A DNA stretch of 64,000 nucleotides from Paenibacillus sp. HGH0039 (GTDB lineage: Bacteria; Bacillota; Bacilli; Paenibacillales; NBRC-103111), in NCBI RefSeq assembly GCF_000411255.1, contig NZ_KE150412.1, positions 611,609-675,608 of the forward strand, read 5' to 3'. The notes below the pieces were generated by a model that was not told where the DNA came from, made no database searches, and worked only from the letters and a program-made list of their open reading frames with translations. Both the position numbers and the translations under genes were made by a program. Of the stretch, positions 1 through 64,000 are shown in pieces (position 1 is the first letter of the stretch; each line of letters starts with the position of its first letter).

Positions 1-333
1 GGCGGTCCGGCTGTCCAGCTGGCCTCCGGTCATTTTCTCGGCCACGGCCTTCATTTCCACGAGGGGAGCCGACACCCGTTTCGCTACGCAGAACCCCATG
101 CAGGCGGCCAGCACGATCGAACCCAGGAACGTCCAGAGCACCGACTGCATGATGGCCTGTTCCAGATGCGTATTGAGCCGGGGCATATCGTGCATCCCGC
201 CGTCGGCCTGGTTCATGTACATCGTGATATGATAATGCGTGCTGATCAGAATGGTCGCCGTCGAGATGATCAGAATTCCCGTAGCCATCGCGACGATCAT
301 GACAGCAAGCCGGACATGCAGCTTCTTCTTCAC
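1..333 (-). CDS. Sensor histidine kinase, N-terminal part (runs off the window)
   Basis: The 111 codons visible read VKKKLHVRLAVMIVAM and onward: a positively charged start, a first membrane helix at about residues 8-30, a short extracytoplasmic loop, a second helix near 60-82, and the start of a HAMP linker (RVSAPLVEMKAVAEKM). The GTG start overlaps the stop of the upstream response regulator in the arrangement GTGA, so the two are translationally coupled. The short sensor loop (about 30 residues) is typical of small OmpR-partner kinases. The catalytic half lies outside the window, so HisKA and HATPase domains are inferred from the context only. Confidence 0.85.
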   Translation of the reverse strand, partial: MKKKLHVRLAVMIVAMATGILIISTATILISTHYHITMYMNQADGGMHDMPRLNTHLEQAIMQSVLWTFLGSIVLAACMGFCVAKRVSAPLVEMKAVAEKMTGGQLDSRTA

Positions 334-1022
334 TTGAGCTCACCGGAGAAACGGTATCCCGCTCCGTAAACCGTCTGGATATAGACGGGATTTTTCGGAT
401 CCTTTTCGATTTTCTGACGGATGTTCTTCACATGCTGATCGATGGTCCTCACGTCCCCGTCGTAGGCGAAACCCATAATTTTATCGACGAGCTCGTCCCT
501 CGTAAAGCTTCTTTTGGGATATCGCGCAAGCGCTATCAGAAGTTTGTATTCGATAGGCGTCAGACTGACCGGTTCCCCTTGGCAAAAAACAACCTGCCTC
601 AACGAGTCGATCTCCAGATGCCCGTTCCGAAAAGAAACCCGGTCCGCCAGCAGCTGGCTGTCGTCCGAACGCCGCAGAATAGCTCTCACGCGTGCCACAA
701 GCTCTCTCGGATCGAACGGCTTCGTCAAGTAATCGTCGGCTCCGAGCGACAGACCGTGAATCTGATTCGTCTTGGAAACTTTGGCCGTGAGCATGAGAAC
801 CGGTACCGCATCGGACCGCCGGATTTCCCTGCATACCTGTTCCCCGTCCATATCGGGCAGCATCAGATCCAAAACGAGCAGGTCGACGCCTCCTTGCCGG
901 ACCGTTTGCAGCGCTTCTTGACCGCTGCCCGCTTCAGCGGTACGAAAGCCTTCTTTTTGCAGATAAGACACGATGACTTCCCTGATTTTGTCTTCGTCAT
1001 CCACGACCAGAATCGTTTTCAG
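330..1022 (-). CDS. OmpR/PhoP-family response regulator, probable CTG start
   Basis: This is a receiver domain (DDED acidic pocket, phospho-acceptor Asp in LLVLDLMLPDMDG, Lys in the TKPF motif) followed by a winged-helix DNA-binding domain ending in YIQTVYGAGYRFSGELK. It is the partner of the truncated kinase downstream. The usual first strand of such proteins (K-T-I-L-V-V-D-D) is present only if translation begins at a CTG at 1022. An AAAGGGGG Shine-Dalgarno lies 8 bases upstream and no ATG, GTG or TTG is suitably placed. The GTG at 1004 would remove beta-strand 1. Length with the CTG start is 230 residues, normal for the family. No target can be deduced. Confidence 0.9.
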   Translation of the reverse strand: MKTILVVDDEDKIREVIVSYLQKEGFRTAEAGSGQEALQTVRQGGVDLLVLDLMLPDMDGEQVCREIRRSDAVPVLMLTAKVSKTNQIHGLSLGADDYLTKPFDPRELVARVRAILRRSDDSQLLADRVSFRNGHLEIDSLRQVVFCQGEPVSLTPIEYKLLIALARYPKRSFTRDELVDKIMGFAYDGDVRTIDQHVKNIRQKIEKDPKNPVYIQTVYGAGYRFSGELK

Positions 1023-1308
1023 GGCAGGTTCCCCCTTTACTTGGCATTGCCGGATTAGGGCCGGGTCGGGCCCTATTTTACTTTATCAGCACAATATGTA
1101 GAAACGATGTAGATTGTACATGGAAGGCAGAGGATAGGCCTGCATTAAGCAACCCCTATACGATTATAAACCCGTGTTCGGGGAGTTGCGAATCCGAATG
1201 AAATCAATAATAGAAAATAATTTTCTTTTTATATCAATAAAAAGATATATTCTACCAATTCTTCGATAAGTATGATAGACTATATTTACCAACTTTGGAG
1301 GTGTTATT

Positions 1309-1674
1309 ATGATAAAGAAATTTTCTGCCATTCTTTTGACCGGAGTTTTAGCCATGTCTCTCGCAACCTCTGCTTATGCCGCAAATGAAAGTTTACAAGT
1401 TATTTCTGAGCCGGGGGAAGACAACACGGCCGGATCCATATCCGGTCAAGATAAAGAGGGCAAATTCACTTTTTTCACCACTCAAAGCGGAGGCCAAAAT
1501 TTCGCTAAAGCGGCCGTTCTATCCAGCTGCGGCGGCGCTCCTATCGATTTAGAAATAAAAGGGGTCGGAAGTATTACAAAAGCAATTAAACTGTCTAGCG
1601 GTTGCAGCTATAAAGTGCGTTTGTGGAATGAAACAGGCGGAACAGCCAAAGCATTTTTAAGAAACTGGGAGTAG
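1309..1674 (+). CDS. Small secreted protein of unknown function
   Basis: The 121-residue product begins with a clear Sec signal peptide (MIKKFSAILLTGVLAMSLA, cleavage after AYA) and a GGAGG ribosome site. The mature part of about 97 residues is rich in Ser, Gly and Thr. It has two cysteines (SSCGG and SGCSY) that could form one disulfide, and alternating hydrophobic residues suggesting a beta-sandwich. I recognise no family. The gene and its upstream 120 bases are much more AT-rich than the surroundings, consistent with acquisition or an unusual promoter region. It stands alone, with a terminator immediately downstream. Confidence 0.7.
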   Translation: MIKKFSAILLTGVLAMSLATSAYAANESLQVISEPGEDNTAGSISGQDKEGKFTFFTTQSGGQNFAKAAVLSSCGGAPIDLEIKGVGSITKAIKLSSGCSYKVRLWNETGGTAKAFLRNWE

Positions 1675-1737
1675 TTAAGGACTATTTAGTAAAAATCACG
1701 TTTAAATGTCTACATAAGTCATAACGATAGATTTATT

Positions 1738-1772
1738 ATCCCCCGTGGATCTTTATCCCATAGGGGATTTTT
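1738..1772 (+). terminator. Rho-independent terminator after the small secreted protein gene
   Basis: An inverted repeat (ATCCCCCGTGG with CCATAGGGGAT, one mismatch and one G-T pair, 9-base loop) is followed by a run of five T on the plus strand. Confidence 0.7.
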
Positions 1773-1793
1773 GCCATAAATCCCTCTAAAGAC

Positions 1794-1817
1794 AAAAAAG
1801 CCGCGGAGAACGCGGCT
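1794..1817 (-). terminator. Terminator of the SLH-protein gene
   Basis: A perfect 7-bp stem (AGCCGCG / CGCGGCT) with a 5-base loop is followed on the minus strand by TTTTTT, 18 bases beyond the stop codon of the SLH gene. Confidence 0.8.
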
Positions 1818-1834
1818 CGGCTTCTTGCATTTAC

Positions 1835-2854
1835 TTATTTGATCTGCCGCTGATAAGCTTTGGCCGCTTCGTTCATCGCTTTAAGCTCGCCTCCCTTAAC
1901 GTAAGAAGGAAAATTGTTGCTGTCCTTGCGCACATAAACGCTGCTGTCCGCTGCCGTCAGAAGCTCGCCGGACGCCGGGAAATAATAGAAGCTCGTGTCC
2001 GCATTCTGGAAGACGGCCGCTCCGTTCAAATCTTTTTTAGCTTTCAGAAGGTCATTGTCCGCGGCTTTAAACGTGATCCGGCTCACTTTCCCCTCATAGT
2101 AAGTGACGACGAAATTTTTATAAATTTCCTCCGGATTGCCGTCCGCTTCGTCCTTGCCGGTTGCGAACGGCTTACCGAGCAGCGCGTGAACTTCATCCGT
2201 CGTCGGGCCTACCGCCAATCCGTTCAGGATGAACTTGCCGTTCTCCGCTTTAACCTGCAGCGTATCGTGGCGTTTGCCGTATTTGCCGTTCTTCTGGAAG
2301 AGACGGTCGATAATGACGGCTGCCTCGGCACGGGTTAAATTCTGGTCCAGCGCCAGGTCGGTATCGGTTCTGCCTTGAAGAATGCCGTTCTTCCGGCTGA
2401 CGTCCGCGGCCGTTTTATCATCCACCGGCTTTGAGCGCAGCGCCGGGTCGATCACGCGGCTGACGATGCGGGCGAGCTCAAGCCTGGAGATCGGCTTATT
2501 CATGTTCTCCTTCTTCACGCTGCCGTCAATAAAGCCTTTCGTCTGCCGGGCTTCCGTAAAGTACGGCTGCCACCAGCTGCCGCTTCCTGCGCCGCCTGCC
2601 GTAAAGGCCGGGTTGTCGGTCGTTACGACCATTTTAATGAACTGTGCCCAGGTAACCTGGCTCTGCGGGGCGAATTCATGATCGGCGATGCCGTCGATGA
2701 CATTCATCTGGTACGCGTTGATGATGCTGTCTTGAGCCCAGGCCACATGATCGATATCTTTAAACAGCCAGTGAGCCTGCGTGGTTGAGTTCAGGGACAG
2801 AAGCAGAACGCCTCCGGCTGTCAGTGCGGTTGTCCATTTTTTTATCTGTTTCAT
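1835..2854 (-). CDS. Exported protein with three SLH-like repeats
   Basis: The 339-residue protein has a signal peptide (MKQIKKWTTALTAGGVLLLS, cleavage near TQA). Three SLH-like segments follow: about 32-77 (FKDIDHVAWAQDSI and VIDGIADHEFAP), 90-140 (GFIDGSVKKENMNKPISR) and 150-190 (GILQGRTDTDLALDQNLTRAEA). SLH domains bind pyruvylated secondary cell-wall polymers, so the protein is probably wall-anchored. Residues about 200-339 form a domain I do not recognise, with a pattern like small periplasmic SmpA/DUF-type folds (GPTTDEVHALLGKP). It sits head-to-tail with a lipoprotein gene 22 bases upstream and probably shares its transcript. Confidence 0.8.
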   Translation of the reverse strand: MKQIKKWTTALTAGGVLLLSLNSTTQAHWLFKDIDHVAWAQDSIINAYQMNVIDGIADHEFAPQSQVTWAQFIKMVVTTDNPAFTAGGAGSGSWWQPYFTEARQTKGFIDGSVKKENMNKPISRLELARIVSRVIDPALRSKPVDDKTAADVSRKNGILQGRTDTDLALDQNLTRAEAAVIIDRLFQKNGKYGKRHDTLQVKAENGKFILNGLAVGPTTDEVHALLGKPFATGKDEADGNPEEIYKNFVVTYYEGKVSRITFKAADNDLLKAKKDLNGAAVFQNADTSFYYFPASGELLTAADSSVYVRKDSNNFPSYVKGGELKAMNEAAKAYQRQIK

Positions 2855-2876
2855 CCTTCATCCCATCCTTTTATCT

Positions 2877-3899
2877 TTACTTGGCGGTTTTCACATCCGG
2901 GAATGCGGCGGCGATACGGGCGTCAAGCCCCTTCCAGAAAGCGTCGATGCCGGGTTTGGGGTCTCCGATGATGCTTTCGCCTTTTTTTCCGGGGTTATAA
3001 ATAACATCCTTATTCGTGTTGATGACCGTCAGATACTCTTTCACGATACCGGCCGTCTTCGTATCCGGGTTGTTTTTGACGAGTTTCTCATAGCTCTGCT
3101 TCACGAGCGGAATGAGCTTCATGCCCGGTTCCTCGATCGCTTCATAACGATAGCCGTGAATATATTCATGCAGATAATCGCTGTAGAGAGCCTTGATTTC
3201 TTCCGCTTTCGGCCCCTTCGGGTAGGCGGTCAAAACCTTTTCCGCCGCCAAATTACGCTCCCCAAGCTCGTCGCGCGAAATTTTCAGGCTGGCGTCGGAA
3301 CGGAAAGGCGTCTTGTTTTCAAGCGACTGGATGGCCAGATACGCCTTCAGATCGTCCGACACATACGGCGCATACGACTTGTTCAGCGCGTCATAGTCGA
3401 CTTTCCAGAAATAACTGCCCTCTTTGTCCGAAAGCTGGAGCTTGGCGGCCGCCTGGTTTTTCAGCCACTGCTTCAACGGATCGTCGTTCACGATCTTGTT
3501 GAAATCCGCGGGATAGCCGATTTCCCTCATTTTGTCCGCCGTTCCGGGCTGGCCCATCATTTCGGTAAAGCTGGCGTTCAATCCGGGCAGATGTGTGTCG
3601 TAAAACTTCTGAAGTTCGATAAACATCTGAACGGCCGTCGCTTTATCCGTTTTGGGCATGTTCTCGTCAAGGAAGGCCGTGACCTCCCTGGCTTCTTTGG
3701 CCTGGGAGATTTTCAGCTGGAGCCTGGCGAGGACATTGCCGCTTGCAGCCGCTCCCGGGCTCGGTGAAGCCGTCTGGGCAGAGTCCTGCCGGGCCGGCTC
3801 TTTGACTTGAACATTCTGCTCCCGGGCTCCGCAGCCGGCGAGCAGGGATGCGACCAGCAGGGTGCAGACCGCCGCTTGTTTGACTAGGTTCGCTTTCAA
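2877..3899 (-). CDS. Lipoprotein of unknown function
   Basis: The 340-residue product starts with a lipoprotein signal (VASLLAGCG lipobox; modified Cys near residue 23), then a Ser/Ala/Pro-rich linker to about residue 55. The rest is mostly helical and highly charged, with no motif I recognise. It is separated from the propeller lipoprotein upstream by 30 bases and from the SLH gene downstream by 22 bases. The three likely form one exported-protein operon. The role is unknown. Confidence 0.75.
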   Translation of the reverse strand: MKANLVKQAAVCTLLVASLLAGCGAREQNVQVKEPARQDSAQTASPSPGAAASGNVLARLQLKISQAKEAREVTAFLDENMPKTDKATAVQMFIELQKFYDTHLPGLNASFTEMMGQPGTADKMREIGYPADFNKIVNDDPLKQWLKNQAAAKLQLSDKEGSYFWKVDYDALNKSYAPYVSDDLKAYLAIQSLENKTPFRSDASLKISRDELGERNLAAEKVLTAYPKGPKAEEIKALYSDYLHEYIHGYRYEAIEEPGMKLIPLVKQSYEKLVKNNPDTKTAGIVKEYLTVINTNKDVIYNPGKKGESIIGDPKPGIDAFWKGLDARIAAAFPDVKTAK

Positions 3900-3929
3900 T
3901 CTCTCTTCACTCTTTCTGTTTCTGACTGC

Positions 3930-4973
3930 TTATTTTAACTGATAGATGGTCGTGAACATGTTGTCCGTGATGTCGCCGGACAGAACTTCACTGACCATGA
4001 AGGAAGTGCCCGAAGGACTCCAGTCAATGACGCTCTTTAAATTAGGCTTATACGAGACGGGGATCATCCGGCCCGAGTCCGCGTTCATCACGTAAAGTCC
4101 CGTCATCCCCTGATCGGGGCTAAATACGGAGAAGGCGATCCGGCTTCCGTCCGGCGACCACGACAGCTGCTGCAGGAGGCGTCCCCTCGCTGCCGTCTTC
4201 TCCCTGCCGCCCCGCACGGCATCGGCCAATACGAGCGCGTTTTGATCGGGTCCGGTTCCGCTGACCAGGGCGATCTGCCTCCCGTCCGGAGACAGCGCGA
4301 AGTCGGACACTCCGCTTCGGGTCCAGACCCGGGCGCCGCCTCCATCCGTGTCCGTGACGGTCAGCTCCCGTTCGCCGCTCAGGACATACAGCCGGCCGGC
4401 TTTTAATGCGGCTTTAACGATACCGGACTCCACGTTCTCGTGTTCTACGGGTGTCATTTCGCCGTCGGCGCCGAATCGGACGAGCCGCCCTTGCGGCTCC
4501 GTGAGCACAGCCAGATACGACTTGTTGTCTATCCACGCTCCCGGGAACTCCCGGGTTTGCGGCCCGGTGCGTATAATCCGGCCGGTTTCCAAATTGTACA
4601 AATCCGCGGCTCCCTCATACCGGTGATACACCCAGGCATTCTTCCCGTCCGGCGCCATCCGCGCCCCTGTCGCTCCCTTTATCCCCGTATCGCGGATCTT
4701 GTCTCCCGCAAGATTCCGGAACTCCAGGGGAGCGCCGACCAGGGAAGCACCCGAAATGCCGATAAGTTCGCCCTGCGGGCTCCAGCCCATCCCATAGAAC
4801 TGATCCAGGCGCTGAATTCCCGCCAGCACGGTGTGCCCGCCGGTCTCGGCGGCCGGCGGATCCACGACGGTTACCGACGGGGAAGGCGAACGATCGCATC
4901 CCGGGGCGGCTGCAAGCAGGAACATCATTCCCGCCCATACGGCCAGCCGCTTACCGATTCTGCCGAGCTTCAG
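3930..4973 (-). CDS. TolB/WD40-like beta-propeller lipoprotein, non-ATG start
   Basis: Repeated blade motifs (GMGWSPQGELIGISG, ARMAPDGKNAWVYHR, DFALSPDGRQIALVSG, QLSWSPDGSRIAFSVF, IDWSPSGTSFMVSE) show a beta-propeller of the TolB/PD40 type, here anchored as a lipoprotein (AAAPGCD). If translation began at the internal ATG at 4928, the signal peptide would lack its basic N-terminus. Starting at CTG 4973 (or ATT 4976), 8 or 5 bases after an AAAGGAGG site, gives LKLGRIGKRLAVWAGMM, a proper lipoprotein leader. It lies between a two-component system and two exported-protein genes, so it may be part of an envelope-sensing set; that is inference. Confidence 0.8.
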   Translation of the reverse strand: MKLGRIGKRLAVWAGMMFLLAAAPGCDRSPSPSVTVVDPPAAETGGHTVLAGIQRLDQFYGMGWSPQGELIGISGASLVGAPLEFRNLAGDKIRDTGIKGATGARMAPDGKNAWVYHRYEGAADLYNLETGRIIRTGPQTREFPGAWIDNKSYLAVLTEPQGRLVRFGADGEMTPVEHENVESGIVKAALKAGRLYVLSGERELTVTDTDGGGARVWTRSGVSDFALSPDGRQIALVSGTGPDQNALVLADAVRGGREKTAARGRLLQQLSWSPDGSRIAFSVFSPDQGMTGLYVMNADSGRMIPVSYKPNLKSVIDWSPSGTSFMVSEVLSGDITDNMFTTIYQLK

Positions 4974-5060
4974 AATGATGTCCTCCTTTCAAGCACTACC
5001 TAGAATATAACCCTCAAAGTTTTCCGCAAGATTTCAACTTGTTTCGAACTTGTAAATGTT

Positions 5061-6473
5061 TCAGCCAAACTTTTCATCGTCCCCTGCCGGAAAAGTCACG
5101 ATAAAAGAAACCCCGCCTTCAGCGGGATGTTCAACCCGGATTTGCCCGTGCTGCTTGTTTACAAGCTGCCTGACGAGCGACAGCCCGAGGCCGCTGCCTC
5201 CCGACTTTCTGGCCCGGTCCCTATTCACCGTATAAAAAGGCTCAAAAATCCGTTCTCTGCGGTCCTCCGGTATGCCGACTCCGGTATCGGTGAACTCGAC
5301 CTCGACTCCGCCTTCCTCCATGATCCGGCTGCGGATCAGAACGGTCCCGTTCTCGACGTTGTACTTAATGGCATTGTCCAGCAGATTAAGAAAAATCTGA
5401 ATCAGGCTTTCCCTGTCCGCCCACAGTTCCGCGGGAACAAGTGCATGGGAAACGGTCACGCCGAACTTCTCCGCTTTCCCTCTCATCCGGGAGGAAAGAT
5501 CCTCCAGAAGCGAGTCGATCTGGATTTTCTCCGGCTGCTGTTCGAATTCATACTTATCCAGCGCCGCCAGCTTCAGCACTTTCTCCACCAGTTCGTAGAG
5601 CCGCGCCGCTTCCTTGTCGATGACGTCCCGCGCCTCCCGGACCAATCCGGGATCGTCCTCGTACATATGAAGCAGATCCGTGTAAGCCCGGATGGAGGTC
5701 AGCGGCGTTTTCAGCTCATGGCTGATGTTGTTGATAAAATGCTGTTGTGTCCGCAAACTGCCCTGTATGGCGCGGCTCATTTCATAAATGCCGTCGCTGA
5801 GCGAGCCCAGCTCGTCTTCGCGCCGGAAGGGCGGAGCGTCGATAAAATCCCCGACCCGGATGTCGTCGGCCGCTTCTTTCAGCCGCCGGATCGCCTTCGC
5901 CTGACGGTTCATATACAGGAGACCGAGGACAAAACTGAACAGCAAGACGCCGCTGCCCGCTATCAGAAAGGAATTTTGCAAATTCCGGTAAAACGCGTTC
6001 TGGGCCGCCAGCGACACCTGAAAATGCAGGACGCCGATCTGTCCGTCGGGACCTCCCGCCGGCGCCAAATAATCCTCGGTATCCCCCAGGACCCGGTAGA
6101 CGATCTTATTGTTCAGGGCATGCGAAATCACGCCGCTCACGTCCGGGGATTCCGCCATCGGAAGCGAATCTCCCGTTCTGGCGCCCGTCATATCGTAGAG
6201 CAGGAACCTCATGCCGCTCGCCGCACCGATTTCGACGGCCAGATTTTGTCCCTGCAGCTGCATAAATGTTTGAGGATCGAAGCGCGTCCCCGTCACAACC
6301 TGCTGTCCGATCCGATTGTTCGCGATGCCGGCCTGCCGGTTCAGCGTCTTCTCCATCTCTTCTTTCTGATACCTGTGTACGCCGTTCAACACGAGCACGC
6401 TGAGCACGCCGACGGCAAAGAGAAGCAGCGCGGCGATAAACAGCGCAAACTTCCATTTTAAGCTTATCCGCAT
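5061..6473 (-). CDS. Sensor histidine kinase (HAMP, HisKA, HATPase)
   Basis: The 470-residue kinase has membrane helices near 10-32 and 165-187 around an extracytoplasmic domain. A HAMP linker (195-245), a HisKA domain with phosphorylated His in NNISHELKTPLTSIRAY (near 252), and a HATPase domain with N box (LLDNAIKYN), G1 (DTGVGI) and G2 (SGGSGLGLSLV) follow. The gene overlaps the 3' end of its response regulator by 10 bases. The signal is unknown. The exported proteins encoded just downstream may be targets or accessory sensors. Confidence 0.92.
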   Translation of the reverse strand: MRISLKWKFALFIAALLLFAVGVLSVLVLNGVHRYQKEEMEKTLNRQAGIANNRIGQQVVTGTRFDPQTFMQLQGQNLAVEIGAASGMRFLLYDMTGARTGDSLPMAESPDVSGVISHALNNKIVYRVLGDTEDYLAPAGGPDGQIGVLHFQVSLAAQNAFYRNLQNSFLIAGSGVLLFSFVLGLLYMNRQAKAIRRLKEAADDIRVGDFIDAPPFRREDELGSLSDGIYEMSRAIQGSLRTQQHFINNISHELKTPLTSIRAYTDLLHMYEDDPGLVREARDVIDKEAARLYELVEKVLKLAALDKYEFEQQPEKIQIDSLLEDLSSRMRGKAEKFGVTVSHALVPAELWADRESLIQIFLNLLDNAIKYNVENGTVLIRSRIMEEGGVEVEFTDTGVGIPEDRRERIFEPFYTVNRDRARKSGGSGLGLSLVRQLVNKQHGQIRVEHPAEGGVSFIVTFPAGDDEKFG

Positions 6474-7159
6474 GGTACTTCCCCGACGGCTTTATACCCG
6501 ACCCCGTAGACGGTCTGGAGCACGTGCTGGTACGGTTCGCCGAGCTTGGTTCTCAGCCTTTGCACGTGGATATCGACGGTCCGCGTTCCACCGGCGTATT
6601 CCATTCCCCATACGAGATCCAGCAATTCTTCGCGCGAAAAAGCCCTTTTTAAATTCGAAAGCAGCAGGGCAAGCAGATCGAATTCCTTGGGAGTAAGAGT
6701 CAGCGCTGCCCCTCTCAAACTCACAAGCCGCTGCTCGGGATGCAGGCTCAGCTCCCCGATCGTCAGAACGGCGGGCTCTTCGCCGTTTCCGCTTTTATCC
6801 AGCCGTCTGCACAAGGCTCTTACGCGGGCAATCAGCTCCCTTAAGTCGAACGGCTTCGTCATATAATCGTCTGCGCCCAATTCGAGTCCGAGAATTTTAT
6901 CCACAATATCGTTTTTTACCGTAAGAAGCAGGATGCCGAGGTTTTTGCGGTTTTCCAGTTTTCTGCACACTTCAAAACCCGTCAGCCGGGGCATCATGAC
7001 GTCCATAACCAGTACATGAGGCCGGAACGATTCCGTTTTGCGCAGAGCCTCTTCCCCGTCCGCCGCCGTTTCCACGACAAACCCTTCCCGTTTGAGGCCG
7101 TATGCGATTGCACTCGTAATCGTCTGCTCATCATCTGCAACAAGAATTTTATAGTCCAT
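6464..7159 (-). CDS. OmpR-family response regulator
   Basis: The 231-residue protein has a receiver domain (VADDEQT, Asp in VLVMDVMMPRLTG, Lys in TKPFDL) and a C-terminal winged helix ending in VLQTVYGVGYKAVGEVP. ATG start with a GGAGG-like site. It is co-transcribed with the kinase, whose start lies inside its 3' end. Confidence 0.93.
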   Translation of the reverse strand: MDYKILVADDEQTITSAIAYGLKREGFVVETAADGEEALRKTESFRPHVLVMDVMMPRLTGFEVCRKLENRKNLGILLLTVKNDIVDKILGLELGADDYMTKPFDLRELIARVRALCRRLDKSGNGEEPAVLTIGELSLHPEQRLVSLRGAALTLTPKEFDLLALLLSNLKRAFSREELLDLVWGMEYAGGTRTVDIHVQRLRTKLGEPYQHVLQTVYGVGYKAVGEVPCG

Positions 7160-7343
7160 GCCGTTCCTCCGATTTCGCTCCGAACTTTTCTCTATTATAC
7201 ACGAGCAAGCTGACCCGGCACGTCAAGAAGATGCACCTTGCGTGCCCCATTCCGTAAGCAGCTGAAGATTGCTTTGCCCGTCCGCCGGAGCAGATGCCGT
7301 GAATTGCCGGAGATCCCTCAGACTAACCATGCTTACCCTTGCG

Positions 7344-7381
7344 TAAAAAAAGAAAAACCGTGACCGCTGGCGGCCAAGGTT
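7344..7381 (-). terminator. Probable terminator of the small gene at 7420-7593
   Basis: An imperfect GC-rich hairpin (CCGC / GCGG core with AACC / GGTT flank) is followed on the minus strand by TTTTTCTTTTTTT. Confidence 0.6.
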
Positions 7382-7419
7382 CTTAGTGGCAGGGCTTCTT
7401 GGACAGGAAAGGAAGCGGA

Positions 7420-7593
7420 TTATTCCCCTTGTCCTTCAGACGGATTTATAATTCCGCAGGACCCCGGGTACCCGTCGTTTGCTCTCATTTCGTCCAAATG
7501 CTCGCGCATTTCGGGATCGCCGGGAAGATCGGCCGTCAATTTAACCGGCGGCTGCCTGAATTCCACGCGGCCTTTAGGATGCTTGTCACTCAT
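7420..7593 (-). CDS. Small hydrophilic protein (57 aa)
   Basis: The ATG at 7593 lies 9 bases after a GGGAG site and gives MSDKHPKGRVEFRQ to a tail of PSEGQGE. A terminator follows the stop. Acidic, no signal peptide or membrane segment, one Cys. A longer reading frame exists upstream but lacks a ribosome site and is mostly low-complexity, so I trimmed it. No family recognised. Confidence 0.5.
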   Translation of the reverse strand: MSDKHPKGRVEFRQPPVKLTADLPGDPEMREHLDEMRANDGYPGSCGIINPSEGQGE

Positions 7594-7923
7594 CTCTTTA
7601 TTCTCCCTTCGCTTGTAAAAGCTTTCTTTATAGTTTTCCTGGCCCGGAAAAAAACTATTCGGGAAAAGAGTCCCGGCGCGGAGTCTTCTTTCCACACTGT
7701 TACGGCGCTTCCGGCAAGCGGCGCGGCGTCGCAGTATGACGTTGGTCAGTTACACGGGTTTGCCTGGCTCATAACAGCATGGGGCGGCCCGACTGCGTTC
7801 CCGCAGCCATCGGCTGAGATTCGACGGGTGAGGCCCACATAACCCCCGGTTGACATCTCGGTCGTCCCCGCCTATGCTTGAATCATTGAGAATATTTATC
7901 AATGGAAAAGGAAGGTGGCAGCC
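7594..7923. other. Gene-free stretch between divergent genes
   Basis: This holds the promoter of the nitroreductase gene at its right end (see 7850-7878). The remaining 250 bases show no convincing gene, repeat or RNA structure. Confidence 0.5.
7850..7878 (+). promoter_or_regulatory. Sigma-A-type promoter of the nitroreductase gene
   Basis: TTGACA, a 17-base spacer and TATGCT, followed 45 bases later by the nitroreductase start codon. Confidence 0.65.
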
Positions 7924-8526
7924 ATGCCTACGGATATGAACCTGACCGACGCTATCAGCGGCCGGAGATCCATCGGAAGAGTGAAAGACGAGCCGATTCC
8001 GCGGGAAATCATCGAGGAGCTGCTGGAAGCGGGCAACTGGGCGCCTAGCCACCGCTGCACGGAGCCGTGGCGCTTCTTCGTCATGACGGGAGCCGGACGC
8101 GGCGTTCTGGCCGAAGCCTACGCCGATGTCGCGGCCGAAGGCTCCGGCGCTTCCGGCGAAGCGCTGGAGGAACTGCGGGCCAAGCAGGGCAGCAAGGCGT
8201 ACCGCGCCCCGGTCATCATCGGCGTAGCCGTCTCTCCCTCCGAGGATCCGGCCGTGAACCGGATGGAGGAGTTCGCCGCCGCCCACTCCGCGGTGCAGAA
8301 CATGCTGCTGGCGGCGCACGGGCTGGGGCTTGCCGCCATCTGGCGGTCCGGGGATCCCATGTACCATCCCCGGATGAAAGCGGCTTTCGGCTTGCGAGAG
8401 CAAGACGAGATGGTCGCCCTCGTGTACGTGGGCTACCCGCAGATTGCGCCGCAGGCCGGCAAAAGAAACCCCGTGCAGGAGAAAACCGTCTGGATCACGG
8501 AAGGTTCCGAGTCCGCGGCCGAGTAG
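7924..8526 (+). CDS. Nitroreductase family protein
   Basis: The 200-residue protein carries the FMN-binding nitroreductase pattern: AISGRRSIGRVKDEPIP at the N-terminus (the RRS that contacts FMN phosphate), NWAPSHRCTEPWRF, AAHSAVQNMLLAAHGLGLAAIW, and a C-terminal VGYPQ. These enzymes reduce nitro compounds, quinones or flavins with NAD(P)H. The single-domain, roughly 200-residue form resembles the YdjA group. I chose the ATG after AAGGAAGGTGGCAGCC rather than the GTG inside that site. Its substrate is unknown. Confidence 0.85.
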   Translation: MPTDMNLTDAISGRRSIGRVKDEPIPREIIEELLEAGNWAPSHRCTEPWRFFVMTGAGRGVLAEAYADVAAEGSGASGEALEELRAKQGSKAYRAPVIIGVAVSPSEDPAVNRMEEFAAAHSAVQNMLLAAHGLGLAAIWRSGDPMYHPRMKAAFGLREQDEMVALVYVGYPQIAPQAGKRNPVQEKTVWITEGSESAAE

Positions 8527-8724
8527 CGACCGCCTCCCGCTTCGGGCGGGAAGCTTCGCACCTGTGAACAACGGCCTAACGGCCGGGTTCAAAAGACGAC
8601 GACGCATCGGGCATTACCCGGGGCAATCAGGAACATGCGATTCGGGCCGGCATCGCGTTTCTCCGGGCGTCCGGCTTTGCCGGCTTTCTCGCCTGTCGGC
8701 AGAAGAACGAACCGCCGCATCAAT

Positions 8725-8767
8725 AAATAGCCTCCGTCTCCCCTTTCGGGACAGACGGAGGCTATTT
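8725..8767. terminator. Strong bidirectional hairpin next to the oxidoreductase remnant
   Basis: A perfect 15-bp inverted repeat (AAATAGCCTCCGTCT with its complement) encloses a 13-base loop. On the minus strand it begins 5 bases after the stop codon of the decayed oxidoreductase gene, so it was probably that gene's terminator. It also ends transcripts of the nitroreductase gene. Confidence 0.65.
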
Positions 8768-8772
8768 GGCCG

Positions 8773-9006
8773 TTAGCGGGGCGCCCGGACATCGAGCAGC
8801 ACGTTGCCTGTGCTCTGCCTGCTTCGGGCCCGCGCGTGAGCGGCTGCCGCTTCCTCAAGCGGAAATCTGCGGCCGATCGCGATGTTCAGCTTGCCTTCGG
8901 CCAAGAACCGGAACACCCGCTCGGCAGGCTCCTTGAGCAAATGCGGCCGCTTGCTGCGGTCGTACCCAGGCTGAAGCCGGGAACCGAACGGCAGCTCGCG
9001 TGGAGG
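8773..9006 (-). pseudogene. C-terminal remnant of a zinc-binding-dehydrogenase-type quinone oxidoreductase
   Basis: Seventy-seven open codons end in a stop at 8773. The segment FLAEGKLNIAIGRRFPLEE, then AAAAHARARSRQSTGNVLLDV, matches the C-terminal signature of NADPH:quinone oxidoreductases of the medium-chain dehydrogenase family (GKL..I...FPL.EAA.AH....SRQ.TGKVLL). The Rossmann and GroES-like domains, about 250 residues, are missing. A TGA at 9007-9009 closes the frame and no start codon with a ribosome site is present. It is therefore a truncated, presumably dead gene, cut at the edge of the PadR promoter region. Confidence 0.75.
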
Positions 9007-9049
9007 TCAGCCGTCTTGAACGTTCCGGCTGTATTTTATTGTTGAGCAT

Positions 9050-9099
9050 TATGTCACGTCGTGATATAGTCGAGACACGACATATATACCTGTGACATA
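9050..9099 (+). promoter_or_regulatory. Palindromic operator cluster upstream of the PadR gene
   Basis: A 19-bp near-perfect palindrome (TATGTCACG-T-CGTGATATA, 9050-9068) is followed by CACGACATATA and by GTGACATA (9092-9099), which mirrors TATGTCAC at the left end. PadR regulators bind ATGT/ACAT-type dyads and commonly repress their own operon, so this is a likely autoregulatory site. Confidence 0.6.
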
Positions 9100-9134
9100 G
9101 TCAAACGGGTACAAAGACAAGGGAGGTGGATATT

Positions 9135-9479
9135 CTGGACACTGAAAAAGTGCTGAAAAAGTATGTACCCATGACAGAAACGGCGTTTTATATTCTCCTA
9201 TCTTTAGCTGAACCGCGTCACGGATATGGAATCGTTAAACATGTGGAAGCAATCTCCAATTCACGAATTCGATTAGGTTCAGGCACCGTATACGGAACTT
9301 TAACGAAAATGCAAAAAGACGGGATTATAACCGTATTTTCCGACGAGGAAAGAAAAACGGTATACGAAGTGACTGAGCTTGGACATAAATTAATCACTGC
9401 TGAGATCGATAGGCTTAAAGAGCTGTACCAGAATGCATTGAAATACGGGGAGGGTTTTTATGATGACAAAAGTATTTAG
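9135..9479 (+). CDS. PadR-family transcriptional regulator
   Basis: The winged-helix PadR domain is complete: MTETAFYILLSLAEPRHGYG, GSGTVYGTLTKMQKDGII, and the wing VFSDEERKTVYEVTELG. The length (about 114 residues) is that of the short PadR-s1 class. The start is uncertain: a CTG at 9135 lies 8 bases after GGGAGG (an ATT at 9132 is also possible). The GTG at 9126 overlaps the ribosome site, and the first ATG (9171) would cut helix 1. It overlaps the next gene by 20 bases, a pairing of PadR with DUF2812 that is common in Firmicutes. Confidence 0.85.
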   Translation: MDTEKVLKKYVPMTETAFYILLSLAEPRHGYGIVKHVEAISNSRIRLGSGTVYGTLTKMQKDGIITVFSDEERKTVYEVTELGHKLITAEIDRLKELYQNALKYGEGFYDDKSI

Positions 9480-10668
9480 GCCATTCTGGAGCTACGATGT
9501 GCAGAAAACCGAAGAGTGGCTCTCATCTATGACAGAAAAGGGGCATGAATTAGTAAAAATAAATCGAGGAACACGGCATTTTTTCTTTCAGCAAGGCAAG
9601 CCAAGAAAAAGAACGTACAGGATCGGGTTCAATAACATTCAAACCAATTCGCTGTCTAGAGCTTTATTGGATGATGGATGGGTGAAGGTTTCGCAGAGTG
9701 GAAAGTGGTATGTAACGGCGAATGAACAGCCCCTGGAACAAATTAAGACCTTCCCCGTACGTGAAGGTATAGTCAAACATAATAAGACCATCCTGTACAT
9801 TTTCGCGAGTGTTTTAATCTATTTAACGGTCATTGCTATATTTAATCTTATCCTCGGTTCGGTAATATTTTTCCAAGATGTACCCGGTCATTTTGTCGAA
9901 AGTCCTCTTTGGATTTTAACCTACTTTTTAATAGGCATTGGAATTGCCCTATGGGTACTTACCCTTTATTCTGTTATTAAAATTAATAAGACAAACAAGA
10001 AATTGATCGGAGAAAACATACAACGAAAGGAACTGCTGGGGAGGGAGCAAGTTGAAAGAAGGCTAAGCAAGGATGAAGAGAAGCGGTTAAGACGTTCAGG
10101 TCAACTAATTGTTAAGAGAAGATTGGGATGGATGTATGCTCCGGATAAGCTTGAAAAGTGGCTCGAAGCAATGGAAGAACACGGACTTAATCTTTATCGT
10201 GTCGGTAAAACAGGAACCGTTTTTTATTTTACAATGGGAAGTCCCCGTAAAGTAAGTTATTGTGCGGATTATCAAACTATTGCAGATGAAGGCTACTTCG
10301 ACTTTCACAGAGATGCCGGATGGAAGAGTGCTTTTATTTCCACCTCATCTTTTCAAAAATGGACCTTATGGAGCCGTGAATATTCAAGGGGCGAGGAACA
10401 GCCGCAAATCTACAGTGATAAATCACATCAGTTAAAACATGCTAGGCGCATAGCCATCACCTATTCTTGTATGTTTCTTCCATTAATAATTTTATATATT
10501 TTTATCATAGGGGCTAATATTCACCGGATGTCCGATCACAATCTGGATAAAATGCAGATTATAAACATGACTTTGTTTGTCCTATTAATTCTAAATTTTG
10601 GTTCATTTTCAATCAGAACTTGGCTGTATTACAGGCGATTAAGTAAGCGTTACAAGTACGATTTGTGA
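9460..10668 (+). CDS. Membrane protein with two DUF2812 domains
   Basis: Two copies of the DUF2812 motif are visible. The first is at about 5-65 (FRPFWSYDVQKTEEWLSSM, GKPRKRTYRIGFNN); the second, degenerate, at about 220-290 (WMYAPDKLEKWLEAMEEHG, GSPRKVSYCADYQ). Four membrane helices are predicted near 108-130, 150-172, 325-350 and 372-392, so each soluble domain is followed by a helix pair: an internal duplication. Families of this type sit downstream of PadR regulators and their function is not established. It is translationally coupled to the PadR gene and presumably under its control. The gene is AT-richer than its neighbours. Confidence 0.8.
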   Translation: MMTKVFRPFWSYDVQKTEEWLSSMTEKGHELVKINRGTRHFFFQQGKPRKRTYRIGFNNIQTNSLSRALLDDGWVKVSQSGKWYVTANEQPLEQIKTFPVREGIVKHNKTILYIFASVLIYLTVIAIFNLILGSVIFFQDVPGHFVESPLWILTYFLIGIGIALWVLTLYSVIKINKTNKKLIGENIQRKELLGREQVERRLSKDEEKRLRRSGQLIVKRRLGWMYAPDKLEKWLEAMEEHGLNLYRVGKTGTVFYFTMGSPRKVSYCADYQTIADEGYFDFHRDAGWKSAFISTSSFQKWTLWSREYSRGEEQPQIYSDKSHQLKHARRIAITYSCMFLPLIILYIFIIGANIHRMSDHNLDKMQIINMTLFVLLILNFGSFSIRTWLYYRRLSKRYKYDL

Positions 10669-10770
10669 TTATAAGAGTTCAAGATGATGTACTTCCATCC
10701 TATTGTACCGGATGAATCCCCCGGGCGCTCCCGTATTTTCCAAGCCTCCCGCCTGGAACCTCGGCAAGGC

Positions 10771-10808
10771 AAAAAAGAGACCCGAACCCCGCCGGGCCCG
10801 GATCTCTT
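10771..10808 (-). terminator. Terminator of the MerR-family gene
   Basis: On the minus strand AGAGATCCG and CGGGTCTCT pair (one G-T) around a GC-rich loop and are followed by TTTTTT. Confidence 0.75.
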
Positions 10809-10813
10809 TGATT

Positions 10814-11602
10814 TTAACGGTTGGCGCGGTCTTCCCCCGCTCCCTCCAGCCGGTCGCAATAAATATGCATCGCTTCTTTCAGGAAAGCGGAGAATCCGGC
10901 CCCGTGCCGGTCAATGTTGGCCGTGAAGCGTTCATCGGCGACATACAAGTCGCCGAGTCCCCGGAAAATTTCCGGCGTACAGTCGTAGAAATGGCCCGTA
11001 ATCCACTGCCGGAGTTCGGCTGCCGCTTCCTGAGCCTGCGGGCTTGACGGGCCTTCCGCCATTGCGGCTGCGGCTTTGGCATAAATCCGCTCGGACTGCC
11101 CCATGATATCCGCCCACTGTTCCTTTGTATAGGAACCTGCGCGTTTCTCCACGGCGTCCATCGTTTGACTTCCGTACTTTTCACGCGCTTCGGCGGCATA
11201 TTTTTTCTTATGCTCTTCCAGCGGGGTGCGGTCGAAGCTTTCGAATAATTGTTCTTTTCTCATCGGAATACCTCCCTCGACAGAAGCAATCGTTCTGTCC
11301 ACGGTTTCAATGATGTCTTCCAGCCGCTTCTTCTTGCGGAGAAGCAGCTCCTTGTGTCCGATTAACGCACGTTTACGATCAAAATCGGGATTCTCCAGCA
11401 TCGCCTTGATCTCCTGTAGAGCAAAGCCGATTTCTTTGAAAAACAAAATCTGCTGAAGTCGTTCCAGATTCCGGTCCGTATACAGCCGGTAGCCGGCGGC
11501 GTTGACCGAGTCGGGTACAAGCAGGCCGATTTCGTCGTAATGATGAAGCGTGCGTACGCTCACGCCCACCAGATCCGCCACTTCCTTCACCTTATACGCC
11601 AC
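10814..11602 (-). CDS. MerR-family regulator with TipAS ligand-binding domain
   Basis: The 262-residue protein has a MerR DNA-binding domain (residues 1-75: VKEVADLVGVSVRTLHHYDE, GYRLYTDRNLERLQQILFFK), a coiled-coil dimerisation helix (75-110), and a C-terminal TipAS-type domain (about 140-250, ending GFSAFLKEAMHIYCDR). TipAS domains in TipA and Mta recognise antibiotics or other drugs and activate efflux or resistance genes. The GTG start follows GAGGTGAT. The promoter just upstream has the 19-bp spacer diagnostic of MerR-controlled promoters, and an identical core recurs at 22441, upstream of a DUF2268 gene. It is probably an autoregulated activator. Confidence 0.9.
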   Translation of the reverse strand: MAYKVKEVADLVGVSVRTLHHYDEIGLLVPDSVNAAGYRLYTDRNLERLQQILFFKEIGFALQEIKAMLENPDFDRKRALIGHKELLLRKKKRLEDIIETVDRTIASVEGGIPMRKEQLFESFDRTPLEEHKKKYAAEAREKYGSQTMDAVEKRAGSYTKEQWADIMGQSERIYAKAAAAMAEGPSSPQAQEAAAELRQWITGHFYDCTPEIFRGLGDLYVADERFTANIDRHGAGFSAFLKEAMHIYCDRLEGAGEDRANR

Positions 11603-11620
11603 AACATCACCTCGTTATGA

Positions 11621-11651
11621 ACTTTACACGATCACGTAACGTGAGGGTCAA
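11621..11651 (-). promoter_or_regulatory. MerR-type promoter and operator of the MerR/TipAS gene
   Basis: Minus strand: -35 TTGACC, 19-base spacer containing the palindrome TCACGTTACGTGA, -10 TAAAGT. The over-long spacer with a central dyad is the hallmark of promoters remodelled by MerR proteins. The -35 element overlaps the stop codon of the SNF2 gene, so the MerR gene can be transcribed independently of it. Confidence 0.8.
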
Positions 11652-14600
11652 TCCCCGTTTTCGCCTATTTCCATCTTGTCGTCCAGCATCAGGATGTCGC
11701 GAATCTCCTGTTCCGTCATCGTGGACACCGATTCTTCCCCCGGCCGGATCACTTCCTCGATCAGCGTGCGCTTTTTCTGCTGAAGCTGGAACATTTTCTC
11801 CTCGACCGTACCCTGGCTGACCAGGCGGATTACCTGCACCACTTTCTTCTGGCCCATCCGGTAAGCCCGGTCCGCAGCCTGCTGCTCGACAGCCGGATTC
11901 CACCACAAATCATACAAAATAACCGTGTCCGCTCCCGTCAGGTTAAGTCCGGTTCCCCCCGCTTTCAGCGAAATGAGGAAGACTTCTTTCTCCCCTTCGT
12001 TAAAACGGCTGCAAAGCTCTACCCGCTCGCTTCCCTTCGTTTTGCCGTCGAGGTAAAAATGCGGCACCCCTTCGTAGCCGAGCTCCCGGGAAATGAGGCC
12101 GAGCATTTCGGTGAACTGCGAGAAAATCAGCATGCGTTTGCCCGCGCTGCGGCATTCCTCTACGATCTCCAGCAGCTGCTCGAACTTGGCCGAGCTTCCC
12201 TCGTAACCGTCGACGAACAAAGCGGGATGGCAGCAAATCTGGCGGAGCCGGGTCAAGCCGGCGAGAATACGGATGCGGTTCTGCTGGAAGCTTTCCTCGT
12301 GGAGATGCTTGAGCGTCTCATGCCGGAGCTTCGCCAGAAAAGCGGTATACAGCTTCTTCTGCTCCGGCAGCAGCTCCGATGCCTGGACGGTTTCGATTTT
12401 ATCCGGCAGCTCCTTGAGCACATCGGTTTTGAGCCTGCGCAGCAGAAACGGTCTGGCTCGCCGGGCCACCGCCTCCCGGGACAGCTCGTTAAACGCCTGC
12501 CGGGCGGGAAACAGCCCGGGAAAGACCGCGTCGAAGATCGACCACAGTTCTTCGAGCTTGTTTTCTACCGGCGTGCCGGTCAGGGCAAAGCGGTAGGCCG
12601 CCTTGATTTGTTTGACGGACTGGGCGGTCTGGGTCGTATAGTTTTTGAACATCTGCGCCTCGTCAAGGATCAGCGTATGAAACGATTCTTTCGCGTAAAG
12701 ATCCGTGTCCCGCCTCAGCAGCGGATACGAAGTAAGAATGACATCCGCCTTCGATCCTTTGCGCAGAGCGCGGCTGCGCTGCGTTTTCGTCCCGTCGGCG
12801 ATGACCGCGCGGATTTCCGGCGCGAATTTTTTGAGCTCGTGAAGCCAGTTGTATACCAGCGATGCCGGGGAAACGATCAGCGCGGGCAGCTTCTTTTTCC
12901 GGATATCCGGCAGCACGGACACGAGAAAGGCAATGCTCTGAATCGTTTTGCCGAGCCCCATATCGTCCGCCAGAATTCCGCCGAAATGGTAATGAGCCAG
13001 CGTTTTCATCCATTGGTAACCGAATTTCTGGTAATCCCTCAGAATGGGAGAGAGCCGCTCCGGCACCGGGAAATCCAGGTTGTCCGGATTCCGCATATTT
13101 TCCAGCAGTCGCCGGAACGACTTGCCGAGTTTAACGGAACTGCCTCTTTCCCGCGCGTCCGTCAAATGCAATCCGCGGTTAACCGGCAGACGGAATCCCG
13201 TATCCGTCATGTCGCCTTTTCCCGCTCCGGCCTCGTTCATCAGTGCGATAATCTCCTGGAACTCGGCGCTTTCCAAAGGAACAAGAGAGCCGTTCGGCAG
13301 CCGGTGATACTTTCTTTTGACCTGCATGGACCGGATCAGATTCCGGATTTCGGCTTCCGGCAGACCGAGCAGCTCGAATTTGAACTCGAGCCAGTCGGTG
13401 CGCTCGTCCACTTCTACCGTAATCTGAGGCGGAAAGCCGGTATACAGCCTTTCTTTTACGGCGGAGGTCGCATATATATCCAGCATCCGCTCGAGCAGGG
13501 GAACCGTATGATACAAGAAATCATACTCCGCTTCCTCGTCGTCCCAGAAATAGCCGCCTTCCGTCTTCGCGAACGAGTTCTGTTCCATGAGGCGGATGAT
13601 GGTTTCCTCTTTCTCGGTGTCCCGCATCACAATATAGTCGGTCCCGCGCTGCCGGCCGGCTTCCTCCAGCGGATTCAGGACCACATTGCCGTAGTGGAAT
13701 TCCAGACCCGCCAGCAGCCGGTCCCTGACCCGGTCCAGATACAGCTTCGCCTTGAGCGTCGTCTGGTAAATCCGGTCCGACACGGAGGGAGCGATCCGGA
13801 CCTGTCCGAGCTTCATCAGTCCGGGAACCACTTTCTCCATGAACGGCTCCATCTGGCCCGGTGTAATGGTCAGGCGGTTCCGGTGCGCCGTCTCCATCAG
13901 GCGCTTCAGCTCCGCCAGCCGCTTGCAGTGGTGAGCCGGAAGCTCCAGCAGTTCGCCTTGGTGCAGGACGATTCCGTACGTTTCCATCACCGTAATGCGG
14001 TCCAGGCCCTGCACGTCCATCCGGTAGCCGTCCGTTTCCGACCGGTCAAAATCGAATTGGAGCGGCAGCGGCTCGCCCGACACCCGTATGCCGTCGTATA
14101 CTCCTTCCGCCAGCTCCAGCTTGACGCCCGGGGCACGAGCGAGCAGCGGCTGCAGCGTCGTCCACGAAAACGGCGGAATAAGCAGCATCCGCTCGCCTCC
14201 CGGAAATGCCTTCGCGGAGGATGCGGACGAATACCCGGTTTCCCTGTACAAGCTCTCGTTCTGGTAAATCTTGATAAGCTGCCGCAGAACGTCATCATGC
14301 TCCTGCCGGAAACCGTGAAGATTCGGCTCATACGTGAACACTCTGGAAAATTCGTACGCTTCCCTGCGGTCGAGCCGCTCCAGGAAATCTCTTATTTTTT
14401 GTACGATATATACTCTTTTCGGCCCGATTTTCAGTTCGGCGGCGAACATGACTTTACGAAACCCGTAGGCGAAAGGCCGGATCACGATTTCCAGATCCAG
14501 CATCTCCCTCTCATCCCGCGTAAAACGGGTGCTCCCCGGCCGCCTGCTTCCTCCGAAAAGCCCCAGCATGCTGCGGGTCAATTCGGTGTCATAAGGGGGA

Positions 14601-14998
14601 GCTTCCCCCGTTTGGCCGGGTTCCGGCAATCCGGAAGGTGCGGCTGCGCTTTCGCTCCGGCCTTCAGACGAACGTTCAAGCAGAGCCGCGCCCGGGAAAT
14701 CCTTGTCCGTCCGGCTTGAATCCAGCAGCTTGAGCAGCACGGCCGCCGTATGCTTGCAGGATTGTCTGAAAGAAGGAAGCGACGGGCAGGTGCACTCCGC
14801 GTTGATGCCGCCTCCGGACTGCACGCTCACTTTTACGAGATAGCTCTCGCGGTCGTCCACGGTCGCCTCCACACTCTGCAGGACGGGATCATGGTAGGTA
14901 AAAACAACTTTCCCGGAGCGGTTCAGCGCCTCTCCTTTATCGTAAGCGGTCCGGCCGCATAACAGCTGGATCGCTTTGCGTGTCAATGCAGAACTCAT
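11648..14998 (-). CDS. SWIM zinc-finger SNF2-family ATPase/helicase
   Basis: The product is a 1116-residue protein. A SWIM finger (ECTCPSLPSF then CKHTAAVLL) lies near residues 60-85. A large middle region (about 130-620) follows, then a SNF2 ATPase core: Walker A ADDMGLGKTIQ, DEAQ box, ALTGTPVENKLEELWS, then the helicase C domain with LISLKAGGTGLNLTGA and DRAYRMGQKK. Such bacterial Swi2/Snf2 ATPases translocate on DNA or remodel protein-DNA complexes, possibly in transcription recycling or repair. ATG 14998 follows GAAAGGAG. An open frame continues 92 codons upstream but has no ribosome site and looks non-coding, so it was dropped. Confidence 0.92.
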   Translation of the reverse strand: MSSALTRKAIQLLCGRTAYDKGEALNRSGKVVFTYHDPVLQSVEATVDDRESYLVKVSVQSGGGINAECTCPSLPSFRQSCKHTAAVLLKLLDSSRTDKDFPGAALLERSSEGRSESAAAPSGLPEPGQTGEAPPYDTELTRSMLGLFGGSRRPGSTRFTRDEREMLDLEIVIRPFAYGFRKVMFAAELKIGPKRVYIVQKIRDFLERLDRREAYEFSRVFTYEPNLHGFRQEHDDVLRQLIKIYQNESLYRETGYSSASSAKAFPGGERMLLIPPFSWTTLQPLLARAPGVKLELAEGVYDGIRVSGEPLPLQFDFDRSETDGYRMDVQGLDRITVMETYGIVLHQGELLELPAHHCKRLAELKRLMETAHRNRLTITPGQMEPFMEKVVPGLMKLGQVRIAPSVSDRIYQTTLKAKLYLDRVRDRLLAGLEFHYGNVVLNPLEEAGRQRGTDYIVMRDTEKEETIIRLMEQNSFAKTEGGYFWDDEEAEYDFLYHTVPLLERMLDIYATSAVKERLYTGFPPQITVEVDERTDWLEFKFELLGLPEAEIRNLIRSMQVKRKYHRLPNGSLVPLESAEFQEIIALMNEAGAGKGDMTDTGFRLPVNRGLHLTDARERGSSVKLGKSFRRLLENMRNPDNLDFPVPERLSPILRDYQKFGYQWMKTLAHYHFGGILADDMGLGKTIQSIAFLVSVLPDIRKKKLPALIVSPASLVYNWLHELKKFAPEIRAVIADGTKTQRSRALRKGSKADVILTSYPLLRRDTDLYAKESFHTLILDEAQMFKNYTTQTAQSVKQIKAAYRFALTGTPVENKLEELWSIFDAVFPGLFPARQAFNELSREAVARRARPFLLRRLKTDVLKELPDKIETVQASELLPEQKKLYTAFLAKLRHETLKHLHEESFQQNRIRILAGLTRLRQICCHPALFVDGYEGSSAKFEQLLEIVEECRSAGKRMLIFSQFTEMLGLISRELGYEGVPHFYLDGKTKGSERVELCSRFNEGEKEVFLISLKAGGTGLNLTGADTVILYDLWWNPAVEQQAADRAYRMGQKKVVQVIRLVSQGTVEEKMFQLQQKKRTLIEEVIRPGEESVSTMTEQEIRDILMLDDKMEIGENGD

Positions 14999-15094
14999 CC
15001 GGTACTCCTTTCCGGCAAAAAAAATCTCTTTTTTGTCCGTCCTGGTTCGGACGTCGTGTCCTCTTATGATACCAGAATGGACGGGAAAGAAAAG

Positions 15095-15137
15095 AAAGAG
15101 CCTTCCCGAAGCCGCATAGGTTTCAGGAAAGCTCTTT
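15095..15137 (-). terminator. Probable copA terminator
   Basis: AAAGAGC and GCTCTTT with adjacent TTCC / GGAA pairs form a stem. On the minus strand a T-rich tail (TTTCTTTTCTTT) follows. Confidence 0.55.
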
Positions 15138-15153
15138 ACAAGTGTTTTTGTTC

Positions 15154-15282
15154 CGGCTCCCGTATGAGCGCGGATTCGACCGACCGCCGCGCGCAGGGCC
15201 GCAGCGAGCGCCTGGGATTCGCGCGCGTTGGAAAGGCCCACGCCAGCCCGCGGAAGGGCGGACAATGCTCTCACGGGAGCCG
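15154..15282. other. GC-rich element with nested inverted repeats (possible structured RNA)
   Basis: A 10-bp outer stem (CGGCTCCCGT at 15154-15163 with ACGGGAGCCG at 15273-15282) encloses a CGCGCGC / GCGCGCG stem and two small hairpins (GCCC / GGGC among them). It lies 30 bases beyond the copA stop codon and before the copA terminator on the minus strand. Whether it is transcribed, and on which strand, is unknown. High GC makes chance pairing easier. Confidence 0.35.
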
Positions 15283-15312
15283 TACTTTCGTCCGGACCGG
15301 GGGCCGCGAGAC

Positions 15313-17757
15313 TTACAACTTAACCCGCTGCAGCCTCAGCGCATTCAGCACGACGGACACCGAGCTGAGCGCCATGGCGGCTCCGGCGATCCAAGGGGCA
15401 AGCAGGCCCAGTGCGGCGACCGGAATGCCGAGCGTGTTGTAACCGAGCGCCCAGAACAGGTTCTGACGGATGTTGCCCATCGTTCTGCGGCTCATATAGA
15501 TCGCATCCGGGATCGAGTTGAGATCGCCGCGCATCAGGGTGACGTCCGCCGCCTCCATGGCGACATCCGTGCCAGTGCCGATCGCCATGCCGATATCCGC
15601 CTGCGCCAGCGCCGGAGCATCATTGATGCCGTCGCCGACCATCGCCACCTTCTTGCCCTGGGCTTGAAGCTTCTTCACTTCCTCGGCTTTGCCTTCGGGA
15701 AGCACCTCCGCCCTTACCTGGTCGATCCCGACCTGGCGGGCGATCGCCTGAGCGGTGCGCTCGTTGTCGCCGGTAATCATGATGACTTCGATGCCCATTC
15801 CCTTCAGACGGGCAACGGCCTCTTTCGACGTTTCCTTGACGGTATCGGCGACCGCAACGAGCCCGGCATAGCTGCGGTTGACCGCAACGAGCATGGCCGT
15901 TTTGCCTTCCTGCTCCAGCCGCGCCATTGTTTCGCCCGCATGCCCCGCATCCACCTCGTAGCGGCTCATCAGCTTGCGCGTTCCCGCCAGAACTTCCTGT
16001 CCGTCCACGACCGCACGGATTCCGAAGCCGGGAATGGCTTCAAATTCGGACGAAGCCGGAACAGAGACGCCTCGTGCCGCAATCCCGCTGACGATCGCTT
16101 CCGCCAGAGGATGCTCCGAATTTTTCTCCGCGGCGCCCAGAAGCTCCAGGAACCGTCTCTCGTCCATCGAAGCGGTCAACACATCCGTAAGCTCGGGTTT
16201 GCCTTTCGTGACGGTTCCCGTTTTGTCCAAAATAATCGCGTCGATTCCGTGCGTGGATTCCAAGTGCTCTCCGCCTTTGAAAAGAATCCCGAGCTCCGCC
16301 GCCCGTCCGGAACCCGCCATAATCGACGTCGGTGTCGCCAATCCGAGCGCGCAAGGGCAGGCAATGACGAGTATGGCGATCGCTTTTTCCAGCGCTCCCG
16401 CAAAATCGCCCGGCGTGACCCAGAAATACCAGATCACAAACGCCGCGAGCGCAATACCGACGACAATCGGTACGAAAATGCCGGATATGACGTCCGCCAC
16501 GCGCTGGATCGGTGCTTTGGAGCCTTGGGCTTCCTCGACCACTTTAATAATCTGGGCCAAAGCGGTATCCTTGCCGACTTTGGTCGCCCGGATTCTCAGA
16601 CTGCCGTTTTTGTTGAGCGTCGCCCCGATGACCGGATCTCCGGCCTTTTTGCCGACGGGCAGGCTCTCGCCGGTCAGCATCGACTCATCCACCGAAGAGC
16701 TGCCTTCCAGCACTTCTCCGTCCACCGGTATTTTCTCGCCGGGTTTGACCAGGACGATATCGCCCGCGATCACTTCTTCGACCGGCACCGCCGCTTCTTT
16801 CCCGTCCCGGATGACTAGCGCCGTTTTGGCCTGCAGCCCCATCAGCGATTTGATCGCTTCCGAGGTGCGGCCTTTGGCCAGCGACTCGAATAATTTGCCG
16901 AGCAGAACGAGCGTGATCAGGACCGCACTCGTTTCGTAATACATCTCCGGCCCGTCGTGAACGCTGCCGCCGTGCCTTGCCCACTCTACGGTCAGATAGA
17001 GGCTGTAGAAATAAGCCGCGGAAGTTCCGAGCGACACAAGCACGTCCATGTTGGCGCTTTTGTTGCGCAGGGCTTTGTAAGCGCCCGTATAGAACTGACG
17101 TCCGATATAAAACTGCACCGGGGTGGCCATCGCAAGCTGGAACCACGGGTTCATAAACAAGTCGGGCAGCCAGACCCACGACATAAAGGAAAAGTGGCTG
17201 ACCATCGACCAGAGCAGCGGCAGGGACAGAATCGCCGAGAGAATCAGCTTGCGCTTGTGCCGCTTGAGCTCCTCCTGCCGGTGTACCGCAGGGTCTCCCT
17301 GTTCCTGCTTGAGAAGTGCCTTGTAGCCCAGCTTCTCGACTTTGTGCTGCATATCGGCAGGCATAACCTCGCCCGGCTCGTACTCGACATGCGCGGTTTC
17401 GAGCGCGAAGTTGACGGTTGCGGATGTGACGCCCGGCATTTTGGCAAGCCCTTTCTCAATCCGGTTGGCGCACGCTGCGCACGTCATTCCCTCCAGCTGA
17501 AAATCCACGGAATCCTTCACGGTGCTGTAGCCCAGCTTGCCGATTTTCTCTTCCAATTGTGCCGTATTCACCCGGGAAGGATCGTAGGTGACGGTCGCGC
17601 GTTCCAGAGCGAAATTCACATTAGCGGTTTGCACACCGTCGACTTTATTCAGCCCTTTCTCGATCCGGTTGGCACAAGCCGCGCAGGTCATTCCCGCTAT
17701 TTGCAAATTCGCCTGTTTCGTCGCCTCTTCTCCGGCCGCTTTCACGTTTGCTGCCAT
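15313..17757 (-). CDS. copA: Copper-exporting P1B-type ATPase
   Basis: The 814-residue protein has two N-terminal heavy-metal-associated domains, each with [10 protein letters not shown] (about residues 22 and 90). The P-type core contains the CPC membrane motif ([16 protein letters not shown]), the phosphorylation loop [19 protein letters not shown], and [16 protein letters not shown]. The last helices carry YN and MALSS, the Cu+-site residues of the P1B-1 class. It expels Cu+ from the cytoplasm. ATG 17757 follows AAAGAGGTG; a GTG three codons upstream overlaps that site. The csoR and copZ genes that often accompany copA are not adjacent, but a CsoR-like box lies in its promoter. Confidence 0.96.
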
Positions 17758-17836
17758 TCGAAACACCTCTTTCCGCCTCTGAAAATCTTCGTCTTATAAG
17801 ATGAGAAAAGTCCCTCTTCTTCATTCGGTTAATTAT

Positions 17837-17865
17837 AGTATACCCCCCTACCCTATATTTAGCAA
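17837..17865 (-). promoter_or_regulatory. copA promoter with CsoR-like operator
   Basis: Minus strand -35 TTGCTA and -10 TATACT with a 17-base spacer. Overlapping them is TATACCCCCCTACCCTATA (plus-strand reading, 17839-17857), matching the G/C-tract dyad of CsoR operators that derepress copA when Cu+ is bound. Confidence 0.65.
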
Positions 17866-18012
17866 GAGGCCTTCTCCATTTATTTCAAAAAAGTAACAAT
17901 CCTTCGAAATGTGCTCCTTAAGCCGCGCGAAAGGGTAATAATGAAGAGAAGACGAAAGACGAACCAGACTACGGCATGTTGGAACAGCATGTATCGAAAC
18001 GGAGTGATCGCT

Positions 18013-19272
18013 ATGAACACGACGAAACTTCCCGTCAAAAAAACCGCCTTCCTTGCGGTTCTCACGGCGGTATCCCTTACCGCCTGCAGCTCTATCGGCC
18101 CTGCGGCGGCGGGGGATCCGACCGGCAGCGGCAGTACAGCGGCATCGGTCGCCGCAAGCCCGGGTCCCGCTTCCGGAACGGCTGCTCCGGCAAGCGCAGC
18201 GCCTGTGCCTTCGGTTAAGCCGGATCAGATCCAGACCCGGTTGACCGATTTTCAGTTGATCTCGGATGCGGCGGGTTTCGCCTGGGGAGAGACGAACGGC
18301 TCCCTGCGCTTATACCGCACCGATGACGGCGGACGAAACTGGACTCTCCTGAGTCCCTGGGACGACACGTTCAAAAGCGGAGCGCCTTTGGCGGGCGGCT
18401 CCCTCTACTTCCTCGACGCGCAGCACGGATGGACGGCCGCAGCGGATGACGGCCGGAAAACCGTGACCGCTTTTACGGCCGACGGCGGGCAGAGCTGGAC
18501 CAAAGGTACCCTGGATAAGCCGACTTATGCCGCCGGTCTCTCTTTTGCCGATCCCCTGCACGGCTGGATGCTCACCTCTTCCGATGCGGCGATGGGCAAA
18601 TCGGAGAAAACGCTGTACGCCACGGACAACGGCGGCAAGGTCTGGAAACCGCTGACGAGCGTTTCCCTGGATAAGCCCGTGCCCGGAGCGCTGCCCCTGT
18701 CGGGACATGCATCCGGCATGACTTTCAAGGACGCCGCCAGCGGCTGGATTGCCCTCGCGGGCCATGAAGAAAAACCGGTCCTGTACCGCACGCGGGACAG
18801 CGGGAAAACGTGGAACGTCGTTCCGATGAAGGTCCCGCAGGAGTTGAATGATTCTTCGGTCACACTGGACGGGGCTCCCGTATTTTTCAAGGATGAACCG
18901 GACAAAGGCTGGATTCCCGTACGGACGGTGAGCGGCAATACGGAAAGCCGCGACGCTTATGTGACGAAGGACGGCGGGCAAACGTGGTCCTTTAAGCAAA
19001 CCGGCATGCAAAACGCGCTCACTTTTGCGGACAGCTTGCACGGCTGGGGATTCAAGGATAAAGTTCTCCATGCCACTTCGGATGGCGGCACAACCTGGAA
19101 CCCGGTTTCATCCGATCCGGTTTTGACGGATACGCTCAAAAATAATCCGAACGTGATCCGGCTCGGATTCGCCGGTCCGCAGACGGGCTGGCTGCTGCTC
19201 GGCTCGGAGGACGGCAAGAAATCGAAGCTGCTTAAGACGTCCGATGCAGGCAAGCATTGGATTTTGTTGTAG
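18013..19272 (+). CDS. BNR/Asp-box beta-propeller lipoprotein
   Basis: The 419-residue product begins with a lipoprotein signal (AVLTAVSLTACSS) and a low-complexity Ala/Gly/Pro/Ser linker to about residue 75. Seven Asp-box repeats follow: DDGGRNWT, ADGGQSWT, DNGGKVWK, RDSGKTWN, KDGGQTWS, SDGGTTWN and SDAGKHW. This is the pattern of BNR or Ycf48-like propellers. No sialidase catalytic residues are evident, so it is probably a binding or assembly protein on the outer face of the membrane. The ATG at 18013 follows GGAGTGAT; an upstream in-frame ATG at 17911 lacks a signal-peptide context. It is divergent from copA. Confidence 0.85.
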   Translation: MNTTKLPVKKTAFLAVLTAVSLTACSSIGPAAAGDPTGSGSTAASVAASPGPASGTAAPASAAPVPSVKPDQIQTRLTDFQLISDAAGFAWGETNGSLRLYRTDDGGRNWTLLSPWDDTFKSGAPLAGGSLYFLDAQHGWTAAADDGRKTVTAFTADGGQSWTKGTLDKPTYAAGLSFADPLHGWMLTSSDAAMGKSEKTLYATDNGGKVWKPLTSVSLDKPVPGALPLSGHASGMTFKDAASGWIALAGHEEKPVLYRTRDSGKTWNVVPMKVPQELNDSSVTLDGAPVFFKDEPDKGWIPVRTVSGNTESRDAYVTKDGGQTWSFKQTGMQNALTFADSLHGWGFKDKVLHATSDGGTTWNPVSSDPVLTDTLKNNPNVIRLGFAGPQTGWLLLGSEDGKKSKLLKTSDAGKHWILL

Positions 19273-19305
19273 CTTTCCCCGTGGCCCGCAGCTGCAATCG
19301 CATAA

Positions 19306-19350
19306 CCTCAAAAAGCAATCCTTCCTTTCGGACGGGATTGCTTTTTGAGG
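19306..19350. terminator. Bidirectional terminator between convergent genes
   Basis: A 16-bp stem (CCTCAAAAAGCAATCC with its complement) and 12-base loop supply an A/T tract on either side, serving the propeller lipoprotein (+) and the AAA ATPase (-). Confidence 0.8.
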
Positions 19351-19364
19351 TTTGAACTCGCCGA

Positions 19365-20084
19365 TCAATCCAGCAGTTCCTGGAGATAGAAAGAACGATT
19401 TTCCAGAAAGCGGCGGGTAATCCGGTAATGGTCGGTTTCCTCATACGCAGTGAGGCGGACCGGAGATTCGTTGAAATTGTAGATGTCCGCATGGGGATAA
19501 CCCAGCAAAATAGGCGAATGAGTGGCGATTATAAGCTGCGACGTCCGGGCCAGTTCATGGATCATGCTCAGAAAAACGAGCTGGCGGGCCGGAGATAACG
19601 CGGCTTCCGGCTCATCGAGCAGATAGATGCCTCTTCTTCCGAAGCGGTTCTTGAACAGGGACAGAAAAGATTCGCCGTGCGACTGCTCATGAAGCGACCT
19701 GCCGCCGTAACTGTCATAAGCCCTGCGGTCTTCCCGCGCCAGTTCGTCGATATGACTGGCGAAATGATAGAACGACTCCGCCCGCAGAAAAAAACCCTCG
19801 TTCATCTTCGGCATCCAGGAGAGGCGCAAATAATCGCCCAGCTTTGCCTCCGACGAATCCAGCTCGTACAGATTGTTCCGGCTGCCTCCCGCCGTATTGA
19901 ACCCGCATTGGTAAGCGATCGCTTCCATCAGGGTCGATTTGCCGGAGCCGTTCTCGCCGACGAAAAACGTGACGTTTTTATGGAATTTCAGCCGGTCGAG
20001 CTTGTCGATCGCCGGAATATGAAACGGGTACTCGTGCGGATTCCGAATTTTCTCGTGCAGTTTGATCACTTCGTGCAGGTACAT
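19365..20084 (-). CDS. AAA/ABC-type ATPase
   Basis: The 239-residue single-domain ATPase contains Walker A GENGSGKSTL (about 42-51), a degenerate ABC signature (LSPARQ), Walker B IYLLDEPEAAL and a switch His in IIATHSPIL. This matches the stand-alone ATPases (AAA_23/SMC-like) related to phage OLD or ABC-F-like proteins and not a transporter subunit, since no permease is nearby. The ATG at 20084 follows GGAG at 8 bases; codons further upstream are unlike the family. The cellular role is unknown. Confidence 0.8.
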   Translation of the reverse strand: MYLHEVIKLHEKIRNPHEYPFHIPAIDKLDRLKFHKNVTFFVGENGSGKSTLMEAIAYQCGFNTAGGSRNNLYELDSSEAKLGDYLRLSWMPKMNEGFFLRAESFYHFASHIDELAREDRRAYDSYGGRSLHEQSHGESFLSLFKNRFGRRGIYLLDEPEAALSPARQLVFLSMIHELARTSQLIIATHSPILLGYPHADIYNFNESPVRLTAYEETDHYRITRRFLENRSFYLQELLD

Positions 20085-20423
20085 CGTAACGCTCCGTTCC
20101 GTTGCGGATGAATCTGAAGCCGGTGCGGTGGTTAAGCAGAAACTCATCCGCTGCTTTTTTAGCCTGCAGACTACTTCTCCTTCCGGCACGCAATCCCCTG
20201 CAATCCCACCCGTCAAAAAAACCGAAAAAACCAGACTCTGCTGTGCAGAACCGGCTCTTCAGGTATTCCATAGCGTGAAGGAGAGCGATGAGGGCGTCAG
20301 CGGTGACGACCTGTCTGAGGACTGCCCGGCGAATTTCTTGCCATGCCGGACGGTTCGCTAGTAAGAAGCGTGTCCGCCTGCCTGCGCTTGATGCTGCGTT
20401 CAAATCGCTGCTGTTTCTTCCGC
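20085..20423. other. Gene-free stretch
   Basis: No convincing gene was found. Overlapping open frames here lack ribosome sites and have no recognisable protein signature. No terminator with a T-run was seen. Confidence 0.45.
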
Positions 20424-20810
20424 TTACTTCGTCTGTGCTTCTTTCCGCTTCGTCTTGCTCTGGCCTTCTTTCGTATCCGGTCTGGCCGCGAGTTCGTCGT
20501 CATAGGTATAGCTGATGTGTGCTTCCACTGGGCTTCCGCCGATCAGATGCTCACGGACAATGCGCCTCCCGATTTCAGGGGTCACCTCTTTGTACCATAC
20601 CCCCTCCGGGTACACGGTAATGACGCAGGCATCCTCGCATCTGCCCTGACAGCGCGTCCGGGTCGTATGGATCCGGCCATCCGCTTCCTGCAGCTTGATC
20701 TCATCGCGCATCGCCTCGACGACTTCTTCCGCTCCTTTTTTGGTACAGCTGCCCCCGTTGCAAAAGAAAAGATGATGTTTCATGCCGTTCAGATTCCAAG
20801 TTGTCATCAT
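20424..20810 (-). CDS. Thioredoxin-like [2Fe-2S] ferredoxin domain protein
   Basis: The 128-residue protein reads [20 protein letters not shown] in the N-terminal part and [19 protein letters not shown] in the middle. The Cys spacing C-x4-C then C-x3-C (with one more Cys) is that of thioredoxin-fold 2Fe-2S proteins found near cobalamin or bacillithiol genes. A Lys/Thr-rich tail of 30 residues follows the domain. ATG after GGAGACC. It probably transfers electrons or binds a cluster in the cytosol; the partner is unknown. Confidence 0.8.
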
Positions 20811-20913
20811 GGTCTCCTTTTATAAAATAGGAATTGGAAAATAATTAATTATTCGTAACTATTACGATAAAACGTATCGTACACAGATTTCGCGGATCTG
20901 TCAACGGATCCAT

Positions 20914-20948
20914 CAAAAAAACCGCCTTCCCGCAAGGAGAAGACGGCC
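20914..20948 (-). terminator. Terminator of the small membrane protein gene
   Basis: CCGTCTTC and GAAGGCGG pair (one G-T) around a CCTTGCGG-type loop, followed on the minus strand by TTTTTTT. Confidence 0.75.
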
Positions 20949-20967
20949 TTATGATTCGAGATCCGAT

Positions 20968-21225
20968 TCAGTAACGCCGCTCATCCTCAGGCTCGTTAAC
21001 TAAACGCTCCCGATCCTGATTCTTCTGCACGTTCTGCGGCTGCATGTCCAGCAAACGGTCCAGTTTCTCCTCGATTCTTTGCAGCTTGGTCAGTGTGAAC
21101 AGTCTGCGGTTGACTCTAGTCCGGATAAACATCGATAAGCTGGTAATAAAAATAGCGATGAATCCGAAGATAACAAGCAAGTAAACGATGCTGGCCCAGG
21201 AAACGAACCCGATCGTGTCCATCAT
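20968..21225 (-). CDS. Small single-pass membrane protein (DUF4083-like)
   Basis: The 85-residue protein has one strong membrane helix (about 8-35, IVYLLVIFGFIAIFITSL), then a basic stretch and an amphipathic helix (KLQRIEEKLDRLLDM) with a charged tail. This layout, and the EKLDRLL segment, resemble DUF4083 proteins of Bacillaceae. Function unknown. Transcribed alone or with the genes upstream on the same strand. Confidence 0.6.
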   Translation of the reverse strand: MMDTIGFVSWASIVYLLVIFGFIAIFITSLSMFIRTRVNRRLFTLTKLQRIEEKLDRLLDMQPQNVQKNQDRERLVNEPEDERRY

Positions 21226-21311
21226 TTTTTGTTCAACCTCGTTTCATTTAATCGGTCTTGAATCTTTCCGCTTGCGTACTTGCGTCTTCCGGCCTTGCGG
21301 TCTATCAACTT

Positions 21312-21698
21312 TCAGCCGATTTCTCTCGAAAGCACTTCAATCTCGTGTTTGTTGCGCTCCCCGTGCCCGATACGGAGCCGATGCCCGTCCAAATCGCGGA
21401 TCACGAACTCTCTCATTCCCCAAGACTTGGATTGGATCTCCTCTATGAAATCCACCTTCTGCGTTTTCAAAAATTGATAGACTTGATCCGCGTTTCGGAC
21501 AAAAAAATAAAGCGTCTGAACTTCGACCTTGTCCGATTTCGTAAAATGAACCTCGATATTCCCATTGTAGACCGATCCGTATGTATCTTCCAGAACCCAA
21601 GCCAGGTCAAACTTTAGCACGTCGCGGTAAAATTCAAGCGCCTTGAATACATTTTTAACGGGCAGTACCGGTGCTTGATGCTGAATATATTTCTTCAT
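21312..21698 (-). CDS. VOC-superfamily (glyoxalase/bleomycin-resistance fold) protein
   Basis: The 128-residue protein shows paired beta-alpha-beta-beta-beta modules: APVLPVKNVFKALEFYRDVL, IEVHFTKSD, then LYFFVRNADQVYQFL and EFVIRDLDGHRLRIGHGE. The closing DLDGHRLRIG motif is typical of VOC proteins related to bleomycin/fosfomycin resistance or dioxygenases. The metal and substrate cannot be assigned. ATG after AAGGAGAAGAAA. Confidence 0.8.
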   Translation of the reverse strand: MKKYIQHQAPVLPVKNVFKALEFYRDVLKFDLAWVLEDTYGSVYNGNIEVHFTKSDKVEVQTLYFFVRNADQVYQFLKTQKVDFIEEIQSKSWGMREFVIRDLDGHRLRIGHGERNKHEIEVLSREIG

Positions 21699-21711
21699 TT
21701 TCTTCTCCTTA

Positions 21712-22074
21712 TTATAGTGAGCGCAGATGCCTGTCTGTGCGTCTTTCCCGGATGATTCCCACGATCCACACCAATAAATTCAATCCAACGAGATTTGAAA
21801 CCAGATACATCCACCAGGTGTACAAACCGAATCCTTGAGGATGCGTGTTCATGTAAAGCAATAAAATCCATCCGAAAAAGCGGACTCCGTTTAAGAGCCA
21901 TGAATCTTTCCGAAACAAAATAGCTCCCGGCTCAACCGGAACATCCCTGTATTTCACCAGAGAAAGTGCAAAAAGTAAGAGATGCATAATCACGTAAATC
22001 ACAGCAACAAACAGAGGATACACAATCATGGCAAACAATGCGCCTATCAAATTATCCGCTTCGGATGCACCCAC
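21712..22074 (-). CDS. Four-helix integral membrane protein of unknown function
   Basis: The 120-residue protein contains hydrophobic segments at about 8-42 (two close helices), 63-78 and 86-110, with a short basic C-tail. No family recognised. The GTG at 22074 is preceded by AAGGGGAT very close to it, just after the stop of a 30-codon open frame, so the two may be coupled. The exact start is uncertain. Confidence 0.6.
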   Translation of the reverse strand: MGASEADNLIGALFAMIVYPLFVAVIYVIMHLLLFALSLVKYRDVPVEPGAILFRKDSWLLNGVRFFGWILLLYMNTHPQGFGLYTWWMYLVSNLVGLNLLVWIVGIIRERRTDRHLRSL

Positions 22075-22080
22075 ATCCCC

Positions 22081-22173
22081 TTAAAAAACGAAGTGCTCGA
22101 ACTTTTTATATTCCGTGAAGCAGGAAAGCAGCGATAACAGACAGCTGAGTACAAAATAAGATCCTTTCTTCAT
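22081..22173 (-). CDS. Possible 30-residue lipoprotein-like peptide
   Basis: ATG 22173 follows GGGAG at 8 bases. The peptide MKKGSYFVLSCLLSLLSCF and 11 more residues have a basic start, a hydrophobic stretch and a lipobox-like LSLLSC. The stop touches the ribosome site of the membrane-protein gene downstream. It could be a leader peptide or a small membrane peptide. Evidence is only positional. Confidence 0.35.
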   Translation of the reverse strand: MKKGSYFVLSCLLSLLSCFTEYKKFEHFVF

Positions 22174-22388
22174 AAGACTCGCTCCCGAAGAAAAATCAAC
22201 CTCTTCCAGTATATGGTTTATCGTTGGCTGTTACAACTATTTATCTCGCCATAGTTTTCTTACCGCATAATCCCCTCCAGCCCTCACGTCTGTTGTTCCT
22301 TAGCCATGTATTCGACAGACTTCCATCTTATTCCTTTTCCTTTTATGTAAGACTATGTAAGATTTTATCTTTTTATATGACAAATAAA

Positions 22389-22410
22389 AGACAGCTCACA
22401 GGAGCTGTCT
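22389..22410 (-). terminator. Orphan hairpin with T-rich tail on the minus strand
   Basis: A perfect 9-bp stem (AGACAGCTC / GAGCTGTCT) with a 4-base loop is followed on the minus strand by TTTTATTTG. No minus-strand gene ends here, so it may insulate the promoter at 22441 or end antisense transcripts. Confidence 0.45.
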
Positions 22411-22440
22411 CTAAACGCCGGATCTCTTTCCGTCTCCCCC

Positions 22441-22471
22441 TTGACCCTCACGTTACGTGATCGTTTAGACT
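22441..22471 (+). promoter_or_regulatory. MerR-type promoter of the DUF2268 gene
   Basis: -35 TTGACC, a 19-base spacer with the palindrome TCACGTTACGTGA, and -10 TAGACT. From -35 through base 18 of the spacer (24 bases) the sequence equals that of the MerR/TipAS promoter 11 kb away. Only the -10 region differs. This makes the gene a predicted target of that regulator. Confidence 0.8.
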
Positions 22472-22495
22472 GGCGACAGGAGGTGGCTACCCCTT

Positions 22496-23389
22496 ATGAA
22501 ACTTGCCATAGAACCGACATTGAACCACTATGCCAGCCTGTATGACCTGCCTGAGGGCGAACGGGAAAATTATTTCCGTTATACGATGATGAAACCTTTC
22601 GAAACGATGTGGAACCTCATCGGGGTTCCGCTCAAAGCAGGGCAGCCCAGAGGCTATGACGTCCTGACTGCTTCGGGAATGCTCGGCTATCTCTCTGTCC
22701 GCGAGACGGAGTCCGGCCTGGCGGCGCTGGAGAAACTCCGGCAGGCGAAGGCGGAGGAGACAGCCTTGTCCGCCCTGCGGCGCTGCATGAGCTTTGCCGA
22801 GCAGGCGGAGCTGCGGGTCCGCGCGGACGAGCTCCGGTTCGGCCTGTATCTCGCCGATCCCCTCAAGCTTGAGCTTCAAGGAGGAACATGCGGGTTCGGA
22901 GGCATTCCCGGATACATCCAGGTCATGCTTCATCCGACCGAATGGAATTTACCCCGGCTTCCCGCCGTCATCGCCCACGAATTCCATCATAATCTGCGGT
23001 TTTCCTATTTCGGCTGGGATCACGGAAATGTGACGCTGGGCGATTATCTCGTCATCGAAGGCCTTGCCGAGTCGTTTGCCCGCGAGCTGTTCGGCGAGGA
23101 GCTGCTTGGCCCCTGGGTCACCTCCATGGAGCCGGACGATTTCGAATACTCGCTCCATGTGTTCAAAGACGCCCTGGCCCTCAAAGGGTTTGCCGAAGTC
23201 AGCAGCTACATGTTCGGAGACTTGTACGCCAGAGAGCAGGGGTTTGCTCCTGCGGGCGTGTCCCCTTTTGCAGGGTATTCGGTCGGCTATGCCGCCGTCC
23301 AAGCTTTTCTCGGAGCGAACGATGTGACCATCGGTGAAGCGACTTTGCTGGGTACCGAAGAAATTCTCGGAAGCTGCGGGTTATTCTGA
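22496..23389 (+). CDS. DUF2268 putative zinc-dependent protease
   Basis: The 297-residue protein carries a gluzincin-type HEFHHNLR motif (near 161) preceded by PRLPAVIA and followed by EGLAESFARELFG, with the downstream Glu expected of a metal ligand. This is the DUF2268 pattern (Bacillus YjaZ-like), annotated as predicted Zn-dependent protease. No signal peptide is visible, so it is probably cytosolic. ATG after GGAGG. Its promoter matches that of a TipAS-type drug-sensing regulator, which suggests induction by a small molecule. The biochemical substrate is unknown. Confidence 0.85.
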   Translation: MKLAIEPTLNHYASLYDLPEGERENYFRYTMMKPFETMWNLIGVPLKAGQPRGYDVLTASGMLGYLSVRETESGLAALEKLRQAKAEETALSALRRCMSFAEQAELRVRADELRFGLYLADPLKLELQGGTCGFGGIPGYIQVMLHPTEWNLPRLPAVIAHEFHHNLRFSYFGWDHGNVTLGDYLVIEGLAESFARELFGEELLGPWVTSMEPDDFEYSLHVFKDALALKGFAEVSSYMFGDLYAREQGFAPAGVSPFAGYSVGYAAVQAFLGANDVTIGEATLLGTEEILGSCGLF

Positions 23390-23430
23390 AATGACTCCAG
23401 AGGCAGCACACGACCATGGCCCCGGTATGG

Positions 23431-24669
23431 CTACTCCCTGTACTTGCGCAGCACGATGACCGCATTGTGCCCGCCGAAACCGAACGAGTTCGAGAGACCG
23501 ATTTCGAGCTCCGCTTTTCTCGCCGTGCCGGGAACATAATCCAGATCGCAGTCCGGGTCCCTTTGCTCCAGATTAATCGTCGGAGGAATGATGCCTTCCT
23601 GCAAAGTTTTGACGAGCGCGATCGCTTCCGCCCCGCCCGCGGCTCCGAGCATGTGGCCGGTCATCGATTTGTTGGCCGTGACGGGTATGCGGTAAGCGTC
23701 TTCTCCGAAGAGATTTTTGATCGCGCTCGTCTCGGACTTGTCCCCTACCCCCGTACTCGTCGCGTGCGCGCTGATGACGTCCACCTCGCCAGGAGTAATT
23801 CCCGCGCTCGCCAGGGCCGATTTCATGGCCTGCTGCGCCCCTCTCCCCTCGGGATGAGTCGCCACCATGTGGTAGGCGTCCGAGCTTGCGCCGTATCCGG
23901 TCACTTCGGCGTAGATGCGGGCGTTCCGGCGCTGCGCATGGCTCAGCGACTCCAGAATCAGGATGCCGGCTCCTTCGGCCATCACAAAGCCGTCTCTTCC
24001 CGCATCGAACGGGCGGCTCGCTTTCGCGGGTTCCTCGTTGCGCGTGGAGACCGCTGTGGCGTTGCCGAAGCTCGACAGCGAAATTTCGCTGACGGCCGCT
24101 TCCGAGCCCCCGGCGATAATGACATCCGCTTCTCCTGTGCGGATCGTTCGGAACGCTTCGCCGATGGCGGTGTTGCCGATGGAGCAGGCCGTAACCGGCG
24201 ACATCGTCGGTCCGAGCGCCTGATGCCGGATCGAGATCATGGCCGCCGCCATGTTCGAGATCATCATCGGCACAAGCGTGGGGCTAACCCTCTCCGGCCC
24301 GCGCTCCAGCAGCACCCGGTTCTGCTCCAGCAGGGTGCCGATTCCGCCGATGCCGGAGCCGACGTACACCCCGACGCGCTCCCGGTCCGTCATGTCCAGA
24401 TTCAGCTCCGCATCCAGCAGGGCCTGATCGGCGGCGGCCAGAGCGAACTGGCAGAAGCGGTCCATTTTTCTCGCTTCCTTGCGTCCGAATATCGCTTCTC
24501 CGTCAAAATCTCGCACAAGTCCGGCAATTTTCGATTTGTAGCGGGTCGTATCGAAGGTATCGATCCGGGAGATCCCCGATTGCCCCTGCACCAGACGTTC
24601 CCAAAACGGGGCCACCCCGTTGCCCAGCGGTGAAATAATGCCCATCCCTGTTATCACGACTCGTTCCAT
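23431..24669 (-). CDS. fabF: 3-oxoacyl-[acyl-carrier-protein] synthase II
   Basis: The 412-residue condensing enzyme has the active-site Cys in SPVTACSIGNT (Cys162) and the two catalytic His in ISAHATSTGVGDK (about 303) and NKSMTGHMLGAAGG (about 340), with the C-terminal NSFGFGGHNA. It elongates acyl-ACP in fatty-acid synthesis. The gene is isolated from other fab genes and there is no acpP beside it, so it may be a second FabF copy or part of another pathway. ATG 24669 follows AGGAGG; an in-frame start 10 codons upstream lacks a ribosome site. Confidence 0.9.
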   Translation of the reverse strand: MERVVITGMGIISPLGNGVAPFWERLVQGQSGISRIDTFDTTRYKSKIAGLVRDFDGEAIFGRKEARKMDRFCQFALAAADQALLDAELNLDMTDRERVGVYVGSGIGGIGTLLEQNRVLLERGPERVSPTLVPMMISNMAAAMISIRHQALGPTMSPVTACSIGNTAIGEAFRTIRTGEADVIIAGGSEAAVSEISLSSFGNATAVSTRNEEPAKASRPFDAGRDGFVMAEGAGILILESLSHAQRRNARIYAEVTGYGASSDAYHMVATHPEGRGAQQAMKSALASAGITPGEVDVISAHATSTGVGDKSETSAIKNLFGEDAYRIPVTANKSMTGHMLGAAGGAEAIALVKTLQEGIIPPTINLEQRDPDCDLDYVPGTARKAELEIGLSNSFGFGGHNAVIVLRKYRE

Positions 24670-24728
24670 CGTACATCCTCCTCTATATAAGCTGTCCATA
24701 TCCTCATCTTGTCACCGGATGTATCCTA

Positions 24729-24757
24729 TTACAAGTTGTAGTTTATTCTAGTATAAT
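24729..24757 (+). promoter_or_regulatory. Promoter of the XRE/MmyB-type regulator gene
   Basis: -35 TTACAA, 17-base spacer, -10 TATAAT, 34 bases before the start codon. The region also contains GTAGT and ACTAC half-repeats flanking the -10, which may be an autoregulatory site shared with the divergent fabF gene. Confidence 0.55.
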
Positions 24758-24791
24758 TACTACTACGATAAGGATTCGAGGAGATGAGCGA

Positions 24792-25631
24792 ATGAACAAG
24801 GAAGAAAGGCTGGAGGCTCTGTCGGCTTTTCTGAAAAGCCAGCGGGCCAAGCTGCTCCCGCAAAACATGGGGCTCCCCGCCGGGACCAGGCGAAGAACTC
24901 CGGGGCTTCGCAGAGAAGAAGTCGCCCAGCTCGCGGGGGTCAGCACGACCTGGTATACGTGGCTGGAGCAGGGACGGGATATTAAAGTGTCGGCCTCCGT
25001 GCTGGAAAATATCGCTTCCGCGCTGCAACTGACGGTAGATGAGCGGAAGTACCTCACTTCTCTGGCTCTGGAAGCCAGCTCGGGCATTCGCCTGCTCCAG
25101 GAGGAGCTGCCGCAAATTTCCCCCTCCCTGCAGAAAATTTTGCAGGAGCTGAAAAACTGCCCGACCATCATCTCCGACCGCAGGTGTACGATTGTCGGCT
25201 GGAACGAGGCGGCCACGCGCGTTTTCCTCGATTTCGAGAAGATTCCGCCCGAACAGCGCAACATGATTTCCCTCCTGTTTGCGCGTAAGGAATTCCGCCG
25301 GCTTGCGGTAAACTGGGAAGATTTCGTCAGCGGCTTTCTGGCTATTTTCCGCGCCTATTACGGCCAGTATTTCGAAGACGAGTGGTACAACGGGTTCCTG
25401 GCCGAAATGAAGCTCACCTATCCAGAATTCAACCGGCTGTGGGAACAAAGCAAGGTGAGCTCCGCACCGGAAGTTCTGATCGAGTTCCGGCATGCCAAAG
25501 CGGGGAAAATGCTGTTCGATCTGACGTCCCTGCAGGTGCACGGGAGCACGGATTTACGCTGCAGCATTTATACTCCCGCGCAGGAATCGTCGACGGAAAT
25601 GAAGCTGATGCAGCTCATGGACCGGAGCTGA
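24792..25631 (+). CDS. XRE-family regulator with MmyB-like ligand-binding domain
   Basis: The 279-residue protein has an N-terminal helix-turn-helix (about 10-80; RRTPGLRREEVAQLAGVSTT, then WYTWLEQGRDIKVS). A C-terminal MmyB-type PAS-like domain (about 105-270; IVGWNEAATRVFLDFEKIPP) follows, with the typical WHPEFNRLW-like variant YPEFNRLWEQSKV. MmyB-type proteins regulate neighbouring genes, often oxidoreductases, and can bind fatty acids; the fabF gene is transcribed divergently, which fits a lipid-sensing role but is inference. ATG at 24792 after GAGGAGATGAGCG. Confidence 0.9.
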   Translation: MNKEERLEALSAFLKSQRAKLLPQNMGLPAGTRRRTPGLRREEVAQLAGVSTTWYTWLEQGRDIKVSASVLENIASALQLTVDERKYLTSLALEASSGIRLLQEELPQISPSLQKILQELKNCPTIISDRRCTIVGWNEAATRVFLDFEKIPPEQRNMISLLFARKEFRRLAVNWEDFVSGFLAIFRAYYGQYFEDEWYNGFLAEMKLTYPEFNRLWEQSKVSSAPEVLIEFRHAKAGKMLFDLTSLQVHGSTDLRCSIYTPAQESSTEMKLMQLMDRS

Positions 25632-25979
25632 CAGACCCTATGCGCCAAACGGCTTGCGCGAGGCAAAACCGGATGGCGTAACATCCGCTTGATTGGCCGA
25701 CAACGCTCCCCCGGCCGATGCGGTTGATCACCTTCATGCCTGCGCCTAACCACATGCGCCAGGAAACTGGGCGCGGTGCGAAGCGGACGGGGGGAAGGGT
25801 GGGGACTTCGGCAGAATCTGGAACGCCCGTGATGAGATGATTCATTGGATTTCCCGCACGTTCCCTCAGGTTCCCACCTCAACCGGTCTCAGGCGCTGAA
25901 AAAGCCGGTGTCCGCTTCGTTAAGTGGACACCGGCTTTCTTGTAAGGTCCGGATTGCCGGAATCATCCGGAATCCGTCT
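25632..25979. other. Gene-free stretch
   Basis: A GC-rich 260-base segment with no recognisable gene, then the terminator at 25899-25940. Open frames here lack ribosome sites and read as low-complexity Arg/Pro-rich products. Confidence 0.45.
25899..25940 (-). terminator. Terminator of the small hydrophilic-protein gene
   Basis: A perfect 13-bp stem (AAAGCCGGTGTCC / GGACACCGGCTTT) followed on the minus strand by TTTTTC. Confidence 0.75.
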
Positions 25980-26219
25980 TTAGAAGCCCGAATGATACTT
26001 GTCCGGGCTGGAAGAATCGGACTTCGTGGCGCTTTTGTCCTTTTCTTCTTTCTGCTCCATATTTAAATCTTCCATGGGAATCGGATCGACGTGTTTTTCG
26101 CTTTCGTGAAGATCGAACAAGCTTTCATTCCCGGTCGGATACTGCTCCGGATGGTCGCGGTTGCCCTTTTGCTGAGTCTGGCGTTCCAATTCATGGCTCG
26201 GTTTTTTCGGTTCCGTCAT
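25980..26219 (-). CDS. Small charged hydrophilic protein (79 aa)
   Basis: MTEPKKPSHELERQTQQKG and onward: no hydrophobic segment, rich in Glu, Lys, Ser and Pro, ending SSPDKYHSGF. ATG 26219 follows AAGGAAGGTGAG. It is probably disordered. Composition resembles the 57-residue protein at 48008-48181 in being Glu/Gln/Asn-rich, a type common among minor spore or stress proteins, but no family is recognised. Confidence 0.6.
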   Translation of the reverse strand: MTEPKKPSHELERQTQQKGNRDHPEQYPTGNESLFDLHESEKHVDPIPMEDLNMEQKEEKDKSATKSDSSSPDKYHSGF

Positions 26220-26335
26220 GGGACTCACCTTCCTTCGGTAGATATACCTTAAGTACCTCAAACAGAAAAAACTCAAACAAAATCCGCACGAAAACGGCCG
26301 TAGAGTCCGAAATTCCCCGCGAAAAATAAGGGGAG

Positions 26336-26857
26336 TCAGACCAAAGAACGAAAGGAAAGCAGCTCTTCCAGAATGTTTTGCTTGTCCTTTCCGTTCTTCA
26401 CGATGAAGACACGGACATGGTCTCCGCAGTTCTCCAGCTGTTCCAGGAGCTGCGGTCTTTTGTGCCTCCGGAAGTTCCACACCCATTTGACGAAATCCCA
26501 ATCAAGCTGTTCCGGACAGCCTTCATTAAGATCCGGCCGCGTCCGGTTGTGATACATAATCCGGCGTTTAAACACCCGGTAGACGACCAGCCAGGAAGGC
26601 AGATCGAAAAAAATGACGACATCCGCAGCCTTCAGACGCCTATCCAGCGTCCTTCCGTAATTTCCGTCCATAATCCAAGCGGGCTGCCGGATCAGCTTGC
26701 CGATGAATTCGTCCCATTCTTCATTCGGGGTCGGCACCCATCCGGGTTTCCAATAGTACGCGTCCAGATGATAAAGAGGCAGCTCCAGCTTCTCGCCGAG
26801 TTCCCGGGCGAAAGTGGATTTTCCCGAACCGCCGGGTCCGATCAGTAATAATTTCAT
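26336..26857 (-). CDS. P-loop kinase-like protein (DNA topology modulation protein FlaR family)
   Basis: The 173-residue protein starts with Walker A IGPGGSGKSTFAREL, then HLDAYYWKPGWVP and WIMDGNYGRTLDRRLKAADV, which match the adenylate-kinase-like FlaR/topology modulation family. RFKRRIMYHNRTRPD is the lid-like Arg-rich segment. The real substrate of this family is not established. ATG preceded by an AGGAG site. It stands alone. Confidence 0.85.
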   Translation of the reverse strand: MKLLLIGPGGSGKSTFARELGEKLELPLYHLDAYYWKPGWVPTPNEEWDEFIGKLIRQPAWIMDGNYGRTLDRRLKAADVVIFFDLPSWLVVYRVFKRRIMYHNRTRPDLNEGCPEQLDWDFVKWVWNFRRHKRPQLLEQLENCGDHVRVFIVKNGKDKQNILEELLSFRSLV

Positions 26858-26986
26858 TCCGTTCTCCTGTTCCCCCCCACTTTAGGCGGTTATTTCCGTT
26901 TTTTTAAGACAGCCGGAAGATTTTATCAGTTTCGATCACAGAGTGCAATAAAAAGTTGGAGTTCCGACGAAGTAAATTCCTTTCTA

Positions 26987-27034
26987 TTTACAAAACTAAC
27001 GTCCTTAGTTATTATAAAACTAATAAGATTAGTT
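26987..27034 (+). promoter_or_regulatory. Promoter of the YrdB-like gene with two palindromic operators
   Basis: -35 TTTACA, 17-base spacer, -10 TATTAT. One dyad (ACTAACGTCCTTAGT, 26995-27009) fills the spacer, and a second (AACTAATAAGATTAGTT, 27018-27034) lies just after the -10. The repeated AACTAA/TTAGTT half-sites suggest tight repression by a dimeric repressor of the TetR, MarR or ArsR class, which is not encoded beside the gene. Confidence 0.7.
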
Positions 27035-27053
27035 TTTGTGAAGGAGTGTTTGT

Positions 27054-27392
27054 ATGGCTGCCGTTTTAGCTGTTAACCTGGGAGTTCGTTTTGTGCTGGA
27101 ATGCTGCCTTCTCGTCGCGGTCGGCTATTGGGGAATGACGAAAGGAGACGGCTGGATGATGAAGACGCTGCTGGGTGCCGGGGCACCGCTATTGACCGCT
27201 GTCGTTTGGGGGCTGTTCATGTCTCCTAAAGCAAGTTATTCCCTTCCTCAGCCGTGGCACCTGCTTATGGAAGCGGCTATCTTCGGTATGGGAACGGCCT
27301 CTCTGTTTGCGGCGGGTCATACGCGCCTTGGTGTCCTCTTCCTGTCCTCAGCGGTTGTAAACCGCCTTCTGATGGCTGTCTGGTCGCAATAA
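27054..27392 (+). CDS. yrdB: YrdB/DUF2568 family small membrane protein
   Basis: The 112-residue protein has four membrane helices (about 4-25, 38-55, 66-85, 88-108) and the pattern NLGVRFVLECCLLVAVGYWG, typical of YrdB/DUF2568 proteins. Function not established. Preceded by a promoter with two palindromic operators and a GAAGGAG ribosome site. Confidence 0.8.
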   Translation: MAAVLAVNLGVRFVLECCLLVAVGYWGMTKGDGWMMKTLLGAGAPLLTAVVWGLFMSPKASYSLPQPWHLLMEAAIFGMGTASLFAAGHTRLGVLFLSSAVVNRLLMAVWSQ

Positions 27393-27467
27393 CCAGCGGA
27401 CTTCCCCTTTATCCGATTCCCCCCCCTCCCTAGCTGCTCCCTGCTCCTTCTCATTCCTTCTCATCCA

Positions 27468-27496
27468 GAATAAAGAAAATGCTTGAAGACAAACTA
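27468..27496 (+). promoter_or_regulatory. Sigma-G-like promoter of the germination operon
   Basis: GAATA, 17-base spacer, CAAACTA (one mismatch to CATACTA). It lies 35 bases before the first ger gene. Germination receptor operons are transcribed by sigma-G in the forespore in Bacillus, so this is the expected element. Confidence 0.6.
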
Positions 27497-27530
27497 AGAA
27501 GACTTCACGAGTAAAGGCAGAGGATACGCC

Positions 27531-29153
27531 ATGGCATTCTTTCTTCGCGGTTTTCCCAAAATTGCAAACCGTCCTCCCAAACGGCAGCCGCGGCAGCAGC
27601 CGTCTCCGGGTACTTCGAACGCCGGTTCCGCAAAAGCAGCCGGCGCCGCAGAAGAACCGGGCGGCGCTTCGCTGGCGGAAAGAACGGGTTGGCTGAAAAC
27701 GCTGCTCGCCCATTGTTCCGATGTCGTTTATCACACCTTTACGGCAGGGAAAAATACGCCCTGCCTCCTTGTCTACATCGAAGGGGCCGTGGACCGGAAT
27801 GATCTGCAGCAGAGTGTACTGAAAGTGATTCTAGGCGATCGGTTCGTACAAGGAGAAGAATCTCTCGCAGGGAACCTCTTCGACTGCAAAATGCTTCCTG
27901 CCGACCGGCAGAAAACACTCCTGACGATGAAAGATGCGCTTCAGGATATTTTGGAAGGCAGCGCTGTGCTTCTGCTCGACCAGGAGTCCCGCATGATGTC
28001 GTTCGGGCTAAGCTCCTACATCAAAAGGCAAATCGACGAACCGAACAGTGAAACCGTTATCCGCGGACCTCGGGAGGCGTTTGTCGAGAGCATCCAGGAC
28101 AACTTGTCCATGCTCCGAAAACGGCTCCGAACGCACAATTTCAAATGCGTGGAACAAATCATCGGCACGAAGACCCGCACACGGGTCATTACGGTCTACA
28201 TGGAAGACGTCTGCAGTCCGGCGCTGGTCGATGAAGCAGCCCGGCGGCTGGCCGATATCGAGATCGATTCGGTTATGGGCTCCAGCTATCTGGAGGAATT
28301 TATCGAAGACAATCCGTACTCTCCTTTTCCGCAGCTGCAATATACGGAACGCCCCGATGTCGTCGCCGCCGCCCTTCTCGAAGGCAGAATCGCCGTTATT
28401 GTGGAAGGTACGCCCATTGTCATTATGGCGCCCACAACCTTGTTCATGATGATGCAGTCCCCCGAAGATTATTACCAGCGGTTCTGGGCGGGATCCTGGA
28501 TCCGCTGGATCCGTTACGTGTTCCTGTTCGTTTCTTTACTGCTGCCGTCCTTTTATATCGCCGTTACGACGTTTCATCCGGAAACGATCCCGGAAAGAAT
28601 GCTGATTACGATCGCTTCATCCAGAGAGGTCGTCCCTTTCTCGGCGTTTGTCGAGGCGCTGATCATGGAAGTTTTCTTCGAAGCTCTTAGGGAAGCGGCT
28701 ACGCGTATCCCGAAATCGGTCGGGCAGGCCGTCTCCATCATCGGCGCGCTCATTATCGGGACGGCAGCCGTGCAGGCGGGCATCGCCTCGGCGGCGATGG
28801 TCATTATCGTCTCGCTGACGGGCATCGCCTCTTTTATTATCCCGCACTACGATCTCGGGCTCTCGTTCCGGCTGCTGCGCTTCCCCATCATGATCCTGGC
28901 GGGCGGATTCGGGCTGGTGGGCATTGCCTGCGCCATGATCCTCATCTATATCCATCTCACGGAGCTGAAGTCGTTCGGCATCCCCTACCTGTCTCCGGTC
29001 GTGCCGATGGTTCCGAAGGATATGAAAGACATTTTCGTGAGAGCTCCGTGGTGGACCATGATCACGCGGCCCAAGTTTACGTCCTCCCGCAATCTTCACA
29101 GGCAGAAGCCGAACGGCCGCAAGTGGGCAAATCCCGCCGAGGAAGGAGATTGA
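27531..29153 (+). CDS. Spore germination receptor A subunit (GerA family)
   Basis: The 540-residue protein has a Pro/Gln/Ala-rich cytoplasmic N-terminus (1-60), the conserved soluble GerA domain (about 65-290) with PREAFVESIQDNLSMLRKRL, and about five membrane helices from 320 on (SLLLPSFYIAVTTFHPE, REAATRIPKSVGQAVSIIGA, IPHYDLGLSFRLLRFP). In the spore inner membrane it forms the nutrient-gated channel complex with B and C. First gene of a four-gene operon with a sigma-G-like promoter. The ligand cannot be predicted. Confidence 0.96.
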   Translation: MAFFLRGFPKIANRPPKRQPRQQPSPGTSNAGSAKAAGAAEEPGGASLAERTGWLKTLLAHCSDVVYHTFTAGKNTPCLLVYIEGAVDRNDLQQSVLKVILGDRFVQGEESLAGNLFDCKMLPADRQKTLLTMKDALQDILEGSAVLLLDQESRMMSFGLSSYIKRQIDEPNSETVIRGPREAFVESIQDNLSMLRKRLRTHNFKCVEQIIGTKTRTRVITVYMEDVCSPALVDEAARRLADIEIDSVMGSSYLEEFIEDNPYSPFPQLQYTERPDVVAAALLEGRIAVIVEGTPIVIMAPTTLFMMMQSPEDYYQRFWAGSWIRWIRYVFLFVSLLLPSFYIAVTTFHPETIPERMLITIASSREVVPFSAFVEALIMEVFFEALREAATRIPKSVGQAVSIIGALIIGTAAVQAGIASAAMVIIVSLTGIASFIIPHYDLGLSFRLLRFPIMILAGGFGLVGIACAMILIYIHLTELKSFGIPYLSPVVPMVPKDMKDIFVRAPWWTMITRPKFTSSRNLHRQKPNGRKWANPAEEGD

Positions 29154-29158
29154 AGAGC

Positions 29159-30346
29159 ATGCGAATAACGGCAAGATTAGCGGGAATCCTTCTCTCCCTC
29201 CTTCTCCTTGCGGGATGCTGGTCCTCGGTTGAGTTGAACGACCGGGCATTCGTGAGGATGGTGATGGTCGACAAAACCGATGACGGATACGAGCTTGTGC
29301 TGGGCATGCCCTTGGCGAACCGGTTGATTCCCGGTGAAGTGGGAGGTTCCTCCCAATCGGGGCGTGAGCCGTTTACGTACTTTTCCAAGATCGATTCGAA
29401 TCTGAGCGACGCCTTCCGTAAAATCCAGAACGATCTCTCGCGGAAAATTACATTCGGACAGACTCGCGTCGTCATTATCGGAAATCGGTACGCCGAGGAA
29501 GGTATCGGATCGCTGCTGGATCTGATAGCCCGGGAACCGAGAGTGCACATTAATGCGAACTTGTTCGTGACGCACGGTAGCGTCGATAAAGTTATCCAGC
29601 TCCCTCTGACCATGGAACGTTTCCCGTCCGACATTTTCTATGCCTACGGCAGACGTAAAATAGCGACGACCATCAATTTCAAAGATATCTTGAAAGCCCA
29701 TTACATGGGGGGAGATTTTCTGGCTACTCGCCTGGTTTTCGGTAAAATGGGCATTATGAACGAATCCAAAGAGGAATATTGGATGGGTCCCGACGGAGCG
29801 GCTGTATTCAAAGGGGACAAGATGGTCGGCTCACTGCCGGGCAAAAACGCCGCAGGAGCTTTGTGGATACAGGGCAAGCCCGAAACACGGGAGATTACGG
29901 TGCCTTCCCCGACGGACGGCAAAGTCGTCAGCCTGCTCGTCGAACGGAATTCGACCCGAATCCGGCCCGAGCTGACGGGAGATGCCCTTACTTACAACAT
30001 TCATGTCAAAACGGATCTGGATATCGTCGCTTCTTACTCCAACATTAATTTAAAGGATCACAAGCAGCTCAAAGAAATGGAGAAAAGTGTGGAAAACAAA
30101 ATCAAGGAGGATGTCGAGCACTCGATCCAGCTGACTCGGCAAATGGGAACCGACGCGTTTCAACTGAACCGCTATCTGGAATGGAGATATCCGAAGGAAT
30201 GGAACCGGATCAATAAAGAGTGGAATGAACTATTCAGCAAAAAAGTCAAGATCCAGTGCACGTCCGACGCCATCATCCGGCGGATCGGAGTAGTCAAGAA
30301 AACGTTCACCGGAGATCCGCAAAAAGACAAGGAGGTTTCGAAATGA
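29159..30346 (+). CDS. Spore germination receptor C subunit lipoprotein (GerC family)
   Basis: The 395-residue lipoprotein starts MRITARLAGILLSLLLLAGC (lipobox LLLAGCWS), followed by the conserved WSSVELNDRAFV, GQTRVVIIGNRYAEEGI and the C-terminal Ger(x)C domain ending WNRINKEWNELFSKKV. It anchors at the outer face of the spore inner membrane. ATG 29159 follows GGAAGGAGAT. It lies 5 bases after the A-subunit gene, and its stop overlaps the next start as ATGA. Confidence 0.95.
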   Translation: MRITARLAGILLSLLLLAGCWSSVELNDRAFVRMVMVDKTDDGYELVLGMPLANRLIPGEVGGSSQSGREPFTYFSKIDSNLSDAFRKIQNDLSRKITFGQTRVVIIGNRYAEEGIGSLLDLIAREPRVHINANLFVTHGSVDKVIQLPLTMERFPSDIFYAYGRRKIATTINFKDILKAHYMGGDFLATRLVFGKMGIMNESKEEYWMGPDGAAVFKGDKMVGSLPGKNAAGALWIQGKPETREITVPSPTDGKVVSLLVERNSTRIRPELTGDALTYNIHVKTDLDIVASYSNINLKDHKQLKEMEKSVENKIKEDVEHSIQLTRQMGTDAFQLNRYLEWRYPKEWNRINKEWNELFSKKVKIQCTSDAIIRRIGVVKKTFTGDPQKDKEVSK

Positions 30347-30555
30347 TTACGGTCCTGGTGACGTACGCGATTGTCATGCTCATTCAATGGAGATACCTGG
30401 TGCGCTGCGGAAAAAAGAAACGGACCTTCTCCGTTTCTTTAAGCGTAACCGGCGGCCTTTGCGCCTGCGTGCTGCTTCTCCATCATTCGAAGAACGGAGA
30501 AACGTTGGTCGAATGGCTCGAAATCATATTCGGTTCCTTGCATGTGACGTCTTAA
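30343..30555 (+). CDS. Small two-helix membrane protein of the ger operon (D-subunit-like)
   Basis: The 70-residue product has two membrane helices (ITVLVTYAIVMLIQW and SLSVTGGLCACVLLLHH) joined by a short basic loop (CGKKKRT), then a short tail. Its ATG overlaps the C-subunit stop (ATGA), so it is co-translated. Small two-helix D proteins encoded in some ger operons of Bacillus megaterium modulate receptor activity; this looks like an equivalent, but sequence homology is not claimed. Confidence 0.75.
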   Translation: MITVLVTYAIVMLIQWRYLVRCGKKKRTFSVSLSVTGGLCACVLLLHHSKNGETLVEWLEIIFGSLHVTS

Positions 30556-30575
30556 ACCCGCTGAAGGAGGCTATC

Positions 30576-31685
30576 ATGGACAAAATAACGCCTTTGCAGA
30601 CTTATATGCTGTTCACCCAGTATCTTCTCTCTACGCTGGTCAGCTTTCTCGCGGCGCCTCTTATCCAGAATGCGGGATACTCGGTCTGGATTCCCGTTAT
30701 TGCCGGCAGTCTCCTGGGAGGAGTTCTCACTTACCTGGCTTACAAATTAGGCTGCCGCAGACCCGGACGCTACATGGCGGAGTATGGCCGGGAAATTATC
30801 GGACGGCCTCTGCATTATTTGTTGGTCCTGTTTATGGCGTTCGTTTATTTGTTTACGGCCGCGCTTGTGCTGAGGCAATTGACCGATTTTATCGTCGAAA
30901 TTTACCTCCCGGGCACTCCCCTCTGGGCCGTGGCCGGCCTGCTCGGCCTATGCACGACGAGGCTTGTCCACTCGGGTGTCACGAACATTTTCCGTTCAGG
31001 CCAAGGTGTTTTTTTCGTGGCACTGGCTCTGGTTGTACTTATCGCCGTTGCTTCCTGCCAAGATATCGTCCCCTATTCGGTCGTTTCACTGGTCACCAAC
31101 TTTGACGGACGCGGCATTTTTAGCGCAACGGCTATGATTACGGGCCTTTTCGGAGAAATGACGTTTATCGCGCTGTTTTTCCCCAAGTTTAAGGAAACAG
31201 GCCGGACGATGAAGGCGCTGGTATGGGCTATCGTCACCGCCGCAGTGCTGACATTGGGGAATCTGATTCCGATGGTGCTCCTTTTCGGGCCTTCCCTGGC
31301 AGCCAATCTGACCTACGCCAACCTGGAAATGACGCGGTACATTCAGCTCGGCAATTTTATCCAGAACATGGACCCGATCCTCATCCTCATGTGGTTGTTT
31401 ACGCTGCTCGTCAAAATCAGCCTCTTCCTGTATATCTCGGTGATCGCCGTCACGCAGACGCTGAAAATGAAAGATACTCGGCCGCTCACCCTGCCATTCG
31501 GCGTTACGGTCGTTTTCCTCTGCCTCTGGATGGTGAATTCCTCCGAGACCCTGGACCGGTTCGCCGGTACGGCCGAGGTGCCCATGATGCTGCTGGCGGA
31601 GCTGATTCCCGTCGTATATTTGCTGGTCGACGCGCTCCGGTCCCGCTTCAAAAAACGGCAGCCCGTCCGGGAACCTTCCACTTAA
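30576..31685 (+). CDS. Spore germination receptor B subunit (GerB family)
   Basis: The 369-residue polytopic protein has about ten membrane helices and the amino-acid permease-like GerB fold (ITPLQTYMLFTQYLLSTL near the start, EMTFIALFFPKF, NLTYANLEMTRYIQL and IPVVYLLVD). It carries the nutrient-binding pocket of the receptor. ATG 30576 follows GAAGGAGG. The order A-C-small-B is one of the common permutations. Confidence 0.94.
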   Translation: MDKITPLQTYMLFTQYLLSTLVSFLAAPLIQNAGYSVWIPVIAGSLLGGVLTYLAYKLGCRRPGRYMAEYGREIIGRPLHYLLVLFMAFVYLFTAALVLRQLTDFIVEIYLPGTPLWAVAGLLGLCTTRLVHSGVTNIFRSGQGVFFVALALVVLIAVASCQDIVPYSVVSLVTNFDGRGIFSATAMITGLFGEMTFIALFFPKFKETGRTMKALVWAIVTAAVLTLGNLIPMVLLFGPSLAANLTYANLEMTRYIQLGNFIQNMDPILILMWLFTLLVKISLFLYISVIAVTQTLKMKDTRPLTLPFGVTVVFLCLWMVNSSETLDRFAGTAEVPMMLLAELIPVVYLLVDALRSRFKKRQPVREPST

Positions 31686-31735
31686 TTGCCGACAGATGGC
31701 CCGGGCCGGAGAGGCCCCTTTGCTGCTTCCGCACA

Positions 31736-31770
31736 ATAAAAAAGGCCGTGCCCTTTCACCGGACCGGCCT
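31736..31770 (-). terminator. Terminator of the autolysin gene
   Basis: On the minus strand AGGCCG pairs with CGGCCT around a 16-base loop and is followed by TTTTTTATT. A weaker plus-strand hairpin (GGGCC / GGCCC, near 31703-31718) may end the ger operon. Confidence 0.65.
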
Positions 31771-31795
31771 GTTCGCCGCCTCTATTCACACTGCG

Positions 31796-33079
31796 TTATT
31801 GCGTCCCGTCTCCGCTGAGAAGATCGTACAAACGCTTCAGAACAACGGCCTCCGCCCACAAAGGAAGCGGCTCGTCAAGTTTGTCTTTCCACGCCGGATC
31901 GGTCAGAAGTCCTTTCTCGTAAAGCCAATCCACGCCTTCTGTTTTCCAGACCGGTATTTCAGGCTGAATTCCCGGATTCAGTCCCATCGCTTTGGCCACC
32001 CCGTCTCCTATGGCGTTCGCCAGATTTGTAAGCACATCTGAATTTCCAAGCAGACTGCCGTCGGTAGCGTTATCAATAAACAGATTTTCAAGCAGCACCG
32101 CAGACATATCGGTTTCCCGCAATACCGCGAAATCCGCTTCCTTCTTGCCCCGGTCGGCGGCTCCCAGCGTGTTTAAATAATGCACAACCGTATCGTGCAC
32201 AATGGTGCGCTTCTGTCCCGTCACTCCGCTAGAAGTGCCCGGATAAACATACGATTCGAATCCTTCCCCGCCGCCGGCGTTGATATGGATAGAGACGAAA
32301 TAAGCCGCTCCCCAGCCGTTAGCCAAGTTTGCACGATCGGACAGGGCGACGAAAACGTCCGTACTCCGTGTCAGTTTGACATTAGCCGCATACTCGTTAA
32401 CGAGCCGATCCCGGACCTGGAGCGCCAGTGCAAGCGTCAAGTCCTTCTCCAGCAGGCCGCTGCCCGTAGCGCCGGAATCCGTGCCGCCGTGACCGGCGTC
32501 GATCACGATAAGCGGTTTAACGGTCGGCACCGGAACCTGATCCGCCGCCGTCATGCCGTCGTACAGCTTCAGGATGGAGTGCCCGTAGGTTTCCCCCGCT
32601 TCCAAAGCGGCCTGCAGGCTGGCGTATTTGTTCCGGTCATAGCCGGGAACGGCCCAACGGCCCGCAAGATCCTCCCAGTTCGGCGCGATGCCGCGCGTGA
32701 CGAGCGTGAACCGGGGATCGACGACCGCTTCTCCTGCCGGAAGCGAGTTTTTGGACGCATAGGCGAAAAGATGCTGAATTTGCGCCGTTACGCCGTCCTT
32801 GATCGTCGGGAAGCTGTTGCCGGGAACTCCCCCCGTCGCTCCGATACCGGCAAAGTTGTTCTGCTCGGGTTTGACGTCTCCCCCGAACCTGAACCAATTC
32901 GTCTCATGAATGGACTGGGCGACGGCGGCATCGCCGCGGACGCCGTATTTGGCTCCCACGGTTAGAAATTGCCTGGCTATTTCCGGGTTGAAGGACGGAT
33001 TGACCTTGCGAATGAATGCTGTGATGACATCAAGCGAAGCTAGTGAAGTGCCCATGATCGGATGCTGGGATACAGCCAT
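31796..33079 (-). CDS. Two-domain autolysin: glucosaminidase plus N-acetylmuramoyl-L-alanine amidase, no signal peptide
   Basis: The 427-residue protein joins a glucosaminidase domain (about 5-150; PEIARQFLTVGAKYGVRGDA with HETNWFRFGG) to an Amidase_3 domain (about 190-360). The latter has zinc ligands IDAGHGG, Glu in LLEKDLTLAL and His in SIHINAG, and catalytic Glu in AVLLENLF. A C-terminal segment (about 375-420, WLYEKGLLTDPAWK) may bind the wall. Together it would cut both glycan strands and the amide bond. ATG 33079 follows GAGGTGAGGAGA and gives MAVSQHPIMG with no export signal. It may be released by lysis or a holin, or act inside the sporangium. Confidence 0.88.
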   Translation of the reverse strand: MAVSQHPIMGTSLASLDVITAFIRKVNPSFNPEIARQFLTVGAKYGVRGDAAVAQSIHETNWFRFGGDVKPEQNNFAGIGATGGVPGNSFPTIKDGVTAQIQHLFAYASKNSLPAGEAVVDPRFTLVTRGIAPNWEDLAGRWAVPGYDRNKYASLQAALEAGETYGHSILKLYDGMTAADQVPVPTVKPLIVIDAGHGGTDSGATGSGLLEKDLTLALALQVRDRLVNEYAANVKLTRSTDVFVALSDRANLANGWGAAYFVSIHINAGGGEGFESYVYPGTSSGVTGQKRTIVHDTVVHYLNTLGAADRGKKEADFAVLRETDMSAVLLENLFIDNATDGSLLGNSDVLTNLANAIGDGVAKAMGLNPGIQPEIPVWKTEGVDWLYEKGLLTDPAWKDKLDEPLPLWAEAVVLKRLYDLLSGDGTQ

Positions 33080-33237
33080 TCTCCTCACCTCTTCAACGTC
33101 ATGTAGGATAGAACAGAATATGCCGGTTTTCCCCCGGCGGTAAGTGTGTATGTCCCATCTGCTTCCAATATAGCTCAAATGCCCTTGTACACGCGAGATA
33201 ATTCCCCCAAGAAGTCAATAGAACCCGGCAGGCAGAC

Positions 33238-33270
33238 AAAAAAGACCTTCTCCGGGAAGAGAAGGTCTTT
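33238..33270 (-). terminator. Terminator of the nitroreductase gene
   Basis: Minus strand: AAAGACCTTCTC and GAGAAGGTCTTT form a 12-bp perfect stem with a 6-base loop and a TTTTTT tail. Confidence 0.85.
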
Positions 33271-33288
33271 AAGGCGAAGCCGAAAGGC

Positions 33289-33885
33289 TTATTTAAACAC
33301 TTTCACGCGGTCTTCAAGCGGCTGGAATTGTTTTTCGCCGGCTTCTGCGGCAGGCTTGCCGAAAGGCATTTGAGCTACGAGTTTCCAAGTGGCGGGCACG
33401 TTCCATTCGGTGCGCACCGCTTCGTCGACGAGCGGGTTGTAGTGCTGCAGGGTAGCTCCGAAACCTTCGGCTTCCAGACTCGTCCACACGACGAATTGAA
33501 GCATGCCGGAAGAATGGTGGGACCAGATCGGGAAGTTATCGGCATAGGCCGCAAATTGCTGCTGCAGCCCTTCCACGACCGCTTGATCTTCGAAGAACAG
33601 CACCGTTCCGTAGCCGTTTTTGAAGAGAGTCATTTTCTGGGCGGTTGCTTCGAACTTCTCGCCGTCACCGACGATGCCGCGCAGAATCTCCGTTGTAAGA
33701 TCCCAGAACTTGTCGTGCTGTTCGTTCAGCAGAACGACCAGTCTCGCGCTTTGGGAGTTAAAAGAAGAAGGCGTATGTTGAACAGCTTCGTTTACCAGTT
33801 CTACAATTTTTTCGTCCGAGACGACGGCGTCTTTGCTGATCGCGTAGATCGAGCGTCTGTTTTTTACAGCAGTATTGAAATCCAT
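33289..33885 (-). CDS. Nitroreductase family protein (Frm2-like)
   Basis: The 198-residue protein has the short nitroreductase pattern MDFNTAVKNRRSIYAISKD (FMN-phosphate contact), VQHTPSSFNSQSARLVVLL, and GMLQFVVWTSLEAEGFGATLQHYNP, closest to the Frm2/Hbn group of single-domain oxidoreductases. These reduce nitroaromatics or quinone-like compounds. The promoter carries a GTAAG...GTAAC dyad resembling the boxes of the HxlR-regulated genes at 35 and 40 kb, so it may belong to a quinone-stress response. Confidence 0.85.
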   Translation of the reverse strand: MDFNTAVKNRRSIYAISKDAVVSDEKIVELVNEAVQHTPSSFNSQSARLVVLLNEQHDKFWDLTTEILRGIVGDGEKFEATAQKMTLFKNGYGTVLFFEDQAVVEGLQQQFAAYADNFPIWSHHSSGMLQFVVWTSLEAEGFGATLQHYNPLVDEAVRTEWNVPATWKLVAQMPFGKPAAEAGEKQFQPLEDRVKVFK

Positions 33886-33908
33886 GATTTCTTAGCCACC
33901 TCTTTTTT

Positions 33909-33935
33909 GTAAGTTGCCTACTTTTATAGTGTAAC
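33909..33935 (-). promoter_or_regulatory. Putative operator overlapping the nitroreductase promoter
   Basis: Plus-strand reading GTAAGTTGCCTACTTTT... to GTAAC. The -10 (TATAAA on the minus strand) lies inside. It shares ACTTTT and GTAACCTA with the operator of the dioxygenase gene. Weaker match than the 35.4 and 40.3 kb pair. Confidence 0.4.
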
Positions 33936-34002
33936 CTATTTCGAATAAAAAAGCATCTTTTTTTTAGCGGGTGCAAAAAGATTTGATTTAGGCACAAAAA
34001 AA

Positions 34003-34053
34003 GGCTGAATCTCCCGCTTCAACTGTTTGAAGCAAGGAGTATTCAACCTTTTG
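34003..34053 (-). terminator. Terminator after the Bcr/CflA gene
   Basis: An inner hairpin (GCTTCAA / TTGAAGC) inside an outer stem (GGCTGAAT with ATTCAACC) and a T-run on the minus strand, just beyond the stop codon. Confidence 0.6.
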
Positions 34054-34060
34054 TATATCG

Positions 34061-35317
34061 TCAGTGTATGTCCGCCGCCGATTCGGCCCGCTGTCCGCCG
34101 CGTGCGGCATGACGCTTGACCATGAAATAATAACAGAGGATAGCGCCAACGTCCGCCGCCGCGATAACGATTCCCATCGGAACGGCCGTGCCGCTCCCCG
34201 CGATCCCCACCAGCGGGGCGACAAGCCCGCCGAAAATAAACGACAGCAGGCCGAGCAAAGCCGAAGCGCTGCCTGCGGAATGCCCGTAGTTTTGCATCGC
34301 CAGGGAAAATCCCGCCGTGTTCACGATCCCGACGCTCGACACCACAAAGAACAGCGGGATCAGGATGGCCGTAAGTCCGGCTCCGGCAAGAATCATCGCA
34401 AGGAGCGTGACGCCTCCGAGACCGGCAATGATCAGGCCGCTGATCAGCAGCTTTGTCTCGCTCACCCTTCCGGCCAGGCGTCCGGCAATCTGACCCGCCA
34501 GAATAATGCCCAAGCCGTTGATGGCAAAGAAGAGGCTGAACATCTGGGGCGAAGCGCCGAATATATTCTGGATCACGAACGGGGATCCCGAAATATAAGC
34601 GAACATAGCCGCGGCCACCAGGCCCTGCGACAGCGCGTAGCCCATGAACATGCGGTCGCGCAGCAGCGTTTTGAACGTGGCGACCGTCTGCTTGACGCCG
34701 CCCTTCGTCCGCCTGCCCGGGGGCAGCGTTTCGGGAAGGCCCTTCCAGGATGCGAGCAGCATGACCACGCCGATCAAAGCCAGCACGATAAACACGCCCT
34801 GCCAGGAGGTGAACTGGAGCAGCTGCCCGCCCGCTATGGGCGCAAGGATCGGCGCCACTCCGTTAATGAGCATGAGGAGCGAGAAGAACCGCGTCAATTC
34901 CGGTCCGCTGTACATATCCCGCACAACCGCTCGTGACAGCACGATCCCCGCAGATCCGGCCATCCCCTGTATGAAGCGGAGCACGATAAGCCCCCAAATG
35001 GAAGGCACGATAGAGCAGAGCAGAGATGCGGCCGTATAAATGGCGAGGCCGATCATAAGCGGCCCCCGGCGGCCTTTGATATCGCTGATGGAGCCTGCAA
35101 ACACCTGCCCGATGGCGAGGCCAAGCAGACAAGAGGTCAGGCTCAGCTGAGCCAGCGAAGCCGTCGTATGCAGATCGTCCGCCAGCCTGGGAAGCGCCGG
35201 CAGATACATATCCAGCGACAGCGGTCCGAAAGCCGACAGAGAACCGAGAATGACGGCAAGCGTAAGTTTCCGCGAACGGCCTGCTCCTTCCGCTGCGGCG
35301 AGACTGTGGTTACTCAT
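34061..35317 (-). CDS. Bcr/CflA-family multidrug MFS transporter
   Basis: A 418-residue protein with 12 membrane helices. Motif A (AGSISDIKGRRGPLMIGL) lies between helices 2 and 3, and PLSLDMYLPALPRLADDL in helix 1 is typical of the Bcr/CflA subgroup. It exports drugs, dyes or antibiotics by proton antiport. ATG 35317 was preferred to the TTG three codons before it. The promoter carries a palindrome that also occurs upstream of the dioxygenase gene at 40.3 kb. Confidence 0.9.
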   Translation of the reverse strand: MSNHSLAAAEGAGRSRKLTLAVILGSLSAFGPLSLDMYLPALPRLADDLHTTASLAQLSLTSCLLGLAIGQVFAGSISDIKGRRGPLMIGLAIYTAASLLCSIVPSIWGLIVLRFIQGMAGSAGIVLSRAVVRDMYSGPELTRFFSLLMLINGVAPILAPIAGGQLLQFTSWQGVFIVLALIGVVMLLASWKGLPETLPPGRRTKGGVKQTVATFKTLLRDRMFMGYALSQGLVAAAMFAYISGSPFVIQNIFGASPQMFSLFFAINGLGIILAGQIAGRLAGRVSETKLLISGLIIAGLGGVTLLAMILAGAGLTAILIPLFFVVSSVGIVNTAGFSLAMQNYGHSAGSASALLGLLSFIFGGLVAPLVGIAGSGTAVPMGIVIAAADVGAILCYYFMVKRHAARGGQRAESAADIH

Positions 35318-35401
35318 CCGATTCAACCCTATCTTGTAAATTTGGATTGCTTTGTCCGATTCCTACTATAAACGAAAGCTCCCGTAAAAAGAACAACGTT
35401 T

Positions 35402-35431
35402 ACTGTAACTTATAAAGTTACAAGCTGTCAA
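35402..35431 (-). promoter_or_regulatory. Promoter and palindromic operator of the Bcr/CflA gene
   Basis: Minus strand -35 TTGACA, then an 18-base spacer and -10 TACAGT. The spacer is filled by a 19-bp palindrome (plus-strand TGTAACTTATAAAGTTACA, 35404-35422). Thirteen contiguous bases (TGTAACTTTATAA) recur in the dioxygenase/HxlR intergenic region. Confidence 0.65.
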
Positions 35432-35453
35432 CACCCTTCCGGGAATCCCACAG

Positions 35454-35491
35454 AAAAAAGCGGAACGTCCGCATGCAGACGTTCCGCTTTT
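35454..35491 (-). terminator. Terminator of the lactonase gene
   Basis: Minus strand stem GCGGAACGTC / GACGTTCCGC with a TTTTTT tail, 32 bases beyond the stop codon. Confidence 0.8.
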
Positions 35492-35522
35492 CCTTTTCTT
35501 CCCGGGCCGGTAACGGCGCCTC

Positions 35523-36605
35523 TTACAGATAAGCCGGCCGCACGCAGACCGGCTTCGACACCGCGGCCGACTGCCCGGTATACTGCAGCCTGCCGCTGGA
35601 GCGGTCTACACGGAACGTCGCGATGTTGTCCGTGTCGCGGTTTGCCGCGATCAGGAACGCGCCGCCCGGCGTCAAGGCGAAGTTGCGCGGATGCTTGCCT
35701 TCCGCGGATACATGTTCCACAAGCGTGAGTTTCCCGCTTGCCTGATCCGCCGCGAAGACGACGATGCTGTCGTGGCCGCGGTTGGAGCCGTACACGTATG
35801 CGCCGTCTTCCGACACCAGGATCTCGGCGCAGTAGCTCTCGCCCGTGAACCCTTCGGGCAGCGTCGTCACCGTTTCGATCGGCTCAAGCACCCCCGTCTC
35901 TTCGTCGTAGCGAAGAGACGTTATCGTGGAGTCCATCTCGTTGATGACGAACGCCAGCTTGCCGCCGGGATGGAACGCCATATGGCGCGGGCCCGCTTCA
36001 GGAGGCACGGCGGTTTCGCCATGCGGCTTCAGCACGTTGTTCTCCGTATCCAGGGCGTAGGATACGATGCGGTCCAGCCCCAGATCCGGTACGAACACGA
36101 ACCGGTTGTCCCGGCTGAAGAAAGCCGAGTGCGGATGAGGCTGCTCCTGGCGCTCGGGATTCGGCCCGTGGCCTTCATGCTGCTTCACGTCGAGCAGTCT
36201 GCCGATCGTGCCGTCCGCACGCAGCTCGACGAGCCCGACAAGGCCGCCGTGATAGCTCGCCACGACGAGGTAGCGTCCGCTCGCATCCCTCTGGATATGG
36301 CAGGTCGGCGCGTCCACGGTGACAGCATGGTTCATTTCGGTCAAGCTCCCCTGCCCGGGATCAACGGTATACGCGTAAGCGGACCCGGTCCGGGCGCCCT
36401 CGCTTGTCGTTCCCTCGGAAATGGCGTAAAGCTTGCGTCCCTGGACATCCAAGTTCAGAAACGTGGGGTTTTTAAGGCCGGATACCTCATCCAGCTTCGT
36501 AAGCGCACCCGTTTCTTCATTTAATTCCATCACATACACACCCGGGCCTTCCGGTTCCGCATAAGAACCGACAAAGACCAGCAAACGTTCTCCTTGACCG
36601 GACAT
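35523..36605 (-). CDS. pgl: 6-phosphogluconolactonase-type lactonase (seven-bladed propeller)
   Basis: The 360-residue protein has the Lactonase family pattern: FVGSYAEPEGPGVYVMEL, NPTFLNLDVQGRKLYAISEG, HSAFFSRDNRFVFVPDLG, AGPRHMAFHPGGKLAFVINE, and ENFALTPGGAFLIAANRDTDNI in variant form. Bacillus Pgl (YkgB) hydrolyses 6-phosphogluconolactone in the pentose phosphate pathway. No signal peptide, so cytosolic. ATG after GGAGGAGG. Symbol given by family similarity; other lactonase substrates are possible. Confidence 0.8.
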   Translation of the reverse strand: MSGQGERLLVFVGSYAEPEGPGVYVMELNEETGALTKLDEVSGLKNPTFLNLDVQGRKLYAISEGTTSEGARTGSAYAYTVDPGQGSLTEMNHAVTVDAPTCHIQRDASGRYLVVASYHGGLVGLVELRADGTIGRLLDVKQHEGHGPNPERQEQPHPHSAFFSRDNRFVFVPDLGLDRIVSYALDTENNVLKPHGETAVPPEAGPRHMAFHPGGKLAFVINEMDSTITSLRYDEETGVLEPIETVTTLPEGFTGESYCAEILVSEDGAYVYGSNRGHDSIVVFAADQASGKLTLVEHVSAEGKHPRNFALTPGGAFLIAANRDTDNIATFRVDRSSGRLQYTGQSAAVSKPVCVRPAYL

Positions 36606-36719
36606 TACACATTCCTCCTCCTTATAAATGCGTGAAACAAACCGTTATGTAAGTGCTGCGTTTTCCTCCTCTAAATGTACACGCTTCCTGCCGTAAAAAT
36701 CAAACTTGTTTCCCAAAAT

Positions 36720-36759
36720 AAAAAAACACCCGTACAGGGAAGCTCAATCCCCGCGGGTG
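36720..36759 (-). terminator. Terminator of the DUF421-DUF1657 gene
   Basis: Minus strand CACCCGC-type stem (CACCCG / CGGGTG), 21-base loop, tail TTTTTTTATTTT. Confidence 0.65.
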
Positions 36760-36791
36760 CCCGGACACTTCTCGCCTTCGTTCCTCCCTTG

Positions 36792-37652
36792 CTAGCGGGA
36801 CAAAAGCGGCTTGATTTCGGAAATCATCTCCTCCATGGACCTGGAGCATTCCTCAAACATCCGTTTGGCTTCCGGATCGTTTGTGGAAAGGCCGAACATC
36901 TCGATGTCCGCCTCGCATTTCTTGAGCAGGGCGAGCAAGACCGCTTTTTTCTGAGGCTGGGGAACCTGCAGCTTGTCGTCGAACAAATCGACGTAAAGCT
37001 CCCCGTAGGAGTCCACCTGACCCAGAAAAACGTTGTCGATGGTCGCGTCCATCGTTTCCAGCTGCGTCTGGAGCCAGCCCCGGTTGAGACCGATGGCGGC
37101 CAGAGGCTCGTCGAGCGCCTTGCCGTCCATAATCACGGCCTGCGGCTCTTCCGCCGGGCCGACTTTAATGCCGAGGTGCTTCGGGGTCAGAGGCTGGTTT
37201 TCCTTTTTCAGAAGCACGTTGATCTCCCCGCTTGCTTCCATCACCGCAAATTCGACGTCGGCCGCCTGGAACACGTTTTTCCTGCGCAGGCTTTGCAGCA
37301 GATCGTCCGTAGTCAGCCGTTCCTTCTTCAGGTTTTCTTCCATAATCTTTCCTTTTTTGATGAGAATCGTTTCCCGGTTATCGATGAAATCCCGGGCCGC
37401 TTTGCTTTTCATCTGGAGAAACCCGATTCCGACGGCGGCCAGAATCCACACGAACAGAGCTATAATTCCCAAATACCAATCGGCGGTGCGGCTCAGCGTT
37501 ATATAGACGGCCAGGACGGCTGCGGCGACCCCCGTTGTCACTTCAAAGAACGACAACCGGCTGTTCTGCCTCTTTCCGAGCAGCTTGGCTGCGGCCAGTA
37601 CGATCACGATGACCATCAAGGTCCGTAAAACAACCACGATCCAATCCGGCAT
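36792..37652 (-). CDS. DUF421 membrane protein with C-terminal DUF1657 (2Duf-like spore protein)
   Basis: The 286-residue protein has three membrane helices (about 5-22, 38-55, 60-78), a DUF421 (YetF-type) cytoplasmic domain (85-165; DNRETILIKKGKIMEENLKK, FAVMEASGEINVLLKKENQ) and a C-terminal DUF1657 domain from about 235. The tail (LKKCEADIEMFGLSTNDPEA and FEECSRSMEEM) aligns with the free-standing DUF1657 protein encoded 200 bases away on the other strand. Proteins of this fusion type (2Duf) sit in the spore inner membrane of some Bacillus and raise wet-heat resistance. RBS AGAAGGAGG. Confidence 0.85.
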   Translation of the reverse strand: MPDWIVVVLRTLMVIVIVLAAAKLLGKRQNSRLSFFEVTTGVAAAVLAVYITLSRTADWYLGIIALFVWILAAVGIGFLQMKSKAARDFIDNRETILIKKGKIMEENLKKERLTTDDLLQSLRRKNVFQAADVEFAVMEASGEINVLLKKENQPLTPKHLGIKVGPAEEPQAVIMDGKALDEPLAAIGLNRGWLQTQLETMDATIDNVFLGQVDSYGELYVDLFDDKLQVPQPQKKAVLLALLKKCEADIEMFGLSTNDPEAKRMFEECSRSMEEMISEIKPLLSR

Positions 37653-37858
37653 AATCCGGTCCCTCCTTCTGTCGTATCTCCTTAAGTTTTATCTTTTCCG
37701 GTTCCTAAAAAAGTTGTCCTTTTCCGGGGCGTTTTATTCTTCCGCCGGGCCATCTCGGCCGGTCGATTTCCAGACCTGCGCGTGAATGAAACCGGGGCTG
37801 TCCGGTTAGATTACTTTTTGTCCTATCAAAAGATTTTACGGAAAAGGAGGTGTATACG

Positions 37859-38065
37859 ATGACAGTCGGCTCCCAAGTGAAAACTTGTCTGGCTTCCCTG
37901 AAAAGCGCGCAAGCGAGCCTGGAAGGGTTTGCCCTGAGCACTCAAAATCAGGAAGCGAAATCGCTGTTCGAAAATGCCGCCAAAACCACCCAGGAAGTCG
38001 TCACCCAGGTACAAGGCCGCGTTCAGCAGCTGGAAAACGAAGAACCGCAATATCAAGGCTTCTGA
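37859..38065 (+). CDS. Small DUF1657 protein
   Basis: The 68-residue protein MTVGSQVKTCLASLKSAQAS, then LEGFALSTQNQEAKSLFENA and a helical tail. DUF1657 proteins are small helical proteins of sporulating Firmicutes, often found in spoVA-linked operons. It shares the LST..EAK..FE core with the C-terminus of the divergently transcribed DUF421 protein, so they may form a complex or derive from the same ancestor. ATG 37859 lies 8 bases after GGAAAAGGAGG. Confidence 0.85.
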   Translation: MTVGSQVKTCLASLKSAQASLEGFALSTQNQEAKSLFENAAKTTQEVVTQVQGRVQQLENEEPQYQGF

Positions 38066-38075
38066 CCGTGATCAT

Positions 38076-38112
38076 AAAAGCTTTGCCGGCTCGGGCCGGC
38101 AGAGCTTTTTTT
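38076..38112 (+). terminator. Terminator of the DUF1657 gene
   Basis: A long stem (AAAGCTTTGCCGGC with GCCGGCAGAGCTTT, one mismatch) and 4-base loop followed by TTTTTTT, just beyond the stop codon. Confidence 0.9.
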
Positions 38113-38232
38113 GCGTCATTCCCGTTTACGGGAATGCGGGTGGCAGGACTTAGCTGGGGGCTTCCGTGTAATATTGCGCAAGTCTGCAAACAATGAAACC
38201 AACTATCGTTGTGCGAAAAGGATGTGTACCCT

Positions 38233-38850
38233 TTGGCGATCCCTTATGCCGATTGCGATTTTTCACCGATGAAACAGAATTTGAAAGACGATCTGGAGAA
38301 GCTGATTCTCCGTCTTCATCGCAGTATTCAAACTTTGGACGAAGAAAATCACTGCATGCTGAGCGAAATTGAAGGCATCAAAGAAAATTTCCTGAATATC
38401 GAGTCCCGGGCGTCCACCTTTTACTTGAACTGCTACCTCTCCCCTTTTACCGATAAATATACGGAACTGTCCGTCAGTGTACAAAACTTGTCCAAGCGGC
38501 GTCACGGCGCCTTGATCGTCGTTCAGCGCAACGACTCGCTTGACGGGCTGATCCAGCCTGGAGTCGCCATCGGGGCGTCGGTTACGCAGTCCCTGCTGGA
38601 ATCGCTGTTTTATCCCGGAACGCCGCTTCACGACGGGGCCGTCCTGATCAAGTTCAACGAGATCGTCTCCGCCAAAAACATTCTGCCCCTCTCCCATATC
38701 GTCCAGGCGGATCCTAAACTCGGCACGCGGCACCGGGCGGCCATCGGCATCACGGAGCTGAGCGACGCCATTGTCCTGGTCGTTTCGGAGGAAACAGGGC
38801 GCGTCTCTTTTGCTTCCAAGGGATACTTGTACCCGATCGTTCCCCGGTAA
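38233..38850 (+). CDS. cdaS: Sporulation-type diadenylate cyclase (CdaS-like)
   Basis: The soluble protein has an N-terminal helical (YojJ-like) region of about 75 residues (LKDDLEKLILRLHRSIQTLD) and a DAC (DisA_N) domain with the two catalytic motifs PLHDGAVLI and GTRHRAAIG. It makes c-di-AMP from two ATP. In B. subtilis CdaS is expressed in the forespore and its helical domain inhibits activity; the germination and spore genes nearby fit. Start is uncertain: TTG 38233 lies about 8-11 bases after AAAAGGATG; TTG 38209 and ATG 38270 lack a good site. Confidence 0.9.
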   Translation: MAIPYADCDFSPMKQNLKDDLEKLILRLHRSIQTLDEENHCMLSEIEGIKENFLNIESRASTFYLNCYLSPFTDKYTELSVSVQNLSKRRHGALIVVQRNDSLDGLIQPGVAIGASVTQSLLESLFYPGTPLHDGAVLIKFNEIVSAKNILPLSHIVQADPKLGTRHRAAIGITELSDAIVLVVSEETGRVSFASKGYLYPIVPR

Positions 38851-38867
38851 GGACCGCTTCCGCACGC

Positions 38868-38899
38868 AAAAAAAACTCAGCATCGCATGGATGCTGAGT
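38868..38899 (-). terminator. Terminator of the DoxX gene (also faces cdaS)
   Basis: Perfect 10-bp stem ACTCAGCATC / GATGCTGAGT with a 5-base loop and a run of eight T on the minus strand. Confidence 0.8.
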
Positions 38900-39047
38900 G
38901 GATTCGGATCGGGCTTGGAAAGCCCGGTAAGCCCCCTTTAGTCGGACCGGTCCATTGGCCTGGACTCGTTTTTGCAGCCAGCCTCTGGCCGGCCCGGTTC
39001 GAGCTGCGCTCAGCTTCGCGGCGGTAACGGTTCACCGCCGCTTCGCA

Positions 39048-39464
39048 TCAGCTCTCCGTCTGCCTGGAGCCCGGAAGCAGACTGTCTACCGCCAGATAGC
39101 GGCTGCCGGTCAATGCGAGCAGCACGGAGAGAGCGAGAAGCGCCAGATCCAGCTCGAAGCCCGCGGATTGGCCGTTGCCGGTAAACCCGGCGGAAAACTT
39201 GACGCTGAACATCGCTCCGATCATCAGCACGCCGAACAGCGCGGCAGCGATCCGGGTTCCGAGGCCGAGAATGATTGCGGCACCCCCTACGGTTTCGATA
39301 ATAGCCGTTACATACGCAAGAAATCCGGGAAGGCCTATGCTCTCGAACCAGCCGGCGATGTTCCCCAGCCCGCTTTGAAATTTGTCCAGCCCGTGGACCA
39401 GAAACGTTACCCCTAATACCAGTCTGACGATCAGCAGACCGATTTCTGTTTTTCCGTTCATCAT
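39048..39464 (-). CDS. DoxX-family membrane protein
   Basis: The 138-residue protein has four membrane helices (MNGKTEIGLLIVRLVLGVTF, FLVHGLDKFQSG at the conserved loop, AIIETVGGAAIILGLGTRIAA, LALLALSVLLAL) of the DoxX type. In Bacillus a DoxX protein (CatD) is encoded next to a thiol-dependent dioxygenase (CatE), as here. ATG 39464 lies 6 bases after GGGAGG; the ATG at 39470 touches that site. It is downstream of and on the same strand as the dioxygenase gene, with 70 bases between. Confidence 0.85.
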   Translation of the reverse strand: MMNGKTEIGLLIVRLVLGVTFLVHGLDKFQSGLGNIAGWFESIGLPGFLAYVTAIIETVGGAAIILGLGTRIAAALFGVLMIGAMFSVKFSAGFTGNGQSAGFELDLALLALSVLLALTGSRYLAVDSLLPGSRQTES

Positions 39465-39534
39465 CAACATCCTCCCATTAATGGTTCTAATTGGTTTTCG
39501 GTTTATTCATATGGACTCCGCCCGGAAATCAGAA

Positions 39535-40302
39535 TCAAAACTGCAAGCACAAGTAACTCAAAGTTCCGAATTCGTAACCGCGATAAATCACCCGAGGCGT
39601 CCGTTCTACGCTTCCGCTTCCGAGCGCAAGGAACAACGGGACGAAATGCTCCGCTCTAGGCACGGCCATACGGCTGTGGGGAGCCAGCGTTTCATAGCGG
39701 AACAGGGTGTCCGTATCCCGCTCCAGCGTGTGCCGGATAAGCCAGTCGTCGAATTCGACGGCCCACGGTTCCGGTTCCTCCTGTCCCCAGTTGACCATCC
39801 GCAGATTGTGGACCGTTACTCCGCTGCCGATGACCAGGATATCCTCTTCCCCCAGCCCGCGCAGAGCTTCACCGATAGCGGTCTGTTTATCCGGCGGAAG
39901 ATAGGGATTGACGGAGAGCTGGATCACGGGGATGTCCGCTTCGGGAAACATTTTGTAGAGCAGCGTCCACGAACCGTGGTCGAGTCCCCTTCCGGAGTCG
40001 GCAGCGACTTCGATCCCCCGTTCCCGGAAAAGCCCTTCCAGCCGCGATGCCAGCTTCACGGACCCTTTGGCCGGATAGGCAATCCTATAGAGTTCGTCGG
40101 GAAAACCGTAAAAATCGTAAATCGTCTCGTACGTCTCGTCGGTCGAAGTCAAAGTCAGAACCTCGCTCTCCCAGTGAGCCGTAAAAATAACGATCGCTTT
40201 CGGTTTCCACTGCTGTCCCAGTTTCCGTAAAAAAGCCGTATACTCCGTATCTTGAATAGCCAGCGCAGGTGAACCGTGGGCTAAAAACAACGAAGGAATC
40301 AT
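39535..40302 (-). CDS. LigB/DODA-type extradiol dioxygenase
   Basis: The 255-residue protein has the class III extradiol metal-site pattern: LFLAHGSPALAIQD, VIFTAHWES, GLDHGSWTLLYKMFPEAD, GSGVTVHNLR, and AEHFVPLFLALG. The His residues bind Fe(II) or Zn. Relatives (YgiD, DODA) open catecholic rings. Next to a DoxX gene and a redox-type HxlR regulator it recalls the CatDE operon for quinone detoxification, but the fold differs from CatE (a VOC protein). ATG 40302 follows AAAGGAGG. Confidence 0.9.
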   Translation of the reverse strand: MIPSLFLAHGSPALAIQDTEYTAFLRKLGQQWKPKAIVIFTAHWESEVLTLTSTDETYETIYDFYGFPDELYRIAYPAKGSVKLASRLEGLFRERGIEVAADSGRGLDHGSWTLLYKMFPEADIPVIQLSVNPYLPPDKQTAIGEALRGLGEEDILVIGSGVTVHNLRMVNWGQEEPEPWAVEFDDWLIRHTLERDTDTLFRYETLAPHSRMAVPRAEHFVPLFLALGSGSVERTPRVIYRGYEFGTLSYLCLQF

Positions 40303-40330
40303 GGTGCGAGCCTCCTTTAAAGTTTATTAA

Positions 40331-40376
40331 GTTACTTTTCGTAACCTAGTGTATAATTGTAACTTTATAATGTCAA
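40331..40376 (-). promoter_or_regulatory. Promoter and operators between the dioxygenase and HxlR genes
   Basis: Minus-strand -35 TTGACA, 17-base spacer, -10 TACACT for the dioxygenase. Two operator-like elements lie here: GTTACTTTTCGTAAC (40331-40345) and TGTAACTTTATAATGTCA (40358-40375). The second shares 13 contiguous bases with the Bcr/CflA operator. The divergent HxlR gene probably regulates both. Confidence 0.65.
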
Positions 40377-40450
40377 GCAATTTATTTATTTACTGTTACT
40401 ATATTTTTATTAGCTAAATGAGCGTATACTGGGGGAAGGAGGGATGCCTA

Positions 40451-40765
40451 GTGAAGGAATCTAACTTATGTCCCCGCTTTGAAAAAGGAATGCAGCTCAT
40501 CAGCAAACGCTGGGCCGGCCTCATCGTGTATCAGCTTTTATCGGGACCGCAGCGTTTTTGTACGATAGAATCGAATCTGCCTTTAAGCGGGAAAATCTTG
40601 TCCGAAAGATTGAAAGAGCTTGAGCAGGAAGGCGTTATCCGGCGGAATGTGTATCCCGAGACGCCGGTAAGAATCGAGTACTCGCTCACGGAGAAAGGAC
40701 TTGCCCTGGAGCCGATCATCCGCGGAGTGGAACAATGGTCTTCCGCCTGGCTTCAGCCCGAATGA
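40451..40765 (+). CDS. HxlR/DUF24-family redox-type regulator (CatR/YodB-like)
   Basis: The 104-residue winged-helix protein begins VKESNLCPRFEKGMQLISKR from a GTG that lies 8 bases after AAGGAGG. Cys7 of this start is the conserved sensing cysteine of the YodB/CatR group, which is oxidised by quinones and diamide. The recognition helix region is LSGKILSERLKELEQEGVIR. It is divergent from the dioxygenase/DoxX operon, with palindromes between them. Proposed role: repressor of quinone-detoxification genes, possibly including the Bcr/CflA pump and nitroreductase. An in-frame start 11 codons upstream lacks a ribosome site. Confidence 0.85.
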   Translation: MKESNLCPRFEKGMQLISKRWAGLIVYQLLSGPQRFCTIESNLPLSGKILSERLKELEQEGVIRRNVYPETPVRIEYSLTEKGLALEPIIRGVEQWSSAWLQPE

Positions 40766-40869
40766 CACACGAGGATTGACAGCGGGAATACGCGTACCTA
40801 TACTATTTAGATGTTCACATATGCGCGTAAATGATTATCGTCCGCATCTGTTTGACGGAGGTGAGACCC

Positions 40870-41292
40870 ATGACCATCAGCAGCCGCTTTGCCGTAGCCG
40901 TTCACATTTTATCGCTGCTGGAGCTGAATAAAGAAGGACGCAACACGTCCGAGTATATAGCCGGAAGCGTCAATACGAATCCGGTCGTCATCCGCCGGAT
41001 TACCGGCATGCTGAATAAAGCGGGCTTGACCCGGACGAGCCCCGGAGTCGCCGGAGCCGCTCTGGGCCGGACTCCTGCCGAAATCACTCTGCTCGATATT
41101 TACCGGGCGGTTCAGGCGGACATGCAGGACGAACTGTTCGCGATGCACGAGAATACGAATCCGGACTGCCCGGTCGGCAAGAACATCCAGAGCACGCTCG
41201 AAACCCGGTTCAACCGGGCTCAGCTCGCTATGGAGCGGGAGCTTGCCGGCGTTACCCTGGCCGATATCGTAGCGGACCTCGCCCCCTGCTAA
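40870..41292 (+). CDS. Rrf2-family transcriptional regulator (YwnA-like)
   Basis: The 140-residue winged-helix protein MTISSRFAVAVHILSLLELN, TSEYIAGSVNTNPVVIRRIT, GVAGAALGRTPAEITLLDIYR. The three-cysteine Fe-S motif of IscR is absent: only one internal Cys (NPDCPVGKN) and a terminal Cys remain, as in the YwnA/NsrR-less branch. ATG 40870 follows GGAGGTGAGACCC. Target unknown. Confidence 0.85.
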   Translation: MTISSRFAVAVHILSLLELNKEGRNTSEYIAGSVNTNPVVIRRITGMLNKAGLTRTSPGVAGAALGRTPAEITLLDIYRAVQADMQDELFAMHENTNPDCPVGKNIQSTLETRFNRAQLAMERELAGVTLADIVADLAPC

Positions 41293-41700
41293 TAGCCCGC
41301 ATGCGGATCGTTCGGGCGGGCTGCTGCCCCCTACGTATTCGCGAAAGCGGATTCAGCAAACAAAAAGACATCCGGACCAGCCGATTAGGCGGGACTTGAT
41401 GTCTTTTTTTGGTGTGCCTTAGAATAAAATCGGTGTGCGGCCAGTGACAGCATCCCCGCGATCACAGTTCCGAACAGGCTGCGCGTATAAACCGCAACGG
41501 CCGGAGCGGGCAGGATGGCGGGCAGGATGGCCGGCAGCTTGTACGCATGATCCGCCGCGGACACCCGGCCGTCTGTCAAGAGAAGCCCTCGGGCCGGCTG
41601 CGCAGCCATAACCGCAACCGGCACGTGCCGCAGCTATCGGTCTTCGACGCCCTGGAAAAAGCTGTCGCCGTCCGAACGCCTCTCCGTTTCCGATACCGGC
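41293..41700. other. Gene-free stretch with terminator
   Basis: A 79-codon open frame on the minus strand (41385-41624) with Ala/Pro-rich repeats was considered but lacks a ribosome site and ends inside the terminator hairpin. No other gene seen. Confidence 0.45.
41362..41410. terminator. Terminator between Rrf2 and MarR genes
   Basis: AAAAAGACATC and GATGTCTTTTTTT frame a 25-base loop, with T-runs on both strands. Confidence 0.65.
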
Positions 41701-42225
41701 CTATTCGTAATCATGTCTCTCGGACCGGTCGTTCTTACAGCACCGGTCGTCCGGCTTCGGCCCGCTCACGCCGCTATTCGCCTGTTCGAATACGCCGACC
41801 ATTCGCGAGAGGAACGCATTGATGAGATCCAGCTGCTCCGGCGTATAAGCCTCGCAAACTTCCCGGGTCATATTTCCCAGCGGCTTATATAGCGCCCCGA
41901 TAGCCTTTTGCTTCTCTCTGACCGGAACGATGATGACGCGGCGGCCGTCGTGAGGGTCTTTTTCCCTGCGCACGAATCCCGCTTGCTCCAGCCGGTCGAT
42001 CAGAGCCGTGACGGTTCCCGTAGTCAATCCGGTCAGCTTGGCAAGTTCACCGGCCGTGATCGGTCCTTTTTCGTTCAGGATGTCCGCCGTTTTCAAATCG
42101 GTATGTATGACCCCTAGGGAATGTGCCGCATTTTGCTGAAAAAGAACGATTCGCGTAGACATTTTACGCATATGACCGATCAGCTCCAGCACTTTCTCTT
42201 CTGATTCGGGCAAAACGCTTGACAA
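41701..42225 (-). CDS. MarR-family transcriptional regulator
   Basis: A 174-residue winged-helix protein (residues 30-150) with the recognition helix TAGELAKLTGLTTGTVTALI and wing KDPHDGRRVIIVPV. Cys-rich tail RCCKNDRSERHDYE is unusual and could be redox-active. TTG start after GAGGAGG. Divergent from the DHA2 pump gene, with a perfect palindrome in between, so it is the likely pump repressor. Confidence 0.9.
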   Translation of the reverse strand: MSSVLPESEEKVLELIGHMRKMSTRIVLFQQNAAHSLGVIHTDLKTADILNEKGPITAGELAKLTGLTTGTVTALIDRLEQAGFVRREKDPHDGRRVIIVPVREKQKAIGALYKPLGNMTREVCEAYTPEQLDLINAFLSRMVGVFEQANSGVSGPKPDDRCCKNDRSERHDYE

Positions 42226-42251
42226 GTAAAATTCCTCCTCATAAACTAGAA

Positions 42252-42274
42252 ATTATCTTGACAATCAAGATAAT
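42252..42274. promoter_or_regulatory. MarR operator between the regulator and the DHA2 pump
   Basis: A 23-bp perfect palindrome, arms ATTATCTTG and CAAGATAAT with a 5-base centre, the type of dyad bound by MarR dimers. Placed in the divergent promoter region. Confidence 0.75.
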
Positions 42275-42399
42275 GGGGTTGACGGGATTGTTTATTTATT
42301 TTAACGAATAAACCTTTTTTTGCAAAGGAGATGACTTCCAGACGCCGGAGAAGGATCGCTAAACTTGAAATCGCAACTTATTCAGAGGAGGATTTCCCC

Positions 42400-43923
42400 T
42401 TGATTCAGAAAGACAACAATCTTAACCAGGTCGTAGCCGGGCTGCTGCTGGCTATCCTGATGTCGGCCATGGACAACACGATTGTCGCTACCGCCATGGG
42501 CACCATCGTTTCCGATTTGGGCGGCTTTGACAAATTCGTCTGGGTCACGTCCGCTTACATGGTGACGACGATGGCCGGAATGCCGATCTTCGGCAAGCTG
42601 TCCGATATGTACGGCCGCAAACGCTTTTTCATCTTCGGCCTGATCGTCTTCCTGCTGGGCTCCGCCCTGTGCGGAATTGCCCAGAGCATCGTCCAGCTCA
42701 GCATCTACCGGGCGATCCAGGGAATCGGAGGCGGCGCGCTGCTGCCGATCGCGTTCACGATCGTCTTCGATATTTTCCCGCCCGAGAAGCGGGGTAAAAT
42801 GACCGGTCTGCTGGGTGCGGTGTTCGGCTCGGCGAGTGTGCTCGGTCCCCTGCTCGGGGCTTATATCACGGAATACATAAGCTGGCACTGGGTGTTCTAC
42901 GTCAACCTGCCGATCGGTCTGGTATCCCTGTACCTTATTATGCGCGCATACAAGGAATCTCCTCAGCATGTCGAACAGCGCATCGACTGGTGGGGGGCAA
43001 TCACGCTCGTCGTCGCGGTCGTCAGTCTCATGTTCGCCCTGGAGCTCGGCGGCAAGAAATACGCCTGGGATTCGGTTCCCATCGTAAGCCTGTTTGCAAG
43101 CTTTGCCGTATTCTTCATTCTGTTCTTCATCATCGAACGGAAAGCGAAAGACCCGATCATCTCGTTCTGGCTGTTCAAACGCCGCCTGTTCGCGACCTCT
43201 CAGCTTCTTGCGCTGCTTTACGGGGCCACCTTCATTATTCTGACGGTGTATATCCCCATTTATGTGCAGGCCGTCTTCGGCGGTTCCGCAACGAACGCGG
43301 GCCTGATCCTGACGCCGATGATGCTGGGCAGCGTGGCGGGCAGCGCGATGGGAGGAATTTTCCAGACGAAAACGAGCTTCCGGAACCTGATGATTATTTC
43401 CGTCTTCTCGTTCCTCGCCGGCATGTACCTGCTCGGGGGACTGACGCCCGAGACGAGCAGAGCTCTCCTGACCGTGTTTATGATCATTGCCGGTTTCGGC
43501 GTCGGTTTCTCCTTCTCCCTGCTGCCTACCGCTTCCACCTTCAACCTGGAACCGCGGTACCGCGGCACGGCGACATCCACGAACTCGTTTCTGAGATCGT
43601 TCGGGATGACGATCGGCATTACGATTTTCGGAAGCATTCAAGCGAACGTCTTCACCGACAAAATCAAAACCGCCTTCCAGGGAATGAACGGCGGCGGGAT
43701 GGCCGGAATCGATATGAGCAATCCGCAGCAGATTTTCCAGGCGGACAAACGCGCTTTGATTCCGCCGGATATTTTAAACAAAATTATTCACGCCCTGTCC
43801 GAGTCGATCGCCTTTACTTTCATGGTCGCCCTGATTCCGATCGTTCTGGCCGTGATCATTGTGTTCCTCATGGGGAACGCCCGGGTCGTACCCGCCAAAG
43901 AAAAGACCGGCCAGCCTTCCTGA
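42400..43923 (+). CDS. DHA2 (EmrB/QacA) MFS drug exporter
   Basis: A 507-residue protein with 14 membrane helices; motif A GKLSDMYGRKRFFIFGL, motif C-like GAVFGSASVLGPLLGAY and SAMDNTIVATAMGTIVSDL in helix 1. It expels drugs or toxic organics by proton antiport. The TTG at 42400 lies 8 bases after GAGGAGG. The upstream ATG 42331 overlaps an AAAGGAG site and would add 23 charged residues. Paired with the MarR gene. Confidence 0.9.
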   Translation: MIQKDNNLNQVVAGLLLAILMSAMDNTIVATAMGTIVSDLGGFDKFVWVTSAYMVTTMAGMPIFGKLSDMYGRKRFFIFGLIVFLLGSALCGIAQSIVQLSIYRAIQGIGGGALLPIAFTIVFDIFPPEKRGKMTGLLGAVFGSASVLGPLLGAYITEYISWHWVFYVNLPIGLVSLYLIMRAYKESPQHVEQRIDWWGAITLVVAVVSLMFALELGGKKYAWDSVPIVSLFASFAVFFILFFIIERKAKDPIISFWLFKRRLFATSQLLALLYGATFIILTVYIPIYVQAVFGGSATNAGLILTPMMLGSVAGSAMGGIFQTKTSFRNLMIISVFSFLAGMYLLGGLTPETSRALLTVFMIIAGFGVGFSFSLLPTASTFNLEPRYRGTATSTNSFLRSFGMTIGITIFGSIQANVFTDKIKTAFQGMNGGGMAGIDMSNPQQIFQADKRALIPPDILNKIIHALSESIAFTFMVALIPIVLAVIIVFLMGNARVVPAKEKTGQPS

Positions 43924-43940
43924 CCGGTTAACTATGCGAA

Positions 43941-43973
43941 GATGAACAGCCGGAATGCTGTTCATCTTTTTTT
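43941..43973 (+). terminator. Terminator of the DHA2 pump gene
   Basis: GATGAACAGC / GCTGTTCATC stem, 6-base loop, TTTTTTT tail. Confidence 0.9.
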
Positions 43974-43987
43974 GTTGAAATTTGTCT

Positions 43988-44012
43988 GTTTCATTCGTTA
44001 AAATTCGGGTAT
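43988..44012 (+). promoter_or_regulatory. Sigma-B-like promoter of the hybrid kinase gene
   Basis: GTTTCA, 13 bases, GGGTAT matches the Bacillus sigma-B consensus (GTTTAA-N12-14-GGGTAT) with one mismatch. The start codon follows 61 bases later. Whether this organism has sigma-B is not known from the window. Confidence 0.5.
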
Positions 44013-44073
44013 ATAACCCCAATGGATTAATTTTGAATCTTCAATATTCAGTCTCAAGGAGATGGTGACTTAC

Positions 44074-46698
44074 ATGACCAGCCTGCAAATTAATCCTCAG
44101 TCCCTGGTGGACCACTTATTTGCCTATACGACAGACGGCCTTGCCTTGTATTCCCGGAACGGAGTTTGGATGCAGGTAAACGAACCTTGGTGCCGCCTTT
44201 GCGGCTATTCTCCGGAGGAACTCGCCCGCATTGCTTTAAAAGACCTTGTGCATCCGGACGACTGGAAGGATGAATGGCCGGAAGCGCCCGCAACGGACAG
44301 TGACGTACAAAAAGTTCGCTTATTTCATAAATCCAAGCGCGAAATCCCCGTCCTGCTTACAATAAGCCGTCTGATCGGGAATTCGTCCGAAACAACCGAG
44401 TGTTATGTCCTGCAGGCGTCCGAGCTCTCGCCTGTCCAAGATGACGTACAGACCTGGAACAGAATCAAGCAGCAGTACCGGCTGATGTCCGAGCATTCCC
44501 GGGATCTCTTCTACCATACGGCTCCGGACGGGACGATTTTGGACTGCGCGCCTTCCATCCGGCGGATACTGGGGTATTCTCCGGACGAGCTCATCGGGAT
44601 CACCGAGGATGTGCTTTACTCCTTCCCCCCCAGTTTACAAACGCAGCAGTCCGTTTCCGCCGTAAATGAAGAATGTGCGCGGCAAGTCAAATTGCTTCAC
44701 AAAGACGGCCACCACATCTGGTTCGACTTGACCGTGAAGACAATAATCGGCGACAACGGCGAGGAACTTTCTCTGAAAATCGGCCAAGAAATTTCGGACC
44801 GCAAAAAGAACGAACAATTCATAGCGGAAGCCCAACGCATCGCCCTGATGGGAAGCTGGGAATGGGACATTTCAAGCAACGAGATTCTTTTCTCGGACCA
44901 GTTCTTCCTGGTGTCGGGAATTGATCCGGAAAGCACCGCTGTTCACGGCATCCTGAGCCTGGTCAGCGAAGATCTCCACCCTGCTTTTAAAGAAGAGCTG
45001 GATAAAGCCTTGGTGGACAAGGAGCTCAGTTTCGAGTACCGGAGCCGGAAGGAAGCCGGCGCAGACAAATACCTGCATATCCGCGGCCTTGTTACGTACT
45101 CGGACCAGGGAATTCCCCTTAAAATCAACGGCACGATCCAAGATATTACGGACCGCAAGCTGGTTGAACGCAAGCTTCAGGAAACGGTCGAACGCTATAC
45201 GTCGCTGAAAAAATACAACCACGACGCCGTTTTTTCGCTGGATCTGGAAGGAAAAATCCTGAACACCAATCTGATGGCCCAGGAAATGACGGGTTATGCG
45301 GTTCACGAAATGATCGGCGCCTGCTTCACGGAGCTGCTCGGAACGGAGGAGATTACGGATATCCTCGAGGCCTCCTTAAAAGACAATTCCGCCGAGAAAC
45401 GCATCGACAAAATTACGGATAAGTACGGCAACACCGTGGAAGTGCTGACAACGATCGCCCCCATCATCATCAGTGAAGCGAACGTCGGGTATTACATTAT
45501 CGCCAAAGATATCCGGGAACAGAAAAAGCTGATGATCGAGAAGGAAAGCGCGGAAGCCACGAACAAGGCAAAGGGCGAGTTTCTTGCCATGATGAGCCAT
45601 GAAATCCGCACACCCATGAATGCGGTGATCGGCATGACGGATCTTCTGCTTGAAACGACCTCCCTCAGCTCGGAGCAGAGAGAATACTTGAATATCATCC
45701 GCAAAAGCGGCGACACGCTGCTCGTCATCATCAACGATATTCTGGACTTCTCCAAAATCGAGTCGGGTGTAACCGAACTGGTCGAGGAACCGTTCGATAT
45801 CCGCACTTGCATCCTGGAGTCCGTCGATCTTCTGACGCCCAAAGCGATAGAAAAAAATCTCGAGATGACCTGCGCCTTGAGCCAGAATATGCCGTCTACC
45901 CTTCTTGGCGACGCCAAACGGTTAAAGCAGGTGCTCATTAACCTGATCGGGAACGCCGTGAAATTCACGAGTGCGGGAAACATCATGGTTTCCGTCAAAA
46001 AGCAGGCTCATTCGCAGGGAACCGTCGAGCTATTGTTCCAGGTTAAAGATACGGGAATCGGAATTCCGAAGGAAAAAGCCGACAAGCTGTTCCAGCCTTT
46101 CTATCAGTTGGATAATTTCATGACGCGCGAAACGGAGGGAACCGGGCTCGGACTCGCCATCTGCAAGAAGCTGGTCCAGCTCATGGGAGGCGATATCTGG
46201 GTAGAGCAGCCGGAAGAACCCGGCGCTCATTTCCTTTTCACCGTCGTTCTGAAAGAAGCCGCGCGGGAGGCTGTGCCGTTTCCTAAAGACAAGACGGCGG
46301 CGGAGAAAGCTTACGGCCACTCCCTCAAAATCCTCGTAGCGGAAGACAACCGGATCAATCAGCTTGTGCTTGTCAAAATGCTCACCAACCAGGGCCATAC
46401 CGTGCGCGTGGTGGACAACGGCAGCGAGGTCGTCGAAGCGGCGCTGACCGAACGGTACGATCTCGTGTTTATGGATGTGCACATGCCGGAAATAAACGGC
46501 CTGGATGCGGCGCGGATGATTAAGGAGGCGCTCAGGCCCGAAGAATATCCGATCATCGTGGCCGTTACGGCAAACGCACTCAAAGGCGACCGGGAAAAAT
46601 GCCTTGCGGCCGGCATGGACGACTATATCAGCAAGCCGATATTCAGCCGGACCGTCAACGAAACGATCCAGAAATTTTTCTCCTTCCAGCAGGCGTAA
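44074..46698 (+). CDS. Soluble hybrid histidine kinase with four PAS domains and a receiver
   Basis: The 874-residue protein has PAS domains at about 10-115, 130-250, 260-365 and 375-490, a HisKA domain with phosphorylated His in GEFLAMMSHEIRTPMNAVIG, a HATPase domain (N box LIGNAVKFTS, G1 KDTGIGIP, G2 EGTGLGLAIC), and a C-terminal receiver (phospho-Asp in YDLVFMDVHMPEINGLD). No membrane segment, so it senses cytosolic signals. A response output partner is not adjacent; phospho-relay to another protein is likely. ATG 44074 after AAGGAGATGGTGACTTAC. Confidence 0.93.
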   Translation: MTSLQINPQSLVDHLFAYTTDGLALYSRNGVWMQVNEPWCRLCGYSPEELARIALKDLVHPDDWKDEWPEAPATDSDVQKVRLFHKSKREIPVLLTISRLIGNSSETTECYVLQASELSPVQDDVQTWNRIKQQYRLMSEHSRDLFYHTAPDGTILDCAPSIRRILGYSPDELIGITEDVLYSFPPSLQTQQSVSAVNEECARQVKLLHKDGHHIWFDLTVKTIIGDNGEELSLKIGQEISDRKKNEQFIAEAQRIALMGSWEWDISSNEILFSDQFFLVSGIDPESTAVHGILSLVSEDLHPAFKEELDKALVDKELSFEYRSRKEAGADKYLHIRGLVTYSDQGIPLKINGTIQDITDRKLVERKLQETVERYTSLKKYNHDAVFSLDLEGKILNTNLMAQEMTGYAVHEMIGACFTELLGTEEITDILEASLKDNSAEKRIDKITDKYGNTVEVLTTIAPIIISEANVGYYIIAKDIREQKKLMIEKESAEATNKAKGEFLAMMSHEIRTPMNAVIGMTDLLLETTSLSSEQREYLNIIRKSGDTLLVIINDILDFSKIESGVTELVEEPFDIRTCILESVDLLTPKAIEKNLEMTCALSQNMPSTLLGDAKRLKQVLINLIGNAVKFTSAGNIMVSVKKQAHSQGTVELLFQVKDTGIGIPKEKADKLFQPFYQLDNFMTRETEGTGLGLAICKKLVQLMGGDIWVEQPEEPGAHFLFTVVLKEAAREAVPFPKDKTAAEKAYGHSLKILVAEDNRINQLVLVKMLTNQGHTVRVVDNGSEVVEAALTERYDLVFMDVHMPEINGLDAARMIKEALRPEEYPIIVAVTANALKGDREKCLAAGMDDYISKPIFSRTVNETIQKFFSFQQA

Positions 46699-46723
46699 CA
46701 CCGGCAGGCCACGATTTACACAC

Positions 46724-46770
46724 AAAAGCTCCGTTACAGGCTGCATGCAGCAGCTTGTACGGAGCTTTTT
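46724..46770. terminator. Terminator between convergent genes
   Basis: AAAAGCTCCGT / ACGGAGCTTTT stem with a loop of 24 bases that contains a small GC stem; T-runs on both strands. Confidence 0.75.
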
Positions 46771-46784
46771 GGCGTATCTTTTCG

Positions 46785-47486
46785 CTAAATCAAATCATCC
46801 AGTACCGATTCTTCTTTGCGGACCGGGTTCTTCTCGCCGCGCAGCCAGACGAGCCCGAAGTTTTCATAAGGAAAATCTGTGCTCTCCGGGAGCGTTTCGG
46901 TTTGGCCGAACGCCTTCTCCACGGAAAACTGCTGGGACCGGTGCGCCAGAAGCGCCTGGGCTTTGACCTTCCAGTAGGGCGCGGTTTCGAGCCTGAGCAC
47001 GGAAGGCGCATCCGCCTTTACGCCCGCAAAGGGCAGGTTGTAATAGTATTTCTGAACGTGAGGACAACGTCCGCCGAGAACGGCTTCGTTTACCGCATGG
47101 TGGACGGCGATGTGATCCGGGTGGCCGCTGATTCCGTCTTCCGGGAATGTGACGACGACGGACGCTTCCGTTGCGTTCAGGAATTCGGCCACCGCATCCG
47201 CCAGCGCCGGCCTGTCCATCCCGGCCAGCTTGCCGTCCGGCAGCCCGAGGTGCTTCACGGCCGATACGCCCAGCAGATCGCAGGCGGTCCGCAGCTCGAT
47301 TTCGCGTGCGGCGGCTAACTGCTCCGGGGTCATGGGACCGAGCGGCCCCGGTCTCCCCGCATCTCCGCGCGTAGCGCAGAGCAGCACGCTGCGTATTCCC
47401 CGATCCGCCAGAGAGCGGATCAGACAGGCGCTCGCGAACGATTCGTCGTCCGGATGCGCGTATATAAAAGCAACTACAGGGGCCAT
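46785..47486 (-). CDS. PIG-L (LmbE-like) deacetylase, BshB-like
   Basis: The 233-residue protein has the metal site AHPDDESF near residue 11 and the GHPDHIAVHHAV motif (about 116), with Asp and Glu ligands as in de-N-acetylases. Members include MshB and BshB, the deacetylases of mycothiol and bacillithiol synthesis. A bacillithiol-related reductase (YpdA) is encoded 4 kb away, which supports a BshB-like role, but other sugar deacetylases are possible. ATG after GGAAGGAG. Confidence 0.8.
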   Translation of the reverse strand: MAPVVAFIYAHPDDESFASACLIRSLADRGIRSVLLCATRGDAGRPGPLGPMTPEQLAAAREIELRTACDLLGVSAVKHLGLPDGKLAGMDRPALADAVAEFLNATEASVVVTFPEDGISGHPDHIAVHHAVNEAVLGGRCPHVQKYYYNLPFAGVKADAPSVLRLETAPYWKVKAQALLAHRSQQFSVEKAFGQTETLPESTDFPYENFGLVWLRGEKNPVRKEESVLDDLI

Positions 47487-47525
47487 GGGTCCCGTCTCCT
47501 TCCGGTCTTTAACTCAAAGCCGTTT

Positions 47526-47801
47526 TCACAGCCGTTTTAGAACAATTTCTTCGGCAATGCCGTCTACGTGGAGATCTTTGCCGTCCAGATACCAGACGTC
47601 TTTTTCTTCCATAAAAAAGGTGACGCCGCCGGCCTCGGCCGTCACGGCCGGATAATGCGGAGCATCTTTAATGATCCCGAATGAAAAGGCATCCTCGCCC
47701 CCGCCGCTGTAACGTACAAAAATGCGCACATGATCCCCGCCGCCAAATCCCCAGTCTTTCCTGAAAAGATCCGATGCCGCTTCCGTGATCTTGATTTGCA
47801 T
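47526..47801 (-). CDS. HesB/IscA-fold protein (YneR-like), lacking cysteines
   Basis: The 91-residue product MQIKITEAASDLFRKDWGFG, then DHVRIFVRYSGGGEDAFSFG and AEAGGVTFFMEEKDVWYLDG, matches the HesB-like/YneR family. The three metal-binding Cys of IscA are absent (there is no Cys at all), so it is not an Fe-S scaffold and may be a structural or regulatory relative. ATG 47801 follows GAAGGAGGGG. Confidence 0.8.
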   Translation of the reverse strand: MQIKITEAASDLFRKDWGFGGGDHVRIFVRYSGGGEDAFSFGIIKDAPHYPAVTAEAGGVTFFMEEKDVWYLDGKDLHVDGIAEEIVLKRL

Positions 47802-48007
47802 ACTCAGGCCCCTCCTTCTGATGACTCTCTGAATCCCGTGTTCAAGATGAGTCCGGCTATGTAAATGGTTCCGTTCCGGACCCGGTTTCGGTCCGCCTTC
47901 CTTCTTATTATAAACCGTACAAGGCCCTGCCACGCAAGTGCCTCTTGTTTTCCCCGGCTTTAGGACGGGTATGTATAGGTAACCCACACGTTTAGGAGGG
48001 AATGGAC

Positions 48008-48181
48008 ATGGAACAGCCCAAAGGACAAGAAGTGCGCAACGAGAAAAATCCCGATCACAATTCTCCCGAGCAGGAGCATAAGGTGGACCGCAAGCAGGAC
48101 ATCGAGCCTCAGGCGGAGGAATGGAATACACGCAACAAGATCAGCGGCACTCATCAGGACGAGAACAGCCGCAATTTGTAA
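48008..48181 (+). CDS. Small hydrophilic protein (57 aa)
   Basis: ATG 48008 lies 7 bases after GGAGGG and reads MEQPKGQEVRNEKNPDHNSP and so on to ENSRNL. No hydrophobic segment; rich in Asn, Gln, Glu and Lys; probably disordered. A strong terminator follows the stop. Composition is similar to some small spore proteins, but no family is recognised. The nearer ATG at 48002 overlaps the ribosome site. Confidence 0.55.
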   Translation: MEQPKGQEVRNEKNPDHNSPEQEHKVDRKQDIEPQAEEWNTRNKISGTHQDENSRNL

Positions 48182-48210
48182 GAACGGAACCCTGTACGGC
48201 AGGCAAAGTA

Positions 48211-48249
48211 AAAAAAGGCGCCGGGACTGAAAAGTCCCCGGCGCTTTTT
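48211..48249. terminator. Bidirectional terminator
   Basis: GGCGCCGGGACT / AGTCCCCGGCGC stem (one bulge) with a 4-base loop, A-run at left and T-run at right, serving the small gene (+) and the aminopeptidase gene (-). Confidence 0.85.
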
Positions 48250-48264
48250 GCATGGAATAACTCC

Positions 48265-49494
48265 TTAGACCCAGTTGCCTTTGCGGAAGATCGGCTCGAT
48301 TGTCCCGTCCGCGAGTTCCCCGTCGATATCGAGATCGGCGGAGCCGACCATAAAGTCGACGTGCGTCAGGCTCACGTTGGCTCCTCTCGCCAGAAGTTCC
48401 TCCTGGCTCATCTTGGTCCCGTTCTCCAGAGTGAACGGGTAGGCGCTTCCGACGGCAAAGTGGCAGGAGGCATTCTCGTCGATACCGGTGTTGTAGAAGA
48501 TCCGGTTCAGATTCGAAATCGGCGAATCGTGCGGCACCAACGCCACTTCCCCGAGACGTTTCGCCCCCTCGTCGGTATCGAACAGGGATTTGAGATGCTC
48601 CTGTCCGACTTCGGCGGAGTAATCCACCACGACCCCATCCTTGAACGTGAGCTTGAACTTATCGACTAGACGGCCGCCCAGATTCAGCGGCATCGTGCTC
48701 GATACCGTACCGTTGACTCCGTCGCGCTTCGGCATGGTGAACACTTCTTCGGTCGGCATGTTGGCGACGAAATAATCGCCCTGCTCGTTTTCTCCTCCGC
48801 CGCCGAGCCACAGATGGCCTTCAGGCAGCTCCACCGACAGATCCGTTCCCGGCGCTTTATAGTGCAGACGGCGGTACTTCTTGGCGGTCAGCCGCTCATG
48901 CGTCTCGGACAATTGCGCAATGTGCTCTTTCCAGGCGGCGACCGGATCGTCTTTATCGACGCGGTTCATTTTAAAGATCGTTTCCCACATGACGGAAACG
49001 CGTTCGTCCTCAGGCAGGTCGGCGAACACTTTATCCGCCCACGCTTTAGTCGGCGCTTTGACGAGACACCAGCTGAATTTATGGTTGCGGACATAACCCT
49101 GGAAGCGTTGTCTTGCGATCGAGGCCGCTTTGCCTGCACGTGAAATCTTGCCCGGATCGATGCCTTTGAACAGCTCCGGATCGGGTACCTTGATGTTCAG
49201 CAGGGCGCCGTTGCCTTCGGCAAGCTGTTCCATCATTCTGGCCGTCCACTCCGGATAGAAATCAAACGACTCGTCAGGCGCGGATTCGTACCGGATGCGT
49301 GTCGTCTGCTCGTCGCTCCAGTTCACCTCGACGAATTTGGCTCCCGCTTCGTAAGCTTTTCTTACGACGTGACGCGTAAACTCCACACTTTCGATCGGCG
49401 ATTCAATGTACAGAATCTGTCCCGGTTGAATGTTAACGCCTACTTTTACGACCAGTTCGGCATATTTCTCCAGCTGTTTCTGGAATGATGTCAT
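48265..49494 (-). CDS. ampS: M29-family aminopeptidase
   Basis: A 409-residue metallo-aminopeptidase with the M29 pattern: TDLSVELPEGHLWLGGGGEN, NMPTEEVFTMPKRD (Glu ligand), DYSAEVGQEHLKSLF, and HFAVGSAYPFTLEN (His ligand), then LTHVDFMVGSADLDIDG. It removes N-terminal residues from peptides in the cytosol using two metal ions. ATG 49494 lies 9 bases after GGGGG; the TTG at 49503 touches that site. Confidence 0.92.
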   Translation of the reverse strand: MTSFQKQLEKYAELVVKVGVNIQPGQILYIESPIESVEFTRHVVRKAYEAGAKFVEVNWSDEQTTRIRYESAPDESFDFYPEWTARMMEQLAEGNGALLNIKVPDPELFKGIDPGKISRAGKAASIARQRFQGYVRNHKFSWCLVKAPTKAWADKVFADLPEDERVSVMWETIFKMNRVDKDDPVAAWKEHIAQLSETHERLTAKKYRRLHYKAPGTDLSVELPEGHLWLGGGGENEQGDYFVANMPTEEVFTMPKRDGVNGTVSSTMPLNLGGRLVDKFKLTFKDGVVVDYSAEVGQEHLKSLFDTDEGAKRLGEVALVPHDSPISNLNRIFYNTGIDENASCHFAVGSAYPFTLENGTKMSQEELLARGANVSLTHVDFMVGSADLDIDGELADGTIEPIFRKGNWV

Positions 49495-49835
49495 GAATGA
49501 CAACCCCCTATGTAAATGATTACGGATGCACCCTTTTACTCTACTCCTCTGTCTCCAAAAAAGAAAGTCCGCTCCATTTGCGTAAAGTCTTCTTGAATTT
49601 CTCCACTTTCCGCTGCCTTGCGTACAAGTCTCTTATAAGAAGACCTTATTTTTAAGAAAAAGTGAGCAAACACTAGAAAACCGATTATTAAAGCGCTATC
49701 ATCAGCTTTTAAAGAAATGAATCGCTTCCCTCTCTTCCGTTATAATGTCTTTTAGTGATCACCGGCCCCGACTTTCCTGAGAGTGGAAAGTCACCTATTA
49801 ACCAGTTGAACCCAGAACAGAGGAGGATTTTCAAC
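49495..49835. other. Intergenic region and sulP leader
   Basis: AT-rich left half with no gene. A promoter-like TATAAT (49741-49746) precedes an 85-base leader that contains a hairpin (GACTTTCC / GGAAAGTC, 49780-49803 or so). No riboswitch class is recognised. Confidence 0.5.
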
Positions 49836-51290
49836 TTGCTTAGACAACTGAATAGAACGTGGTTTTCCAATCCCCGCAGCGATATATTGTCGGGGATTAC
49901 GGTAGCGCTGGCGCTTATTCCGGAAGCGATCGCTTTCTCGATTATCGCCGGAGTCGATCCCATGGTCGGGCTTTACGCCTCGTTTACGATGGCGTTCGTC
50001 ATTTCATTCTTCGGCGGCAGACCCGGCATGATTTCAGCGGCTACGGGCGCAATGGCGCTGGTCATGGCTCCGCTTGTCAAAGAATACGGCCTGGAGTACT
50101 TGTTCGCCGCGACGGTTTTGACCGGAATCCTTCAATATATTCTCGGCCTGCTTAAGCTCGGCAAACTGGTCCGATTCGTGCCCCAATCGGTTATGACCGG
50201 TTTCGTGAACGCCTTGGCGATCCTTATTTTCACGGCACAGCTCACTCATTTTGTCGGTCAAGGCTGGGTCATGTATGCCCTCGTCGGCGTCACGCTTGCC
50301 ATTATTTATATCCTGCCGAGATTTACGAAGGCGATGCCATCCGCGCTTGCGGCTATCATTCTCGTTTCGATTGTCACCATTTCTTTCGGCATCCCGGTCA
50401 ATACGGTCGGCGACATGGGACGGATCACAAGCTCGCTGCCCTTGTTCCATGTGCCGCAAGTCCTGTTTACGTGGGATACCTTGAAAATTATTTTCCCGTA
50501 TTCCCTGTCTCTTGCTTTCGTCGGCATTCTCGAATCGCTGCTCACAGCTACGATCTTAGATGAAATGACCGACACGCCAAGCGATAAAAACCGCGAAGTC
50601 CGCGGTCAGGGCGCGGCCAATATCGTGACCGGCTTCTTCGGCGGAATGGCGGGCTGCGCCATGATCGGACAATCCGTCATCAACATCAAATCCGGCGGGC
50701 GGACCCGTTTGTCCACGCTGGTTGCGGGTCTGTTCCTGCTGTTCCTGATCCTTGCGCTCGGTCCCGTTGTCGAGCAGATTCCTATGGCCGCTCTTGTCGG
50801 TGTGATGATCATGGTCTCAATAGGTACGTTCGACTGGAAGTCCATCCCCCGGCTGACGAAAATTCCGCTGTCCGATGCGTTTGTTATGATCGTCACGGTA
50901 GCGATTGTCGTCGCTACTCACGACCTGTCCAAGGGAGTGTTCGCGGGCGTTCTGATCAGCGCCGTCGTTTTCTCCTGGAAAATGGCCAAGATCCGTGCGA
51001 CGGCCAAGGTAAGTGCGGACGGAACCAAGACGTACACGGTATCCGGCCAGATGTTTTTCGGCACGATGACGCATTTCATCGAGCAGTTCGACTACATGAA
51101 CGATCCGGAGCGGATCACGATTGATTTCTCCCATTCCCATATTTGGGATCATTCGGCCGTCACGGCTATTTCCAAAGTGGTGCTGAAATACGATCTTCTT
51201 CATAAAAAGGTGTCTATCACGGGACTCAACGAAGAGAGCCGCCGGCTCGTAGAGCGCGTCGGCCTTGCGGCCCCGGGCGGACACGGATAA
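49836..51290 (+). CDS. SulP-family anion transporter with STAS domain
   Basis: The 484-residue protein has about 10-14 membrane helices: [20 protein letters not shown] (the SulP signature), [20 protein letters not shown], and [22 protein letters not shown]-terminal STAS domain (about 400-480, [20 protein letters not shown]) completes it. Substrate may be sulfate, bicarbonate or another oxyanion. The TTG start at 49836 follows AGAGGAGG by 9 bases; the frame further upstream lacks a ribosome site. Confidence 0.93.
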
Positions 51291-51294
51291 AGCG

Positions 51295-51329
51295 GCGCAT
51301 TCCGGTTTTTACACCGGGATGCGCTTTTT
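51295..51329 (+). terminator. Terminator of the sulP gene
   Basis: GCGCATTCCGG / CCGGGATGCGC stem (one mismatch), TTTTT tail. Confidence 0.8.
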
Positions 51330-51547
51330 GTTATACACATGGGAGGCGTAACCTCCGGTTGTTCACATCTGCCGGTTCTCACTCACGTGCGGAAGAGAAG
51401 CCCTGGTCATAGGCGGGCCGGCCGGCAGGTTGTCTTTTTATCTCCGATTGCGTTACTATGGTATAAAAACCGTCGCTGCTTACTGTCAGACGCAAGTAGG
51501 AATATTTACGCCTGTCTTCATCCGTGACGGAAGGAGGCCACCATCTT

Positions 51548-52537
51548 ATGGAAGAAGTCATCATTGTCGGAGCCGGCCCTTGCGGAATCTCGGCTGCCGT
51601 CGAATTGAAGAAAGCGGGCATCCCCGCGCTCGTGATCGAGAAGCACTGTATCGTGAATTCCATTTATTTGTACCCGACCCATCTCCAGTTTTTCAGTACG
51701 CCGGATCTGCTGGAAATCGGCGATATCCCGTTTACGACGCCGAGCGACAAACCCAGCCGCCAGGAAGCTCTTTTTTATTACCGCAACGTTGCCAGGCATT
51801 ACGATTTAAACATCCGGAGCTACGAAGAAGTCACTTCCATCCGTAAGAAGGACGGCCACTTTGTCGTCACTTCCGTAAACCGCGGCGGGCAGCAAATCGT
51901 AACCGAAGCGAAACATGTAGTCATTTCAACCGGCTATTTCGATACGCCGAACCTGCTCGGAATACCCGGGGAGGAGCTTCCGAAAGTAACCCATTATTAC
52001 CGGGAGGCCCACCCTTATACGAATATGAAAGTCGTCATTATCGGGGGCAACAATTCGGCTATCGATGCGGCTCTTGATCTGATGCGCGTCGGCGCGGAAG
52101 TTACGGTCGTGTACCGGCAGGAGCAGATGTCCCCGTCCATCAAGCCCTGGGTGAGACCGATTTTCGAGAGCATGGTCGCCAAGGGCCACATCCGCATGCT
52201 TTACTCTTCCCGTGTCGTCCGGATCGACGATCTGACGGTAACCGTCGACACGAACGGGACGCAAACCGTGCTTCATAACGATTTCGTCCTGGCGCTCACC
52301 GGCTTCCGGCCCGACCGGACCTTGATGATCGGATCGGGCGTGGAGCTGCAGGGCGAGCATCTGAAGCCGCTCTATAATCCGGAGACGATGGAATCGGGCG
52401 TGCCGGGTCTGTATGTCGCCGGCGTTATCGCCTCGGGCCACAACGCCAACGAGATTTTCATCGAGACCGGCCGCAAACATGGCGTGGCCATCGCGCAGCA
52501 TATCGCCTCGAAGGGGCAGAACGCTTCATCCAGCTAA
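51548..52537 (+). CDS. ypdA: YpdA-family FAD/NAD(P) oxidoreductase (bacillithiol disulfide reductase)
   Basis: The 329-residue protein starts with the FAD-binding MEEVIIVGAGPCGISAAVEL (GxGxxG), then VIEKHCIVNSIYLYPTHLQF, the second nucleotide motif VVIIGGNNSAIDAALDL, and GLYVAGVIASGHNANEIFIE. The CIVNSI and IASGHN motifs match YpdA, which reduces bacillithiol disulfide with NADPH using a non-dithiol mechanism. ATG 51548 after GGAAGGAGG. Possible operon with the DUF6483 gene downstream. Confidence 0.88.
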   Translation: MEEVIIVGAGPCGISAAVELKKAGIPALVIEKHCIVNSIYLYPTHLQFFSTPDLLEIGDIPFTTPSDKPSRQEALFYYRNVARHYDLNIRSYEEVTSIRKKDGHFVVTSVNRGGQQIVTEAKHVVISTGYFDTPNLLGIPGEELPKVTHYYREAHPYTNMKVVIIGGNNSAIDAALDLMRVGAEVTVVYRQEQMSPSIKPWVRPIFESMVAKGHIRMLYSSRVVRIDDLTVTVDTNGTQTVLHNDFVLALTGFRPDRTLMIGSGVELQGEHLKPLYNPETMESGVPGLYVAGVIASGHNANEIFIETGRKHGVAIAQHIASKGQNASSS

Positions 52538-52594
52538 ATCAACCCGGCTGCCGCTGCCTGGCGGCATGCGCCGCCGCGATAAGGAGGAACCCGC

Positions 52595-53317
52595 TTGTTC
52601 GAACGGAAAGATTACTTATTGACGATGATCACGCAGATGACCGAAGCGATTGCAACCCGCATCCTCAAGCTTCGCAAAGAGAAGAAGCATGCGGAAGCTC
52701 TGGCCGAGCTCGGCGAGCTGTACGGCCGGATGCAGCTTCCGCCGTCCAAGCTGCTCGGCTCCGTTCCGGAGGAGGACGCCCTCCGCATGATGATGACGGG
52801 AGCCTCGCTAAGCGGCGAAAAGCTTCTGGCGGCCGGCAAGCTGCTCCGCGAGGAAGCGGACATTTACGAAGAAATGTCCGGGGAGCGCGAGGCGTACCAG
52901 CGCAGGGTCAATGCGCTGTACTTTTATTTGACGGCGGCAGAGCTGGGCGCGGAATCGGACGACGTGTCCCTTCACGCGGAGATCGCCTACTTGAACCACC
53001 GGCTGAAAGCGTACCGCCAGCCCGCCACTGTCCTGTACAAGCTCATGGAGTACTGCACCGCTGCCGGAAGCTATGACGAAGCGGAAAACCTCCTCTACGA
53101 GCTGAAAGGCAGAGAGTCCTCGGGAGACGGAGAGCTTCCCGAGTGGGGCCTTGCCTTCTACAGGCGGCTGCTTGCTTGCAGCGACGAGAAGCTGCAAGCG
53201 GGCAAGCTTCCCCGCGACGAAGTCGAATCGGGCCTCCGCGAGTGGCAGGCCGCCTGGCCCAGGCTGTCGGCCGGAGGGACAGCCGCCGCCGCCGAGGGGG
53301 CGGAGAGCGCCGGATGA
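52595..53317 (+). CDS. DUF6483 family protein
   Basis: The 240-residue helical protein begins MFERKDYLLTMITQMTEAIA from a TTG after AAGGAGG; the opening ERKDY..RMI pattern is the DUF6483 hallmark. The rest is helical with leucine-rich pairs like TPR repeats (LHAEIAYLNHRLKAYRQPAT, GSYDEAENLLYEL), and a Gly/Ala tail. Function unknown. Same strand as ypdA, 57 bases apart. Confidence 0.8.
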   Translation: MFERKDYLLTMITQMTEAIATRILKLRKEKKHAEALAELGELYGRMQLPPSKLLGSVPEEDALRMMMTGASLSGEKLLAAGKLLREEADIYEEMSGEREAYQRRVNALYFYLTAAELGAESDDVSLHAEIAYLNHRLKAYRQPATVLYKLMEYCTAAGSYDEAENLLYELKGRESSGDGELPEWGLAFYRRLLACSDEKLQAGKLPRDEVESGLREWQAAWPRLSAGGTAAAAEGAESAG

Positions 53318-53382
53318 CCCCGGCGCGCGCGGGTGGAACCGGGACGTCCGGTGCGTAAAGCGACGGACGCGAGAACGCCCGA

Positions 53383-53565
53383 TCACCCCGCCGACTGACC
53401 GCGTACCGGCGAATTAGCCGCTCCGCTCCGCACGGCCTCTGTAAACTGGCCCCTTAGACAAGGACACTTGAAAAAAAGAGCTAAGCAGCACTTAAGAGAT
53501 GGTTCCTGCATTGCACAGGAGTCATCTTTTTCACGTTCGTTTTGATTGACATGTTTTTTGCTCAT
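53383..53565 (-). CDS. Doubtful small Cys-rich protein (60 aa)
   Basis: ATG 53565 gives MSKKHVNQNEREKDDSCAMQ, then PSLKCCLALFFKCPCLRG: five cysteines within 26 residues. The ribosome site (GTGGGGGCG) is weak. It lies downstream of the GH85 terminator. It could be a metal-binding or modified peptide, or chance. Confidence 0.25.
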   Translation of the reverse strand: MSKKHVNQNEREKDDSCAMQEPSLKCCLALFFKCPCLRGQFTEAVRSGAANSPVRGQSAG

Positions 53566-53596
53566 CTTGTTCGCCCCCACCGTTATCTCCTATATA

Positions 53597-53652
53597 CAAA
53601 AAGGTACCCGTACGCTAAACACTTTTTTGGAAGTGTCCCGTGTACGGGTACC
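53597..53652 (-). terminator. Terminator of the GH85 gene
   Basis: An 11-bp outer stem (GGTACCCGTAC / GTACGGGTACC) with an inner ACACTT / AAGTGT stem, followed on the minus strand by TTTTTG. Confidence 0.75.
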
Positions 53653-53734
53653 CGTTTATTGCCGGCTGACGAAACGGTCCTTTTTTCTTACCCCAATTTC
53701 TTCCGGATGCTTTGCAAATCCGTTAAACTCCGGC

Positions 53735-56392
53735 TTACTGGAGTCCGCGCACCTCAAATTCGTAAATCCGGGCCGCCGTATCCCCGCCCTGGCTCGCTTT
53801 AACGATGTTCAGCTTCACATAACGAGCCTTTACCAGCGCAACTGCGTCGTTCGTCTCGCCCGCCCGGTTTCCTTTTACTTCCAGAACGTCCGTCCACGTA
53901 ACGCCGTCCGCACTCACCTGCACGGTATAGTCGCTCGTGTTGAAGCCTGCCCATTCGCCGCCGGCTTCGGCATGCTTCAGCACGAATCCGCTGATCGTCT
54001 TCTCCGTCCCCAGGTCCACGGTGAGCCAGTGAGGCAGATTGCCCAGCGCGCACCATTTGCTGTTGCCGGTGACTTTGCCGTCCACCGCGTTAGCCGCTCC
54101 TTCGGCAGGACCGCAGGCGTTGTCCGCTTTAGCGGTTTTGCCGAGCGCCAGGTTTACGGCCGCGGTCGCGTCTTTGCGGACGGTAATAAGCGCTTGCTTG
54201 GTCACGGAATCTTGACCGGCGCTGTTTTTGGCCGTGAGTGTCACGCTGTAAGCGCCCTCTTCGGCAAATGTGACAACCGGCTGTTTGTCCGTACTTGTGG
54301 AAGGGCTCGCGCCATCTATCGTCCACAGCCATTCTTCGGTGACTTCCGTCGACTGGTCGATCAGCGTCACCTGCTCACCGGGAGCGACAAGCGTTTTGTC
54401 CGTTTTAAAACGGGCCGCCGGTTTCGGATAAGCCGGCCACTTGATCGCCGCCGTTGCCGCCTGCCCTGCCCGGTACTGTCCGTTGACCGCAACGACCTTA
54501 AGCACGGTCGTGTCTTCTTTATTGCTTCTTTTCATTTCAGGTACATAGTAAACGTTGTTGGGAGTAGCTCCCAGGAACTCCTCATTACCGCCCGGAAGCA
54601 CGCGATAAATTTCGTACTGCTTCACGTCTTGGTCCGGGGCCGTCCACTCCAGGCGGGCATCTCCATAGATGCCGTCGCGGAAGTCGGAACCGGTGACCTT
54701 GAGGTCCTTCACGGCCGGCAGAGACGACGATTGTTCTTGCTTCGCGCTGCTGATTGAAAGCTTGCCGATGTTGATCGCGTAGGCCGGGATCGTTTCTTTC
54801 GAGTCGAACACGAGTGAAATCGACGAAATGCGTTTTCCTTTATAAGGCGTCAAATTAAACGTTTCGGTCGTCCAGCCCGGCTGAACTTTATCCTTTACGT
54901 CCAAATAAACGACCGCATCCTTCGGATCGGCAAAAGTCAGGGCCACTTTCATGCCCGGCTTTTGCGCAGTTTTATACGTAACCGACAATTTAGTGGCCGG
55001 TTCGATAGCCAGGTCCGTCCGGTACAGCTTAAGCGTCGTGGCATTGGCCGGACTCAGCGTCCCTTCCACCTTAAGAGAGCTGCCGCCGTAATAGGCGTCC
55101 GACCAGTCGAGGCTCGGTTTAAGTGCGGTTCCCTTACTCTCCGCCATCCAGCGCCAGGTCGGCAAAATATCCTGCAGGCTGCGGTTGTTCCAGCCTTTGT
55201 CGCGCACAAGTTTGCCGTCCGCGTAGTACTGCTGGCCGCTTCCCGTGTTGAAATGCGTCACGAACGGCAGCCGGTTGACCGGAGATTGTTCGACCACATA
55301 ATTGGCCATGCCTTTCCAGGCCTGGTTCGTATCCGTGCGGGAAGGATCGCCGTTCTGGCCGACCCAGAATTTATTCTCCCTGGCGAAAAAGTCCTTCATG
55401 TTCTCCGCGCTGTTAAACGCCCAGTCGGGCCGGTAGATGCCCAGCGAAGTCGCCGCCGGCTTGCCTTTCGGGAACAGCATGTCCCACTGGATGCCGGTGT
55501 CGTAGCCTTTGGCCTCGACGTCTATGCCCGCGAACAGCTCGTACGGGCTCCGGCCCAGGCTTTTCGCTTTGGCGGCCGAACCCGCCAGATCTCTCCACCA
55601 GAAGTTAAGGAACATGCTGTCCGAAACCTTCTGCTGTTTGTCCTGCAGGAACATCTCATTCTTGTCGTTCAGCGCGTTCTGCCAGCTGATCGCGCCGTCT
55701 TTGGTCATGGAATCGTACCACATGATCTGCATGGACGAGGATTTGCGGGCCTCCAGATATTTCAGGAATTCCTTCATTTTCTGGGCATCCGCCGGAGTGC
55801 CGCCCTCGGTTTCCTGGTTGATGAACCAGCCGTCGAAGCCGTATGTTTTCGCCACCTCGATCAGCTTGTCGGCTACCGGGAACGAGCCGTCCGGTTTCTG
55901 CTGAAGCGTCTGCTTCACCCAGTCGTATTTGCCCCCGTACACGCTCGGCGGGAAAAAGACGGTGCCCATGATCGGCACGCCGTTCTTATGGGCGGCGTCT
56001 ATCGCGTCGGCGCTTGGAGGCACGATGATGCCTTCACCGGCCGAGCCTCCCCAATAGACCAGCTTGTCGACATACTGCCAATAACCGAACGTGTTGGCTG
56101 TGAATTTGTCCGAGCCCTGCGAAGGAACGCCGCTCGTTCCCGCGTTGAGGGCGGAAAGCGCCACGATTTTGGGCTCCTTGGACGCGTTCGCATTCACCTT
56201 GTCGCCCGTAAAACGTTCCTGCAGCGGGATCGAGCCGCGGTTGAATTTCGCGTCGGGATCGGCCCCGGGGCTCCATTTCAGCAACTGCTCCGGATACCAG
56301 TACGAGGAATGGGGCTGCGCTGCGGATGCGGATAACCCCATCGCCGCGAACGCCGTGATGGATACAGCCAGACTAACGCCAATCTTTTTCAT
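53735..56392 (-). CDS. Secreted GH85 endo-beta-N-acetylglucosaminidase
   Basis: The 885-residue enzyme has a signal peptide (cleavage near SAAQ, residue 24). A GH85 TIM barrel (about 30-400) carries the catalytic pair Asn192/Glu194 in GFDGWFINQETEG; Asn orients the substrate acetamide. Then come a beta-sandwich (about 405-545), a fibronectin-like module (about 555-650), a PKD-like module (about 655-735; TEEWLWTIDGASP) and an F5/8 type C domain (about 745-885; LPHWLTVDLGTEKTISGFVL). It cuts the GlcNAc-GlcNAc core bond of N-glycans. ATG 56392 after GGAGG. The last gene of the block, behind its own cre-like promoter. Confidence 0.93.
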   Translation of the reverse strand: MKKIGVSLAVSITAFAAMGLSASAAQPHSSYWYPEQLLKWSPGADPDAKFNRGSIPLQERFTGDKVNANASKEPKIVALSALNAGTSGVPSQGSDKFTANTFGYWQYVDKLVYWGGSAGEGIIVPPSADAIDAAHKNGVPIMGTVFFPPSVYGGKYDWVKQTLQQKPDGSFPVADKLIEVAKTYGFDGWFINQETEGGTPADAQKMKEFLKYLEARKSSSMQIMWYDSMTKDGAISWQNALNDKNEMFLQDKQQKVSDSMFLNFWWRDLAGSAAKAKSLGRSPYELFAGIDVEAKGYDTGIQWDMLFPKGKPAATSLGIYRPDWAFNSAENMKDFFARENKFWVGQNGDPSRTDTNQAWKGMANYVVEQSPVNRLPFVTHFNTGSGQQYYADGKLVRDKGWNNRSLQDILPTWRWMAESKGTALKPSLDWSDAYYGGSSLKVEGTLSPANATTLKLYRTDLAIEPATKLSVTYKTAQKPGMKVALTFADPKDAVVYLDVKDKVQPGWTTETFNLTPYKGKRISSISLVFDSKETIPAYAINIGKLSISSAKQEQSSSLPAVKDLKVTGSDFRDGIYGDARLEWTAPDQDVKQYEIYRVLPGGNEEFLGATPNNVYYVPEMKRSNKEDTTVLKVVAVNGQYRAGQAATAAIKWPAYPKPAARFKTDKTLVAPGEQVTLIDQSTEVTEEWLWTIDGASPSTSTDKQPVVTFAEEGAYSVTLTAKNSAGQDSVTKQALITVRKDATAAVNLALGKTAKADNACGPAEGAANAVDGKVTGNSKWCALGNLPHWLTVDLGTEKTISGFVLKHAEAGGEWAGFNTSDYTVQVSADGVTWTDVLEVKGNRAGETNDAVALVKARYVKLNIVKASQGGDTAARIYEFEVRGLQ

Positions 56393-56532
56393 TTGTGACC
56401 TCCTATGTAAGTTGAGACTTGCACGCACAGCGGGGCGGCAATCGCGGCTAGAGAATGAGGCGCCGGACCGACTTTCCCTGCCGGATGAGAATTACCGAAT
56501 AATTTCCCTCCTGTTTGTCGCCGGCTTGGTAA

Positions 56533-56546
56533 TGATTACGCTTTCA
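56533..56546 (-). promoter_or_regulatory. cre-like site upstream of the GH85 gene
   Basis: TGAAAGCGTAATCA on the minus strand agrees with the CcpA consensus TGWAANCGNTNWCA at all but one position. Predicts repression by preferred sugars. Confidence 0.6.
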
Positions 56547-56660
56547 TTATAACAACCGGACAAATTCCGTTCCTAGTGGACGAATTAAAGGTTGTATGTA
56601 CATATTAAATACGTTTGGCGGAAATTTCCTTCACGTCCTCGCCGTGTCCGGAATCCATGT

Positions 56661-56691
56661 AAAAAAAGCGGCCGCACATCCGCGGCCGCTT
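56661..56691 (-). terminator. Terminator of the solute-binding protein gene
   Basis: A 9-bp stem AGCGGCCGC / GCGGCCGCT with a 6-base loop and a run of seven T on the minus strand. Confidence 0.85.
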
Positions 56692-56713
56692 CTTTGATAA
56701 GGAGAACGTACGC

Positions 56714-58207
56714 TTACTTCTTCTCCGCTTTCCATTTGTCGAACTGGTTTTGAGCTTCGGCTATGACTTTATCAAGCCCGGCCGCTTTCATTTTTTCCAT
56801 CGCTTTCGGCAAGTACTCGTTCGGATCTACCGACCCTGTCATAATGGCCGGGTAAAACTCGCGGGCGATGGCGGAGATGGACGCCACTTCGGTTTTGACC
56901 GGATCGACGTCGAAGTTGAATCCGAACGTCGGCGAGACTTTCGCCGAATCGTTAAACTTCTTGAACGCCTCCCACTTGTCGGCCGGTTCTTCTTTGTGCA
57001 GGTACGTCAAGTACATGTTTCCGAGCGCGAAGCCCGGCATCTGGAAGCCGTCCTTCATCGCAGGCAGGTCTTCAATGACATTTTCGGACACTTTCTTGTA
57101 GTGCGTGCCTTCGATTCCGAAGCTGAACAGGTTGCGCAGATATTTGTCCGTGTTGAGCAGATTCAGGAACATCATGGCGCGCTCCGGATTTTTGGAGTTC
57201 GCGGAAATCGCATGCATCGCGCCGGAAGCCGAACCGGTGAACACGACCGGATCCTGCATCGGAGTCGATACGATGTCGTAGCCTGCGCTCCGGGACCAGC
57301 CCAGATCCGCGTATGGCTGCGTAATTTCGCGGTCCACGAACCATTTGCCCGTCTTGATATTGTCGATGCCGTCAAGCGTAGCGACATCTTTGCGCAGGTA
57401 TCCCGCCTGGTAGTATTTGCGGATCGTTTCCAGAGAAGCTTTCAGCTCGGGGGTCTCCAAAATATTGACGAATTTGAAGTCCGAAGCGTTGTCCTGAATT
57501 TTCATTCCGACCGGGAATTCATCCCCGAGAATAAAGTCGTACGGAATATACGGCTTAAATCCTTTCGGTACGGCAAGCGGTGTAATGTCTTCCGGTTCGC
57601 CTTCTTTAATCTGCTTCAGGTACGGCTCCAGGTCTTGAAGAGTACGTACTTGGGTCATGTCGATCTTGTATTTGTCCACGTATTTCTTGTTGAAGCGCCA
57701 TACCCACTGCTCGCCGAGCTCCTTGTTGACCGGAACGGCGTAATTCTTTCCGTCGATTTTGGTTCCTTCGAGAAAACGGGGGTCCAGCTCTTCTTTGATC
57801 CCCTTGCCGTATTTATCGAGCAGATCGTTCAGCGGCATGAACGCGCCTTTAGCCGCATTCGTGCGGTACTCGAACGCCCACGAAGACGTGAAGGCGATGT
57901 CGAAGTTTTCGCCGGAAGCGGAAAGCACCTGCATCCGTTTGGAATAATCGCCCCAGTCGATCATGGTGATATCGAGCGTCGCGTTGATTTTTTCCTTCAC
58001 ATATTTATTGATCTCTTCCTGAACTTTAGGCAAATCCCGCTGCGGACCGCCGATCAGGTACACTTTTAATTTAACTTCCTTCTCGGTCGAATCGCCGGCC
58101 CCCTGTTTGCTGTCTCCGCCCTCGCTCTTGCTTCCGCAGCCTGCGAGCAAAGACCCGAATGCCAGCATCAGTGCGAGCATGAACACAAGCGTTTTTTTTC
58201 CCGCCAT
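56714..58207 (-). CDS. ABC transporter solute-binding lipoprotein (LplA-like)
   Basis: The 497-residue lipoprotein (LMLAFGSLLAGCGSKSEGG) has the large two-lobed fold of LplA/YtcQ family binding proteins: LKVYLIGGPQRDLPKVQEEIN near the N-terminus, SGENFDIAFTSSWAFEYRTN, VYGL-like hinge segments and a C-terminal Lys-rich end. It delivers oligosaccharides to the membrane permeases LplB/LplC encoded upstream. Given the neighbouring GH85 enzyme, the substrate may be the released N-glycan. ATG after CAGGGGGAATTAAGC. Confidence 0.92.
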   Translation of the reverse strand: MAGKKTLVFMLALMLAFGSLLAGCGSKSEGGDSKQGAGDSTEKEVKLKVYLIGGPQRDLPKVQEEINKYVKEKINATLDITMIDWGDYSKRMQVLSASGENFDIAFTSSWAFEYRTNAAKGAFMPLNDLLDKYGKGIKEELDPRFLEGTKIDGKNYAVPVNKELGEQWVWRFNKKYVDKYKIDMTQVRTLQDLEPYLKQIKEGEPEDITPLAVPKGFKPYIPYDFILGDEFPVGMKIQDNASDFKFVNILETPELKASLETIRKYYQAGYLRKDVATLDGIDNIKTGKWFVDREITQPYADLGWSRSAGYDIVSTPMQDPVVFTGSASGAMHAISANSKNPERAMMFLNLLNTDKYLRNLFSFGIEGTHYKKVSENVIEDLPAMKDGFQMPGFALGNMYLTYLHKEEPADKWEAFKKFNDSAKVSPTFGFNFDVDPVKTEVASISAIAREFYPAIMTGSVDPNEYLPKAMEKMKAAGLDKVIAEAQNQFDKWKAEKK

Positions 58208-58234
58208 GCTTAATTCCCCCTGACAACATCATAA

Positions 58235-58248
58235 TGATAACGCTTTCT
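58235..58248 (-). promoter_or_regulatory. cre-like site upstream of the solute-binding protein gene
   Basis: AGAAAGCGTTATCA on the minus strand differs from the CcpA consensus only in the first base. Shares GAAAGCGT-ATCATTA with the site in front of the GH85 gene. Sits in the gap after the LplC gene. Confidence 0.6.
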
Positions 58249-58305
58249 TTATTGGTGTGACCTCTCCTTCAGCCCTTCGGAAGAGAAGGCCGTAAGCCCT
58301 AATCC

Positions 58306-59262
58306 CTACTCTTTGACCGAACCGATCGTCAGCCCCTGAATAAAATATTTCTGGAAAAACGGATAAGCGAGCGCAATCGGCAGTGTGGCTAATACAACCA
58401 TCGCCATACGCACCGTTTCCGTGGGAAGCGAGGCCGCAATATCATACGACACGACCTTGGAACTGTTCTGAACGACAAAATCCATGTTGTTCTGAATGCG
58501 CATCAACATCGTTTGAAGCGGAATCAGCGTCGGCTTGTCGATATAAAGCAGCGCATTGAACCAGTCGTTCCAGAACGCGAGCGTACTGAACAAGCCGATC
58601 GTCGCAATGCCCGGCAGTGAAATCGGCAGCACGATTCGCGTGAATACGCCGAATTCGGTCGCACCGTCCATTTTGGCCGATTCTACAATGGCGTCCGGAA
58701 CCGTCGTGGAGAAGAACGTCCGCATCACCAGAATGTAGAAAGCGTTCAGCACGGACGGCAGAATGAGCGCCCAAATCGAATCGCGCAGATGCAGAAATTG
58801 GGTGACCACGATATACGAAGGCACCAGGCCTCCGGAGAACAGCATCGTGAAGAAAGCGAGAAAGCTGAAAAATCTCCGCTGCTCGAAACTTTTCCGCGAT
58901 AAGGCGTACGCATACGTGGCGACGAGATACAGCGTGAGCAAAGTGCCGAGCACTGTCACCAGAAGCGTGACTCCGAACGACTGAAGCAGCTGCTGCCCCG
59001 AGTTCATCAGAAACCGGTACGAAGCTGTGCTTAACTGGCTCGGCACCAGGCTGAATCCCTCGATAGCGAGCGTTTTCTCGTCGGTAAACGAAATGATAAT
59101 AATAAACAGAAACGGAAACACGCAGGACAAAGCGAACAAACCCACGCCCGTCGAGAACACGAAATTCCAGAACGGCGAAATCGCATTCAAATCTTTCGGC
59201 TTCCTGCCCTTCCGGGCTTGCGCCGTCGCTCCTGCCTTAACCGATCCGCTCAAGTCTGACAT
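58306..59262 (-). CDS. ABC transporter permease (LplC/YtcP-like)
   Basis: The 318-residue protein has six membrane helices and the EAA-type loop ESAKMDGATEFGVFTRIVLP near 200-220 that contacts the ATPase. C-terminal FQKYFIQGLTIGSVKE is typical of LplC-type carbohydrate permeases. ATG 59262 follows AGGGGGTGCCAGCA; the GTG nearest upstream overlaps that site. The ATPase gene is not in the cluster and must come from a shared MsmX-like protein elsewhere. Confidence 0.93.
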   Translation of the reverse strand: MSDLSGSVKAGATAQARKGRKPKDLNAISPFWNFVFSTGVGLFALSCVFPFLFIIIISFTDEKTLAIEGFSLVPSQLSTASYRFLMNSGQQLLQSFGVTLLVTVLGTLLTLYLVATYAYALSRKSFEQRRFFSFLAFFTMLFSGGLVPSYIVVTQFLHLRDSIWALILPSVLNAFYILVMRTFFSTTVPDAIVESAKMDGATEFGVFTRIVLPISLPGIATIGLFSTLAFWNDWFNALLYIDKPTLIPLQTMLMRIQNNMDFVVQNSSKVVSYDIAASLPTETVRMAMVVLATLPIALAYPFFQKYFIQGLTIGSVKE

Positions 59263-59301
59263 TGCTGGCACCCCCTAGCCGGATCCTTGCTGCTTTTACG
59301 T

Positions 59302-60231
59302 TTAAAAAACGGCATATTCTTTTTCGATCTTCCGCACCGCATAATTGGCCGTCAGGACCAGAATCAGGCCCACAACCGACTGGTAAAGTCCCGTAGCCGT
59401 ACTCATTCCCGTATCGCCCATAACCGTCAGTCCGCGGTAAACGAACGTGTCGATCACGTCTGTAACCGGATACAAAGCACCCGAGTTTTTCGTCACCTGG
59501 AAGAATAAGCCGAAGTCCGAGCGGAAAATGCCGCCAAGCGCCAGCACGGTCAAAATAATCATCAGCGGTTTGAGCTGCGGAAGCGTTATGTACTTGATTT
59601 GCTGCCATTTGCTGGCTCCGTCGATCATTGCGGCTTCGTAATACGAACGGTCGATCCCCGCAATGGCGGCGAGATAGACGACGCTGCCGTAGCCGATGTT
59701 TTTCCAGATGCCCATAAAAATCAGGATGTACGGCCAATATTTCGGCTCGCTGTACCAGTTGACCGGATCGGCTCCGAAATACGCGAGAAGCTGGTTGAAC
59801 ACACCCTTTTCCATATTGAGAAAAATCAGCACGAAGTAACTGATAATAACCCAAGACAGGAAATACGGCATAAACATGGCCGTCTGATACACTTTGGTCA
59901 GCCGTTTGTTCAGCAGCTCGTTCATGACGATCGCGAACCCGACCGCACAGACCAGCCCCAGAAAAATCAAAGCCAGATTGTACAAAATCGTATTGCGTGT
60001 GATGATAAACGCGTCATTGGTGGAGAACAGAAATTCGAAGTTTTTCAGACCTACCCATTCGCTGTTAAAAACGCTTGCAAAAAAGCCGTCCGGATGAATA
60101 CGAAAGTCTTTAAACGCCACGATCGTACCAAACATGGGCAGGTAGGCAAAAATGATAAACCAGATCGCTCCCGGCAGCACCAACAAGAGAAACGCCCGGT
60201 TTCTCACTAAACTTTTCACGATGCCAGGCAC
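59302..60231 (-). CDS. ABC transporter permease (LplB-like)
   Basis: The 309-residue permease has six membrane helices and the loop EAAMIDGASKWQQIKYITLP near 205-225. Typical LplB start (LPGAIWFIIFAYLPMFGTIVAF). It pairs with LplC. GTG start after AAAGGAGGGAAAAGCGCC. The next gene on the strand follows after 39 bases, so the two permeases are co-transcribed. Confidence 0.93.
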   Translation of the reverse strand: MPGIVKSLVRNRAFLLLVLPGAIWFIIFAYLPMFGTIVAFKDFRIHPDGFFASVFNSEWVGLKNFEFLFSTNDAFIITRNTILYNLALIFLGLVCAVGFAIVMNELLNKRLTKVYQTAMFMPYFLSWVIISYFVLIFLNMEKGVFNQLLAYFGADPVNWYSEPKYWPYILIFMGIWKNIGYGSVVYLAAIAGIDRSYYEAAMIDGASKWQQIKYITLPQLKPLMIILTVLALGGIFRSDFGLFFQVTKNSGALYPVTDVIDTFVYRGLTVMGDTGMSTATGLYQSVVGLILVLTANYAVRKIEKEYAVF

Positions 60232-60423
60232 GGCGCTTTTCCCTCCTTTGCCTTTTCTTAGGTTGTCTTCTACGGTTGTTAATCCCCTATAATCAACAAC
60301 GGCAGCTCACGCGGGACTTTCCGTCTCGCTCCCGTTTTCATTATCCCCGCTGACCGCCTCCCCCGTATAGTTGAAAAATCTAATCCAAGATGGAGAAATT
60401 AAAGAAATCTTTAGCGATATCAT

Positions 60424-60465
60424 AAAAAAAAGCATGCAGGTGCAAATGCACACGCATGCTTTTTC
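60424..60465 (-). terminator. Terminator of the YesN-like gene
   Basis: AAAAAAGCATGC stem with GCATGCTTTTT around a loop of about 16 bases and T-runs on both strands. It separates the regulators from the transporter genes. Confidence 0.75.
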
Positions 60466-60471
60466 CCTTTT

Positions 60472-62028
60472 TTACCTTTTAGTGTACATGGAACGGAGTT
60501 CCGTCGGCGATACGCCGGCGTATTTCTTAAATGTCCTGTAAAAGTACGACGAGTCCCAATAGCCGACCTCCTGAGCGATTTCGGCCGTCTTCCGGTCCGT
60601 ATGGAGAAGAAGGTGCGTAGCCCGCTCCACCCGGTATTGGTTCACATAATCCGAAAAGCTGGTCCCCATCTCCTGCTGGAACAATTGCCCGAGATAATTC
60701 GGGTGCATGTGCAGCTTTTGGCTGAGCGTCTTCAGCGACAGCTCCCGGGAGTAGTGCTCTTTCACCTGCTCCAGCATCGCCGCTACATGGGGGCTGTACT
60801 CGCGGGCCGCATCGGACTGGCTGTCCAGCATCCCGGCTGCTACCCGTTTGACCTGCAAGGCAAGCCCGCTCCGCGTCTGAATCCGGAAGAGTGCCGCGAA
60901 AACTTCGCTGTAATCCGGCTGCTTCTCCATCTCCTTGACCGCCAGCATAAGCTGGATGGCCGCATTGAAGTAAGGGTGCCTCGGTACGGGATGAGCGCTG
61001 TCGCCCCGGACAAAAAACAGGTCCGCGAACTCGTCGATCTCATCCCGCCTCCCCTCCGCCAGCAGCTTGACGAACCGGTCCATCGCGGGCTCCTGAAGAG
61101 CCGGACGGTCTTCTTCCCGGAAGGCGTAAGCCGCCAAGTCGTCGACGATCACACCGGGCTGCTCATTCATCAAGTGTGCCTGATACCACGCTTGCACGGC
61201 GCGGGCGCTTGCCGGATAGCCCTGGTACAGCTCTTCGGGATGACCCGCCGCGCACCAGACCCGAAACCCGGTGAAGCCGGCGATCCACTCCGACATTCTC
61301 CGCAAGGCCGGAAGCACCTTTACTTCGCTCCCGCTTAAAGCGAACAGGAGCGTAATTTCATCGCCGTCCCCCGGAAAGGCGATCACTTCGCAGTTCTCCG
61401 GCAGCTCTTCCGTGCCGATTCGTTCGCACTCCTCTGCCAGACCGGGAAGACGGTAAAACTGGAAGGCAGGCTCGTTTTCCGTCACGATCCGCAGCGCTGC
61501 CGAGCGATAGACCTCGTGGTCGATGGGAATGCCGAGCATTCTCGCGCGCTCCCTGAACTCCTTGTTGTCGATGGTCCCGTTCGTCCAGCGGTGCAAAATA
61601 TTGTTGCGCAATATTTTCCAGTCTTCATCCAGGCGGAAGCGGCTGATTTCTTCCCGTTCCCAGTCCCGCAAAATGTGCTTGATCGTCGCTTCCAGTTCGT
61701 CGATATTGATGGGCTTGAGCAGGTAATTTTCAATGCCCAGCAAAATGCCTTCCTTTACATATTTGAATTCGTCGTAGCCGCTCAAAATAATGAACTTGGT
61801 CCGCGGATTCAGCAGTTTGACCCGGCGCAGCAGCTCCAGACCGGTCATTTCCGGCATCATAATATCCGTGATGAGCAGGTCCACCGGCTCTTCCTTCAGC
61901 TTCTCCAGCGCCTCCAGACCGTTCCGGGCGGAGCCTGCGATTTGCAAGTCGAACTGCTCCCAGGGCAGCAGGTTGTACAGCCCTTGGACGATAAGCGGCT
62001 CGTCATCGGCAAAAAATAATTTTCTCAT
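60472..62028 (-). CDS. AraC-type response regulator (YesN-like)
   Basis: The 518-residue protein has an N-terminal receiver (LFFADDEPLIV, Asp in DLLITDIMMPEMTG, Lys in LKPINIDE), a long variable middle, and a C-terminal AraC helix-turn-helix (about 415-515; LSLKTLSQKLHMHPNYLGQL, VGYWDSSYFYRTFKKYAGVS). It regulates the adjacent transporter and glycoside hydrolase genes in this family of clusters. It overlaps the kinase gene stop as ATGA. Confidence 0.94.
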   Translation of the reverse strand: MRKLFFADDEPLIVQGLYNLLPWEQFDLQIAGSARNGLEALEKLKEEPVDLLITDIMMPEMTGLELLRRVKLLNPRTKFIILSGYDEFKYVKEGILLGIENYLLKPINIDELEATIKHILRDWEREEISRFRLDEDWKILRNNILHRWTNGTIDNKEFRERARMLGIPIDHEVYRSAALRIVTENEPAFQFYRLPGLAEECERIGTEELPENCEVIAFPGDGDEITLLFALSGSEVKVLPALRRMSEWIAGFTGFRVWCAAGHPEELYQGYPASARAVQAWYQAHLMNEQPGVIVDDLAAYAFREEDRPALQEPAMDRFVKLLAEGRRDEIDEFADLFFVRGDSAHPVPRHPYFNAAIQLMLAVKEMEKQPDYSEVFAALFRIQTRSGLALQVKRVAAGMLDSQSDAAREYSPHVAAMLEQVKEHYSRELSLKTLSQKLHMHPNYLGQLFQQEMGTSFSDYVNQYRVERATHLLLHTDRKTAEIAQEVGYWDSSYFYRTFKKYAGVSPTELRSMYTKR

Positions 62029-63860
62029 GGCAGCATCTCCCCCTGTACGGCCGGAAGCTTCAACGTCACTTCGCAGCCTTGATCCGGGCCGCTGTTTACC
62101 GTGAGGCCGTAATCGCTTCCGTAATGGGACCGGATCCGCTCGTTCACGTTGAGAAGGCCCAGCGAACCGCCGCCAAGGGCACCGGAATCCGGCTTCCTCG
62201 CCAGCCGCTTGCGGATTTCGGCCAGCTTCTCCGGCGGCATTCCTTTCCCGTTGTCCGCCACACGGACGACGATGTTCTCCTCTTCGCGCACGACAGTTAC
62301 CGCGATCCGGTTCGAATCCGATTCGGGCCGGAACCCGTGCACGAGGTAGTTTTCGACGACCGGCTGAATGAGCAGTTTGACCACCTGGCAGTTGGCCGCG
62401 TTTTTATCCAGATACGTCTCGACCTCCAGCCTGTTCTCGAAGCGGTACTGGAAAAGCTTCAGGTACATGCCGTTCATCTCCATTTCTTCCGCCAGGGTCA
62501 CATTCGTCTGCTTGCGGATCATGTCCCGGAACAGGGCGGCAAGAATATAGATCATTTGACCGACATCTCTCGCCCCGGACGTGATGGCCTTCATGCGGAT
62601 GCTTTCCAGCGTGTTGTACAGAAAGTGAGGGTTGATCTGCGCCTGCATCGCCACGAGTTCGGCATTCTTCTGCTTGATCTCCGAGCGGTACACCTGGTCG
62701 ATGTACGTTTCGAGCCGGTCGCACATGTAATTGAAATTTTGCGAAATATCCTGCAGCTCATCTTCGCCGGTCAGCACGATGCGTGCGCTCAAATCGCCTT
62801 CCTGAAGACGCCGGATGTGCGTCACGATTTTGCGGATCTTTTTGGAATACTGCCGGATGATCGTAAACGTAAACATAAAACTCACCGCAATGCAAAGGGC
62901 GGTTATCCCGATCAGACTCAGCCGGATTGTGTGCATGCTCTGCTCGATCCGGGATTTCGGGATAATCCCCGCAATCGTCATTCCCGTATTCCCGACGGTC
63001 AGCACGTTCACCTTGGACGGCTCTTCGAGCTCCACCCAGTCTTTCTGCTCCTGAAGCTGCAGCCAGTACGGATAGATCTGTCCCTGATAACGATTCTCGG
63101 AATCGTAAATGACCTGCCCGCCGGAAGTCATCAGCAGCATTTTAGCCCCTCGGTCTTTCAGCTTGCTTTCTACCAGACGCTTGATCGCATCCGTATTCAG
63201 ATCGAAAACAATGGCCCCGTATTTTTGAAGCGACACGGTATCTTTTAAAATATGGGTGTACGAGTAGACCGGTCCGCTATCTTTCCGCGCCTCCCACAGG
63301 ACGGATCGTTTATCTGTCAGCTGCCACTGATGATTGACGGTGGAATCGAACCAGCCGGGGTTGTCCTGCGGAATCTCCGACGGATAATAAAACCGCTGGC
63401 TGCCGGGATTCATAAAATAAAAAAAGCGCTCCCCCTTGCTGTACAAAAGAATATTCGCGATGGAAGGCTCGTCTTTGAGAAACGACCGGAGCTGGCTGTC
63501 GAAATTTTTGGGTTCCGTTCCGCTGCTCTGGATGTACCGGTTCAGCCGCCTTTTCAAATAATCCTCATACTCGTGCGATAAAAAATAAGTCAAATCCTCG
63601 TTAACCGCCGCGTCCGTGTACAGCTGCTGGATGGCCGAATACATCCGTTCGTACAGCTGATTCAAGTTAACGCTTACAATATCCAGATCTTTAAGGACGC
63701 GGTCCGTCTGCTCCCGCATGCTGCGCTGCTCATAGTACTGATAAGCCAGGATCGACACGCCCAGAAACAGCAGCACCATGACAATCGAGTAAAAAAGAAG
63801 AATTTTGTTAAACATCCGTTTTTTCAGGTGAATCCGGTAAAACGTTTTTAAGCTCGGCAT
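62025..63860 (-). CDS. Sensor histidine kinase of the YesM type
   Basis: The 611-residue kinase has a membrane helix near 17-40, an extracytoplasmic ligand-binding domain (about 45-285), a second helix (290-312), a HAMP segment (315-370) and a His_kinase domain with NPHFLYNTLESIRMKA, then a HATPase_c domain (NYLVHGFRPESDSN, VADNGKGMPPEKLAEI). It senses sugars outside the cell and signals to the YesN-like regulator. The ATG at 63860 is chosen; a TTG at 63887 would add nine residues. Neither has a strong ribosome site, so the start is uncertain. Confidence 0.92.
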   Translation of the reverse strand: MPSLKTFYRIHLKKRMFNKILLFYSIVMVLLFLGVSILAYQYYEQRSMREQTDRVLKDLDIVSVNLNQLYERMYSAIQQLYTDAAVNEDLTYFLSHEYEDYLKRRLNRYIQSSGTEPKNFDSQLRSFLKDEPSIANILLYSKGERFFYFMNPGSQRFYYPSEIPQDNPGWFDSTVNHQWQLTDKRSVLWEARKDSGPVYSYTHILKDTVSLQKYGAIVFDLNTDAIKRLVESKLKDRGAKMLLMTSGGQVIYDSENRYQGQIYPYWLQLQEQKDWVELEEPSKVNVLTVGNTGMTIAGIIPKSRIEQSMHTIRLSLIGITALCIAVSFMFTFTIIRQYSKKIRKIVTHIRRLQEGDLSARIVLTGEDELQDISQNFNYMCDRLETYIDQVYRSEIKQKNAELVAMQAQINPHFLYNTLESIRMKAITSGARDVGQMIYILAALFRDMIRKQTNVTLAEEMEMNGMYLKLFQYRFENRLEVETYLDKNAANCQVVKLLIQPVVENYLVHGFRPESDSNRIAVTVVREEENIVVRVADNGKGMPPEKLAEIRKRLARKPDSGALGGGSLGLLNVNERIRSHYGSDYGLTVNSGPDQGCEVTLKLPAVQGEMLP

Positions 63861-64000
63861 GAGGTCAGCACCGTCACTTTCGGTCAATTCGCGTATAAGC
63901 TTATCACCGATGGGGGAAATTAGGCAATTGCATTCCCCTCTCTCCGCGGACTATAATAGAGCTACCCTATAATCACCCGCAGTTCCATCAAACAGGATTT

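Follow-up and report, generated by a model that had tools for sequence, protein, structure and literature searches.

The MerR-type regulator Mta of Bacillus subtilis, which carries a TipAS domain, has the efflux genes bmr and blt as known targets. A known target is also ymfE, according to the title of a reference in PMC3503724. TipAL/TipAS of Streptomyces lividans is an autoregulated drug-sensing activator, and PMC7762955 presents TipA as sensor, activator and neutralizer within one gene. That article reports that Mta, TipAL and SkgA bind promoters of one operator class in vitro, gives the drugs and functions of the TipA class outside S. lividans as mostly unreported, and describes these regulators as one-gene systems.

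The window analysed here, a stretch of 64,000 nucleotides from Paenibacillus sp. HGH0039 (NZ_KE150412.1, positions 611,609 to 675,608), contains a regulator gene of this class and two closely similar promoters, the second of which precedes a DUF2268 gene:

10814..11602, minus strand: MerR-type regulator with a TipAS antibiotic-recognition domain, 262 aa, GTG start (Pfam)
11261..11278, minus strand: probable internal ribosome-binding site GAGGGAGGT with ATG (codon 114), which would yield a free TipAS domain (from sequence)
11621..11651, minus strand: TipA-type promoter/operator, putatively autoregulatory, TTGACC-CTCACGTTACGTGATCGTG-TAAAGT, 19-bp spacer
11648..15274, minus strand: SNF2 helicase gene
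22441..22471, plus strand: second TipA-type promoter/operator, before the DUF2268 gene, TTGACC-CTCACGTTACGTGATCGTT-TAGACT, 19-bp spacer

The regulator and its operator

Both domains of the TipA class are present in the regulator, an N-terminal MerR DNA-binding domain (MerR_1, PF13411, 7.9e-19) and a C-terminal TipAS domain (PF07739, 4e-38). Its own gene is preceded by a palindromic promoter whose spacer is 19 bp, and autoregulation is predicted. Its closest solved relatives are 3qao, SkgA (7cla), MtaN (1jbg) and TipA (2vz4/2mbz). An ATG is found at positions 108–118 in 77 of 81 related genes, and 74 of these 77 have at least four of six Shine-Dalgarno bases in front of it; the comparison set of other in-frame ATGs reaches that level in 189 of 614 cases. 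Glycine 110, present in 78 of the 81 related genes, is encoded by GGA (60), GGG (15) or GGT (3) and never by GGC, a codon that accounts for 312 of 1050 glycines elsewhere in those genes. The window regulator has a probable internal start, which would give a free TipAS product.

As had been read from the sequence in the initial annotation, and as we confirm, the two promoters agree in TTGACC and at 18 of the 19 spacer positions, the imperfect palindrome TCACG-TTA-CGTGA among them; each spacer is 19 bp long, and the −10 hexamers differ (TAAAGT for the MerR/TipAS gene, TAGACT for the DUF2268 gene). In total 24 bases are identical, and the agreement extends outside the palindrome. The first site starts 49 bp upstream of the regulator gene and its −35 hexamer overlaps the SNF2 helicase stop codon; some 10.8 kb (about 11 kb) separate the regulator gene from the DUF2268 gene. 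When the 6.36-Mb genome was searched with the 20-base core TTGACCCTCACGTTACGTGA, allowing up to three mismatches, exactly two matches were found, both exact and both the window sites, and the reversed control pattern gave none in the same search; the near-identity of the promoters is therefore not due to chance. With a less strict 31-base pattern, fixed at 17 positions, only the two window sites are free of mismatches, and four further places in the genome have one or two.

The DUF2268 promoter might instead be controlled by a different MerR-type regulator, its likeness to the TipAS autopromoter reflecting shared ancestry of MerR operators; there are 23 MerR-domain matches in the genome, and in about 15 of the 80 DUF2268 loci described below a short MerR gene precedes DUF2268. 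The 23 matches, however, are covered by 21 loci (two lie in frames already covered), and among these the operator is found only before the window TipAS gene (0/23 mismatches, the next best having 7), while some paralogues have other palindromes upstream and the two window sites agree beyond the palindrome as well. With the TipAS gene the only one of the 21 loci that fits, another MerR regulator as owner of the DUF2268 site was rejected, and we consider it improbable.

Conservation of the operator–DUF2268 association

Whether related genomes keep both sites had been set beforehand as the test on which the proposed link could fail, and its outcome was favourable, within the genus and then in a wider set of loci. 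The TipAS site is present in all five genus genomes, and the DUF2268 site with an intact gene in three, in two of which the TipAS and DUF2268 genes lie on different contigs. Most of this DUF2268 gene is gone from G058 and G061; in G061 the promoter has decayed alongside the gene, which we count for a regulatory link, whereas G058 has retained it, which we count against. Some family genomes (among them G002, G003, G019 and G025) have a site-bearing TipAS gene and gave no DUF2268 match.

The wider set comprises 80 named DUF2268 loci, the best 80 of 442 relatives, which form 52 clusters at 90 % DNA identity. A TipA/Mta-type operator lies within 1000 bp upstream in 80/80 of these, compared with 6/905 control stretches, the consensus having been composed after many of the 80 were known and the loci being closest relatives rather than a random sample; a scan independent of the operator letters gave 30/80 against 6/905. 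Three arrangements are seen. In 19/80 loci the TipAS regulator is directly upstream of DUF2268 and the site precedes the regulator; in about 15/80 a short MerR gene stands before DUF2268; and in 38/80 the site is directly before DUF2268, as in the window. The short-MerR count rests on upstream frames read in eight loci, on scans of three, which gave no TipAS match, and on DNA similarity and site distance for the others; L134, where no regulator was found before DUF2268, is left out (15, not 16). TipAS comes first and overlaps DUF2268 in seven loci, and in L208 and L210 the TipAS gene is about 3.5 kb downstream of DUF2268.

These counts bear on the view that the promoter likeness is chance or a non-functional duplication of sequence. 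Although 24 identical bases are what a recent copy would be expected to show, the site accompanies DUF2268 in three of the five genus genomes, twice unlinked from the TipAS gene, and throughout the 80 loci, and we regard this view as extremely improbable. The initial annotation's proposal, a TipAS activator driving a zinc-protease-like gene, gains support from the same comparison with controls, and the predicted link is wider than the two genes; we consider a regulatory link between the TipAS regulator and the DUF2268 gene highly likely. Of 26 genomes that we chose from the 38 with a direct site, 26/26 also carry a site-bearing TipAS gene. In these the DUF2268 site matches its own genome's TipAS site at a mean of 17.0 of 22 bases and the TipAS sites of other genomes at 16.3; we see no clear signal of co-variation in these pairs and count this against the link, since another TipAS paralogue may act in trans there.

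The association is also found in other phyla. Thirteen DUF2268 records of a plasmid collection were examined (Bacillota, Actinomycetota and Deinococcota), and 12 have a palindromic promoter whose spacer is 19 bp; no such site was found in the remaining record, from S. epidermidis. In two Streptomyces loci (L320, L325) a TipAS MerR gene comes after DUF2268, and in Clavibacter (L326) the two genes are convergent, with no TipA-type promoter found in front of the TipAS gene. The distribution indicates that the TipAS–DUF2268 pair moves between genera. We note that the gene pair is nearly unchanged across genera and on plasmids, resembling resistance genes.

The DUF2268 protein

The features of the second gene are as follows:

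22476..22485, plus strand: ribosome-binding site ACAGGAGGTG (read directly)
22496..23389, plus strand: DUF2268 predicted Zn-dependent protease, 297 aa, HExxHN clade (PF10026, 8.5e-48; tree and motifs)
22976..22993, plus strand: HExxH motif codons, H161-E162-x-x-H165-N166 (H161, E162, H165 and N166 invariant in 18 aligned members)
23057..23074, plus strand: E188-G-L-A-E-S codons, likely third metal ligand (E188, G189, L190 and A191 invariant in the same 18)

The match to PF10026 (162.9 bits, the curated cut-off being 23.6) places the protein in the family, and it has the HExxH zinc motif and downstream glutamate of DUF2268. In a PDB profile search no solved relative reached significance (best E 0.15), and no signal peptide was seen by eye. 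A cytoplasmic Zn-metallopeptidase-like enzyme is the best reading of this product, the name protease being itself a prediction. A single-protein pattern scan of the genome contigs gave 77 matches, none confirmed. A downstream operon partner of DUF2268 was sought and rejected: a same-strand ORF of at least 80 aa starts in 22/80 loci within a range from 20 bp ahead of the DUF2268 end to 150 bp past it, with no common type. The downstream ORF is a transposase gene in L135–L138 (L135 scanned) and, by eye, a resolvase-like gene in L197.

A second kind of DUF2268 gene, the YjaZ type, occurs in L289 and L290, in the order fabF, DUF2268 and an oligopeptide-type ABC transporter. It shares HExxH ... EGLAE and the family match with the window protein, but forms a separate branch with HEYHHV in place of HExxHN; in the tree the window protein falls inside the HExxHN clade (40/46 rows, support 95/92), apart from L289 and L290. 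The YjaZ-type and other family matches read were L287–L295 and L300, weaker ones and two strong matches without a locus being left out; at the YjaZ-type loci neither a MerR neighbour nor a palindromic promoter of the 19-bp kind was seen. A fabF gene also adjoins the window DUF2268 gene, but the two are convergent, and this is therefore not the yjaZ arrangement. Orientation, branch and promoter together rule out the window gene as yjaZ or an orthologue of it. The predicted coupling to a TipA-type operator is restricted to one DUF2268 clade, HExxHN, and YjaZ-type proteins are without it.

Proposed regulation and comparison with known systems

From the computed sites, their uniqueness and the conserved association of regulator, operator and enzyme, we infer that the regulator binds and activates, that the internal start is used, and all that follows induction, in this way. 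A TipAS regulator of the Mta/TipA class would control a pair of promoters whose 19-bp spacers are overlong, one before its own gene and one before DUF2268. Without drug, the TipAS domain would block DNA binding; once drug is bound the MerR domain would be released, and both promoters would be distorted and switched on, the release and distortion steps following what has been published for regulators of the TipA class and the MerR family. The outputs would be more regulator, probably with free TipAS from the internal start to soak up drug, and a cytoplasmic zinc-metallopeptidase-like enzyme, which would most likely act against the drug or repair drug damage, our first guess being that it destroys a peptide-like antibiotic. 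Taken as a whole, a drug-bound regulator that switches on its own gene and the DUF2268 enzyme is our best explanation, and a likely one.

The enzyme could alternatively have the sensor as its target and reset the switch by degrading the activator or TipAS loaded with drug. Shared control of sensor and enzyme would suit such a role, as would the apparent lack of a signal peptide and the constant presence of the sensor protein at induction; but the family genomes noted above keep a site-bearing TipAS gene with no DUF2268 match, and DUF2268 is also paired with the short MerR genes that gave no TipAS match in the three scanned, and we think this role unlikely. Inactivation of the drug by the enzyme, the role we prefer, is a tentative proposal that stops somewhat short of being probable. 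The protease is repeatedly paired with this switch, also in other phyla, and may therefore be a drug-induced defence gene, seemingly an undescribed one. More speculatively still, the HExxHN clade could supply the effector that is missing from drug sensing by the TipA class, as a mobile and widespread group of antibiotic-induced metallohydrolases in Bacillota, Actinomycetota and Deinococcota that inactivate the peptide-like antibiotics recognized by TipAS. A conserved second gene would supply TipA-class regulators with an enzymatic output, and DUF2268, a protein family of unknown function, would gain a trigger and a means of test.

Among the literature matches listed, we found no description of a link between a TipAS regulator and DUF2268 and no report of DUF2268 as an Mta target, and for SkgA, AlbA (Klebsiella) and other TipA-class regulators the available part of PMC7762955 gave no DUF2268 partner. 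The closest parallels lie in the regulators and operators. The N-terminal half of Mta is closely similar to the window regulator (alignment to MtaN), and the Mta autopromoter is of the same operator class as the window sites: the published mta probe TTGACCCTAACGTTGCGTGATTGTTT equals the TipAS site at 22/26 bases and the DUF2268 site at 23/26. L003, which repeats the window site, was left out of the count. In B. tequilensis and B. inaquosorum a genome scan (at most two mismatches) gives two sites, before a TipAS gene (51–52 % identity) and a DUF2268 gene. SkgA (Caulobacter) aligns over residues 2–248 of the window regulator, and the skgA probe is of the same operator type, as is the TipAL/TipAS operator TTGCACCTCACGTCACGTGAGGAGGC. 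Where TipA has its second cysteine (DCGYEMHTC in 2mbz), the window regulator has a glycine, and the conserved potential internal start is the putative counterpart of the source of the free TipAS product of S. lividans TipA. Unlike the one-gene TipA system, the window appears to place a second, metallopeptidase-like gene under the same control.

Two promoters with a common operator

The features of the window that are considered here are as follows:

10814-11602, minus strand, MerR + TipAS regulator gene
11621-11651, minus strand, promoter/operator of the TipAS regulator gene
22441-22471, plus strand, promoter of the DUF2268 gene
22496-23389, plus strand, DUF2268 gene, encoding a predicted Zn-dependent protease of the HExxHN clade

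The initial annotation described the two promoters as sharing a near-identical core, and direct reading bears this out: both have TTGACC and a 19-bp spacer of which the first 18 bases are identical, with −10 hexamers of TAAAGT (TipAS regulator, minus strand) and TAGACT (DUF2268, plus strand). In the regulator promoter, the −35 and the stop codon of the SNF2 helicase gene upstream overlap. When the 6.36-Mb genome was scanned with the core TTGACCCTCACGTTACGTGA, allowing up to three mismatches, only two places were found, both of them these promoters, and the reversed control of the pattern gave no matches in the same scan; a pattern of 31 bases, 17 of them fixed, matches both window sites without a mismatch and four further places with 1–2. 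In PMC7762955 the binding of TipA-class proteins, both full-length and truncated, was assayed on promoter probes from mta (TTGACCCTAACGTTGCGTGATTGTTT), tipA (TTGCACCTCACGTCACGTGAGGAGGC) and skgA (TTGACCCTCACGCCACGTCAGACCTG); the mta probe has 22/26 and 23/26 bases in common with the two window sites.

There are 23 MerR-domain matches in the window genome. Twenty-one loci were examined (the two omitted matches share the length and place of their frames with two of these), and the operator lies upstream of the window TipAS gene alone, the next best having 7/23 mismatches; by our own count the site farther upstream of another MerR gene, at locus L216, also has seven. A similar recurrent site (TTGAAAGTGACGTTACGTCATTTTGTATACT in one genome) precedes another MerR gene in several genera (e.g. 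L216, L250 and L282), and this is a separate MerR system.

Conservation of the operator among relatives

The pair of sites, from which the initial annotation proposed a two-gene regulon, recurs within the genus: the TipAS gene carries the site in 5/5 genomes, and a window-type DUF2268 gene carries it in three (the window genome, G059 and G060). The two genes lie on separate contigs in both G059 and G060, so linkage does not explain the common site. The promoter is kept in G058, where the window-type DUF2268 gene has a large internal deletion, and G061 has a C-terminal DUF2268 remnant at the same place, with a promoter that lacks the −10 and has three core bases changed. A gene for a glyoxalase/bleomycin-resistance-superfamily protein near the window DUF2268 gene (21312-21698, minus strand) is kept in G058 and G061.

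At up to three mismatches the site is found in 69/104 family genomes. Of its 104 occurrences, 45 directly precede a TipAS-type regulator (matched over at least 140 aa), 11 precede shorter matches, for the most part to the MerR part, and four precede DUF2268, the G058 remnant among them. The other 44 precede neither, and at this tolerance many of these will be chance matches or other MerR systems. DUF2268 is present in 24/104 family genomes, including G058 and G061, which have a second type elsewhere in the genome. Many of the 29 family DUF2268 loci have a MerR-type palindromic promoter with a 19-bp spacer upstream, and a TipAS-type regulator frame, whole or broken, is near DUF2268 in 10 (L105-L111 and L120-L122); in one sub-type (e.g. 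L109) DUF2268 is followed by a TipAS gene and the palindrome is a different one, ATGACGTNNGGTCAT.

A further set comprises the best 80 of 442 relatives by alignment search, and thus the closest relatives as distinct from a random draw, in 52 clusters at 90 % DNA identity. Using the consensus TTGACYYTNACGYNRCGTNATNCTTTATAGT (at least 20/27 fixed positions, no more than 1000 bp upstream), which was drawn up after many of these loci had been inspected, an operator is found upstream in 80/80 loci versus 6/905 control stretches of the same loci; with hexamers, 19-bp spacing and dyad only, the scan gives 30/80 versus 6/905. The site is immediately before DUF2268, as in the window, in 38 loci. DUF2268 lies behind a TipAS gene in 19 (the match being broken or partial in L138 and L154) and behind a short MerR gene in about 15 (frame read in eight; the three that were scanned have a MerR match and no TipAS match), and in eight the site is at an intermediate distance, with the regulator frame truncated in L140 and short in L198. 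The site distances thus form groups, which suggest that regulator and enzyme may originally have shared a single operon; where the regulator was lost or separated, a resident TipAS protein would have taken over control of the enzyme, as in the window.

A TipAS-type gene with such a site is present in 26/26 whole genomes searched, which we chose from the 38 with the direct arrangement; tblastn identity to the window protein is 32–55 %, with the L248 match in two pieces. In Bacillus tequilensis and Bacillus inaquosorum one of the two sites returned precedes such a TipAS-type gene and the other precedes DUF2268. On the other side, the likeness of site pairs is hardly greater within a genome (17.0/22) than between genomes (16.3/22). 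Overall, we consider it very probable that the TipAS regulator controls the DUF2268 gene.

Some other genes lie behind TipA-like operators. In three Paenibacillus genomes (L275, L277 and L283) the operator, e.g. TTGACCTTCACGCTGCGGCATACGGTAGTAT, precedes a 228-aa gene that by eye is methyltransferase-like, possibly another TipAS target; in two genomes (L257 and L270) a cysteine-rich protein gene follows directly. The gene behind TipAS-DUF2268 in Oceanobacillus (L145-L147 and L154) encodes an N-terminus resembling acyl-CoA thioesterase/BAAT by eye.

Distribution and mobility of the coupled genes

MerR coupling is not general to DUF2268. In an evenly drawn phylum sample of 299 genomes, 33 have a DUF2268 match, 16 above the cut-off. 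Among the nine stronger loci read besides the window, L287, L288 and L291 have DUF2268 followed by what appears by eye to be a MerR-type gene, and no MerR neighbour was seen among the listed frames of the YjaZ-type L289 and L290 or of L292-L295; near L300, a weak match, the opposite strand holds a MerR-type frame. The window clade takes in 40 of the 46 proteins in a tree (support 95/92). All 40 have HExxHN, and at the loci of 39 there is a MerR-type promoter or a MerR/TipAS neighbour, the exception being from Staphylococcus epidermidis. The six proteins outside the clade, some of them on long branches, differ in the residues that follow HExxH.

Thirteen of the 32 plasmid-collection records with a DUF2268 match were examined, and in 12 a palindromic promoter with 19-bp spacing (6–8 of 9 dyad pairs) lies near the DUF2268 start. 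A similar scan, not a matched control, yields 163 matches in 1.17 million strand-bases, which corresponds to a background of about 0.03 for every 250 bases. The 12 records are from Priestia (two) and Clostridioides difficile in the Bacillota, and from Streptomyces (four), Nonomuraea, Tsukamurella, Corynebacterium, Clavibacter and Deinococcus; the Nonomuraea record, at 11.85 Mb, is rather a chromosome. The S. epidermidis record (L317), whose DUF2268 gene is flanked on both sides by IS6 transposase genes, has no site. Transcripts look leaderless in the actinobacterial records, with the start codon 7–8 bp past the −10. DUF2268 is followed by a TipAS MerR gene in Streptomyces L320 and L325; in Clavibacter L326 the two are convergent, with no such promoter in the upstream region of the TipAS gene.

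The regulator/DUF2268 pair moves between genera. Records of Piscibacillus, Siminovitchia and Paenibacillus bovis agree in their DUF2268 DNA at 100 % identity, and there the gene is followed by one for an ISL3 transposase. In several genera a short MerR gene and DUF2268 make up a unit of about 1.46 kb, the copies of which are about 89–95 % identical. This compact unit recurs in L182-L191, L195, L197, L199 and L200, and similarity stops near its borders in the pairs inspected.

The enzyme, the regulator and TipA-class systems

DUF2268 has an HExxH motif and an invariant downstream glutamate, and no obvious signal peptide was seen by eye in the window protein, features that fit a cytoplasmic zinc metallopeptidase; a PDB profile search gave no significant solved relative. 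Albicidin is bound by the TipAS domain of AlbA. According to PMC7762955, TipAS domains also bind thiopeptides; AlbA appears there under the name of an albicidin resistance protein. Given the metallopeptidase features and the peptide-like drugs bound by TipAS domains, the simplest guess is that the DUF2268 enzyme would cleave a peptide-like antibiotic.

TipAS and DUF2268 occur together in no open-access paper searched (the subscription literature lying mostly outside this scope), DUF2268 by itself matches two such papers, no open-access paper was found for 'putative Zn-dependent protease' with MerR, and no such link was recognized among the further open-access matches listed; this is not proof of novelty.

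The window regulator (262 aa) is a TipA-class MerR regulator, with MerR and TipAS domains by domain search, its closest solved relatives being 3qao, SkgA, MtaN and TipA. As described in PMC7762955, the TipAS domain of this class is autoinhibitory and the drug lifts the autoinhibition, and functions beyond Streptomyces lividans are mostly unreported. The finding would add a second, enzymatic gene to the TipA-class autoregulated drug response. Codon 114 of the window regulator is an ATG preceded by GAGGGAGGT (11261-11278, minus strand). An ATG at positions 108–118 is present in 77/81 relatives, 74 of the 77 with at least 4/6 Shine–Dalgarno bases, versus 189/614 other in-frame ATGs of these genes. 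The glycine codon that would form the internal Shine–Dalgarno stretch (n=78) is GGA 60 times, GGG 15 times, GGT three times and never GGC, a codon that accounts for 312/1050 glycines elsewhere in the same genes. The conserved candidate start and the bias against GGC suggest that a free TipAS product has been selected for; such a product is known for tipA of Streptomyces, and the conserved internal ATG marks a candidate equivalent in the class of the window regulator.
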